From Sphingomonas sp. 32-66-10 (lineage in GTDB: Bacteria > Pseudomonadota > Alphaproteobacteria > Sphingomonadales > Sphingomonadaceae), in assembly GCA_002280565.1 (NCBI GenBank), contig NCEF01000028.1:1-43948 (forward strand): 43,948 nt of DNA, given 5' to 3'. The notes below the pieces were generated by a model. It saw nothing but the letters and a program-made list of their open reading frames with translations, made no database searches and was not told the origin of the DNA. Below, in pieces: positions 1 through 43,948 of the stretch. The translations under genes and the position numbers were made by a program. The first letter of the stretch is position 1. Each line of letters starts with the position of its first letter.

Positions 1-218
1 TCACCGACCTGTTCGGCGGCACCCCGTCGAACCTCGCCATTTCGCTGCTGGAGGCGGGCCGGGTCGAGGTGATCGCCGGCATCAACCTGCCCATGCTGAT
101 TCGCCTGGGCGGCGCACGCAAGACGATGAAGGTGACCGAGGCCGTCGCCGCCGCGCGTGAGGCGGGCAAGAAATACATCACCGTCGCATCCGAAGTGCTC
201 GGCGAGGCTGCCGCTTGA
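1..218 (+). CDS. PTS EIIA component, mannose family (3' end only)
   Basis: The reading frame enters at base 3 and stops with TGA at 216-218, so only about the last 71 residues are present. The fragment opens with TDLFGGTPSNLA, the signature of EIIA-Man domains (DLFGGTPxN), and continues through a short helix/strand tail typical of that fold. EIIA-Man proteins accept phosphate from HPr on a His that lies upstream of this window. In alphaproteobacteria lacking sugar permeases such a protein belongs to the regulatory (PTS-Ntr-like) branch beside hprK and ptsH. The next gene here is ptsH, overlapping by four bases (TTGA), which fits that role. The regulatory role is inferred from context. Confidence 0.85.
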   Translation, partial: TDLFGGTPSNLAISLLEAGRVEVIAGINLPMLIRLGGARKTMKVTEAVAAAREAGKKYITVASEVLGEAAA

Positions 219-487
219 GCCGGGTCAGCCGTACCGTCCTGATCGCCAATCGTCGGGGGCTGCACGCACGCGCCAGCGCGAAATTCGTCACGCTCGCCTC
301 ATCGCTGCCGTGCGATCTGACCGTCGAGAAGGACGGAAATGCGGTCACCGGCACGTCGATCATGGGCCTGATGATGCTGGGCGCCGCGATGGGCGACACG
401 ATCACGATCAGCGCGGCCGGCGACGGCGCCGAGGACGCGGTGCTCAAGCTGGTTGAACTGGTCGAGGATCGCTTCGGCGAGGATTGA
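215..487 (+). CDS. ptsH: HPr family phosphocarrier protein
   Basis: This 90-residue protein has the length of HPr. It contains GLHARASAKF around residues 16-25, whose His is the residue phosphorylated by enzyme I. TSIMGLMMLG follows in the middle and matches the HPr regulatory-serine region (Ser-Ile-Met-Gly), the site used by HPr kinase. The start is a TTG that overlaps the stop of the EIIA-Man gene as TTGA, so the two are probably translationally coupled. HPr acts in the cytoplasm, passing phosphate from enzyme I to EIIA proteins. With no sugar permease nearby, a regulatory role is more likely than sugar uptake. Identification is firm; the regulatory role is inferred. Confidence 0.93.
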   Translation: MSRVSRTVLIANRRGLHARASAKFVTLASSLPCDLTVEKDGNAVTGTSIMGLMMLGAAMGDTITISAAGDGAEDAVLKLVELVEDRFGED

Positions 488-491
488 GCCG

Positions 492-1295
492 GTGCGCGAA
501 ATAACCGCCTTTTCCAACCCGCTGGTCAAGCGGGTCCGCAGCTTGCGCGACAAGAAGCATCGGCGCGACGCGGCGCTGTTCCTCGCCGAAGGGCTGCGCA
601 TCCTGACCGAGGCGCGCGAGGCGGGGCATCTCCCGGCCTATCTGTTCTTCGCCAAGGGGCATGACGGGCATCCGCTGGCACAGGAGCTGATCGCCGCGAC
701 CGAAGCTGCGGGCGGTGAGGTTATCCAGACGGATAACGACATCCTGTCCAAGCTGTCGGGCAAGGATAATCCGGGCGCGGTGGTCGGCGTCTATGCCGAA
801 CTGTCCACCGACCTCGCCCGCATCGACCGCTCCGCCGCGCCGCTCTGGCTGGTGGCCGAGCGGCTGCGCGATCCGGGCAATCTCGGCACGATCCTGCGCA
901 CGGCCGACGCGGTCGGCGCGGGCGGCCTGATCCTCGTCGACGAGTGCGTCGATCCGTTCAGCGTCGAGGCGGTGCGCGCAAGCATGGGCGCGCTGTTCAC
1001 GATTCCGATCGCACGTGCGCCGTGGGCGGAGTTCCACACCTGGCTGCGGTCCGGGCCGGGGCAGCTGGTCGGCCTCGCGCTGGAAGGCGCGGTCGATTAC
1101 CGCGCGCCGGACTTTGCCGCGCCGGTGTTCCTGCTGACCGGAAACGAGGCGCAGGGCCTCCCCGCCGACTATGCCGCGGCGTGCGATGTGCGGGTGAAAA
1201 TCCCGATGCTGGGCAAGGCCGACAGCCTCAACGCCGCGGTCGCAACCGCCGTCATGGCCTATACCGTGCTCGACCGAATCCGTCCGTTGGACTGA
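492..1295 (+). CDS. TrmH-family (SpoU/SPOUT) RNA 2'-O-methyltransferase
   Basis: The protein has 267 residues from a GTG at 492, four bases after the ptsH stop. An in-frame upstream start at 453 would run inside ptsH and is less likely. An N-terminal substrate-binding domain (FLAEGLRIL region) is followed by the SPOUT catalytic domain. Three family motifs are visible: NLGTILRTADAVGAGG (motif 1 with its Asn and Arg), EAVRASMGALF (motif 2), and a C-terminal stretch with LLTGNEAQGL and ADSLNAAVATAVMAY (motif 3, the knotted SAM site). Such enzymes methylate ribose 2'-OH in rRNA or tRNA. The exact target cannot be read from the sequence. Confidence 0.9.
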   Translation: MREITAFSNPLVKRVRSLRDKKHRRDAALFLAEGLRILTEAREAGHLPAYLFFAKGHDGHPLAQELIAATEAAGGEVIQTDNDILSKLSGKDNPGAVVGVYAELSTDLARIDRSAAPLWLVAERLRDPGNLGTILRTADAVGAGGLILVDECVDPFSVEAVRASMGALFTIPIARAPWAEFHTWLRSGPGQLVGLALEGAVDYRAPDFAAPVFLLTGNEAQGLPADYAAACDVRVKIPMLGKADSLNAAVATAVMAYTVLDRIRPLD

Positions 1296-1402
1296 CTGGC
1301 GACGTGTTGCAGTTTGGCGACACCTGACCCGCTCCGTCGATACGTGCTTGGAACAAAATTCGGATTCCGTGCGTCGAACCGGGCAAGTCTGGAGACGAGC
1401 CG

Positions 1403-1630
1403 ATGTTTTACGACACGACCCCCTTTACCGCCGCCAACAGCGGCTACCGCATTGCCTTTCGCCCCGGCGAGCAGAATATCTGCCCCGGATGCGGCCAATC
1501 CCATTGGTCCATTGGGCGGATGACCGCCGAATGTGCCTTTTGCGCCACCGCGCTGCCGATCAACAATGGCGGCAGTTTTGGTGCGGGGACGTTCCGCGTC
1601 GTTGAGAAGGCCAAACCGCTCGCTGCCTAA
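1403..1630 (+). CDS. Small protein with two CXXC pairs (zinc-ribbon-like), function unknown
   Basis: This 75-residue protein starts at an ATG preceded by a GGAGACGAG Shine-Dalgarno-like stretch and ends with TAA. Residues around 28-31 read CPGC and around 46-49 read CAFC, about 15 residues apart. That is the pattern of a four-cysteine zinc ribbon. The N-terminus includes an aromatic-rich FYDTTPFTAANSGYRIAF segment and there is no signal peptide or membrane helix. It stands alone between the RNA methyltransferase and cysS and is followed by a hairpin. I do not recognise a characterised family. Zinc binding is inferred from the cysteines. Confidence 0.75.
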   Translation: MFYDTTPFTAANSGYRIAFRPGEQNICPGCGQSHWSIGRMTAECAFCATALPINNGGSFGAGTFRVVEKAKPLAA

Positions 1631-1634
1631 AACC

Positions 1635-1668
1635 GCGCGGGGAGGTTGGTAAGCCGCCTCCCCCGCGC
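1635..1668 (+). terminator. GC-rich hairpin between the zinc-ribbon gene and cysS
   Basis: GCGCGGGGAGG at 1635-1645 pairs with CCTCCCCCGCGC at 1657-1668, leaving one bulged C and an 11-base loop. It begins five bases after the TAA of the small CXXC gene. No clear T-run follows, so it may be a weak or factor-assisted terminator, or a structural repeat of the GGGGAGG class seen elsewhere in the window. Confidence 0.45.
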
Positions 1669-1680
1669 TATGCGCGGCGC

Positions 1681-3059
1681 ATGACTGGCGCCACGCTCAC
1701 CCTCTACAACAGCCTCACCCGCGCGACCGAAGCCTTCGCGCCGATCGACTCCGCCAAGGGCGTGCGCGTCTATTCGTGCGGGCCGACGGTTTATAGCGAC
1801 CCGCATCTCGGCAATCTGCGCGCCTATGTCTTCACCGATACGCTCAGCCGGGTACTGCGGTGGAAGGGTCACGCCCTGACCCATGTCATCAACATCACCG
1901 ATGTCGGCCATCTGACTTCCGACGCCGATGCAGGCGAGGACAAGATGGAAGCGGCGGCGAAGCAGCGCGGCCTGAGCGCGTGGGACATTTCGCGCCATTA
2001 CGCCGATGTGTTCCGCCGCAACCTGCGCGACCTCAACATCCGCACCCCCGATCACATGCCGCTGGCGACCGATTACGTTGAGAAGATGATCGACTTCGCC
2101 AAGGGCATCGCGGACGAACATTGCTACCAGCTCGACAGCGGCCTGTATTTCGACAGCAGCACCGTGCCCGATTACGGCAAGCTGTCGGGCGGGCAGGACG
2201 ATGCCGGCGAAGGCCGGATCGAGAGCGTCGAAGGCAAGCGTCACCCACAGGATTTCGCGATCTGGCGCACCACCCCGCCGGGCGAGACGCGGCAGATGGA
2301 GTGGGATTCGCCTTGGGGCCGCGGCGCGCCGGGCTGGCACCTCGAATGCTCGGTGATGAGCGCCGAGCTGCTTGGCTTGCCGTTCGACATCCACACCGGC
2401 GGGATCGACCATCGCGAGATTCACCACGTCAACGAAATCGCGCAGAATCAGGCGCATTGCGGCTGCGCGAATTCGGGCGCGAAGATCTGGATGCACAACA
2501 ACTTCCTCGTCGATCGCGGCGGGAAGATGTCGAAGTCCAAGGGCGGCATCGCAACGCTCGACGCGCTGGTGGCAAAGGGCGTGCATCCGCTCGCCTATCG
2601 CCTGATGTGCCTTAGCGCGCATTATCGCAGCGAGCTGGAGTTCAGCGGCGAGAATCTGATGGCGGCGCTGGTGCGGCTGCGGCGGCTGGTGCTGGCGGCG
2701 GAGAAATTCCGTACGCGGCGGTGTCGGACGACCTCAACACCCCCAAGGCGCTGCCGGTGCTGGAGGAACTGCTCGCCGACAAGCAATTGGGGCAGGAAGC
2801 GCGGCTGATGACGCTGGCGCAATTCGACACCGCGCTCGGCCTCAACCTGCTCGACCTGTCCCGCGCCGACCTGCGCGTGCGTCCGGCGGATGCACTGGTC
2901 ACCGAAGCGGAAATCGAGGCGCGCCTCGCCCAGCGCAAGGAAGCCCGCGCCGCAAAGGACTTCGCTCGATCAGACGCGATCCGCGACGAACTGATCGGCG
3001 CCGGAGTCGAGGTGATGGACGGCGACCCGATCGGCTGGGACTGGCGAGTGGAGGTATAG
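1681..3059 (+). pseudogene. cysS: Cysteine--tRNA ligase, interrupted by a frameshift near base 2701-2720
   Basis: The N-terminal part (ATG at 1681) is a clear class I CysRS: Cys33 in YSCGPTVYSD, the HIGH-type HLGN at 42-45, the zinc-region pattern ending GWHLECS, HTGGIDHREIHH, and KMSKS at 282-286. After VLAAEKF (about 2709) this frame loses all family character and ends at 2808. The family resumes one frame over with PYAAVSDDLNTPKALPVLEE and runs to the TAG ending at 3059, including the C-terminal RKEARAAKDFARSDAIRDEL region. Together the halves give about 458 residues, near full length. The change fits one missing base, possibly with a slightly short linker. CysRS is normally essential, so either the sequence has an error, another copy exists, or the ribosome slips here. 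Confidence 0.85.
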
Positions 3060-3135
3060 GGTCGGGTAGCTGAAATCGGTTGGATTGCGGGCATCTGACG
3101 TTGCATCTTCCGCGACGCCGCGCCACCGTCCCCGC

Positions 3136-3594
3136 ATGCCCTACTCAGTAGCTAAGCAAGCACATTGGACTTCGGACTGGACACTGCTGGCACAGCTTGA
3201 AGGTGCCGCTGAACTGACTGCATGGTTCGGCTTCCTTCCTGATTTTCACGACTCGACCATTCGGAGCATGAGGTTCGAGGAATCGTCTGGAACACTTGTT
3301 CTTTCGACATTTCGGATCACAAGTGAGCTTGATGAACGGGGTTTCTTCGTTCTCGACCGTCACGCGAGCGTATGTCTACGCTTCGAGGGGGTTAGTGGTG
3401 TCGTACTCGATTGTAATCCGCTCACTACCGTTTTGGAGGTCGGGCTTAGACGGCTCACATCTGAGCACCTCCCAATCTTAAACACCTCGGCGTCCGCGGG
3501 CGACTATGAGCTGGGCTTTGATGATGTTTTCGGCGGTTCCGGTGCCATCTACGCGAAGTCTGTCAGCATTTCAGTGCAACCAGAACCCCAATGA
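3136..3594 (+). CDS. Hypothetical protein resembling immunity protein Imm50
   Basis: The ATG at 3136 gives 152 residues. An in-frame TTG at 3085 would add 17 low-complexity residues and is less likely. GFLPDFHDSTIRSMRFE matches my memory of the conserved N-terminal motif of Imm50 immunity proteins (G-x-W-P-x-F-H-D-A-E-I), followed by alternating beta strands and a VCLRFEGVSGVVLDCNP segment of the same pattern. No toxin gene is adjacent. Codon use is visibly more AT-rich than the flanking genes, suggesting acquisition. Imm50 members are small cytoplasmic proteins thought to neutralise polymorphic toxins. The assignment is from motif memory only and is moderate at best. Confidence 0.45.
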   Translation: MPYSVAKQAHWTSDWTLLAQLEGAAELTAWFGFLPDFHDSTIRSMRFEESSGTLVLSTFRITSELDERGFFVLDRHASVCLRFEGVSGVVLDCNPLTTVLEVGLRRLTSEHLPILNTSASAGDYELGFDDVFGGSGAIYAKSVSISVQPEPQ

Positions 3595-3649
3595 CGCCAA
3601 CTTCCGCAATGGGGTCGTTTGCCGACCGACAGCTTTCTGCACGCCCCCC

Positions 3650-5020
3650 TCAAACAAACCCCAGATTCGTTGTCGAGTAATTCCCGATATTCGGCAGCAC
3701 CGTCGACATATTGCCCGCCGACACCCCGAACCAGCTCGCCAGCGTCGCGGCATATTGATCGACCGAGGTGGTCGGCAGCAGCCGCCCCTGCCCGACATCG
3801 CTCGGCGTATTGTGCCCGAAATCGGGGGCGGTGCCGTAGATGCGTCCGCCCTGTACTGCACCGCCCAGCACGAAATGCATGCTGCCCCAGCCATGGTCGG
3901 AGCCGTCGTCATTCTGCGTCAGCGTGCGGCCGAAATCGGACGCGGTAAAGCTGGTCACCTTGTCCGCCACGCCCAGCGCGGCGGTGGTGTCGTAAAAGGC
4001 GCGCATCGCGTCGGCGACGCGGCCGACCAGGGTCGGGTGATCGCGCAGCAGGAAGTCGTGCATGTCCCACCCGCCGATCGACACGAAGAACACCTGCCGC
4101 TTCGCGCCCAGTTCCTGTGAAACCGAAATCAGCCGCGCGACGATCTTGAGCTGATCCGCCAGCGAATTGCCGGTCGGGAATAGCGGGAAGTTGGACGCGG
4201 GCGCTCCGCCCAGCGCACCATTGACCTGCGTATACAGGTCGAGTGCGCGTTTCGACACGGTGGCGTGTTCGTTGGCGATCAGGTTCGCCTGTGCCCCGCC
4301 CATCAGCGTCCGCAGCGTGCTGGCGGCGGTGGCCGATCCGAACAGGGTCGATGCGCCGTTGATCAGCGCGGTCGGGCCGTTGGTGCCGGTGACATATTGG
4401 ATCGAGTTGCGCCCCGACAGATACACGGCATTGCCCGACGCACTGATACAGGTCAGCGCGCTGGTGCCGTTGCCGCTTTGCAGCAGGTCGCCGATCCGCC
4501 CGCCCCAGCCCGATGTCGCGCCCTCTGCGCTCGATGCCTGCCAATAGCTTTGCTGGTCGTTATGGCTGAACAGCTTGGGCGGCAGCGCCACGGACCGCGC
4601 GGTGTATTCCGCCTTGGTCGTCGGGCGCACCAGCGTGCCGACATTGAGCACCGGGGCGAGCTTGCCCGCGTTGAACAGCGGCAGCAACGACGCCATCGTC
4701 GGCGCGAGCGCGAATTGCCGCCCGCCCAGCGCATTGCTCGGGTTGAGCAGGGTCGCGGTCAGGCTGTCGCGCGTGTGGCCCAGCGTCGGGCGCTGTGCGA
4801 GATAGGCGGCGTGCGTCGCGCTGTCATAGGGCGGCAGCGTGTTGGCGTAATCATTGCCGCCATAGAGGAAGATGCACACCAAAGCCTTGTAATCGCTGGC
4901 GACTGCCGCCGATGCCTCGCCGATCGCGGCGAGTTGGGTGACGAAGGGCGCGGCGGCGCCCGCTGCACCGAGCGCGGCGGTACGCTTCAAAAAGGCGCGG
5001 CGCGATTGGTTCTGGTCCAT
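3650..5020 (-). CDS. DUF1501 family exported protein (Tat signal)
   Basis: The protein has 456 residues. The chosen ATG at 5020 places SRRAFLKRTAALGAAGAAA at the N-terminus, a twin-arginine signal with a hydrophobic stretch. The mature part opens with ALVCIFLYGGNDYANTLPPY, the DUF1501 hallmark (L-x-G-G-N-D). Later segments SIGGWDMHD, TASDFGRT and DDGSDHGWGSMHFVLGG also match the family, which is related to the alkaline phosphatase/sulfatase fold. The Asp and His residues in these motifs suggest a metal centre, but the reaction is not established. It starts 11 bases after the DUF1800 gene stops, so the two form one operon, as is usual for this pair. Confidence 0.88.
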   Translation of the reverse strand: MDQNQSRRAFLKRTAALGAAGAAAPFVTQLAAIGEASAAVASDYKALVCIFLYGGNDYANTLPPYDSATHAAYLAQRPTLGHTRDSLTATLLNPSNALGGRQFALAPTMASLLPLFNAGKLAPVLNVGTLVRPTTKAEYTARSVALPPKLFSHNDQQSYWQASSAEGATSGWGGRIGDLLQSGNGTSALTCISASGNAVYLSGRNSIQYVTGTNGPTALINGASTLFGSATAASTLRTLMGGAQANLIANEHATVSKRALDLYTQVNGALGGAPASNFPLFPTGNSLADQLKIVARLISVSQELGAKRQVFFVSIGGWDMHDFLLRDHPTLVGRVADAMRAFYDTTAALGVADKVTSFTASDFGRTLTQNDDGSDHGWGSMHFVLGGAVQGGRIYGTAPDFGHNTPSDVGQGRLLPTTSVDQYAATLASWFGVSAGNMSTVLPNIGNYSTTNLGFV

Positions 5021-5031
5021 GTCCCAGCCCC

Positions 5032-6744
5032 TCACTTCAGCGTCAGAAATTCGGGCGATGCCATCGTCAGCAGGACGGCGATCGCGATGCGGTTGTTGGT
5101 GCTGGTCGAACTGTCGACCGCGGCACGGATCGCGGTCACCGTGGCGCTCGACAGCTGTCCTGCGGCGAGCCACAAATTGACCCGGTCGACCAATGCCGCG
5201 CTGTCCCCGGCGATGCCGCTGATCGATCCGTAGTCGGTGCGCAGATCGGTGCCGTTGTTCACCACCGACTGCATATAATTCACATAGCCGACGACGCTGA
5301 TTTCATTGGTGATCTGCAATTCCGGCGCGACCAGCCCGGCGGTGGCGATCGGCGTGTTGGGCGGGGTGTAGCCGGGGCGGAAGAAGTTGAAGACCGACGG
5401 GCTGCGTCCCATCGATTGCGCCAGCCGGTTGGTCCCGCTGCTGGTATTCCCCGTCGTCCAGTTGCCCGACACGCTGGTCGCGCCGAATGCGCGCGCCCAA
5501 CCGGTCAGGCGCATCACCGGTTCGCGCAGCTTGCCCGCGCTGGCGGCGGTCGGCTCGGTCCGCGCCTCGCTGTCCATCAGGATCGCGCGGATCACCGCTT
5601 GCATGTCGCCGCGCACGCCCGATCCATTGTCGGCGAACTTTGCCGCGACGCGGCCGACATAGGCCGTCGAGGGGTTGCTGGTGACCAGCCGCTGGATCAG
5701 CTGTTTCGACACGAATGGCGGCACATTCGGGTGCGCAAAGATCGTGTCGAGCGCCTGTTTGACCGCGTCGGCTCCTGACACTCCCGCCGGCACATCGGCG
5801 CCGAGGAAGGTCGACGCGCCAGTCTCATGCTGGCCGGTGTTGAAGATCATCGCCCGGCGATACCGGTCGGGCGTGCTGTTGTCGGAGCCGTCGAGCACGA
5901 GGCCGGTGAACACCCGCGCCAGGCCGGACACATCCGCCGGGGTATAGGTTTCGATCGGTTGCCCGCCCGACGTCACCACGCTGCCATCCATGTTCAGCCG
6001 TTGCAGGCCGATGGTGAACAGCTGCATCAGCTCGCGCGCGTAATTCTCGTCCGGGACCGATCCGGTGCGGCTGTCCGCCTTGCGGTTGCCGAGATAGGTC
6101 AGGAACGACCCCATCGCCGGATTATAGGTGACGCGCTCGATCAGCGTGCGGAAATTGCCGAACGCATTGTCCATGAGGATGTCGACATAGGCGGCCATGG
6201 CGAATTGCCGCCAGCTCAGGTTCACCCCGTCGATCCCGACCACCAGGATCTCGAGCAGCGCCATGCCGACGCGCTGGCGCAGCTGATCGCCGGCACCGGC
6301 CAGCTGGCTCCACATCGCATTGTCGAAGCCGTTCTGGTTATTGACGTTGGCCGCGTCATTATAACCCTTGCCCACCAGCCAGTCCCACAGGCTGGTCGGG
6401 CGCGGTTTGGCGAATTCGGCGGTGATCCAGCCGTCATAACCGCGCGCCTGGACATCGGCGATGTCGGCGGCGGTCGCGCCCATGGTCGCCTGGGACAGGA
6501 AGCGGCTGGCCTGCGCCGCGCTGATCGGTGCCGGGCTGGGACTGGGCGTCGGGGTCGGCCCGGGCGTGGAGACCACTCCACCGCCGCTGCCACCACCCGA
6601 GTCGCACGCCGCCAATGCCAGCGCGAGCCCGCTGACCCCGACTGCCGTGAAGCTGCCACCCGCGCGTGCCACATCGCCCGCGACCGCTGGTTGCGGCGCG
6701 AACGGTTCATCCACCGCGATCAGCGGTGCTTCCAGTTTGTCCAT
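5032..6744 (-). CDS. DUF1800 family protein, probably exported lipoprotein
   Basis: The ATG at 6744 gives 570 residues. The N-terminus has about 30 hydrophilic residues, then a hydrophobic segment ending LALALAACDSGGGSGG. This resembles a lipobox with Cys followed by a flexible Gly/Pro/Ser linker. The remainder carries DUF1800 features: ASRFLSQATMGATAADI, NYARELMQLFTIGLQ, VFTGLVLDGSDN, FAHPNVPPFVSKQLIQRLV and MGRSPSVFNFFRPGYTP. The function of the family is unknown. It is normally paired with DUF1501, as here. The signal is atypically far from the start, so a later start or a membrane anchor is possible. Confidence 0.85.
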   Translation of the reverse strand: MDKLEAPLIAVDEPFAPQPAVAGDVARAGGSFTAVGVSGLALALAACDSGGGSGGGVVSTPGPTPTPSPSPAPISAAQASRFLSQATMGATAADIADVQARGYDGWITAEFAKPRPTSLWDWLVGKGYNDAANVNNQNGFDNAMWSQLAGAGDQLRQRVGMALLEILVVGIDGVNLSWRQFAMAAYVDILMDNAFGNFRTLIERVTYNPAMGSFLTYLGNRKADSRTGSVPDENYARELMQLFTIGLQRLNMDGSVVTSGGQPIETYTPADVSGLARVFTGLVLDGSDNSTPDRYRRAMIFNTGQHETGASTFLGADVPAGVSGADAVKQALDTIFAHPNVPPFVSKQLIQRLVTSNPSTAYVGRVAAKFADNGSGVRGDMQAVIRAILMDSEARTEPTAASAGKLREPVMRLTGWARAFGATSVSGNWTTGNTSSGTNRLAQSMGRSPSVFNFFRPGYTPPNTPIATAGLVAPELQITNEISVVGYVNYMQSVVNNGTDLRTDYGSISGIAGDSAALVDRVNLWLAAGQLSSATVTAIRAAVDSSTSTNNRIAIAVLLTMASPEFLTLK

Positions 6745-6905
6745 CGGTCCCACCCCAGACGCACGGCACCTCCCGCGCCATGTCGCCCGATGCAAGCATT
6801 CCTCTTTCTGCTGCCGGGCACCAGCCGAAAAGAGTATCAATTTGTCGCAAACCAACTTCCCGTCGCGCGATTGCCCCGGCGCGCGGATCGCGCCATCCTT
6901 GGCGC

Positions 6906-7841
6906 ATGAAAGCCGTGCTGCCCGCGCTCGCCCGCCCGCTGATCGAACCCGGCCTGCCCGCCGGAATCGACGCGCATTGGTTCGCCAGTCGCGAGGAGGC
7001 GCTGGCGATGATCGGCGATGCCGATATCGGCTGGGTCGACATGAACCGGCCGGGCTGGACCGGGGAGATTGCGGCGGCGGGCGCACGGCTCAAATGGCTC
7101 TCGACCATCTATGCCGGGATCGACGCATTCGACATCGACCTGCTCAAGCAACGCGGCACGATTCTGACCAATGGCGTCGGGATCAACGCGATCGCGGTCG
7201 CCGAATATGCGGTGCTCGGTATCCTCGCCGCCGCCAAGCGCTTCGACGAGGTGGTGCGGATCGCCGACCGCCACGAATGGCCGGACGATGCGCCGGGCAA
7301 GGTCGAGCTGTTCGAAACGCGCGCGCTGGTGATCGGCTATGGCACGATCGGGCGGATGATCGGGGATCGGCTGGCGGCGTTCGGCGTGCGTGTGACCGGT
7401 GTTACCCGCTCGGGCCGCGACGGCACGCTCACGCCAGACGCGTGGCGCGAGCGGATCGGCGAGTATGACTGGATCGTCCTCGCCGCCCCGTCGACCGCGC
7501 AGACCGGCGCGATGTTCGGTGCGGATGAACTCGCGGCGATGAAGCCCGGCGCATGGCTGATCAACATCGCACGCGGCGACATGGTCGATCAGGACGCGCT
7601 GATCGCGGCGCTGCACAAGCGGCGGATCGGCGGCGCGTTCCTCGACGTGGTGACGCCCGAGCCGCTGCCCGCCGATCACCCGCTCTGGACCGCGCCCAAC
7701 GCGATCCATTCGATGCACCTGTCCGGACGCTCGCAAACAAAGATGTTCATGCGCTCAGCCGCCTTGTTCCTCGACAATGCGCGGGCGTTCATGGCGGGCA
7801 CGCCGATGCGGAATATCGTCGATCTCGACGCGGGGTATTGA
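6906..7841 (+). CDS. D-isomer-specific 2-hydroxyacid dehydrogenase family protein
   Basis: The ATG at 6906 gives 311 residues, near the family's usual length of about 310-330. The NAD(P)-binding Rossmann motif VIGYGTIGRMIGDRL lies mid-protein. The catalytic set is present: Arg in NIARGDMVDQDALIAAL, Glu in TPEPLPADHPLW, and His in SMHLSGRSQ. Such enzymes interconvert 2-oxo and 2-hydroxy acids in the cytoplasm; the substrate is unknown. The gene is divergent from the DUF1800/DUF1501 operon across a 161-base spacer, and the carotenoid oxygenase gene starts 31 bases downstream, so the two may be cotranscribed. Confidence 0.85.
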   Translation: MKAVLPALARPLIEPGLPAGIDAHWFASREEALAMIGDADIGWVDMNRPGWTGEIAAAGARLKWLSTIYAGIDAFDIDLLKQRGTILTNGVGINAIAVAEYAVLGILAAAKRFDEVVRIADRHEWPDDAPGKVELFETRALVIGYGTIGRMIGDRLAAFGVRVTGVTRSGRDGTLTPDAWRERIGEYDWIVLAAPSTAQTGAMFGADELAAMKPGAWLINIARGDMVDQDALIAALHKRRIGGAFLDVVTPEPLPADHPLWTAPNAIHSMHLSGRSQTKMFMRSAALFLDNARAFMAGTPMRNIVDLDAGY

Positions 7842-7872
7842 AGCTGTCACACTCGGGCTGAGGGGGAACGAC

Positions 7873-9306
7873 ATGCCGCCAATCGACGACCTTACGTTCG
7901 ACCGCCGCGCCCTGCTGCGCGCCGCCGTGCTCACCAGCGCCGGCGCGGCAATCCCCGGCACCGCCTTTGCCGAACCGATGGCCAACCCGTTCCTCAACGG
8001 CATCCACAAACCGATGACCGAGGAAAAGACCCTCGCCAATCTCAAGGTCACCGGCACGATCCCGCCCTCGCTGCGCGGACGCTATCTGCGCATCGGCCCC
8101 AATCCGGCGGGTGAGGTCGATGCGGCCAAGGCGCATTGGTTCCTTGGCGACGGCATGGTCCATGGCATCCGGATCGAGGGTGGCAAGGCGGTCTGGTATC
8201 GCAACCGCTGGATCCGCTCGAACCGCGTTGCGAAGATCACCGGCCTGCCCGCCGCGCCCGGCGCGGGCGGATCGGTCAACACCAATGTGCTGGGCATCGG
8301 CGGCAAGGCATGGGCGCTGGTCGAAGCGGGCGAAGCACCGGTGCGGCTGTCCGAAACGCTCGACTCCGAAGCCTATGACCGGTTCGGCGGGACGCTGAAG
8401 GGGCCGATTTCGGCGCATCCGCATCTCGATCCCTATGCGGGCGAGCTCCACGCCGTCTGTTATTTCGGGATGAACCCGAACCAGCTGTGGCACGTCGCGC
8501 TGAACACCGATGCCAAGGTGATCCGCAGCGAACCGATCCCGGTGCAGGACGGGCCGTCGGTCCATGACTGCGCGGTCACGCCCAATTATGTGCTGGTGTT
8601 CGACCTGCCCGTCACCTTGTCGATGAAGCGCGCGATGTCGGGCTATGCCTTTCCCTATATCTGGAACCCCAGGCATCAGGCGCGGATCGGCCTGATGCCG
8701 CGGCGCGGGACCGCCGCCGAGATGATCTGGATCGACGTCGATCCGCTGTACATCTTTCACGCCGCCAATGCGCAGGAGACGGCGGACGGCAAGATCCTGC
8801 TCGATGCGATCGTCTATGACAGCATGTTCGCGACCAGCACGATGGGGCCGGACGTCAATCCGCGCGCGCTCGAACGCTGGACGATCGATCCAAGGGCGCG
8901 GCGAATCGACCGCGCGGTGATCGACAAGACGCCGCAGGAATTTCCCCGGATCGACGAGCGGTTGACGACCCGCCAGCACCGCTATGCCTATACGCTCGGC
9001 TTATCGGTCCTTGCCTCGCCCGATCAGCTGAGCGACGGCAAGATCTTTCGCCACGACCTCAAATCGGGCGGTCGCCTGACCCATGATTTCGGAAGGGGCA
9101 AGGTGCCGGGCGAATTCGTCTTCGTCCCCGGCGACACGGGCGAGGACGAAGGCTGGCTGATCGGGCTGGTCGTCGACCGCGACGGCGACTCCACCGATCT
9201 CGTCATCCTCGACGCGCAGCGGTTCGGCCGCAAGCCGGTGGCCAGCATCCGCATCCCGCATCGCGTGCCGCCCGGCTTTCACGGCAACTGGATCGCCGAT
9301 GGCTGA
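7873..9306 (+). CDS. Carotenoid oxygenase family protein with Tat-type signal
   Basis: The ATG at 7873 gives 477 residues. The N-terminus [20 protein letters not shown] followed by TAFA is a twin-arginine-like signal, so the enzyme is probably periplasmic. The four iron-ligand histidines of the beta-propeller are visible: His182 in AHPHLDP, His231 in SVHDCAV, His296 in IFHAANA, and His470 in [19 protein letters not shown] near residue 68 is also typical. Members cleave carotenoids, apocarotenoids or stilbenes with O2. Because sphingomonads both make carotenoids and degrade lignin-type aromatics, either substrate class is possible. The start of trpG lies 38 bases downstream. Confidence 0.88.
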
Positions 9307-9344
9307 GATTGTCGGAACCCCCGCTTCGCGCTAGGCGGCAATCC

Positions 9345-9929
9345 ATGATCCTTGTCATCGACAATTACGACAGCTTCACCTGGAACCTGGTCCATTACCT
9401 GATGGAGCTGGGCGCGGAGGTGAAGGTGGTGCGCAACGACGCGCTGACCGCGCAGGAAGCGATTGCCAGCAATGCGCAGGCATTCCTGCTCTCCCCCGGG
9501 CCGTGCACCCCGAACGAAGCGGGGATCAGCCTCGACCTCGTCGCCGCCTGTGCCGATGCCGGCAAGCCGCTGCTCGGCGTGTGTCTTGGCCACCAGTCGA
9601 TCGGCCAGCATTTCGGGGGCAAGGTCGTGCGCGGCGGACTGATGCACGGCAAGACGTCGCCGGTCAGCCATGACGGCACCGGCCTGTTCGAAGGGCTGCC
9701 CAGCCCGTTCACCGCTACCCGCTACCATTCGCTGATCGTCACCGACATTCCCGATGCGCTGGTCGTCAACGCCACCGCATCGGACGGCAGCGTCATGGCC
9801 TTCCGCCACCGCGAATTGCCGATCCACTCGGTCCAGTTTCACCCGGAGAGTATCGCGACGGAACATGGCCATGCGATGCTGGCGAATTTCATGAGGATTG
9901 CGGGGATCGAGGCGAACATACTGGCGTGA
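9345..9929 (+). CDS. trpG: Anthranilate synthase glutamine amidotransferase subunit
   Basis: The ATG at 9345 gives 194 residues ([19 protein letters not shown]), the standard N-terminus of TrpG/PabA. The class I amidotransferase triad is visible: Cys80 in LLGVCLGHQ, and His166 and Glu168 in VQFHPES. It releases ammonia from glutamine for the TrpE subunit, which makes anthranilate from chorismate. TrpE is not in this window. PabA of folate synthesis is nearly indistinguishable, and one protein can serve both. The nearby trpD and trpC favour a tryptophan role. Confidence 0.92.
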
Positions 9930-10032
9930 ACCGCCGGGGACCGAAGTCAATATCGGCTTAACCCATTGGCGCTACCATTCTGGGCAATGTCGTAACTGCG
10001 GGTCCGTATGGGCGGATCCGGAAGGTCAAGCC

Positions 10033-10425
10033 ATGGGTGAACCAGCGATCCACGAATCCCAAACCCCTCGCAAGCCGCGCCAGCAGGTGTTGCTGGGTGC
10101 GGAGATTTGCGGCTTTGGCGGCGGCGCACCGACCAAGCATCGCATCAAGGACCTGTCGGCATCCGGTGCGCGGATCGATCGCGCGGACGGACTGAAGCCC
10201 GGCGCGACCGTGCTGGTTTCGGTCGGCGTGCTGAAGGCGGTCGGCGCGACCGTGATCTGGGTCAAGGATGACGTGGCGGGTCTTCGCTTCGCCGAAACGA
10301 TCGACCCGGATGCCGCGCGGTCAAAGGCGATCATCGCCCCGGCAGCGCCGCGCCCGGCGACTGTGGTCAATCGCGGTGTCACCGCGGGTTGGATCAAGGA
10401 CCTCAACAGCCCGTACCGGCGCTGA
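10033..10425 (+). CDS. PilZ-domain-like protein
   Basis: The ATG at 10033 gives 130 residues; an upstream in-frame start would overlap trpG. A single PilZ-like beta barrel covers about residues 15-95, with DLSASGARI as the second c-di-GMP motif (D/N-x-S-x-x-G). The first motif is imperfect: RKPR replaces the usual R-x-x-x-R, so binding may be weak. The C-terminal tail is proline/alanine-rich and ends AGWIKDLNSPYRR. The gene interrupts the path from trpG to trpD. Effector function is inferred from the domain only. Confidence 0.72.
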   Translation: MGEPAIHESQTPRKPRQQVLLGAEICGFGGGAPTKHRIKDLSASGARIDRADGLKPGATVLVSVGVLKAVGATVIWVKDDVAGLRFAETIDPDAARSKAIIAPAAPRPATVVNRGVTAGWIKDLNSPYRR

Positions 10426-10522
10426 CGCCGGCAGGGCAGCGTCCCGGATTTCCATTGCCGACCTGAAACGATCGGTTGCATCGCCGCGCGCCGCCTTCCA
10501 CCCTAGCGCTGGGAGAAAGCTG

Positions 10523-11095
10523 ATGCCGCCAGCGCCATATCGCCTGGTATTCGACAGCGCCGTTCAGCCTGCCGATCCAATGATCCTGTGGATCGGGGTC
10601 GCCGGCGGGATCCTGGCGGTGATCGTGCTCGCGCTTGGCGTGCGCATCGTGCAGGGTTATCGCAACACCCGGCCGCGTGCGGGGCGGATGACGTGGTTCG
10701 TCACACTGTTCATCGCGGTCTGGGCCGCCGCCTTTATCTTTGGCAGCATCCACCAGCACGCGCGTGAACGCGCGCTCGGCGCGGAACTCGCGGTCGGGCG
10801 GGTGCGGGCGGTGGAGGGGTGCCTCGACCATTATGTACCCGAGCCGCGCTCGCGGGCGCTCAGCACCTCGACCACTACCGACGAGCATTGGCGCGTCGCC
10901 GGGCAGGAGTTCAGCTATGGCAGCGGCGATATGGGTCGCGCCTTCAAGGCGTCGGCAGTCGATAACGGCCCGATCCGCGCCGACAGCCGCGTCAAGCTGC
11001 GCTACATTGTCGATCCCGTGACCGGCATGAACCGGATCGTGCGGCTGGAGGTCGCAGACGGTGCCTGCCCCGCAGCGCCTTGGGAAGAGGGCTGA
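10523..11095 (+). CDS. Hypothetical membrane protein with two N-terminal helices
   Basis: The ATG at 10523 follows GGGAGAAAGC, a good Shine-Dalgarno, and gives 190 residues. Two hydrophobic segments stand near residues 17-40 (ILWIGVAGGILAVIVLALGV) and 57-75 (FVTLFIAVWAAAFIFGSI). A soluble C-terminal domain with several beta strands follows, including YGSGDMGRAF and VKLRYIVDPVTGMNRIVRLE. That layout resembles DUF3592-type proteins, where a strand pattern like this follows two helices, but I cannot confirm the family. It lies between a PilZ gene and trpD in the same direction. Confidence 0.65.
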   Translation: MPPAPYRLVFDSAVQPADPMILWIGVAGGILAVIVLALGVRIVQGYRNTRPRAGRMTWFVTLFIAVWAAAFIFGSIHQHARERALGAELAVGRVRAVEGCLDHYVPEPRSRALSTSTTTDEHWRVAGQEFSYGSGDMGRAFKASAVDNGPIRADSRVKLRYIVDPVTGMNRIVRLEVADGACPAAPWEEG

Positions 11096-11167
11096 CCGCA
11101 GCCGCGCTTTGTCCCTGCGCAACAGGATTTGCTCGACTCGCGCGGCGCGCGCCGGAATAGAGGCGGC

Positions 11168-12163
11168 GTGACCAGCTTCAGCCTCCTCCCCGACCCCGCC
11201 AGCCCGCTTGCCCGCGAAAGCGCGGCGCAGGCCTTTGCCGACATACTGGATGGCCGCGCCGCCGACGCGGAGATCGAGGCGTTCCTGATCGCCCTGTCCG
11301 ACCGTGGCGAAACCAGCATCGAGATTGCCGAAGCCGCACGGGCGATGCGCGCGCGGGTGATCCCGGTCAGTGCGCCCGCCAATGCCATCGACGTGTGCGG
11401 CACCGGCGGCGACGGGCAGCATACGCTCAACGTATCGACCGCCGTCGCCATCGTCGTCGCGGCGGCGGGCGTGCCGGTCGCCAAGCATGGCAATCGCGCC
11501 GCCAGCTCGAAATCGGGCGCGGCGGATACGCTGGAGGCACTCGGCCTCGACCTCGACCGCGCCACCACCAACGCCGAGGCGCACCTCAACGATATCGGCA
11601 TCGCCTTCTTGTTCGCGGCGAAATATCACCCGGCGCTGGGCCGGATCGCGCCGATCCGCAAGCGCATCGGGCGGCGCACGATCTTCAACCTGATGGGGCC
11701 GCTCGCCAATCCGGCGGGGGTGCAGCGCCAGCTGATCGGCATCGCCCGGCCCGATTATGCGCCGATCTATGCCGAGGCCCTGGCGCAGCTGGGCGTCAAG
11801 GGCGCGGCAATCGTCGCGGGCGAAGAGGGACTCGACGAATTGTCACCCGAAGGTTGCTCGCGGGTGGTCAGCATCGGCGATGTCAGCCTGCCCGCGCGCG
11901 TGACGCCCGCCGATGCCGGCCTGTCCGCCCACCCGCTCGCCGCCCTGCGCGGTGGCGATGCGCAGGAGAATGCCGCAGCGCTCCGCCGCCTGCTCGATGG
12001 CGAGCGCGGGGCCTATCGCGACGCGGTGCTGCTCAACGCCGCCGCCGCCCTGATCGTGGCGGGTGAAGCGATCGATCTGCGCGAAGGTGCAGAGGAAGCC
12101 GCCGAGACGATCGACAAGGGGCTTGCCAAAGCGCTGCTCGACTGCTGGATCGCCGCCGCATGA
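11168..12163 (+). CDS. trpD: Anthranilate phosphoribosyltransferase
   Basis: A GTG at 11168 ([13 protein letters not shown]) gives 331 residues, the usual TrpD length. The PRPP loop [17 protein letters not shown] is clear, as are [22 protein letters not shown] and [14 protein letters not shown]. The enzyme joins anthranilate to PRPP, the second step of tryptophan synthesis. The stop codon overlaps the trpC start as ATGA, so the two are translationally coupled. An in-frame start at 11129 is possible but lacks family similarity. Confidence 0.95.
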
Positions 12164-12945
12164 GCACGATGCTGGATGAGATCATCGCGGTGAAGCGCGG
12201 CGAAGTGGCGGACCGCAAGGCGACGACGTCGCTGGCCGACCTTCAGGCGCTGGCGATGGCACAAACCCCGCCGCGCGGCTTTCGCGCCGCATTGGATGCC
12301 AAGGCGGCGAGCGGATACGGCCTGATCGCGGAGATCAAGAAGGCGTCGCCCTCCAAGGGGCTGATCCGCGCCGATTTCGATCCCCCCGCCCATGCCCGCG
12401 CCTATGCCGCTGGCGGCGCGGCGTGCCTGTCGGTGCTGACCGATGCACCGTTTTTTCAGGGGCATGAGGACTATCTGATCGCCGCGCGCATCGCCTGTCC
12501 GCTGCCGGTGATCCGCAAGGATTTCATGGTCGATCCATGGCAGGTGCTGGAGGCGCGCAGCATCGGCGCCGACGCGATCCTGATCATCGTCGCCGCGCTC
12601 GAAGACGCGCAGATGGCGGAGATCGAGGATGCGGCGATCGGCCTCGGCATGGACGTGCTGGTCGAAGTCCACGACCCCGCCGAGCTTGACCGCGCACTGG
12701 CGCTCCGTTCGCGGCTGATCGGGGTGAACAACCGCAATCTCAAGGACTTCACCGTCTCGTTCGACCGCACTTACGAACTGGTTGGTCGCGCGCCTGAGGG
12801 CTGCACCTTCGTCGCCGAAAGCGGGCTGACCAGCCGCGCCGATCTCGACGCGATGGCGCAGCATGGCGTGCGCTGCTTCCTGATCGGCGAGTCGCTGATG
12901 CGGCAGGACGATGTGGAGGCGGCAACGCGGGCGATGATCGGGTGA
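12160..12945 (+). CDS. trpC: Indole-3-glycerol phosphate synthase
   Basis: This 261-residue single-domain TIM-barrel enzyme starts in the ATGA overlap with trpD. Family motifs are in order: [13 protein letters not shown] (catalytic Glu and Lys), [13 protein letters not shown] (catalytic Lys), [19 protein letters not shown] and VAESGL. It closes the ring of carboxyphenylamino-deoxyribulose phosphate to indole-glycerol phosphate. It is not fused to TrpF, as expected outside the enterics. Its TGA overlaps the GTG start of moaC, tying tryptophan and molybdopterin genes into one transcript. Confidence 0.96.
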
Positions 12946-13412
12946 GCGACCTCACCCATCTCGACGCCACCGGCGCGGCACGCATGGTCGATGTCGGCGG
13001 GAAAGCCGAGACCGAGCGCGTTGCCATCGCCACCGGGCGGATCACCATGTCGGCCGAAGCCGCCGACGCGATCCGCAACGGCCTGCTCAAGAAAGGCGAT
13101 GTCATCGCCGTCGCGCGGATCGCCGGGATCATGGCGGCGAAAAAGACCAGCGAGCTGATCCCGCTGTGCCACCCGCTGGCGCTGAGCAAGGTCACGCTGG
13201 ACCTCGTCCCCGATGATGGCGGCGTCACCGCCACCGCCACGGTCGGCCTGACCGGGCGGACGGGCGTCGAGATGGAGGCGCTGACCGCCGTCACCGTCGC
13301 GCTGCTGACCGTCTACGACATGGCCAAGGCGCTCGACCGCACAATGGAGATCGGCGCGGTCCGCCTGATCGAAAAGCGCGGCGGCAAATCCGGCGACTGG
13401 CACGCTGACTAA
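12942..13412 (+). CDS. moaC: Cyclic pyranopterin monophosphate synthase
   Basis: The 156-residue protein starts with a GTG that overlaps the trpC stop (GTGA). MoaC signatures are clear: [18 protein letters not shown] near the N-terminus, [12 protein letters not shown] in the middle, and [20 protein letters not shown] with the catalytic-site Lys in the following AKALDR. With MoaA it converts GTP to cyclic pyranopterin monophosphate, the first stage of molybdenum cofactor synthesis. MoaA is not in the window. moeA, which acts at the end of the pathway, lies two genes downstream. Confidence 0.96.
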
Positions 13413-13517
13413 CTTACCCTCCTCCGCCGCGCAGGGTTAACCTGCCCCTTACCGCGCTCGCTCAGCGAATCTTGACGGCGCGGGGCCCACAGCTTTTCCG
13501 TTCAGTTGTGGGGCGTT

Positions 13518-14459
13518 ATGTCAGGTTCAGGGCGGTCGGCCATATTTTCACTGTCGGACGGACTTGACCCGGTACAGCCCGGCAACGGCGAGAATGCTGC
13601 CCATGCCCGACTGATCGGTAGCGACGGCATCCGCGACTGCTTTGTCCACCGCATTACCTCTGCCGGCGCAACGCTCACCGTCATCGGGCCGCTCACCGAT
13701 GGTGATCGTGGCCGGATCGAACTGCCCTTTGGCGTCAGTGCGGAAGGATCGGTACTGGGCGACGACCCCGCCGCATTCACCTTTTGCTTCGACGAACCGC
13801 TCGACGTCGTTGGGGCGCTTGCCCGCTGCCTTGCCGCATTGCCCAGCGAGCGCCGCCAGATGCCGCGCGTCGAACTGCGCCAGCGGCTGTGCATTCGTCA
13901 CGGCGATCAGGTCGATTTCGCCTGGACCCGCAACCTCTCTCCGGCTGGCCTGGGTGTCGAAACGCGCGCCGCGTTGCAGGTGGGCGAGGTGGTTGAGGTC
14001 ACGCTCGACGGGCTGCGGCCGATCGCTGGCGAGATCCGCTGGACCGAGCGCGGTCAGGCCGGCATCGCCTTTGCCGAGGAACTGGGGTGGCAGATCCTGA
14101 TGCCATGGCTGCGTCAGGTCGCCAATCGCCGCCCGCCGGTGGCGCAGGAACCGATGGCGGGGAGCGCGTCGCCGCTGGGCGCGGTCAAGAACGCGATCAA
14201 GCTCGACGCCGCCACCCATGTCCGGTCGGGCAGCAGCTGGTGGAATGCGCAGATCACTTCGCTCAGCAACGCGCTGGTCGAGTTCGAGAGCGAAACCGAA
14301 TTTGCGCCCCTGTGCGGCCTGTGGCTGTCGCTGCCGCAGATCGGCGGCTGGCCGATCCGGGTGATCGAATGTCATGGCGCGCGCCACGTCGCCGAATTCC
14401 GCCTGCCGCTGCGCCCGCACGAGATGAGCCGGTTAAGCGAGGCCGCACGGCCCCGGTGA
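13518..14459 (+). CDS. PilZ-domain protein with probable repeated PilZ-like barrels
   Basis: The ATG at 13518 gives 313 residues; a TTG at 13506 is an alternative. A canonical PilZ domain covers about residues 110-190, with R-x-x-x-R at 113-117 (RQMPR) and NLSPAG at 139-144, so c-di-GMP binding is likely. The N-terminal part (residues 35-95) has CFVHRITSAGATLTVIG, resembling the strand pair of another barrel. The C-terminal part (225-310) has ATHVRSGSSWWNAQITSLSN, which could be a third. The flanking barrels lack the arginine motif. The gene sits between moaC and moeA without an obvious link to cofactor synthesis. Confidence 0.75.
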   Translation: MSGSGRSAIFSLSDGLDPVQPGNGENAAHARLIGSDGIRDCFVHRITSAGATLTVIGPLTDGDRGRIELPFGVSAEGSVLGDDPAAFTFCFDEPLDVVGALARCLAALPSERRQMPRVELRQRLCIRHGDQVDFAWTRNLSPAGLGVETRAALQVGEVVEVTLDGLRPIAGEIRWTERGQAGIAFAEELGWQILMPWLRQVANRRPPVAQEPMAGSASPLGAVKNAIKLDAATHVRSGSSWWNAQITSLSNALVEFESETEFAPLCGLWLSLPQIGGWPIRVIECHGARHVAEFRLPLRPHEMSRLSEAARPR

Positions 14460-14497
14460 CGCCTCGACCATAGGCCCCGCCGCGGCTAATCGGGGCC

Positions 14498-15682
14498 ATG
14501 GCCGACATGATCTCTTTGGCAGAAGCGCAAGAACGCTTGTTCGCATTGGCCGATCCGGTAGCGATCGAACAGGTGCCGTTGCGCGACGCCGCGAGCCGCT
14601 GGGCCGCCGTACCGGTGGCAGCGCTGCGCACCCAGCCCGAGCTGCCGCTCTCGGCGATGGACGGCTATGCGATCCGGTTCGCCGACCTGCCCGGGCCGTG
14701 GCGGGTGATCGGCGAGAGCGCGGCGGGACGGCCCTTTGCCGGATCGGTCGCGCCGGGTGAAGCCGTCCGCATCTTTACCGGTGCGGCGGTGCCCGATGGT
14801 GCCGACACGATTCTGGTGCAGGAAGAAGCGGCGCGGGACGCTGACGCGCTGAAACTGGACGGCGACGGTCCGCCCGCGCGCGGCGCGCATGTGCGACCGG
14901 TCGGGCTCGATTTTTCCCGCGAGGCCATCGTGATCGATGCGGGCGCGCAACTGACCCCGGCGCGGATCGCGCTCGCCGCGATTGCCGGTCATGCAACCCT
15001 GCCCGTCCGTCGCCGCATCCGCATCGCCATTGCCGCCACCGGAGACGAGCTTCGCGCGCCCGGCGCGCTGCTCGGGCAGGGCGAACTTCCCGAGAGCAAC
15101 GGCGCGATGCTGGCCGCGATGCTGGCGACGCTGCCGGTCGACCTGATCGACCTCGGCATCCTGCCCGACCGGATCGACGCGCTGACGACCGTATTCGCTG
15201 CCGTCGACGCCGATCTGCTCGTCACCAGCGGCGGCGCGTCGGTGGGCGACCATGACCTCGTCCGTCCTGCGCTGGCGGCGGCGGGGGCCGAAATCGATTT
15301 CTGGAGGGTCGCGATGCGCCCCGGCAAGCCGGTGATGGCTGGGCGGATGCGCGATACCGTCGTGATCGGCCTCCCCGGCAATCCGGTATCGGCGCATGTC
15401 ACGGCGTTGCTCTTCGTCCTGCCGATGGTCGCGTATCTTTCCGGCGCGGCCGACCCCCTGCCCCGCCGCCGCACCGCAACCCTTGGCACGGCGCTGCCCG
15501 CCAACGGGCCGCGCGCCGACCATCTCCGCGCAGTCCACCGCGACGGGTGCGTCATCCCCGCCGACCGCCAGGACAGCTCGATGCTGCGTGTTCTGGCGGC
15601 TTGTGACTGCCTGATCGTGCGTGCCCCACATGTTCCCGCAGCCGCACCGGGCGACTCGGTGGAAATCCTCGACATCGGCTGA
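14498..15682 (+). CDS. moeA: Molybdopterin molybdenumtransferase
   Basis: This 394-residue protein matches MoeA length and domains. It has [13 protein letters not shown] near residue 50, [19 protein letters not shown], the MoCF-fold motif [13 protein letters not shown], the substrate loop [14 protein letters not shown], and [14 protein letters not shown]. The C-terminal beta-barrel (domain IV) follows. It inserts molybdate into adenylylated molybdopterin in the cytoplasm. The start follows the PilZ gene by 38 bases, and lexA follows after 71 bases that contain lexA's own operator. Confidence 0.95.
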
Positions 15683-15693
15683 TTCGCACCCGC

Positions 15694-15722
15694 TTGACGG
15701 GGCGTGGAACAAGGCGTAAACG
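15694..15722 (+). promoter_or_regulatory. Candidate lexA promoter
   Basis: TTGACG at 15694-15699 and TAAACG at 15717-15722 are separated by 17 bases, a standard spacing. The -35 is good and the -10 is weak. The SOS box starts at the last base of the -10, so LexA bound there would block initiation. Inferred from sequence only. Confidence 0.5.
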
Positions 15723-15736
15723 TTCCATGTCTGTTC
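15722..15736 (+). promoter_or_regulatory. LexA operator (alphaproteobacterial SOS box)
   Basis: GTTC at 15722-15725, seven bases (CATGTCT), then GTTC at 15733-15736 is an exact match to the alphaproteobacterial consensus GTTC-N7-GTTC. It ends 17 bases before the lexA ATG, the expected place for autoregulation. Confidence 0.88.
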
Positions 15737-15753
15737 TTGATAGGGGACGTCCA

Positions 15754-16425
15754 ATGCTTACGAAGAAGCAGCATGAGCTGATCTGCTTCATCGCCGACCG
15801 TCTGGCCGATACCGGGGTTTCGCCCTCGTTTGAGGAGATGAAGGACGCGCTCGACCTCAAGTCCAAGTCGGGGGTCCATCGCCTGATCTCGGCATTGGAG
15901 GAACGCGGGTTCCTGCGTCGCCTGCCCAATCGTGCGCGTGCGCTCGAAGTGGTCAAGATGCCCGAGCGGGGCGAGACGAAGAAGGCGGCGACGCCCAAGT
16001 CGACCGTCGTCGCGATGCCGCGTCCTGCGCCGCAGCCGGCCAATGACGTGATCGAAATCCCGCTGCATGGCCGCATCGCGGCTGGTGTGCCGATCGAGGC
16101 GCTGGAGGGATCGACCATGCTCCCCGTCCCCGCCGCGTTGCTCGGTTCGGGCGATCATTATGCGCTTGAAGTTGCCGGTGACTCGATGGTCGAGGCCGGG
16201 ATCTTCGACGGCGATTATGCGCTGATCCGCCGCCAGGAAACGGCACGCGACGGTGAGATCGTGGTCGCGCTGATCGACGAGATGGAAGCGACGCTAAAAT
16301 ATTTCCGGAACGAAGGCAGCATGGTCCGCCTCGACCCGGCGAACCGCAGCTACGACCCCCAGCGCTACCGCCCCGATCAGGTGCGGGTGCAGGGCAAGCT
16401 GGCCGGCCTGCTGCGCCGCTACTGA
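15754..16425 (+). CDS. lexA: SOS-response transcriptional repressor LexA
   Basis: The ATG at 15754 gives 223 residues starting [17 protein letters not shown]; the in-frame upstream TTG at 15694 lies in the promoter. A winged-helix DNA-binding domain (residues 1-66) is joined by a linker to the S24 peptidase domain. The self-cleavage bond is Ala110-Gly111 in RIAAGVP, and the catalytic dyad is Ser144 (GDSMVEAG) and Lys182 (ATLKYFR). LexA represses DNA-damage genes and cleaves itself when RecA filaments form. The upstream SOS box shows autoregulation. A hairpin follows the stop. Confidence 0.97.
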
Positions 16426-16433
16426 GGTGACTT

Positions 16434-16461
16434 AAGCCCCTCCCGTTTACGGGAGGGGTTT
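16434..16461 (+). terminator. Hairpin terminator after lexA
   Basis: CCCCTCCCG at 16437-16445, loop TTTA, and CGGGAGGGG at 16450-16458 form a nine-pair stem. It is extended by AAG/TTT (one G-T pair), and only a short T stretch ends it. It lies nine bases after the lexA stop. The same GGGAGGGG hairpin class recurs in other intergenic gaps, so it is probably also a copy of a dispersed repeat. Confidence 0.6.
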
Positions 16462-16485
16462 GGGGAGGGCCTGTCAGGCCAAGCC

Positions 16486-16512
16486 CCGTTCGCCCTGAGC
16501 CTGTCGAAGGGC
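16486..16512. repeat. Dispersed repeat (core CCTGAGCCTGTCGAAGGGC)
   Basis: The GTTCGCCCTGAGCCTGTCGA core followed by AGGGC is an element I recall as scattered between genes in many sphingomonad and other proteobacterial genomes. GCCCT and AGGGC can pair. It lies between the lexA terminator and the GFA-like gene. Only one copy is in this window, so the repeat status rests on recall. Confidence 0.5.
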
Positions 16513-16537
16513 ATCAAGAGACGCAAGGAGAGCCAGC

Positions 16538-16948
16538 ATGACCCTGACCGGCGGATGCCATTGCGGCGCGGTGCGCTACGCAATCGACGGCGAACCGCTG
16601 CACGGCGGACAGGCGCTGTGCCACTGCACCGACTGCCGCCGCTGCGCCGGCGCGCCGATGGTCGGCTGGGCGATGTACCCCGAGGACGCGGTGACGGTAA
16701 CGCAGGGCAATCCCCGCGAGTACGCCTCGTCGGGCACCGGCCGCCGCTGGTTCTGCGAAATCTGCGGCACCGGCCTGCTCTACCGCAACGCGACCAATCT
16801 GCCGGGCCTTGTCGATGTCCAAGCATCGACTCTCGACGACCCCGATGCCGTCCCCGCCGCCGCCCACATCCAGACCGCCGACCGCATCGGCTGGATGAAG
16901 GACGCACATGGCTTGCCGGAATTTGAGCGGTTTCCGGGCGGGGCGTAG
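16538..16948 (+). CDS. GFA family (glutathione-dependent formaldehyde-activating-like) zinc protein
   Basis: This 136-residue protein follows a GCAAGGAGAG Shine-Dalgarno. The zinc-ligand cysteines of the GFA fold are all present: GGCHCGAVRY (Cys7, Cys9), CHCTDCRRCAG (Cys28, Cys30, Cys33) and FCEICGTGL (Cys73, Cys76). The family includes glutathione-formaldehyde adduct formation enzymes, but most members, often called CENP-V/GFA proteins, have no known reaction. It stands alone between lexA and a lipoprotein gene, in a gap bounded by repeats. The fold call is firm and the reaction is not. Confidence 0.88.
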   Translation: MTLTGGCHCGAVRYAIDGEPLHGGQALCHCTDCRRCAGAPMVGWAMYPEDAVTVTQGNPREYASSGTGRRWFCEICGTGLLYRNATNLPGLVDVQASTLDDPDAVPAAAHIQTADRIGWMKDAHGLPEFERFPGGA

Positions 16949-17017
16949 GGCTTGCGAAACCATGGTGGTCCATCGTAAAATCATACGCACCGTTGGTGCG
17001 GCTGATGGAGCGATGCG

Positions 17018-17692
17018 ATGAAGTCGGCGATGCTGGCTATGGCTCTGGTTCTCGCGAGCTGCGCCTCCCCCGAGACGGAAGAGCTTGCTTGCAAGGCAGT
17101 CTCCGATGGCAGCACAACGATCCTGCCCTCCAAGGCGGGTGTCCGCTATTTTCCTGAATCCCTGGGACGGCCATCCTATCTGTGCGGTGCGAAGTGCCAG
17201 CCAGTCATCGATGAGATTGAAAACGAGTGGTATCCACGCTTTTGGGACGCAGCGGCTGAGCCTTCTCTATATGCGGTATCCCAACAGCCAATGGGAAAGC
17301 GCGACTTCGTCCTTCGCTTCACGTGGTTGCGCGCATTTCATCATCCGGTGCTTGTCCGCATCACACGGACAACCGGACGAACGCATTTGATCGCAGCCGA
17401 GTTATCGGGTCAGGGTGGTTACGAGGCCGGAGAGGTTCAGAAGCGCATAGATCGAGAACTTTCCGCAGCCGAAGGCGCCGCGCTCGCCAATATCCTCAGC
17501 CGCTCCCCGGTATTCGATCAGCCCAGTGCGGTCTGCGATTTCGGCTTGGACGGCGCTCAGTGGATATTCGAGCGCGCCGATCATACCGGATACCGGTTTA
17601 CCAATCGGTGGTCGCCCGAGAGCGGCCCTTCTCGTGACCTCGGGATGACGCTTCTCAAAATGACCGGTTGGACATTCGACGAAATCTACTGA
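17018..17692 (+). CDS. Hypothetical lipoprotein
   Basis: This 224-residue protein has a signal peptide ending LVLASCASPE: a lipobox with Cys at about residue 15, so it is probably lipidated and anchored in an envelope membrane. The mature part has five more cysteines and no motif I recognise. Codon use is more AT-rich than its neighbours, suggesting a later arrival. Its last seven bases overlap the 3' end of comEC on the other strand (17686-17692). Confidence 0.7.
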   Translation: MKSAMLAMALVLASCASPETEELACKAVSDGSTTILPSKAGVRYFPESLGRPSYLCGAKCQPVIDEIENEWYPRFWDAAAEPSLYAVSQQPMGKRDFVLRFTWLRAFHHPVLVRITRTTGRTHLIAAELSGQGGYEAGEVQKRIDRELSAAEGAALANILSRSPVFDQPSAVCDFGLDGAQWIFERADHTGYRFTNRWSPESGPSRDLGMTLLKMTGWTFDEIY

Positions 17693-19830
17693 TCATCCCG
17701 CATCGGCATCACCGTCTCCGCCTGCAGCCACGGATGCCGCGCCCCCGCCCGCCGCACCGTCACCACTTTCGGGCGCTCCCCAAACGTGATCGCCACCCCG
17801 CCGGTTGCCTCCAGCTGGGCGCGATCCAGCTTCAGCCACTTCGGCACGCACCCGCGTGGCAGCCAGCGGTCCGCCACGATGATGTCCGCCGACGCGCAGA
17901 ACGCGACCATCTCGCGCCACGGCACGCGATAGCCACTGCGCGTCGCCGCGATCCGCCAGCTTCGCCCGCCGCGCTCGACCGTCACCATGCACAGATCCGC
18001 ACTGCACCGCGCGCCGCGCTGCTCGGCGAGCGCCGGAAGTTCGGCATCCACCCCGCCATTCTCCGCCAGTGTGTCGCGGACATAATCCCCCGCCCGGTCG
18101 CGCAGCAGCGCCAGCTCGCCCCCCGGCATCCGCAGCGCAAGATGCCGACCGTCGCCGGTCACCAGCAAGTCCGGCATCGGCGTCGCCAGCGCCCACACTG
18201 CCCCCACGGCAACCGGAACCAGCCCGACCAACCGCACCCGCGTCCGCCACAACGCGATCCACGCGCCGCCGCCCACCATCAGCGCATAGGCCCCGCCCGG
18301 CATCGCGGGCAGCATCGCCAACGCGCCGGGTGCATTGGCGGCGGTGTGCGCAATCCAAAGCAACAGGTGCAGCCCCTGTTCCGCCACCCACCAGAAGGGC
18401 GCGCCCAGCCCCGCTGCATCGAACACCAGCCCCGCCGCCTCGAACGGCATCACGACAAAGGTGGTCAGCGGAATCGCCACGATATTGGCCAGCGAGCCGT
18501 ACAGGCCCGACTTGTGGAAATGGAAGAGCGCAATCGGCGTCAGCGCGATTTCGACCACCAGGCCCGTGAGCAGCAGTGAGGCAATCCCGCGCACCAGCCG
18601 CCGCCCCCACCCCTCCTCGCGCCGCTCGAACCAGCCGCGCACCCGCTGATTCTCGTACAGCGCGACGATCGCGGTGACCGCGGCAAAGCTCATCTGAAAG
18701 CTCGGGCCCATCAGCGCCTCGGGCCACAGCAACAGCACCACCAGCGCGCCAAACGCGACGAGACGCAGCGTGATCGCCTGTCGCCCCAGCATCATCGCCG
18801 CCAGCACCATCAGCGCGGCGATGCACGACCGCACCGTCGGCACCTCCGCCCCGGTCAGCAGCGTATAGCCCACCGCCGCCAGCCCGGCGACGCCGGCCGC
18901 GATCACCGGCAATGGCCAGCGCAGCGCCAGCCACGGGCTGAGCGCCAGCAGCCGCAGCACCAGCAGCATCGTCGCTCCGACCACCGCCGTCACATGCAGC
19001 CCGCTCACCGACAACAGATGCGCCAGCCCCGATCGCCGCAACGCCTCGGCATCCTCCTCGCTGATCGCGCCGCGATCACCGGTCACCAGTGCCGCGGCAA
19101 TCCCGCCCGCACTCCCCTCAACCCGCGACTGCACATGCGCCGTCAGCCGCGCGCGCAGTCCGCTGTCTGGTCGGCCCGGCGCGATTACCTCGACCGGCGC
19201 AAACCTCCGCCCGGTCGCGCCCAGTCCATCGAACCACGCCACCCGCTCGAAATCATAGGCCCCCGGCACCGCCGGCGGCGCAGGCGGCATCAACCGCGCG
19301 CGCACCCGCACCCGCGCGCCGGGCGTCAGCCCATCCGGCAAATCCTTCACCGCCAGATTGACCCGCACCAGGCCCGGCAAGCCGCTCCCCGCATCGGTCG
19401 CGATCCGCAGCCGCACCAGTTCGCGCGCGGGCATCGGTTCGATCCGCGCGACGGTTCCGACGACCTGCACCACCGCCGGACGCGCGAGCACTGGCGCCGC
19501 CACCCGCTCCGCCCGCCACCACACCAGCGCGCAACCCAGCGCGACCAGCAGTCCCGCCCACACCAGCGCCCGCGCCGCGCGCCCGCTACGTCCCACCGCC
19601 AGCCCCGCCGCCGCCAGCGCGAGCCCGCCCAGGATCACCGCGCCCCAGCGCGCCGCATCGGGCAATGCAAACCACGCCGCGATCCCCGCCCCGATCATCA
19701 CCGGCACCCACAGGAACAGCTGCCCGCGCTCGGCCTCCAGCCAGCGCTCGACCCGCGCGGCGACGCCGCCCGGCCATGCCGGGGTCGGGAACCGCATCGG
19801 CCCCCATGCGCGCGCGGCGTCGGTCCCCAT
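17686..19830 (-). CDS. comEC: ComEC/Rec2 family DNA-uptake channel protein
   Basis: The ATG at 19830 gives 714 residues. The protein has N-terminal membrane helices, then a DUF4131-type soluble region (about 110-220). The Competence domain follows: AAALVTGDRGAISEEDAEAL, LLSVSGLHVTAVVG, TGAEVPTVRSCIAA, GPSFQMSFAAV, and many helices. The C-terminal part (about 545-714) sits where other ComEC proteins have a metallo-beta-lactamase domain. Here the HxHxDH metal motif is absent, so it is degenerate. The protein carries single-stranded DNA across the inner membrane in natural transformation. In this gene order comEC usually follows lexA; here it is convergent with two inserted genes between. Confidence 0.92.
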   Translation of the reverse strand: MGTDAARAWGPMRFPTPAWPGGVAARVERWLEAERGQLFLWVPVMIGAGIAAWFALPDAARWGAVILGGLALAAAGLAVGRSGRAARALVWAGLLVALGCALVWWRAERVAAPVLARPAVVQVVGTVARIEPMPARELVRLRIATDAGSGLPGLVRVNLAVKDLPDGLTPGARVRVRARLMPPAPPAVPGAYDFERVAWFDGLGATGRRFAPVEVIAPGRPDSGLRARLTAHVQSRVEGSAGGIAAALVTGDRGAISEEDAEALRRSGLAHLLSVSGLHVTAVVGATMLLVLRLLALSPWLALRWPLPVIAAGVAGLAAVGYTLLTGAEVPTVRSCIAALMVLAAMMLGRQAITLRLVAFGALVVLLLWPEALMGPSFQMSFAAVTAIVALYENQRVRGWFERREEGWGRRLVRGIASLLLTGLVVEIALTPIALFHFHKSGLYGSLANIVAIPLTTFVVMPFEAAGLVFDAAGLGAPFWWVAEQGLHLLLWIAHTAANAPGALAMLPAMPGGAYALMVGGGAWIALWRTRVRLVGLVPVAVGAVWALATPMPDLLVTGDGRHLALRMPGGELALLRDRAGDYVRDTLAENGGVDAELPALAEQRGARCSADLCMVTVERGGRSWRIAATRSGYRVPWREMVAFCASADIIVADRWLPRGCVPKWLKLDRAQLEATGGVAITFGERPKVVTVRRAGARHPWLQAETVMPMRDDQ

Positions 19831-19975
19831 CGGGAGTGCAGCTTGGGCCAGCCATAGTCCCTACGCAACCCACTCCAATACCCTACGTATCACTGCGGTT
19901 TGAAGCGCATCGCACCGCGTGCTAGGGGCGCAGCCGGCCATCCCGGCCACCCTTTGCAAGCTGGAGATCGCGCGG

Positions 19976-21403
19976 TTGAGCGCAGTAGTTGAGCCTTCGG
20001 GCGCCACCATCGTTACGCGCTTCGCGCCCTCGCCGACCGGCTTCCTGCACATCGGCGGCGCGCGCACCGCGCTGTTCAACTGGCTGTTCGCCCGTCATCA
20101 CGGCGGCAAGTTCCTGCTGCGGATCGAGGATACCGATCGCGCCCGCTCGACCGAGCCCGCGATCGCCGCGATCCTGGACGGGATGCGCTGGCTCGGCCTC
20201 GATTGGGATGGCGAGGAAGTCTATCAGTTCGCCCGCGCCGCTCGCCACGCCGAAGTCGCGCACGCGATGCTCGAAAGCGGCCACGCCTATCGCTGCTGGA
20301 TGACGCAGGAGGAAATCGCGGCACAGCGTGAGGCGGCGCAGGCGGCGAAGCAACCCTATCGCATCCGCAGCCCGTGGCGCGACCGGACCGATGGCCCGCT
20401 CGATCAGCCTTATGTCGTCCGTATCCGCGCCGAGCGGGAGGGCGCGACGACGATCCGCGACCTCGTCCAGGGCGAAGTGACGGTGCAGAATGCCGAGCTG
20501 GACGACATGGTCCTGCTGCGCTCGGACGGCACGCCGACCTATATGCTCGCGGTGGTGGTCGACGATCACGACATGGGCGTGACCCATGTCATTCGCGGCG
20601 ACGATCACCTCAACAACGCCTTTCGCCAGCTGACCATCATCCGCGCGATGAACTGGGCCGAGCCGACCTATGCCCATATCCCGCTGATCCACGGCGCGGA
20701 CGGGGCGAAGCTGTCGAAGCGGCACGGCGCGCTGGGTGTCGACAATTATCGCGACGAACTCGGCGTGCTGCCCGAAGCGCTGTTCAACCACCTGCTCCGC
20801 CTAGGGTGGGGCCATGGCGATGCCGAGATCATCGACCGGGCACAGGCGATCGAGTGGTTCACGCTCGACGGCGTCGGCAAGTCGCCTTCGCGCTTCGATC
20901 TGAAGAAGCTCGACAGCCTGAACGGCCATTATATCCGCGCCGCCGACGATGCGCGCCTTGCCGAACTCGCCGCACCATTCCTGCCATTCGATCCGACGGC
21001 GGAACAGCGCGACCTTCTGCAGCGCAGCATGCACGCGCTCAAGCCGCGCGCGGCGAGCCTGATCGAAATCGCCAATGGCGCGGCCTTCCTGTTCGCCACC
21101 CGCCCGCTTCAAATCGACGCAGATGCGGTGCCGCTGCTTGAAGGCCCGGCACGCGAACTTATTTCGCAACTGCACAGCGCGCTTGACGCGGTGGCGGACT
21201 GGAATACGGAAGCACTCGAAGCTGCGGTACGTGAGGTCGCAGAGTCGGCGGGGGTCAAACTGGGCGCGGTGGCACAGCCATTGCGCGCGGCGCTTACCGG
21301 CAAGCGCACCTCACCGGGGATTTACGATGTGCTCTTTCTGCTGGGGCGCGACGAAAGCCTCAGCCGCATTGCAGATCAGATGACGGCCTCCCCGGGCAAT
21401 TGA
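19976..21403 (+). CDS. gltX: Glutamate--tRNA ligase
   Basis: I chose the TTG at 19976 ([15 protein letters not shown]), giving 475 residues, because family proteins start shortly before [14 protein letters not shown] at 19919 would add 19 unmatched residues. The class I signature HIGH is HIGG in [20 protein letters not shown], and KMSKS is KLSKR in [18 protein letters not shown] and [14 protein letters not shown] also match. It charges tRNA-Glu and may also charge tRNA-Gln in bacteria using the amidotransferase route. The 145-base gap to comEC must hold the divergent promoters. gltA follows by 29 bases. Confidence 0.95.
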
Positions 21404-21432
21404 CACGGACGGCTGAAGGAAAGGAAGTGACG

Positions 21433-22707
21433 ATGACCGACTCCACCCTCAATCTGGGCGACAAGGCATATCCCGTGCGACAGGGTAGCGTCGGCCCCGA
21501 GGTCGTCGACATCCGCAAATTCTATGCCCAGACGGGCATGTTCACCTATGATCCGGGCTTCACCTCGACCGCATCGTGCGAGAGCGGCCTCACCTATATC
21601 GATGGCGATCAGGGCATCCTGCTGCATCGCGGCTACCCCATCGACCAGCTCGCCGAACAGTCAAGCTTCATGGAAGTCGCCTATCTGCTGCTGAACGGCG
21701 AGCTGCCGAACGGCGACGAGCTGGGCAAATTCTCCAACACCATCACCCGCCACACGATGCTGCATGAGCAGCTCGCGACCTTCTATCGCGGCTTCCGTCG
21801 CGACGCGCACCCGATGGCGATCATGTGCGGCGTGGTCGGCGCGCTCTCCGCCTTCTACCATGATTCGACCGACATCAGCGATCCGCACCAGCGGATGGTG
21901 GCGAGCCACCGCCTGATCGCCAAGATGCCGACGATCGCCGCGATGGCGTACAAGTACAGCGTGGGTCAGCCGTTCCTGTATCCGGACAACTCGCTGTCCT
22001 ACACCGGCAACTTCCTGCGCATGACCTTCGGCGTCCCGGCTGAGGAGTATGTCGTCGATCCGGTGATCGAAGCGGCGATGGACAAGATCTTCATCCTCCA
22101 CGCTGATCACGAACAGAACGCATCGACCTCGACCGTGCGCCTGGCCGGTTCGTCGGGTGCCAATCCGTTCGCGTGCATCGCGGCGGGCATCGCCTGCCTC
22201 TGGGGTCCGGCACATGGCGGGGCGAACGAAGCCGCGCTCAACATGCTGCGTGAGATCGGCCGTCCCGAGCGCATTCCGGAATATATCGCCCGCGCCAAGA
22301 ACAAGGACGATCCGTTCCGTCTGATGGGCTTTGGCCACCGCGTGTACAAGAATTTCGACCCGCGCGCGAAGGTGCTGTCCAAGGCCGCGACCGAAGTTCT
22401 CGACAAGCTCGGCATCAGCGATCCGGTGCTCGACACCGCGCGCGAGCTGGAGCGGATCGCGCTCAGCGACGATTATTTCATCGAGAAGAAGCTGTATCCG
22501 AATGTCGATTTCTACTCGGGCGTGATCCTCTCGGCGATCGGCTTCCCGACGACGATGTTCACCGTGCTGTTCGCGCTCGCCCGCACCGTCGGCTGGGTCG
22601 CGCAGTGGAACGAAATGATCAGCGATCCGGACCAGAAGATCGGCCGCCCGCGCCAGCTCTACACCGGCCCGACCCAGCGCGATTACGTGCCGGTCAGCCA
22701 GCGCTAA
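21433..22707 (+). CDS. gltA: Citrate synthase (type II)
   Basis: The ATG at 21433 has AAGGAAG five bases upstream and gives 424 residues, the length of hexameric type II citrate synthases. Catalytic residues are in family motifs: His in [11 protein letters not shown], His in [14 protein letters not shown], and Asp in the PNVDFYSGV region. [19 protein letters not shown] is also diagnostic. It condenses acetyl-CoA and oxaloacetate, entering the TCA cycle. A strong hairpin terminator starts 26 bases after the stop. Confidence 0.97.
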
Positions 22708-22732
22708 GCCACAGGCGAGCGTGAAATCACGG

Positions 22733-22762
22733 GGCCCGTCGGAGCGATCCGGCGGGCCTTTT
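22733..22762 (+). terminator. Rho-independent terminator of gltA
   Basis: GGCCCGTCGGA (22733-22743) pairs with TCCGGCGGGCC (22748-22758) over 11 positions with one G-T pair. The loop is GCGA, a GNRA tetraloop, and TTTT follows. This is the most convincing intrinsic terminator in the window. Confidence 0.88.
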
Positions 22763-22769
22763 GCTATCC

Positions 22770-22851
22770 CTCGAACGCCTCCAGGATCGGGCAGCCCGCG
22801 GCGCGACTCCGTACAAGGGTACGGACCCTATCCGGTGCGGGCACGTTCGAG
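22770..22851 (+). promoter_or_regulatory. Possible structured leader of the glutaredoxin-MauE gene
   Basis: Three nested inverted repeats can pair: CTCGAACG (22770-22777) with CGTTCGAG (22844-22851), GCCCGC (22794-22799) with GCGGGC (22837-22842), and TCCGTAC (22808-22814) with GTACGGA (22819-22825) around AAGG. The Shine-Dalgarno AAGGAG at 22856-22861 starts five bases after the outer stem. No known riboswitch class is recognised. Whether it is transcribed as a leader is not known. Confidence 0.4.
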
Positions 22852-22868
22852 ACCCAAGGAGTTCCGTC

Positions 22869-23606
22869 ATGTCGAGCAAGCCGACCGCTACGCTCTACCG
22901 CATGGTCATGCCCGGCCATATCTGCCCCTATGGTCTCAAGGCCAAGGCGCTGCTGGAGCGCAAGGGCTATACTGTCGAAGACCATTGGTTGAAGACCCGC
23001 GCGGAAACCGACGCGTTCAAGGCCGAGCATGGCGTCGCAACCACGCCGCAGACCTTTATCGCGGGGCAACGCATCGGCGGTTATGACGATCTGCGCCGCC
23101 AGTTCGGCCTGCACGTGCGCGACAAGGGCGAGACCAGCTACGCCCCGGTGATCGCGCTGTTCGGAATGATGGCGCTGATGGCGTTGGCGGCCAGCCATGC
23201 CGCCTATGGCTCGCCCTTCACGACCCGCGCGGCGGAGTGGTTCATTTCCTTCAGCATGGTCGCGCTTGCCATTCAGAAGCTGCGCGATGTCGAGAGTTTC
23301 TCGACCATGTTCCTGGGCTATGATCTGCTCGCGCGCCGCTGGGTGCCCTATGCTTACATCTATCCGTTCGCTGAGGGGCTGGCTGGCATCCTGATGACGG
23401 CGCAGGCGCTGCACTGGCTGTCGATCCCGCTCGCCGCATTCATCGGCAGCATCGGCGCGGTGTCGGTGTTCAAGGCGGTTTATATCGAGAAGCGCGAGCT
23501 CAAATGCGCCTGCATGGGCGGCGACAGCAATGTGCCGCTCGGCTTCATCTCGCTGACGGAAAATGTGATGATGGTGGCGATGGCGGCGTGGATGCTGCTG
23601 CGCTGA
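22869..23606 (+). CDS. Glutaredoxin domain fused to a MauE-like membrane domain
   Basis: The ATG at 22869 lies seven bases after AAGGAG and gives 245 residues. Residues 1-85 form a glutaredoxin domain with active site CPYG at 19-22, a monothiol form of the usual CPYC, plus TTPQTFIAGQRIGGYDDL for glutathione binding. Residues 95-245 hold about four membrane helices like the MauE/DoxX redox family, with KCACMGGDSNVPLGFISLTEN just before the last helix. The cysteine pair in CACMGG could pass electrons across the inner membrane. The glutaredoxin end would be cytoplasmic. The role, such as delivering thiol electrons to an envelope protein, is inferred. Confidence 0.82.
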   Translation: MSSKPTATLYRMVMPGHICPYGLKAKALLERKGYTVEDHWLKTRAETDAFKAEHGVATTPQTFIAGQRIGGYDDLRRQFGLHVRDKGETSYAPVIALFGMMALMALAASHAAYGSPFTTRAAEWFISFSMVALAIQKLRDVESFSTMFLGYDLLARRWVPYAYIYPFAEGLAGILMTAQALHWLSIPLAAFIGSIGAVSVFKAVYIEKRELKCACMGGDSNVPLGFISLTENVMMVAMAAWMLLR

Positions 23607-23610
23607 ACCG

Positions 23611-24846
23611 TCAGGCCGCCGCCACCATCCGCCGCGCTTCGGCGAGGCCAGCGGCGAGGATGTCGGCGTTATCGGGCACCAGCACATCCGGCTCCAGCTG
23701 CCAGCGCGGCCGATCCTGCACATCATAGACCGGCTCGGCCGAATATTGGAGTTCGATCCCGGTGCGGTCGAGCCGCAGCGGAAACACGGCGGCACCCAGC
23801 CGCATCATGCGCGTGCCGACGATCCGCGCACGGCCCAGCCCGCGCATGCCCATCGGAAAGCCCTCGGCCATGCTCGCGCTCCAATGGTGGCACAACACGA
23901 CGACGGGACGGTCATAGGTGAACGGGCCGCGCGGCTCGACGACCTCGGTCCAGGCCGGCCCCAGCCCCGCCCCCGCCCGGCGGCGCATCCGCGCATAGGG
24001 GCGGGTCTGCGGTATGAAGCGCCCCATGATCGGGCGGGCGACCGCCGTGTCACCGCCGCCATTGTTGCGCACATCGATGATCAGCGCCGGGGCGTCACGC
24101 AGCTCGGCCAGCCCCGCATCGAATGCCGCGATCGCCGCGTCGTCGGAAAAGCTGCGGATGGCGATCAGGCCGATCCCGACGTCGAGCCGCCGGTGGCTGA
24201 CATCCGCGACGGGATCGCGCTGGTTGAGCGGCAGTGCAACCGCGCGCGCTTCGCCCGCCGCGCGCAGCTGCATCGTGCGCGCCATCCCGCGCCCGCCGGC
24301 AACCACGCTGTTGATCACGAACGCATCGGCTTCGGGGTCGGCGCGCCGCTGACAGCGCAGCGCGGCCGCGCGGATCGCGGTATCGACCGCCTGGCCGTTC
24401 ACGGCGGTCACCACATCCCCGATTACAATGCCGGCCTTCGCCGCAGCCGACTCCTCCTGCACCGCCGTCACGCGCAGCCCGTCGGGAGCGCGCTCCACGA
24501 TCAGGTCGAACGGCGGCATGCGCGGCGTGCCGTCGGGCGCGGTGCGCACATTGGTGTGGGCATCGTACAGCTCGCCCAGCGCCCCGCGCAGCACCAGCGC
24601 GAACGCGTCCCAATCCGGCGCTGCCACCGCCAGCGGGCGATAGACGCGCCGCACCTGCTCCCAATCGGTCGCCTTCTCGCCGAAGAAGCAATAGCGCGCC
24701 GCCAGCGTCTCCCACATCTCGTCGAAATCCTGCGCCAGCGTGATGTCGCGCGGCGGCTCCTTCGCCTGCACAGCCGGCGGAAGGGCGGGAAGCGCTAGGC
24801 CGGCGGCAAGGCCGCGCAGGGCAGCGCGGCGATCGATCATGGTCAT
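23611..24846 (-). CDS. S41 family peptidase with Tat-like signal
   Basis: This 411-residue protein (start ATG 24846; ATG 24840 is equally possible) has IDRRAALRGLAAGLALPALP, a twin-arginine-like signal, ending near VQAKE. A helical region with LGELYDAHTNVR (the tricorn-type core start) is followed by a PDZ-like segment, KAGIVIGDVVTAVNGQAV. The C-terminal protease domain has IIDVRNNGGGDT and VVVLCHHWSASMAEGF, whose Ser in SAS is the expected nucleophile. Its activity is probably periplasmic processing. The gene follows the kinase-like gene on the same strand after 56 bases and ends four bases from the glutaredoxin-MauE gene. Confidence 0.82.
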   Translation of the reverse strand: MTMIDRRAALRGLAAGLALPALPPAVQAKEPPRDITLAQDFDEMWETLAARYCFFGEKATDWEQVRRVYRPLAVAAPDWDAFALVLRGALGELYDAHTNVRTAPDGTPRMPPFDLIVERAPDGLRVTAVQEESAAAKAGIVIGDVVTAVNGQAVDTAIRAAALRCQRRADPEADAFVINSVVAGGRGMARTMQLRAAGEARAVALPLNQRDPVADVSHRRLDVGIGLIAIRSFSDDAAIAAFDAGLAELRDAPALIIDVRNNGGGDTAVARPIMGRFIPQTRPYARMRRRAGAGLGPAWTEVVEPRGPFTYDRPVVVLCHHWSASMAEGFPMGMRGLGRARIVGTRMMRLGAAVFPLRLDRTGIELQYSAEPVYDVQDRPRWQLEPDVLVPDNADILAAGLAEARRMVAAA

Positions 24847-24902
24847 GGGGCGGACGTATCACGCCGCTGCCCCACCATCAACTACAACCGTAATCGAAAC
24901 GA

Positions 24903-26282
24903 TTAGCGGTCGCGGGCAGGAAGGGTCAGGACAAAGCGCGCACCCTGGCCGGGTGCGCTGTCGACGGTGATATCACCGCCCATCGCGCGGGCAAGTCGCC
25001 GCGCGATATAGAGGCCAAGGCCGCTGCCGCCCGGCTCGGTCGGATCGACCCGCCCGAATTTCTCGAAGATGCGCGCGTGGTCCTCCGGCGCGATGCCCTT
25101 GCCCTGATCGGCGACGATGACACAGCCAAGCGCGCCTTCGCGCTCCAGCCGCACCCACACCGACCCGCCCGGCGGCGAATAGCGCAGGGCGTTGCCGATC
25201 AAATTGACCATGATCTGCAGCACGCGGCGAAACTCGCCGGTCGCGGGCAGGCTCTCGTCCGCCTTGGGTTTATCGATCCGCACATCCGCCTCGCTCGCCC
25301 GCACGGCGAGCAAGCCAGCGGCGCGGCGTGCAATATCGGCCAGGTCGATCGGCTCGGCCTCGACCTCGAAATCGTCGCGCTCGACCGCGGTCAGATCGGC
25401 CAGGTCGTCGACCAGCGACAGCAAGTGCCGCCCGGCATTCGCGATGTCGCCCGCATATTCCGCATAATCGGTACGCAACGGGCCATCGAGCTGGGCGCTG
25501 ATGCTGTCAGCATTGGCGATGATCCGGCTCAATGGCTTGCGCAGCGCGCGGTCAAGCCGCTGGCTGAATTCGCCGGTGAACACGGCTTCGGGCGCGGCGG
25601 ACAGATGCGCGGGCGCATCCTCGTCCGGATCGATCATCTCGGCCGCGCCGGTAAAGCCGGCAAAGCGCAGCTGCGCATCGACTCGCGGACTGGCCGACAG
25701 GCGCACGCGCCGCCCGGTGCCGCGCAATTCTGCGACCTGCCCCTCGAACCGCCCCTGCTCCGCCGCCGCCGTTAGGATCGGCAGCGCACCCTCATCATCC
25801 GCCTCCAATGCGAACAACAGCGTCAGCGGCTGGCCCAGCATCTTGCCGGCATCGAAACCATAGCGCGCGCCCGCCTCCAGCGAGAGATGCGTCAGCCGCA
25901 TCGCCGAATCGCATTCCCAAACCCAATCGGCGTCGGATCGCAGGAAATCATCCTCACGCCCCTCATCCGCCACGGCCCGCCACGCGGCGCGCGGGCGCCA
26001 GCCACTGACCTCCAGCCGTACGCCATCGGGGTCGGGTTCCGCGCGCACCCACAGGTCGATATCGTCCTCGCCATCCGCCGCGACGATGTTGCGCGAAATG
26101 GCGATGCCCAGCCGCAGCGCCAGCCGCGCGATCGACGCGATCTGCGGCACGGCGATCGGTTCGCCCTGCTTGCCCCCGGCCCGCGCGTTGAGGTCGGACA
26201 GGCGCGGTTCGGCATCGAGCAGCCGTCCGTCGCGGCCAACCCGTCCGATCGCGATCGGCACATGCGGGTCGATCGCGTTCAT
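24903..26282 (-). CDS. Histidine kinase-like protein lacking the phosphoacceptor His
   Basis: The ATG at 26282 overlaps the upstream gene as ATGA; the protein has 459 residues. A PAS domain (about 114-215, with DADWVWECDSAMRLTHLS) precedes a HisKA-like helix and a complete HATPase domain: VNLIGNALRYSP (N box), DQGKGIAPED (G1), FEKFGR (F) and GGSGLGLYIARRL (G2). In the helix the usual SHELRTPL reads DRALRKPL, so the phosphorylated His is Arg245. The base sequence (GCG at 25548-25550 on the plus strand) confirms this. No membrane segment is seen, so it is cytoplasmic. It may act like DivL, a Caulobacter kinase homologue without His that regulates another kinase; that is inference. Confidence 0.82.
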   Translation of the reverse strand: MNAIDPHVPIAIGRVGRDGRLLDAEPRLSDLNARAGGKQGEPIAVPQIASIARLALRLGIAISRNIVAADGEDDIDLWVRAEPDPDGVRLEVSGWRPRAAWRAVADEGREDDFLRSDADWVWECDSAMRLTHLSLEAGARYGFDAGKMLGQPLTLLFALEADDEGALPILTAAAEQGRFEGQVAELRGTGRRVRLSASPRVDAQLRFAGFTGAAEMIDPDEDAPAHLSAAPEAVFTGEFSQRLDRALRKPLSRIIANADSISAQLDGPLRTDYAEYAGDIANAGRHLLSLVDDLADLTAVERDDFEVEAEPIDLADIARRAAGLLAVRASEADVRIDKPKADESLPATGEFRRVLQIMVNLIGNALRYSPPGGSVWVRLEREGALGCVIVADQGKGIAPEDHARIFEKFGRVDPTEPGGSGLGLYIARRLARAMGGDITVDSAPGQGARFVLTLPARDR

Positions 26283-27396
26283 GCCGCGCCCCCCAGCGCC
26301 TGCACCGCGGCGCGATAATCGGCCGGCAGCCGCAGCCCGGCCAGCGCCGCGCGGGCGTCCGCCACGTCCACGGCCATGATCGTGTCGAGCGTATCTGCGA
26401 ACGCCTCGATATCGCGGCGCGGGTCGGCTTCGGTCAGCGCAAGGCCGAGCCGGGCAATCGCCTCCCGATCCAGATCCAGTGCGCGCAACGCGACCCACAG
26501 CCGCCCGCTGCCGGCATCGAGCGCAAGGCTGCGCGCCACGGGGTATTCCACCCCCAGCGCATGCGCGAGCAGCCCGGCGAACACGTCACGCGTCGGTCGC
26601 CCAGCGCTTCGTTGAGCAGTTCAGGCAGCTCGTCCGGCTGCGCATCGATCGCAACCGCCAGCCGCATCACCGCCGCCTCGACCCGATCGCCTTCGTCATG
26701 CGCCGCCAGGCTGCGCTGCGCCGCCTCGGCCAGCACGCGATCAAGCGCGGCGAGATCGGACGCGGACAGGTCGGCAGTCGCAGCCACCCGCGCGCGCAGC
26801 GCGGCGGCGACCCACCACACCAGCTTGTGATGCAGTTCGGCGGGCAGATCGGTCTGCGGCAACGGTCCCGCTTCGGGCAGGCTGCGGCGGCGGCTTTCGG
26901 CGATCAGCACGCCCATCGCGCTCTGCGCCAGCACCCGGTCGGGATGCTGGACGAAACGGTTGATCAGGCTGGGCCGTTCGGGGTCGTCATGCGCCTGCAC
27001 CGGCATGCCGCTCGCCAGCAGTTCCTGTTGCACCTGCGCGATCAGCTCGGCCATCAGCTCGCGGTCGCGCAGCACGCCCGACTCGGACAGCGCTGCAAAC
27101 ACGCCGTCGGCTGCGCCAAGCGCGGTGGCCAGCTCAGCCTCGCCCTGCACCTGCAACTGGCGCACGCCATGGTCGCGAATCTCGCCCTCGACCGTATCGA
27201 CCAATGCGCGCAGCAGGCGGGCGAGCCCGATTCGCGTCTGCTCATCGATTCGGTGCGATTCGGGCAGGAAGAAATCGTCGATCGCCGTCGCCAGGCCGCG
27301 CCAAGCGGCAGCGTCCGCACTCGCGACATGCGCGAGTAACGTGCGGGCGCCCCGACCGGTGGCGCCGTCACTCATGTCGACATTCGGGTCGGACAT
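26279..27396 (-). pseudogene. DUF2336-like protein gene with a frameshift near base 26590-26610
   Basis: The first frame starts at ATG 27396 and reads as a helical, alanine/leucine-rich protein through DELPELLNEALGDRR. After that it turns into Cys/Trp/Arg-rich noise until 26434. The coding pattern resumes one frame over with VFAGLLAHALGVEYPVARSL and ends at TGA 26279, inside the ATGA overlap with the kinase-like gene. The combined length is about 371 residues. The repeated helical content and position before a kinase suggest a DUF2336/HEAT-like protein, but the family call is tentative. One missing base explains the break. Confidence 0.6.
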
Positions 27397-27431
27397 GGTC
27401 TCCGGGATAACGGAATGCGGTTAAGGCCGCC

Positions 27432-28598
27432 CTAAGGCTTTTCCCGTCTGCTCTCAACTGCTGCGGCGAGCGTCGCGAATGCGTAGATCGCAATCAGGGC
27501 GAGGCCCCAACTGACCCGCCCGGCGATGGCAAAGGGGGTGACCAGCAGCAGATAGGCCGCCGGGCTGCCCCACCAGCGGCGGATCACCGCCTGGCTGCGT
27601 TCGGCAATCGCGGTCGCGGCGATCGTCACCAGCGCCAGGATCGTGCCGTCCAGCGTGGCGTCGATCCGCATCTCGCCGAGCCCCAATGCCCCGACGACCG
27701 CGCCGACGATTGCGCCAATCAGCGCCTCCTGCATCAGCGCGCGCTTTTCCTCTCCGCGCAACGCCGACAGCGCGGCTCCCGTCGCCAGCGCCGCCACGCC
27801 GGGAAGCGCAACTCCGGCACCCCAGGCAAAGCCGAATGCGATCAGCGCGACCGCCCCGGCCCCGGTCAGCGCGCCGCCCGCCATCAGCAGCCAGGCGGGA
27901 ATGCCCTTTTCGACCACCTTGGGCAGCACCCAGCGCGCGATGCGGGTGAACACATGCCGGTCGGCCCAGCTCGTCCGCCGTTCGGTCAGCGCCGCCAGCA
28001 CCGCGTTGCTGCGGCTCGCCAGCGCCGCGCCCTCACGCTCGACGCCATGTCCGGCACGCACCGCGCCCGCCGACAGCGGCACCTGCTCCGCCCCGGCCTG
28101 GACGATCGCCCGCAGCAGCGTCGACTGAAAATCATAGTCCGGCGGAAAGTCGGCAATGTCCTTGATCCGCCGCGCCGGTGTGTGCGCCACCCCGGCCCAG
28201 CAATTGCGCGCGTCGATCCGCTCGAGCGACGCGGCGGGGTCCTGCGTCACCAGGATCGCGTCCTTGCCCTCCCCCGCCATGCGGTCGATCACATCGTCGG
28301 TGGTGACCAGCGCGTCGGCAACCACCACGACATGCGCCAGCGGATGCACCCGGGCCGCCGCTTCCGCCGCCGAGCGCACGATATCGACCGGCACCCCGCG
28401 CTTCGCCGCGCGGCTGACTGCGCCGAGCAGCGCCGGTGTGACCCGGCTGACCGCCACCAGAATATGCCCCGCGCCCGCCCCGATCAGCAGCCGCGCCTGA
28501 TATTCGAGCAGGGTCATCCCCCCGAACGGCAGCGTCGCGGCGAGCACCCCCGCGCGATCGCCCGCATCCTCCGTCGCAAAGATCAGCCCCGCCAGCAT
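27432..28598 (-). CDS. Hypothetical protein: nucleotidyltransferase-like N-terminus and membrane C-terminus
   Basis: The ATG at 28598 gives 388 residues. Residues 1-190 have an alpha/beta pattern like NTP-transferase domains: LPFGGMTLLEYQARLLIGAG resembles the substrate-orienting part, and HVVVVADALVTTDDVIDRM resembles the central Asp strand. The canonical GxGxR(L/M) signature is missing. Residues 235-388 hold about five hydrophobic segments. I see no CDP-alcohol phosphotransferase motif. The gene lies 35 bases upstream of the DUF2336-like gene and behind a terminator after the DUF1343 gene. Function unknown. Confidence 0.65.
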   Translation of the reverse strand: MLAGLIFATEDAGDRAGVLAATLPFGGMTLLEYQARLLIGAGAGHILVAVSRVTPALLGAVSRAAKRGVPVDIVRSAAEAAARVHPLAHVVVVADALVTTDDVIDRMAGEGKDAILVTQDPAASLERIDARNCWAGVAHTPARRIKDIADFPPDYDFQSTLLRAIVQAGAEQVPLSAGAVRAGHGVEREGAALASRSNAVLAALTERRTSWADRHVFTRIARWVLPKVVEKGIPAWLLMAGGALTGAGAVALIAFGFAWGAGVALPGVAALATGAALSALRGEEKRALMQEALIGAIVGAVVGALGLGEMRIDATLDGTILALVTIAATAIAERSQAVIRRWWGSPAAYLLLVTPFAIAGRVSWGLALIAIYAFATLAAAVESRREKP

Positions 28599-28641
28599 GT
28601 TGATCCGGTTAGGCGAATTGATTCGGCGGGGGAAGGGGCAG

Positions 28642-28668
28642 AAATCCTCCCCGGACCGGGGAGGATTT
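28642..28668 (-). terminator. Symmetric hairpin after the DUF1343 gene
   Basis: AAATCCTCCCCGG (28642-28654) and CCGGGGAGGATTT (28656-28668) are perfect complements around one central A. The stem is AT at its base and GC at its tip, the shape of an intrinsic terminator. It starts within the DUF1343 stop codon and separates that gene from the next one on the same strand. Confidence 0.75.
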
Positions 28669-29863
28669 AATACAGCAAGAACCGCTCGCGCATCTCCACC
28701 CACGCCGCCTCATCCGCCCCAGCCGCCGCATCCAGATCGCCCGGCGCCGCCCCGGCATCGTCAACCCAGTCGCGCAAGCCCGGCCCGCCATTGATCACAT
28801 CGATCGCCAGCTTCTCGAACTCATATTCATAGGGGAAATCCCGCCACAGATCGTAATCCGGATACAGCGCCCGGATCGCCTTGAACCCCAGCGCCTGCAA
28901 CCGCCACGGCCGGAACGCATTATGGTCGTATCCCGCCCCTTCGGCATGGATGAACACGCCGCTGCACAACTGCCCGACATGCTTGTGAAAGGTCGGCTGG
29001 AACCAGAAGTCGCGCAGCGTGCAGCCCGCGGTCCATTCCGGCGCGATCCGGCGCATTTCCGCGATCACCGCCTTGCCATCGATGTCCGGCGCTCCGAACA
29101 GCTCCAGCGCGCGCGTCGTGCCGCGCCCTTCGGACAGCGTCGTCCCCTCCAGCATCACCGTCCCGGCGTAAGCGCGCGCCATGTTGACGTTGGCGGCATT
29201 GGGACTGGGGTTGATCCACACCCGCTCCAGCGGCCAGCCAAAGCCCGGTGCAGCGTCGGGCGCCCACCCCTCCATCGCGATCACGCGATAGGCGACGTCG
29301 AGCTTGAAGTGATCGATGAACCACGCGCCCATCTCGCCCAGCGTCATGCCGTGCCGCATCGGCATCGGCCCCGCCCCGACGAAGCTCTCCCATCCGGGCA
29401 GCAAGGTCAGCCCCTCGACCGGGCGGCCCGCCGGGTTGGGGCGGTCGAGCACCCACACTTCCTTGCCATGCGCGGCTGCGGCTTCGAGCATGTAGAGCAG
29501 CGTCGTGACATAGGTGTAGATGCGGCAGCCCAGATCCTGCAGGTCGATCAGGATCACGTCGAATGTGTGCATCGACTGGCCCGTCGGCCGCCGCACCTCG
29601 CCATACAGGCTGAACACCGGCATCCCGTAAGTGGGATCGGTATAGTCCGGCGATTCCATCATATTGTCTTGCAGGTCGCCGCGCACCCCATGCTGCGGCC
29701 CGAACATCGCCGACACATCCGGCCCCGCCGCGACCAGCGCATCGACGCTATGCGTCAGGTCCGCCGTCACCGACGCCGGATGCGCGAGCAGCGCAACGCG
29801 ACGGCCCTTGAGTTGAGCCAGCAAAGCGGGGTCGGCGATCAGCCGGTCGATACCGAAGTTCAT
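28667..29863 (-). CDS. DUF1343 (NamZ-like) exo-beta-N-acetylmuramidase family protein
   Basis: This 398-residue protein covers the whole family from MNFGIDRLIADPALLAQLKG. Conserved blocks are clear: ALLAHPASVT, FGPQHGVRGDLQDNM, PVFSLYGEVRRPT, DVILIDLQDLGCRIYTYVTT, VLDRPNPAGRPVEG, and EGRGTTRALELFGAPDI. NamZ of Bacillus subtilis removes MurNAc from peptidoglycan fragments, the founding activity of this family. No signal peptide is seen here, so it may act in the cytoplasm on recycled muropeptides, although the family also includes secreted members. It is followed by a hairpin terminator. Confidence 0.88.
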   Translation of the reverse strand: MNFGIDRLIADPALLAQLKGRRVALLAHPASVTADLTHSVDALVAAGPDVSAMFGPQHGVRGDLQDNMMESPDYTDPTYGMPVFSLYGEVRRPTGQSMHTFDVILIDLQDLGCRIYTYVTTLLYMLEAAAAHGKEVWVLDRPNPAGRPVEGLTLLPGWESFVGAGPMPMRHGMTLGEMGAWFIDHFKLDVAYRVIAMEGWAPDAAPGFGWPLERVWINPSPNAANVNMARAYAGTVMLEGTTLSEGRGTTRALELFGAPDIDGKAVIAEMRRIAPEWTAGCTLRDFWFQPTFHKHVGQLCSGVFIHAEGAGYDHNAFRPWRLQALGFKAIRALYPDYDLWRDFPYEYEFEKLAIDVINGGPGLRDWVDDAGAAPGDLDAAAGADEAAWVEMRERFLLY

Positions 29864-29934
29864 GGACCTTCAGGTGCCGGGAGTTGGCGCGGAACGCAAT
29901 CGGGATGATGGTGCGAAGAGGCTGACAGACGCAA

Positions 29935-30067
29935 TCCTCCCCCGCCAGGGGGAGGTGGCACGCGCAGCGTGACGGAGGGGGAGGAAGGGTATCGGCTCGA
30001 AGGGAGAGGATATAGCCGTCCTCCCCCTCCGTCGCCTACGGCGCCACCTCCCCCTTGCGGGGGAGGA
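29935..30067. repeat. Inverted pair of about 50-base hairpin repeats
   Basis: Copy one (29935-29985) and copy two (30018-30067, inverted) are about 80 percent alike by eye. Each runs TCCTCCCCCG, then AGGGGGAGGTGGC, then GACGGAGGGGGAGGA. Each can fold alone and the two can pair with each other. They fill the 224-base gap between the TonB receptor and DUF1343 genes. I see no gene in the gap. Confidence 0.75.
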
Positions 30068-30087
30068 TGATCAAACGCCGCTTAGCC

Positions 30088-32481
30088 TCAGAACGACGCC
30101 GCCACCTGCACATACCAGCTGCGCGGGCGGGCAAAAATCCGCTCGGCGTAACCCAGAGTGGCCAGCGAAGCGTTGCCCTGGATCAGATACTGCTCGTCGA
30201 ACAGATTGTTGACGCCACCGCTGACCTCGATCCCGTTGCCGAGCTTGAGCGTCAGCGAGGCGTTGCCGACGAAATAGCCATTCTCCTCAATCAGCGGGAT
30301 ACTGCCGGTGATGAAGGTGATCTTCGACTGGTAGCTGCCGTCAAAGCGCGACGTCAGCTTCATGTCGCCGCCCAGCGGGATCGCATAGCTGATCCCGAAA
30401 TTGGCCTGCATGTCCGGCGTGAACGGCAGATCGTCGTTCGGCGTCACCGTCGCGGTCGCGCCGGGCACCGGGGTGATGCTCTTGATCTTGTCGTCGAGGA
30501 TGCTGATGCCGGCGTCGAAGATCAGGCCCCAGCTGGTGCGCAGGTTCGCCTCGGCCTCAAGCCCGCGAATGCGCGCCTCGCCTGCGTTGAACAGCAGCGG
30601 CACCACGCCCTGGCGGAAGATCAGCTGAATGTCCTGATACTCGGCCTGGAACGCGGCGAGGTTCAGCCGCAACCGACCGATATTGGTCTTCGCGCCGATC
30701 TCGTAGCTGGTGACGCTTTCCTCCGCGAACGGCACCGGCAGATTGCCCGCGGGCGGTGCGTTGTAACGCGTGTTGTAGCCGCCCGACTTGAAGCTCTTGG
30801 CATAGGACGCATAGGTGCTGATCGCGTCGTTCCAGCGATACTGGATGCTCGCCGACCCGGTCAGTGCCGAGAAATCCTGCTGGAACGGGCGGCTGAAGAT
30901 GAACAGCGGCCCGCCCTGGCTGGTGGCAAGCGTCGGCAGCGGGCTGGGATCGGGCAACGTCGCGGGGAACAGGTTCAGCACCGTCCCGCGATAATTTTTG
31001 CGGTCGCTGGTGTAGCGCAGGCCACCGCTGATCTCGAGCGCGTCGGTGATGTTCCACGCCAGCTCGCCGAACACTGCCACCGAATCGGTCTTGAGCCGCG
31101 AAACCTGAAGGTCGCGCGACCCCGGTCCGCCTGCCAGCAGCGATCCGATCACTGGCGGCGAGGGCGGGAAGGCGAGCGGCACGGTCGCGCGCTCGTCCGT
31201 GACTTCGTTGAAATAATAGCCGCCGATGATCGCATTGACCGAGCCGAAGTCGAGCTGGAGCTGGACTTCCTGGCTGAACTGCGCCGATTGCGCGGCGACA
31301 TCGGTGGTGATCAGCAGCAGCGGCGTGTTGTCGCCATCACGAATGCCGCGCGATTCGGTCTCGCGATACGCAGTAATCAGCTTCACCGACGCGACATCGG
31401 TCAGGCGGATATTGGCGGTCGCCGCGAGGCCCCATACTTCCGAATTGCTCTCGACCGGCGCCGTGCCGCCATTCACGAACGGCCCGCGCGCCTGAAAGTC
31501 GTTGGCACAGCGGATATCGTTGACCATCGGCACGTTCGGCGCGCCGAAACGCGGGTCGCCGGGGGTCAGCGGCGCGAACGGGATCGTCGCACCGGGACAG
31601 CCCGCCGCGACGCTGGCGATCGCCGCGACCGGGGCCTGTTCGTTGATCCCCGCAAAGGTGAACGGGGCGCCATTCTCGTCCTGCTTGCTGTAATCGGCGC
31701 GCAGGAACAGGTCGAAGTCGCTCGACGGCTCCCACAGCACCGATGCGGCGAGCGAGAAGCGGTTCTCGTTACCGAGGTCGAGGCCGTCGACCGCACGGAT
31801 CACATAGCCGTCACGCTTGCGGAACCCGCCCGAAACGCGCGCCGCCGCAGTCGTCCCCAGCGGCAAGTTGACGACGCCAAAGCCCTCGATCAGGTTTTCG
31901 CTACCGCCCCGCACCCGCGCCCGACCGCTGAATTCGCCGAGCTTCGGCTGCTGCGTCCGTACCAGAATTGCGCCGCCGATCGTGTTGCGACCGAACAACG
32001 TCCCCTGCGGCCCGCGCAGCACTTCGACGCCCGCGATATCGCCGAAATCGATCGCGCCGCCGACGGCACGACCCAGATAGACTTCATCGAGATAGACGCC
32101 GACGCCCGGATCGACCGCCGCGGTCGGATCGACCTGCCCGACGCCGCGAATGAACACCACCGACGATGCGCTGTTGCCCGACAGCTGGCCGGCGGGCTTG
32201 AACTGCAGGCTCGGCGTGATCCGCTCAAGGTCCTGTGTCTGGGTGATCTGCCGCTCCTGCAGCGTCTCGGCGCTGAATGCGGAAATGGCGACCGGCGTAT
32301 CCTGAAGGCTCTCCTCACGGCGGCGCGCGGTGACGAGAATCTCGCCCTCCGCTGCCGGAGTCGCCTCCTCCGCACTATCCTGCGCCAGTGCCGGCGCGGC
32401 GGCGGTAAAGCTCAAAAACGCCGCAATCGCGGCGATGCTGGATGCTGCGCGACCCTGCGCGCGCGAAGTCCCTCGACCCAT
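30088..32481 (-). CDS. TonB-dependent outer-membrane receptor
   Basis: The ATG at 32481 follows a GGGGAG Shine-Dalgarno by seven bases; the GTG at 32487 is too close to it. The 797-residue protein has a signal peptide ending AAPALAQ. The TonB-box region EGEILVTARRREESLQDTPV and a plug domain follow, with VFIRGVGQ and VEVLRGPQGTLFGRNTIGGA. A long beta-barrel ends SWYVQVAASF with the terminal Phe used for outer-membrane insertion. The EILVTARRREE type is frequent in sphingomonads and often takes up organic ligands. The substrate is unknown. Confidence 0.94.
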   Translation of the reverse strand: MGRGTSRAQGRAASSIAAIAAFLSFTAAAPALAQDSAEEATPAAEGEILVTARRREESLQDTPVAISAFSAETLQERQITQTQDLERITPSLQFKPAGQLSGNSASSVVFIRGVGQVDPTAAVDPGVGVYLDEVYLGRAVGGAIDFGDIAGVEVLRGPQGTLFGRNTIGGAILVRTQQPKLGEFSGRARVRGGSENLIEGFGVVNLPLGTTAAARVSGGFRKRDGYVIRAVDGLDLGNENRFSLAASVLWEPSSDFDLFLRADYSKQDENGAPFTFAGINEQAPVAAIASVAAGCPGATIPFAPLTPGDPRFGAPNVPMVNDIRCANDFQARGPFVNGGTAPVESNSEVWGLAATANIRLTDVASVKLITAYRETESRGIRDGDNTPLLLITTDVAAQSAQFSQEVQLQLDFGSVNAIIGGYYFNEVTDERATVPLAFPPSPPVIGSLLAGGPGSRDLQVSRLKTDSVAVFGELAWNITDALEISGGLRYTSDRKNYRGTVLNLFPATLPDPSPLPTLATSQGGPLFIFSRPFQQDFSALTGSASIQYRWNDAISTYASYAKSFKSGGYNTRYNAPPAGNLPVPFAEESVTSYEIGAKTNIGRLRLNLAAFQAEYQDIQLIFRQGVVPLLFNAGEARIRGLEAEANLRTSWGLIFDAGISILDDKIKSITPVPGATATVTPNDDLPFTPDMQANFGISYAIPLGGDMKLTSRFDGSYQSKITFITGSIPLIEENGYFVGNASLTLKLGNGIEVSGGVNNLFDEQYLIQGNASLATLGYAERIFARPRSWYVQVAASF

Positions 32482-32527
32482 CGTCACACTCCCCTGTCAG
32501 CCGCGATTCTTGGCGATCGTCGGTGCG

Positions 32528-32559
32528 ATATTACTCACATTTGAAATTGTTCATGTCAA
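32528..32559 (-). promoter_or_regulatory. Candidate promoter of the TonB receptor gene
   Basis: On the minus strand TTGACA (32559-32554) is a perfect -35 and TAATAT (32533-32528) is a good -10, but the gap is 20 bases, longer than the ideal 17. The surrounding stretch is clearly AT-rich for this genome. The gene starts about 47 bases further on. Confidence 0.35.
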
Positions 32560-32633
32560 TAACAGTTATGCGACGAAACTATTCGGGCGGCGGGCAGATG
32601 ATTTGTATTTACAACGATCTGCTGGCGTCACGA

Positions 32634-33308
32634 TTAAGCTCGCGCGGAGAGGTCGAGGACAAACCCGTCCGGGTGGTGGAAGTCCGGCTTTTCCGACGGA
32701 TGCGCCAGCGCCCAATAGGATTTGGTGCCGTCGGCTTCTTCGATGACAGCGGTGATCGCGGCCAGCGCGCCGCCCGCCCAACCGAACTGGGCATCCTCCA
32801 GGCACGCGCTCAACGCATATTGCGAGGGCGGCGCACGACCGGCATCGCCCAGATCGAGTTCCGCCATCATCTTCGCCGTCTCGGCATCGATGCCCAGCGC
32901 GGTCAGATGCGCCGTCATCCCCGCCGCAAACTGCGCCGGATCGGTAGAGGTGATGCGCGGCGGCTCGACCGCCAGCTGCGCCATCCCATCGCGATAATCA
33001 TCGAACCGATAGGCCGCCCACTCGCCCGAGGGTGAGAAGTTGAACTCGCAATAACCCGCTTCGCCCGGTCGCTTCAGGAACAGTTCGAAACAGGTCCGCT
33101 GCCACAATCCGTCGGCGCGCGCCGGGACCACCGCAGGCGGCAGCCGCAACGCTTCGGGCGGCTCACCAACGATATAGTCGAAGCACCAGTTCCCCGGCCC
33201 CTGCCAGCTGATCGAACACACCACCGACCCGATCGCGCGCGGCGGCGTGTCCGGATGGGGGGTGAGCGGCACCACGCTCAAGAACGTTTCCAAGACCGAC
33301 GCCTCCAT
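32634..33308 (-). CDS. DOMON-like domain protein
   Basis: The ATG at 33308 gives 224 residues; later GTG starts just before [10 protein letters not shown] are possible. The sequence reads as a beta-sandwich: [20 protein letters not shown], then [20 protein letters not shown] and later [21 protein letters not shown] recall this W-x-x-x-C-F-E-x-F pattern from the DOMON-like group found beside tyrS in sphingomonads. No signal peptide is visible. DOMON domains often bind haem or sugars, but this subgroup's ligand is unknown. The gene diverges from tyrS with only 18 bases between the starts. Confidence 0.6.
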
Positions 33309-33326
33309 GCTAACCGCCCGCGCACC

Positions 33327-34553
33327 ATGACCGAATACGCATCCGATCTGCTCCGCACCCTGTCCGACCGTGGCTACATCCATCAGGTCACCGACGCCAC
33401 TGCGCTCGACGCGCTGGCCGCCAAGCAGATCGTGCCCGGCTATATCGGCTTTGACCCCACCGCGCCCTCGCTGCATGTCGGCAGCCTCGTGCAGATCATG
33501 CTGCTGCGCCGCCTGCAACAGAGCGGGCACAAGCCGATCGTGCTGATGGGCGGCGGCACCGGCAAGATCGGCGACCCCAGCTTCAAGGACGAAGCGCGCA
33601 AGCTGATGACCGACGACGTCATTCAGTCCAATATCGCCTCGATCAAGACGGTGTTCGCCAAGTTCCTGACCTTTGGCGACGGCCCGACCGACGCGGTGAT
33701 GGTCGACAATGCCGACTGGCTCGACACGCTCGAATACATCCCGTTCCTGCGCGACATCGGCAAGCATTTCTCGATCAACCGGATGCTCAGCTTCGATTCG
33801 GTCAAGCTGCGCCTCGACCGCGAACAGTCGCTCAGCTTCCTCGAATTCAACTACATGATCCTCCAGGGCTACGACTTCCTTGAGCTGTCGCGCCGCGCCG
33901 GGTGCCGCCTGCAGATGGGCGGGTCGGACCAGTGGGGGAACATCGTCAACGGCATCGAATTGTCGCGCCGCGTCGACGGGACCGAAGTCTATGGCGTCAC
34001 CACCCCGCTGATCACCACTGCCGACGGCGGCAAGATGGGCAAGACCATGTCGGGCGCGGTGTGGCTCAACGAAGACGCGCTCCCCGCCTTCGATTACTGG
34101 CAATTCTGGCGCAACACCGACGACCGCGATGTCGGCCGATTCCTGCGCCTGTTCACCGACCTGCCCTTGGACGCGATCGCCCGCCTCGAAGCGCTGCAGG
34201 GCGCCGAGATCAACGAGGCGAAGAAGATCCTCGCCACCGAAGCCACCGCCATGTGCCGCGGCCGCGACGCCGCGCTCGCCGCCGAAGAGACCGCGCGCAG
34301 AACCTTCGAGGACGGCGCCTCCGGCGACGCACTCCCGACCCTGTCGATCAGCGGCGAGATCAGCGTCGTCGATGCGCTCGTCGGCCTTGGCTTTGCCGCG
34401 TCAAAGGGCGAGGCCCGCCGCCTGATCAAGGGCGGCGGCGCGCGGATCGATGGCGAAAAGGTCAGCGACGAGGCTGCGACCGTCACGGTCGGTGCGGCGG
34501 AGGTGCGCGTCTCGGCGGGCAAGAAGCATCACGGCGTGCTGCGCCCGGAGTGA
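33327..34553 (+). CDS. tyrS: Tyrosine--tRNA ligase
   Basis: The ATG at 33327 gives 408 residues. The class I signature is in [20 protein letters not shown], and the KMSKS loop is KMGKT in [30 protein letters not shown] is the tyrosine-pocket motif. The C-terminal S4 RNA-binding domain runs from [20 protein letters not shown] to the end. It charges tRNA-Tyr. The short divergent gap means its promoter lies partly within the DOMON-like gene. Confidence 0.96.
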
Positions 34554-34576
34554 TTGACCCCCGTAGGACTACGTAA

Positions 34577-34593
34577 GTAACCACTGGTAACCA
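34577..34593. repeat. Tandem GTAACCA pair with 10-base period
   Basis: GTAACCA at 34577-34583 and 34587-34593 lie one helical turn apart, 24 bases after the tyrS stop and 75 bases before the PilZ gene. The inner ACCACTGGT is also a near dyad. It may be a regulator site, but no known operator is matched. Confidence 0.35.
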
Positions 34594-34667
34594 ATCCGGT
34601 TGCGGAGCTGTTTACGCCCTGCGGCCTACCCAGATTGACATCGAGCCACGAGTCGGTGGGGGCCAGT

Positions 34668-35006
34668 ATGAGTTTTCAGTTCTCGTCCATTGTGCGGGCC
34701 ACCGCCGCCGACAGCGATCGTCGGAACACCGACCGCGACGAAGTCCATTTCCGCGCCCGCGCCTTCGGCCCCGACGCCCAGCCGCGCACGCTGCTGATCG
34801 TCAACATCTCCCCCCACGGCCTGATGGCCCGCTGCGAACATGAATTTGCCGAGGGCGACCGCCTGCGCGTGATGCTCCCGGTGGTCGGGGTGGCTCCGGC
34901 AGAAATCCGCTGGGCACTCGGCGGCCGCATCGGGGTCAGCTTCGACAGCGCGGTCGATCTGGCGAGCTACTACGAACTCCTCGCGCAGATGCTGAAGGCG
35001 GGCTGA
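34668..35006 (+). CDS. PilZ domain protein
   Basis: The ATG at 34668 gives 112 residues; a TTG at 34635 is an alternative. One PilZ domain fills the protein, with R-x-x-x-R at residues 19-23 (RNTDR) and NISPHG at 46-51, the two c-di-GMP binding motifs. The remainder forms the barrel, ending VAPAEIRWALGGRIGVSFD and a helix. It is likely a small c-di-GMP receptor. No cyclase or phosphodiesterase is nearby, so its partner cannot be named. Confidence 0.85.
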   Translation: MSFQFSSIVRATAADSDRRNTDRDEVHFRARAFGPDAQPRTLLIVNISPHGLMARCEHEFAEGDRLRVMLPVVGVAPAEIRWALGGRIGVSFDSAVDLASYYELLAQMLKAG

Positions 35007-35015
35007 GCTTGCTAA

Positions 35016-35124
35016 GCTCCTCCCCTTCAGGGGAGGGGTTGGGGTGGGGCCTATCCTCGCACGCCATCGGTCTCGGTGAGACTGAGACGCCCCACCCCCA
35101 ACCCCTCCCCTGAAGGGGAGGGGC
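35016..35124. repeat. Inverted repeat of GGGGAGGGGTTGGGG elements
   Basis: The left arm (35016-35050) and right arm (35089-35124) are inverted near-copies of about 35 bases. Each also has its own inner hairpin CCCCTTCAGGGG. The middle 38 bases include CGGTCTCGGTGAGACTGAGACG, with a small GTCTC/GAGAC dyad. This is the intergenic hairpin class seen after lexA. It may also terminate the PilZ transcript, 10 bases upstream. Confidence 0.75.
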
Positions 35125-35156
35125 TTGAACGCCGCACCCGGCCCGCAACACCCCCA

Positions 35157-35266
35157 TCGTCACCCCGGCCGCCGTGCCGGGGTCCACCCCTCCCCAAGCG
35201 CAGCCCTCCAGCCTCAAGCCCTACGCCCGTCTCCCGGTGGACCCCGGCACAGGGCCGGGGTGACGA
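35157..35266. repeat. Inverted repeat with CACCCCGGC..GCCGGGGTCCACC arms
   Basis: The left arm (35157-35188) starts TCGTCACCCCGGCC and ends GGGGTCCACC. The right arm (35236-35266) is its inverted copy with one or two small differences. Each arm can also fold alone (CACCCCGGC with GCCGGGGT). With the preceding repeat it fills the 310-base gap between the PilZ gene and the small orphan. I see no gene in the gap. Confidence 0.75.
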
Positions 35267-35316
35267 ATGAGAATAAGCTTGGGTCAAATCAGTGGTTGGT
35301 CGGTATAGCTGCAGGC

Positions 35317-35634
35317 ATGGAGCCAAACTTGACAGCCTTAGAGCGCGACAGAATTACGCTTTATCAAGCGTTGGCAGGCGCTTGCGATGGAGTTCTGCTC
35401 AGGACGGACTTCGATCCGCTCGACAATTCAGTCCTTTATGCCTCAAGCGGTTCCCGCACTTTCATCGTTCTAGTGATCGAAGACGTAAGTTGGGGGCCGG
35501 AATTGTCGTCTTATGTGGAGGACCCAGACGAGTTTCGGTCAGGTTCAACCATAGTCGTCGATGTGCCGAACAGTCTTGAAGGCCAAGTAGAGGCGGTCCG
35601 ATCCCTGTTCCAAACATGGTTCAGCGGCGGATAG
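35317..35634 (+). CDS. Small hypothetical protein
   Basis: The ATG at 35317 gives 105 residues. The start is preceded by a region unrelated to coding (the repeats). The protein is acidic, begins with a helix (LTALERDRITLYQALAGACD) and continues with beta strands such as GSRTFIVLVIEDVSWGPELS. No motif is recognised. Codon use is AT-richer than the flanking core genes, as with the Imm50-like gene and the lipoprotein. It is convergent with recG, 17 bases away. Confidence 0.55.
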   Translation: MEPNLTALERDRITLYQALAGACDGVLLRTDFDPLDNSVLYASSGSRTFIVLVIEDVSWGPELSSYVEDPDEFRSGSTIVVDVPNSLEGQVEAVRSLFQTWFSGG

Positions 35635-35651
35635 ACACCGAACCAAATCCC

Positions 35652-37709
35652 CTACCCCGCCCGCAACAACCCCACCGCAGCATCCCGCTCGAACAAATAC
35701 AACGCCACCCGCGCCGCCTGCCCGCGCGCGCCGTCCAGCCCGCCGTCGCGATCGACCAGCAGCCGCGCGTCATCGGTCGCCGCGGCGATCAGCTCGGCGA
35801 ACTTTTCCGGCGGGGCGAGCCGGAAGGTCTGTTCCCCCGATTGCCGCGTGCCCAGCATCTCGCCCGCCCCACGCAGCCGCAGGTCCTCCTCGGCAATCCG
35901 AAACCCGTCATTGGTCTCGCGCATCAGCGCCAGCCGCGCCCGCGACGTCTCGCTCAATGTCCCCCCGCGCAGCAGCACGCACACCGACCGCCCCCCGCCG
36001 CGCCCGACCCGCCCGCGCAGCTGGTGGAGTTGCGCCAGCCCGAACCGGTCCGCCGCCTCGATCACGATCAGCGTCGCGTTGGGGACATCGACCCCCACCT
36101 CGATCACCGTCGTCGCGACCAGTACGCCCAGCTCGCCAGCGGAAAAGCGCGCCATCACCGCGTCCTTCTCCGGCCCCTTCATCCGGCCATGGACCAGCCC
36201 CACCCGCTCGCCGAACCGCGCGCGCAGCGCCTCGGCCCGCGCTTCGGCGGCAGCCAGGTCGGTCTTCTCGCTCTCCTCGACCAGCGGGCACACCCAATAG
36301 GCCTGCCCCCCGCCCGACAGATGCCGGGCAAGGCCGTTGACGACCTCCTCGATCCGCTCCTCGCTGATCACGCTGGTCTCGATCGGCTGGCGGCCCGGCG
36401 GCATCTCGTCGAGCTTGCTGACATCCATCTCGCCATGCGTCGCGAGTTGCAGCGTGCGCGGGATCGGCGTCGCGGTCATCACCAGCAGATGCGGCGCGGT
36501 CTTCGCCTTGGCCTGCAACATCATCCGCTCGGCCACGCCAAAGCGATGCTGCTCGTCCACCACGACAAGGCCGAGGTCACGATACTCGACCCCCTGCTGA
36601 AAGATCGCGTGCGTGCCGATCAAGATGTCGATCGACCCATCCGCGACCCCCATCAGCGTCGCCTCGCGCACCCGGCCCTTGTCGCGCCCGGTGAGGATCG
36701 CGATCTCGACGCCAAGGCCAGCGAACAGCTTGCGCAGCGTCTCATAATGCTGGCGCGCGAGGATTTCGGTCGGCGCCAGCATCGCCCCCTGCGCCCCCGC
36801 CTCGACCGCGATCAGCAGCGCCATCGCCGCCACCAGCGTCTTGCCCGCGCCGACATCGCCCTGCAGCAGCCGCAGCATCGGGCGCGGCTGCGCCATATCG
36901 CCCTCGATCTCGCGGATCGTCCGCGCCTGCGCGCCCGTCGGCGTGTAGGGCAGGTGCAGCGCATCGCGCAGCCGCCCGTCCCCAGCCAGCGCCCGCCCCT
37001 TCTTCGCCCGCGCCGCCCCCCGCACCAGCATCAGCGCCAGCTGATTGGCGAACACCTCGTCATAGGCCAGCCGGTCGCGCGCCTTGGCATCCGCCGGGTC
37101 CGCATGGATCGCGGCAAGCGCCTCGCGCCAGTCGGGCCAGCCCTTGCGCGCTTTCAAGCTCGGCTCGATCCATTCGGGCAGCTCGGGCGCGCGCGCCACC
37201 GCCTGCGCGGCAAAGTCCGCCAGCCGCTTCGACGTCATCCCCTCCGACAGCGGATAGATCGCCTCGCGCCCGCCCGGCCGCGGCTCGCTCAGCGCGACGA
37301 TCTCCGGGTGCACGATCTGCAATTCCTGCCCGTACTGGTCGAGCCGCCCCGACACCCATTTCGCCTCGTTCAGCGGCAGTTGCTTCTTCGCCCAGCCGCT
37401 ATTCCCGCCAAAGAACACCAAGGTCACATAATTGCCGCGCGCATCGGTCGCCTCGACCCGCGCCGGCGCCCGCGCGCTCCCGCTCATGCGATAATTCACC
37501 GGGGTCAGCTGGATCGCGATCGTCCGCCCGACATCGGCCTGATCCAGCTCTTCGCGCGGCAGCCGGTCGATATATCCGCTCGGCAGATGGAACGCGACAT
37601 CCACCACCCGCGCCAGCCCCAGCCGCTCCAGCGGCTTGGCCAATTGCGGCCCGACGCCCTTGAGGACGGTGACTTCGGCGAACAGGGGATTGAGGATGTC
37701 GGGACGCAT
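35652..37709 (-). CDS. recG: ATP-dependent DNA helicase RecG
   Basis: The ATG at 37709 gives 685 residues, the usual length. The wedge (OB) domain is N-terminal, with LKGVGPQLAKPLERLGL at the start. Helicase motifs follow: Walker A GDVGAGKT at 284-291, DEQH box in VVVDEQHRFGV, MTATPIPRTL, and QLRGRVGRGG. DLRLRGAGEMLGTRQSG near the C-terminus is diagnostic for RecG. It remodels stalled replication forks and Holliday junctions. It diverges from sdhE across 71 bases. Confidence 0.96.
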   Translation of the reverse strand: MRPDILNPLFAEVTVLKGVGPQLAKPLERLGLARVVDVAFHLPSGYIDRLPREELDQADVGRTIAIQLTPVNYRMSGSARAPARVEATDARGNYVTLVFFGGNSGWAKKQLPLNEAKWVSGRLDQYGQELQIVHPEIVALSEPRPGGREAIYPLSEGMTSKRLADFAAQAVARAPELPEWIEPSLKARKGWPDWREALAAIHADPADAKARDRLAYDEVFANQLALMLVRGAARAKKGRALAGDGRLRDALHLPYTPTGAQARTIREIEGDMAQPRPMLRLLQGDVGAGKTLVAAMALLIAVEAGAQGAMLAPTEILARQHYETLRKLFAGLGVEIAILTGRDKGRVREATLMGVADGSIDILIGTHAIFQQGVEYRDLGLVVVDEQHRFGVAERMMLQAKAKTAPHLLVMTATPIPRTLQLATHGEMDVSKLDEMPPGRQPIETSVISEERIEEVVNGLARHLSGGGQAYWVCPLVEESEKTDLAAAEARAEALRARFGERVGLVHGRMKGPEKDAVMARFSAGELGVLVATTVIEVGVDVPNATLIVIEAADRFGLAQLHQLRGRVGRGGGRSVCVLLRGGTLSETSRARLALMRETNDGFRIAEEDLRLRGAGEMLGTRQSGEQTFRLAPPEKFAELIAAATDDARLLVDRDGGLDGARGQAARVALYLFERDAAVGLLRAG

Positions 37710-37780
37710 GATTATCTGCGGTACCCTACACCCAGCCGACCGCGCGCAAAAGCGCCGTCGGCCAATTTGCGTTGAGACTT

Positions 37781-38047
37781 ATGGACCGCGAAACTCGCAT
37801 CAAACGCCTCCGCTTCCGCGCCTGGCACCGTGGCGTCAAGGAAGCCGACCTGATGATCGGCGGCTTCTTCGACGCGCATCACGCCGGCTGGACCGATGCC
37901 GAGATCGAGACGTTCGAAGCGCTGCTCGAGGAACAGGATGTCGACATCATGGCCTGGGCAATGGGGATGCAGCCGGTCCCGGCCGAATATCAGGGCACGA
38001 TCATGGCGGCGCTCAAAACGCTGAACTACGTGCCGATCGCGAAATAA
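37781..38047 (+). CDS. sdhE: FAD assembly factor SdhE (DUF339)
   Basis: The ATG at 37781 gives 88 residues; a TTG at 37772 is possible. The RGxxE motif is R17-G-V-K-E21 in AWHRGVKEADLM, the site that contacts FAD-bearing flavoprotein. GWTDAEIETFEALLEEQD and the following helices complete the five-helix fold. SdhE helps attach FAD covalently to the succinate dehydrogenase flavoprotein. In alphaproteobacteria it often lies between recG and mfd, as here. Confidence 0.92.
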   Translation: MDRETRIKRLRFRAWHRGVKEADLMIGGFFDAHHAGWTDAEIETFEALLEEQDVDIMAWAMGMQPVPAEYQGTIMAALKTLNYVPIAK

Positions 38048-38050
38048 GCC

Positions 38051-38072
38051 CCCTCCCCCTTCGGGGCGAGGG
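38051..38072 (+). repeat. GC-rich hairpin between sdhE and mfd
   Basis: CCCTC and CCCC pair with GGGG and GAGGG around TTC, with one bulged C. It starts three bases after the sdhE stop and belongs to the GGGGAGG hairpin class. It could reduce read-through into mfd, but there is no T-run. Confidence 0.5.
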
Positions 38073-38085
38073 CTAGAAAGAACCA

Positions 38086-41000
38086 ATGCCCGACCTCAAC
38101 CGCATCCTCACCGCCAAGGCCCCGCTGACCCTGTCCGGCGTCCCCACGGGCTTCCTCCCCTGGCTGCTCGCCGATCTCGCGCGCGCCTCGACCAGCGGTG
38201 CGGTGTACATCGCGCCGGACGAATCCGCGATGCGCGCGGTCGCCTCCACCGCGACCTTCTTCGCGCCGGAGCTGGAGATCATCCAGTTCCCCGCCTGGGA
38301 CTGCCTCCCCTATGACCGCGCCAGCCCGACATTGCGCGTCATGGCCGAACGCATGGCGGCGCTGTCCGCGCTCCAGACGACCACCAGCAAGCCCCGCCTG
38401 ATCCTCACCACCGTCAACGCCGCCAGCCAGCGCACGCTGAACCCGTTCCGCATCCGCCAGATGACCGCGCGCCTCGCCCCGGGCGAGCGCATCTCGCTCG
38501 ACAAGCTGGCCGCCCTGCTCTCGTCCAACGGCTATGTCCGCACCGACACCGTCCATGACAGCGGCGAATTCGCGGTGCGCGGTGGCCTGGTCGATCTCTA
38601 CCCCTCGGGCGCGGAACAGGCGCTCCGCCTCGATTTCTTCGGCGACGAGATCGAAAGCGTCCGCACCTTCGACCCCAGTGATCAGCGCACGACCGGCCGC
38701 GTCGACGGCTTCACCCTCCTCCCCGCGTCCGAAGCGCTGCTCGACGAAGACACGATCAAGCGCTTCCGCACCCGCTACCGCGAAAAATTCGGCGCCACTG
38801 CCACTGGCGACCCGCTATATCAGGCGATCAGCGAAGGCCGCCGCCTTGCCGGCATGGAGCATTGGCTCCCGCTGTTCGAAGAGCGGATGGATACCCTGTT
38901 CGACCACCTCCCCGCCGACGCGGCCGTCGTCCGCGACGCGGGTGACGCGGGTGCCGCCGAAGCCCGTTTCGAGGCGATCGCCGACTATCAGGCCAACCGC
39001 GTCCGCGCCCAGTCGACCGACGCCGGCAGCTACCGCCCGCTCGGCACCGACCAGCTCTACCTCCTCCCCGCCGAGTGGGAGACGCGCCTCAAATCCGCCC
39101 GCGCCCATCTCGCGACCCCGTTCCACGAGCCCGAAAGCGCCACCGTCCTCGACTTCAACGTCGACGGCCCGCGCGACTTCGCCCCCGAGCGCGCGGCGCA
39201 ATCGAACATCTACGAAGCCGTCACCGACCACCTCACCAAGCTGCGCAAGGCGGGCAAGAAGCCGATCCTCGCCAGCTACTCGACCGGCTCGCGCGAGCGG
39301 CTCAAGGGCCTGCTCGCCGACCATGGCCTGACCAGCACCGTGCTGGCGGACGGCTGGCAGGAGGCGCTCGGCGCCGCAGCGGGCGGCCGCGATTCCGCCA
39401 ATGTCGCCCTCATCGTCCTCCCGCTCGACCACGGCTTCACCGCGCCCGACATCGCGCTGCTGACCGAACAGGACATGCTCGGCGACCGGCTGATCCGCCG
39501 CAACAAGCGCAAGAAGTCGACCGACGCCTTCCTCGCCGAACTCGCCACCCTCTCCCCCGGCGACCTCGTCGTCCACGCCGAACATGGCATCGGCCGCTAT
39601 GAGGGGCTCACGCAAATCCCGGTGCAACAGGCACCGCATGATTGCGTCGCGCTCTCCTATGCCGGCGGCGACAAGCTCTACGTTCCGGTCGAAAACCTCG
39701 AAGTCCTCACCCGCTACGGCTCCTCCGAAGAGGGCGCGACCCTCGACCGCCTCGGCGGCGAAGCCTGGCAGCGGCGCAAGTCGAAGATGAAGGAGCGCAT
39801 CCGCGAAATCGCGGGTGAACTCATCGCCACCGCCGCCGCCCGCGCCGTCCGCCCGGGTGAGGTGATCGACCCCGACCCCGGCGCCTATCCCGCCTTTGTC
39901 GACCGCTTCCCGTTCAGCGAGACCGACGATCAGGAACGCGCCATCGGCGAAACGCTCGACGATCTCGCCGCCGGCCGCCCGATGGACCGGCTCGTCGTCG
40001 GCGATGTCGGCTTCGGCAAGACCGAGGTCGCGCTGCGCGCCGCCTTCGTCGCGGCGATGGCCGGCTATCAGGTCGCGATCGTCTGCCCGACCACCCTGCT
40101 CGCGCGCCAGCATTACACCAACTTCGTCGCCCGGTTTGAAGGGTTCCCGCTGCGCATCGGCCGCCTCTCCCGCCTCGTCCCCGCTGCCGAGGCCAAGGCG
40201 ACCAAGGAAGCCCTCGAAAACGGCACGCTCGACGTCGTCGTCGGCACCCACGCCGTCCTCGCCAAGGGCATCGAATTCAAGCGCCTCGGCCTGGTCGTGG
40301 TGGATGAGGAACAGCGCTTCGGCGTCACCCACAAGGAACGGCTCAAGGGTCTCAAGGCCGACGTCCACGTCCTCACCCTCACCGCCACCCCGATCCCGCG
40401 CACGCTGCAAATGGCGATGTCGGGCCTGCGCGAGCTGTCGGTGATCCAGACCCCGCCGGTCGATCGCCTCGCGGTGCGCACCTATGTCATGCCGTGGGAC
40501 CCGGTGGTCCTGCGCGAAGCCCTGTTGCGCGAACATTATCGCGGCGGGCAGAGTTTCTTCGTCACCCCGCGCATCGCCGACCTGCCCGACATCGAGAAGT
40601 TCCTGCGCGAGGATGTGCCGGAGGTCCGCTACGTCGTCGCCCATGGCCAGATGGCGGCGAGCGAGGTCGAGGAGCGCATGTCCGCCTTCTACGACAAGAA
40701 GTATGAGGTGCTGGTCTCTACCACCATCATCGAATCCGGCCTCGACATCCCGTCCGCCAACACGATGATCGTCAACCGCGCCGACCGCTTCGGCCTGGCG
40801 CAACTCTATCAGCTGCGCGGCCGCGTCGGGCGCGCCAAGACCCGCGCCTATGCGTACATGACCACCGCGCCCCAGCGGCTGATGACCGATGGCGCGGAAA
40901 AGCGCCTCAAGGTCCTCTCCGACCTCGATTCACTGGGCGCGGGGTTTCAGCTCGCCAGCCACGATCTCGACATTCGCGGCGCGGGCAATCTGCTCGGCGA

Positions 41001-41562
41001 CGAACAGTCCGGGCATATCAAGGAGGTCGGCTACGAACTCTACCAGTCGATGCTGGAGGAAGCGATCATGGACGCCAAGGCCGGCGGCATCCGCGACGAC
41101 GCCCGCCCGCGCGACCTGTCCCCCCAGATCACCGTCGACGCCCCGATCCTCATCCCCGAAGGCTTCGTCCCCGACCTCGACCTGCGCATGGGCCTCTACC
41201 GCCGCCTGAACGAGGTCGAGGACAAGCGCGGCATCGACGAATTCGCCGCCGAGATGATCGACCGCTTCGGCAAGCTGCCGGAGGAGACCGAACACCTCCT
41301 CACCCTGATCGAGGCCAAGCTGAACGCCAAGCGCGCCTGCATCGCCAAGATCGACGTCGGCCCAAAGGGCGCGCTCGTCACCTTCCACGAAGACAAATTC
41401 CCCAGCGTCGAAGGCCTGATGGCCTATGTCGAACGCCTCGACGGCACCGCCAAGCTGCGCCCCGACATGAAACTGGTCGTGGCGCGGGCGTTCGCGACGC
41501 CGAGGGCGCGGCTGAACGCCGCGCTGCAGATTTCGCGGGGGTTGGCTAAGGCGGCGGGGTGA
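38086..41562 (+). CDS. mfd: Transcription-repair coupling factor
   Basis: This 1158-residue protein matches Mfd length. The UvrB-like N-terminal region (about 1-350) has FPAWDCLPYDRASP. The RNA-polymerase-interacting domain starts SPGDLVVHAEHGIGRYEGL (about 485-505). Helicase motifs follow: Walker A GDVGFGKT at 639-646, VVVDEEQRFGV, LTATPIPRTL, and QLRGRVGRAK. The C-terminal TRCF domain (DLDLRMGLYRRLNEVED) closes it. It removes stalled RNA polymerase at DNA damage and recruits UvrA. Its stop marks the left edge of the AT-rich island. Confidence 0.97.
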   Translation: MPDLNRILTAKAPLTLSGVPTGFLPWLLADLARASTSGAVYIAPDESAMRAVASTATFFAPELEIIQFPAWDCLPYDRASPTLRVMAERMAALSALQTTTSKPRLILTTVNAASQRTLNPFRIRQMTARLAPGERISLDKLAALLSSNGYVRTDTVHDSGEFAVRGGLVDLYPSGAEQALRLDFFGDEIESVRTFDPSDQRTTGRVDGFTLLPASEALLDEDTIKRFRTRYREKFGATATGDPLYQAISEGRRLAGMEHWLPLFEERMDTLFDHLPADAAVVRDAGDAGAAEARFEAIADYQANRVRAQSTDAGSYRPLGTDQLYLLPAEWETRLKSARAHLATPFHEPESATVLDFNVDGPRDFAPERAAQSNIYEAVTDHLTKLRKAGKKPILASYSTGSRERLKGLLADHGLTSTVLADGWQEALGAAAGGRDSANVALIVLPLDHGFTAPDIALLTEQDMLGDRLIRRNKRKKSTDAFLAELATLSPGDLVVHAEHGIGRYEGLTQIPVQQAPHDCVALSYAGGDKLYVPVENLEVLTRYGSSEEGATLDRLGGEAWQRRKSKMKERIREIAGELIATAAARAVRPGEVIDPDPGAYPAFVDRFPFSETDDQERAIGETLDDLAAGRPMDRLVVGDVGFGKTEVALRAAFVAAMAGYQVAIVCPTTLLARQHYTNFVARFEGFPLRIGRLSRLVPAAEAKATKEALENGTLDVVVGTHAVLAKGIEFKRLGLVVVDEEQRFGVTHKERLKGLKADVHVLTLTATPIPRTLQMAMSGLRELSVIQTPPVDRLAVRTYVMPWDPVVLREALLREHYRGGQSFFVTPRIADLPDIEKFLREDVPEVRYVVAHGQMAASEVEERMSAFYDKKYEVLVSTTIIESGLDIPSANTMIVNRADRFGLAQLYQLRGRVGRAKTRAYAYMTTAPQRLMTDGAEKRLKVLSDLDSLGAGFQLASHDLDIRGAGNLLGDEQSGHIKEVGYELYQSMLEEAIMDAKAGGIRDDARPRDLSPQITVDAPILIPEGFVPDLDLRMGLYRRLNEVEDKRGIDEFAAEMIDRFGKLPEETEHLLTLIEAKLNAKRACIAKIDVGPKGALVTFHEDKFPSVEGLMAYVERLDGTAKLRPDMKLVVARAFATPRARLNAALQISRGLAKAAG

Positions 41563-41628
41563 GTCGTCCAACTGCTTGCGTTGTTAACATCTACCGCTCG
41601 AACTTATTACTTCCACATTCGCGATAAT

Positions 41629-42519
41629 CTAGGGAATGTAGGTCGCAGTTGTCTTGAACTCCAAACCGTCAAGCAGAGAACGCATAAAACCCTGAATACC
41701 TTTCCTCCAAAGAAGGCGATAAACGGTATCATACTCTTCAAGCATTTGTTCCGGCATTTCACGCTGCCTTTGGCCGGTATCAGGATCGCTATAAGTTTGT
41801 GTTCCGAACAGAAAATTGAACCAAAGTCCAGAATAGTCGCGGTTTGCCGGCGCTGAAACATCGTAAGTTACCGACAGCCTGCCATCACTACTGTTTCGAT
41901 CCCAGACATTAACTTTATAATCCGCCCTAGAAATTTCAGTTGAGCTGCCCTCAACCGACTCAATCATACCGTCACTTCCCGGGATCTTTGTAATTAGTCG
42001 ATTCAAAACTTGATAGTTTTTATTTTCCTTCGCGTCTTTTCGAAAATCATAAGCGACGAATCCAAACCTATATATCACGTTCGTAACATTCATCTTACGT
42101 CTCAACAACTCCTCCATCAGATCAAGAAGCGATGATACTAAAGTTCGCATACCTGGAAGAGCGGACTGGTACCAAAAATGAAAAGTTTGCATCTTTAGAC
42201 CAGATTTACTTATAACAACCTTGTTTTGATATACACTAACTTGAAAATCATAGATATCGTCTTTATAAAGAATCGAGAAATTATCTGCGGATTTGGATTG
42301 CTGCAATTGGCTCTCTGAATAAAACTGGGCAGTTTGAAGAAGCGCTATCATGTCGTCATGCAAACGGTCCTGCAATCTTGCACGAATTTCATCGTTCTCC
42401 CAGTCTGCGATCATCGGAAAATCGATGGTCATTTGAAACGAATTTATATCGTGCACTTTGTAAGCAAAAGAGTTCGCATCATCAAATTCTAAGTATGACT
42501 TGGGCTGAGCGGCGTTCAT
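41629..42519 (-). CDS. Protein of unknown function, third gene of the AAA+ operon
   Basis: This 296-residue protein starts in an ATGA overlap with the ClpX-like gene. It is acidic and soluble, without signal peptide or membrane helix. Strand-rich parts (FQMTIDFPMIADW, VSVYQNKVVISKSG) flank a helix (GMRTLVSSLLDLMEELLRRK), then VIYRFGFVAYDF, a long strand-rich part and a C-terminal helix (LLWRKGIQGFMRSLLDGLEF). The layout reminds me of the sporadic TIGR04255 family (strand, helix, RxGxRY strand, late helices), but this is a weak resemblance. Coupling with the ATPase suggests a partner or regulator. Confidence 0.7.
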   Translation of the reverse strand: MNAAQPKSYLEFDDANSFAYKVHDINSFQMTIDFPMIADWENDEIRARLQDRLHDDMIALLQTAQFYSESQLQQSKSADNFSILYKDDIYDFQVSVYQNKVVISKSGLKMQTFHFWYQSALPGMRTLVSSLLDLMEELLRRKMNVTNVIYRFGFVAYDFRKDAKENKNYQVLNRLITKIPGSDGMIESVEGSSTEISRADYKVNVWDRNSSDGRLSVTYDVSAPANRDYSGLWFNFLFGTQTYSDPDTGQRQREMPEQMLEEYDTVYRLLWRKGIQGFMRSLLDGLEFKTTATYIP

Positions 42520-43616
42520 AAGCTTTTTCCTTCATCTAAATGCCTTAAGTCAACATAAAGATCAGACTGCTCACTATCCTCATTCTCATACGCAAATTTC
42601 GACATAGGAGTAAACAACATTTGCTGCAGCCCTCGCGCCCCAATTTGGAGGGCGACAGCGCGTTTTGAGATTTCAATCAAAAATTCGTCTGAAACGATTA
42701 AATTTTTTCCAATTTCAGCAAAATGATTTGTCCAAATCGCTAAAGGAGATGACACAGGATGCCTCAATATATCTAACAAGGCCGATTCATCGAGCCCTGT
42801 GTACTGAATAATGGCCGGAAGCCTTGAAACGAACTCGGGTATCATTCCATAATTCTTGATGTCTTCCGCGACCACGTCGTTCGTTCGTTTAGAACGACTT
42901 AACATTCTCTGCGTCTCTGGCGATCTAAGCCGACGAACGCGCTCAATTCCTGAGAAAGCGCCCCCCATTATAAAAAGAGCTCTTGGCTCTTCCGACGAAG
43001 TATCCACGTACTGTGTTTCTATAAATTTTAGTAACGATCGCTGGATATCACTCTTCCAATAGGCATTATTGTCTTTCTCATCAGCGGCCAACTTATCAAT
43101 TTCATCAATAAAAACGATAACTTTAGATGCAGACTGTCGGCTTATTTCCGCGCGCAGTTCGCTAATTGAGCTTCCAGTTCGCGCACCTTCGGGGACAAGA
43201 TTGGTCGCATCAAAGACATGAACAGGTATATTTAAGGCTGACGAAGCAACCTTAATTGAAAAGGTTTTGCCACTTCCGGTGGGTCCCAAAATTATACCAT
43301 TAGGCGGGGGGTTAAGCGCAGCTGAGGAAGGATTCCAGTGCAGAAACATCGATATCAGAATGCTGAGAGACTGCTTGGCGGGTTCTTGACCTATAACCTT
43401 TTCATCTAATATCTTTTTAATATCAGACGCCCTAGCAGTAGAAATGCTTTGTTCTGAACAATCGATCTCGGCCGCACCCACCTTTTCGTTTACATCATCT
43501 AATTCTGCTGACCGGATTTTTGGCCGTGAGCGAAAATAATCTAACCTGCCCCTCCTGTTAGAGCTTGCATGGCTATTGAACCAAAGGCGCTCGTGTCGAT
43601 TTACAACCTTAGCCAT
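42516..43616 (-). CDS. ClpX-like AAA+ ATPase without zinc domain, pore loops or ClpP loop
   Basis: The ATG at 43616 gives 366 residues; it overlaps the upstream gene by eight bases (an upstream ATG at 43634 is possible). From LDEKVIGQEPAKQSL (residues 70-84) the order follows ClpX: Walker A GPTGSGKT 111-118, Walker B VIVFIDEID 166-174, FIMGGAFSGIERV, Arg finger Arg265 in GMIPEFVSRLP, sensor-2 Arg328 in IGARGL. Differences: no N-terminal zinc-binding domain (residues 1-65 unrelated), GYVG pore loop replaced by GARTG (144-148), the RKH loop absent, and the IGF loop shortened away. ATP hydrolysis is likely. Classical protein threading and ClpP docking are not. Confidence 0.85.
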   Translation of the reverse strand: MAKVVNRHERLWFNSHASSNRRGRLDYFRSRPKIRSAELDDVNEKVGAAEIDCSEQSISTARASDIKKILDEKVIGQEPAKQSLSILISMFLHWNPSSAALNPPPNGIILGPTGSGKTFSIKVASSALNIPVHVFDATNLVPEGARTGSSISELRAEISRQSASKVIVFIDEIDKLAADEKDNNAYWKSDIQRSLLKFIETQYVDTSSEEPRALFIMGGAFSGIERVRRLRSPETQRMLSRSKRTNDVVAEDIKNYGMIPEFVSRLPAIIQYTGLDESALLDILRHPVSSPLAIWTNHFAEIGKNLIVSDEFLIEISKRAVALQIGARGLQQMLFTPMSKFAYENEDSEQSDLYVDLRHLDEGKSL

Positions 43617-43948
43617 TAACCTTATCCAGCTCATTTTTTAGGACATTTACCTGATTTTGAAGCGCTATTAGTTCGTCTATTCGCTGACAAGCCTCAATTA
43701 AATGAGAATTATCTTTAGTCTGCGCTATTTCACGGCTAACTCGTATTTTTAACTCGACAAGCCGATCTTCAGAAATTGGAATTTTAGCAACGAATGGTAC
43801 TAAGTCTGGGATTGCCTGCCGATGTTCTTCGATACTGCTGCGGCATGCTTGAAGACGAATCGTGCAAAGAGCCTGATCCATTTCTCGTTTTTCTCTCAAC
43901 CTTAGCTCTTCTGCTTGGTTGAACCGGTTTTGAGTATCCCATCGCTGC
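43609..43948 (-). CDS. Coiled-coil-like hypothetical protein (N-terminus outside window)
   Basis: The frame is open to the right edge, with about 16 residues readable before the TTG at 43899 (QRWDTQNRFNQAEELRL), so the start lies outside. The visible 112 or so residues are charged and helical, with heptad-like LVELKIRVSREIAQTK and LIALQNQVNVLKNELDKVNG at the end, a plausible coiled coil. The stop overlaps the ClpX-like ATG. No known family recognised. It may be a partner or targeting subunit for the ATPase. Confidence 0.65.
   Translation of the reverse strand, partial: QRWDTQNRFNQAEELRLREKREMDQALCTIRLQACRSSIEEHRQAIPDLVPFVAKIPISEDRLVELKIRVSREIAQTKDNSHLIEACQRIDELIALQNQVNVLKNELDKVNG

What the first reader, a model, noticed from the sequence alone, without database searches (positions are those of the whole stretch)
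41570..43948. AT-rich three-gene module beside mfd built around a ClpX-like ATPase
Three minus-strand genes overlap by 4 to 8 bases each: a coiled-coil-like protein (partial), a ClpX-like AAA+ ATPase and an unknown strand-rich protein. The composition shift after mfd marks an acquired block. Tight coupling of an energy module with two uncharacterised partners in a variable island is the layout of many defence or conflict systems. This grouping matches no system I can name.
Basis: partly seen in the sequence, partly recalled or inferred. Interest (0 to 1): 0.75.

Follow-up and report, generated by a model that had tools for sequence, protein, structure and literature searches.

The report
Stripped ClpX motor with orphan partners
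A foreign, AT-rich set of at least three overlapping genes sits beside a DNA-repair gene; its central protein is a relative of the protein-unfolding motor ClpX that has lost the parts ClpX uses to grip proteins and to dock onto its protease, so it probably does a different job, possibly in defence against phages, but no relatives of its partners could be found to prove this.

The parts
41629..42519 (-). Orphan partner protein, 296 aa, mixed alpha/beta; last gene of the visible operon, convergent with mfd
   Evidence: Open frame. No Pfam, NCBIfam, PADLOC or PHROG match passing a cut-off; best are Pfam PdaC E 0.012 (cut-off missed) and phrog_21532 E 0.029. No relative. Single-sequence model mean pLDDT 43.
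42516..43634 (-). ClpX-like AAA+ ATPase, 372 aa (366 aa if it starts at 43616) without zinc domain, GYVG, RKH loop and IGF loop
43609..43947 (-). Partial helical, possibly coiled-coil protein (112 aa visible, N-terminus beyond the contig end)
   Evidence: Open at the window end; heptad score; no family match.
41563..41628 (.). 66-bp junction between the mfd stop and the partner stop; the composition changes here
   Evidence: GC falls from about 70% to 42% within 100 bp; no tRNA gene in the window.

Best explanation
A horizontally acquired accessory module of at least three co-transcribed genes, most likely an anti-phage or inter-element conflict system. At its centre is a ClpX-derived AAA+ ring in which the ATPase core is kept while the parts for substrate engagement and for ClpP docking are reduced or lost. 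Steps shown: foreign composition, operon layout, ClpX fold, intact Walker motifs, absent zinc domain, pore-1 aromatic, RKH loop and IGF loop. Steps inferred: it still hydrolyses ATP and oligomerises; it does not thread proteins and does not serve ClpP; it works as an ATP-driven switch or assembly platform that holds the orphan partner and the helical protein in an inactive or poised state and changes them on a signal. Which of the two is sensor and which effector is unknown; my guess is that the helical protein tethers or senses and the 296-residue protein is the effector or target-binding part.
For: Overlapping genes with GC3 34-43% beside GC3 89% host genes. Host-like DNA downstream of mfd in 20 of 20 congeners examined. 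ClpX fold over residues 63-371. Nucleotide motifs GPTGSGKT at 117, VFIDEIDK at 174, and the conserved R271 and GARGL at 332 (their roles as arginine finger and sensor 2 are recalled). No GYVG-type motif, no xGF, no RKH and a single Cys. Against 23 ClpX-like proteins it lacks a median of 6 residues after position 166, 3 after 194, 14 after 218 (RKH loop) and 9 after 241 (IGF loop). [quoted passage not shown] A two-gene PADLOC candidate defence module, PDC-M30A/B, directly follows mfd in congener G242.
Against: No second copy of the trio was found. PADLOC gives no specific match. Only 1 of 20 congeners has a candidate defence module at the site, and it is co-directional with mfd whereas the window's module is convergent. 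EAL and MoaA genes follow mfd in most of the others, so this is not a busy hotspot. Viral frame L121 also lacks the GYVG, Cys4 and RKH motifs but keeps xGF, so partial loop loss also occurs in phage ClpX. AlphaFold used ClpX sequences as its alignment, which favours a ClpX-like model.
Confidence: 0.37

Rival explanations
1. The block is part of a prophage, phage satellite or integrative element, and the ATPase is a phage-type ClpX-like chaperone for virion assembly or takeover rather than a defence component.
For: ClpX-like frames are common in viral contigs: 310 confirmed stretches in IMG/VR, 80 kept; 231 phage records match. A comparative study names ClpX in some jumbo phages (passages of PMC7824862). 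The viral frame L121 has partly lost the same loops.
Against: No PHROG match for the two partners below E 0.029; no partner match in the phage records or IMG/VR. No phage gene, integrase or tRNA in the visible 2.3 kb, though the rest is off the contig.
Confidence: 0.25
2. Assembly artefact: AT-rich DNA of another organism was wrongly joined to the end of the mfd contig.
For: The module lies at a contig end of an 83-contig, 83%-complete genome. Of 3869 one-kilobase windows read on other contigs only 2 fall below 54% GC (52-53%), so nothing else like it was seen. None of 295 genus genomes has the partner (own genome aside).
Against: The genes begin 66 bp past an intact mfd, a natural place for an insertion; congener G242 also has a foreign module exactly there. 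Read coverage cannot be inspected here.
Confidence: 0.15
3. The ATPase modulates the host's own ClpXP, for example by co-assembling with housekeeping ClpX subunits and poisoning or redirecting it.
For: The genome has a canonical ClpX (L002, 422 aa, with GYVG and IGF); the retained AAA+ core is the part that forms subunit contacts (recalled).
Against: Only 27% identity to the host ClpX; donor and host differ in composition, so co-evolution of interfaces is unlikely.
Confidence: 0.1
4. A divergent member of Dodola, the known two-gene defence system with a Clp-like ATPase.
For: PADLOC DolB matches weakly (19.3 bits, E 1.3e-4, residues 42-135) and DolB is 375 positions long.
Against: The DolB profile is unspecific: it matched 142 of 150 genomes at E <= 1e-20, and rang in 10 of 14 named controls including E. 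coli. Other ClpX-like ATPases score it higher (26-29 bits). No DolA match for the partners. ClpX models score the ATPase far better.
Confidence: 0.05

Closest known systems
ClpX, ATP-binding subunit of the ClpXP protease (NCBIfam NF003745 / TIGR00382)
   Same: Fold over residues 63-371, Walker A and B, GARGL box, gene length class
   Different: 25-37% identity only; far below both curated cut-offs; no zinc domain, no GYVG, no RKH loop, no IGF loop
HslU / ClpY
   Different: Lower Z and weaker family score (57 bits against 142); no HslV-like gene seen
Dodola (DolA/DolB)
   Same: A Clp-like ATPase of similar length paired with an uncharacterised protein (passages of PMC11514479)
   Different: DolB match weak and unspecific, no DolA match, three genes rather than two
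TIGR04255 (sporadically distributed, function unknown)
   Same: By eye the partner's order of helices and strands resembles it (my impression, from a low-confidence model)
   Different: No HMM match at E <= 1 and no profile support (probability 0.1%)
PDC-M30 candidate defence pair in congener G242
   Same: Accessory module of overlapping genes directly downstream of mfd
   Different: Unrelated proteins (DUF5131 and a PDC-M30A protein); co-directional with mfd, not convergent

Membership tests
ClpX | AAA+ core of the ClpX fold with Walker A and B | tested here: met
ClpX | Score above the curated family cut-off | tested here: not met
   142 of 359 bits and 119 of 371 bits
ClpX | N-terminal four-cysteine zinc domain | tested here: not met
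   One Cys, at residue 59; residues 1-61 modelled as disordered
ClpX | Pore-1 GYVG | tested here: not met
   GARTG at 150
ClpX | RKH loop | tested here: not met
   No RKH; median 14 residues missing after 218. The literal RKH letters are also absent in 54 of 174 ClpX-like frames
ClpX | IGF-type ClpP-docking loop | tested here: not met
   No [ILVM]GF; median 9 residues missing after 241. 45 of 174 frames also lack the literal motif but mostly hold a full-length loop in the rows aligned
ClpX | ATP-dependent unfolding and ClpP partnership | not testable with these tools
   Needs purified protein
Dodola | DolB ATPase | tested here: inconclusive
   19.3 bits over residues 42-135; profile unspecific
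Dodola | DolA partner | tested here: not met
   No PADLOC match at E <= 1 for the 296-aa or the partial protein
TIGR04255 | Match to the family model | tested here: not met
   None at E <= 1; hhalign with 3 members gives probability 0.1%
IetAS | IetA ATPase plus IetS protease | tested here: not met
   IetA 22 bits at most; no IetS match for the neighbours
Defence module | Protection against phage | not testable with these tools
   Experiment needed

The most novel reading that the evidence does not exclude
A new kind of conflict system in which a ClpX-derived ring has been stripped of its zinc domain, substrate-gripping loops and protease-docking loop and turned into a non-threading ATP switch that controls two orphan proteins; an unfoldase converted into a signalling hub.
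Probability: 0.28. Interest if true: 0.68.

Novelty: new variant of a known kind. Interest (0 to 1): 0.42.

Why it matters
ClpX is one of the best understood AAA+ machines, and each of its loops has a known task. A natural relative that keeps the motor but drops the substrate grip and protease dock would show directly what the bare ring can still do, and its coupling to two orphan genes on mobile DNA would give a testable case of an unfoldase recruited into another trade. At present the partners are orphans in every collection searched, so the claim rests on one locus.

Tried and rejected
Recurrence of the trio. Partner: only the window's own copy among 296 genomes of the order, 398 of the phylum and 295 of the genus; the sets overlap. 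No match in 72,556 plasmid records or 50,697 phage records at E <= 0.1, and no pattern hit in IMG/VR. Helical protein: no confirmed hit in IMG/VR, chance-level plasmid hits at E 0.5-0.6. These searches are by sequence and find close relatives best.

ATPase relatives. 500 confirmed stretches in genome contigs, 80 kept; 310 in IMG/VR, 80 kept; 58 of 385 class genomes at E <= 1e-29, one of them the window's own; 8 of 201 genus genomes at E <= 1e-28, one the window's own. The hits are ClpX proteins. The strict E-values were chosen to cut off housekeeping ClpX and would also hide distant true relatives. 14 of the loci were compared further. Neither partner had a significant match in the 178 loci then held apart from the window's own. 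In plasmids, 85 records matched, 60 listed; four unusual ones were opened: ClpX-like ATPases with unrelated neighbours.

Partner fold. The single-sequence model has mean pLDDT 43, so its Foldseek hits (best TM-score 0.16-0.21 among the first rows) mean nothing. The TIGR04255 idea came from my eye and failed both tests. One TIGR04255 relative only was found in IMG/VR, too few for an alignment test.

The right-hand side. Ends of other contigs of the same genome were read to look for the far side of the block: 114 stretches, 28 of them all N (contigs under 3 kb), 86 readable (1.03 Mb); none resembles the block. The right end of C82 and the inner parts of long contigs were not read. The protoglobin-receptor neighbour that follows mfd in some congeners has only distant paralogues in this genome.

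Literature. Searches for TIGR04255 (0 papers), ClpX-like with anti-phage terms, ClpX with phage defense and operon terms, conflict systems with ClpX, ClpX lacking IGF or zinc domain gave listings only, and I saw none describing this grouping. Passages were read of PMC13092281, PMC11514479, PMC7824862, PMC7112951 and PMC7112952; no paper was read whole.

The odds of the defence reading were lowered a little for this.

Full report
What is there. The window is an entire contig (C66 of 83) of a 2.68-Mb, 83%-complete genome. It runs through recG (35652-37709, minus) and mfd (38086-41562, plus), both confirmed by NCBIfam. Sixty-six bases after the mfd stop, three minus-strand frames begin: 41629-42519 (296 aa), 42516-43634 (372 aa) and 43609-43947 (112 aa, cut by the contig end). 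The last two genes overlap by 4 bases. The first two overlap by 26 bases from the first ATG, or by 8 if the ATPase starts at its second Met, 43616. None has an internal stop, and 0 of 200 shuffles gave a stop-free run of 296 aa.

Foreign composition. Module GC is 42.8%; 2.3-kb stretches left of 41.5 kb lie at 62.3-72.1%. GC3 is 42.8, 41.6 and 33.6% in the three genes against 89% in mfd and recG. On other contigs of the same genome, 2 of 3869 readable one-kilobase windows fall below 54% GC, at 52-53%. In 41 relatives searched for mfd, 24 congeners other than the window's genome were listed; I took the downstream DNA of 20 of them, leaving out G1187, G1194, G1265 and G1269, whose contigs or matches were short or doubtful. 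The first kilobase after mfd is 56-74% GC in all 20, and no kilobase within the 9-12 kb taken is below 54%. The block is thus acquired in this genome or mis-joined; read coverage cannot be inspected.

What usually follows mfd. Of 101 frames from the first 5.5 kb in the 20 congeners, 15 match EAL, 13 the molybdenum cofactor protein MoaA (Radical_SAM with Mob_synth_C) and 4 Protoglobin with MCPsignal. PADLOC at E <= 1e-15 gives pVip in 8 frames, which I take to be MoaA because both are radical-SAM proteins, and otherwise matches only in G242. In G242 a DUF5131 protein (319 bits in Pfam; PDC-M41B 345 and PDC-M30B 341 bits) overlaps by 4 bases a 400-aa protein that matches PDC-M30A (67 bits), followed by a GidA/TrmFO-type gene. 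It lies directly downstream of mfd, as the window's block does, but is co-directional with mfd, whereas the window's block is convergent. So the site can take up candidate defence genes, in 1 of 20 congeners.

Lost parts. The nucleotide motifs stand: GPTGSGKT at 117, VFIDEIDK at 174, and EFVSR at 267 and GARGL at 332, whose R271 and R334 are invariant in the alignment of 24. The ClpX motifs do not: no GYVG-type motif (GARTG instead), no RKH, no [ILVM]GF and a single Cys. Against 23 others the ATPase lacks a median of 6 residues after position 107, 6 after 166, 3 after 194, 14 after 218 and 9 after 241; the last two are the RKH and IGF loops. In the passages read of PMC7112951 and PMC7112952, pore-1 (GYVG) and pore-2 loops contact substrate in the channel, RKH loops recognise substrate at the entrance, and IGF loops belong to the ClpX-ClpP contact (the last partly recalled).

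How unusual is that? In 174 ClpX-like frames (80 genome contigs, 14 class genomes, 80 viral contigs), crude motifs are absent as follows: GYVG-type 4, Cys4 5, xGF 45, RKH 54; none lacks all four, and none lacks GYVG, Cys4 and xGF together. Viral frame L121 lacks three (GYVG, Cys4, RKH) but keeps xGF, and L135, L137 and L153 lack GYVG and RKH. Many Bacteroidota ClpX miss the letters xGF while keeping a loop of normal length, so single-motif counts overstate loss. The 174 are the best-scoring hits of three searches, not a random sample.

The partners. The 296-aa protein has no match over a curated cut-off; its best are Pfam PdaC E 0.012, DUF7543 E 0.056 and phrog_21532 E 0.029, and PDB hits from E 0.15. 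It is not seen in any of the genomes, plasmid, phage or viral searches. Its model is poor. The helical protein has no match below E 0.085; its C-terminal 28 residues show a heptad pattern reached in 28 of 2000 shuffles.

Interpretation. A protein that keeps the AAA+ core but drops the grip, the entrance loop, the zinc domain and the ClpP dock is unlikely to be a ClpXP subunit or a processive threader (inference; I give this step about 0.7). Locked in an operon with two orphan proteins on foreign DNA, at a site that in a congener holds a candidate defence pair, it is most simply read as the energy switch of a mobile conflict module (0.37). Rivals are a phage-derived chaperone (0.25), a mis-join (0.15), a modulator of host ClpXP (0.1) and a distant Dodola (0.05). 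The mechanism beyond the ATPase is inference.

Verdict. The finding is a new variant of a known kind: a ClpX-family ATPase stripped of its proteolytic working parts. Its setting is of real but unproven interest, because neither recurrence nor the rest of the operon could be examined.

Noticed in passing
L369:9865-11795 (congener G242, downstream of mfd): Two genes overlapping by 4 bases, DUF5131 (PDC-M30B/M41B) and a PDC-M30A protein, directly after mfd: a candidate defence pair at the site of the window's block.
   Followed up: yes
L228:3603-8983 and L230:3528-8961: Two Helicobacter plasmids carry an 806-808 aa ATPase with a ClpX-like part, a DUF2779 protein and a third protein in a row; in L228, the one scanned for all three, the second has a weak Cas4-profile match and the third a PDC-M03A match.
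   Followed up: partly
L121:7794-9017: A viral-contig ClpX-like frame lacks GYVG (GIVG), the four-cysteine motif and RKH but keeps an xGF loop: a partly stripped phage ClpX.
   Followed up: partly
L231:4857-6026: A Bdellovibrio plasmid carries a second ClpX-like gene (clpX_2) with a Cys-pair-bearing N-terminus and hypothetical neighbours; a 600-aa protein nearby matches an SspH profile.
   Followed up: no
L210:412-2152 and L212:537-2292: TIGR04255 genes in two genomes of the order are each followed by two small genes of about 170 and 140 aa that look alike between the genomes: an undescribed three-gene set. The small ones from L210 have no Pfam match.
   Followed up: partly
window 18001-20000: GC rises to 71-73% with a strong negative GC skew (-0.20 to -0.23) and a positive AT skew, unlike the rest of the window.
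   Followed up: no
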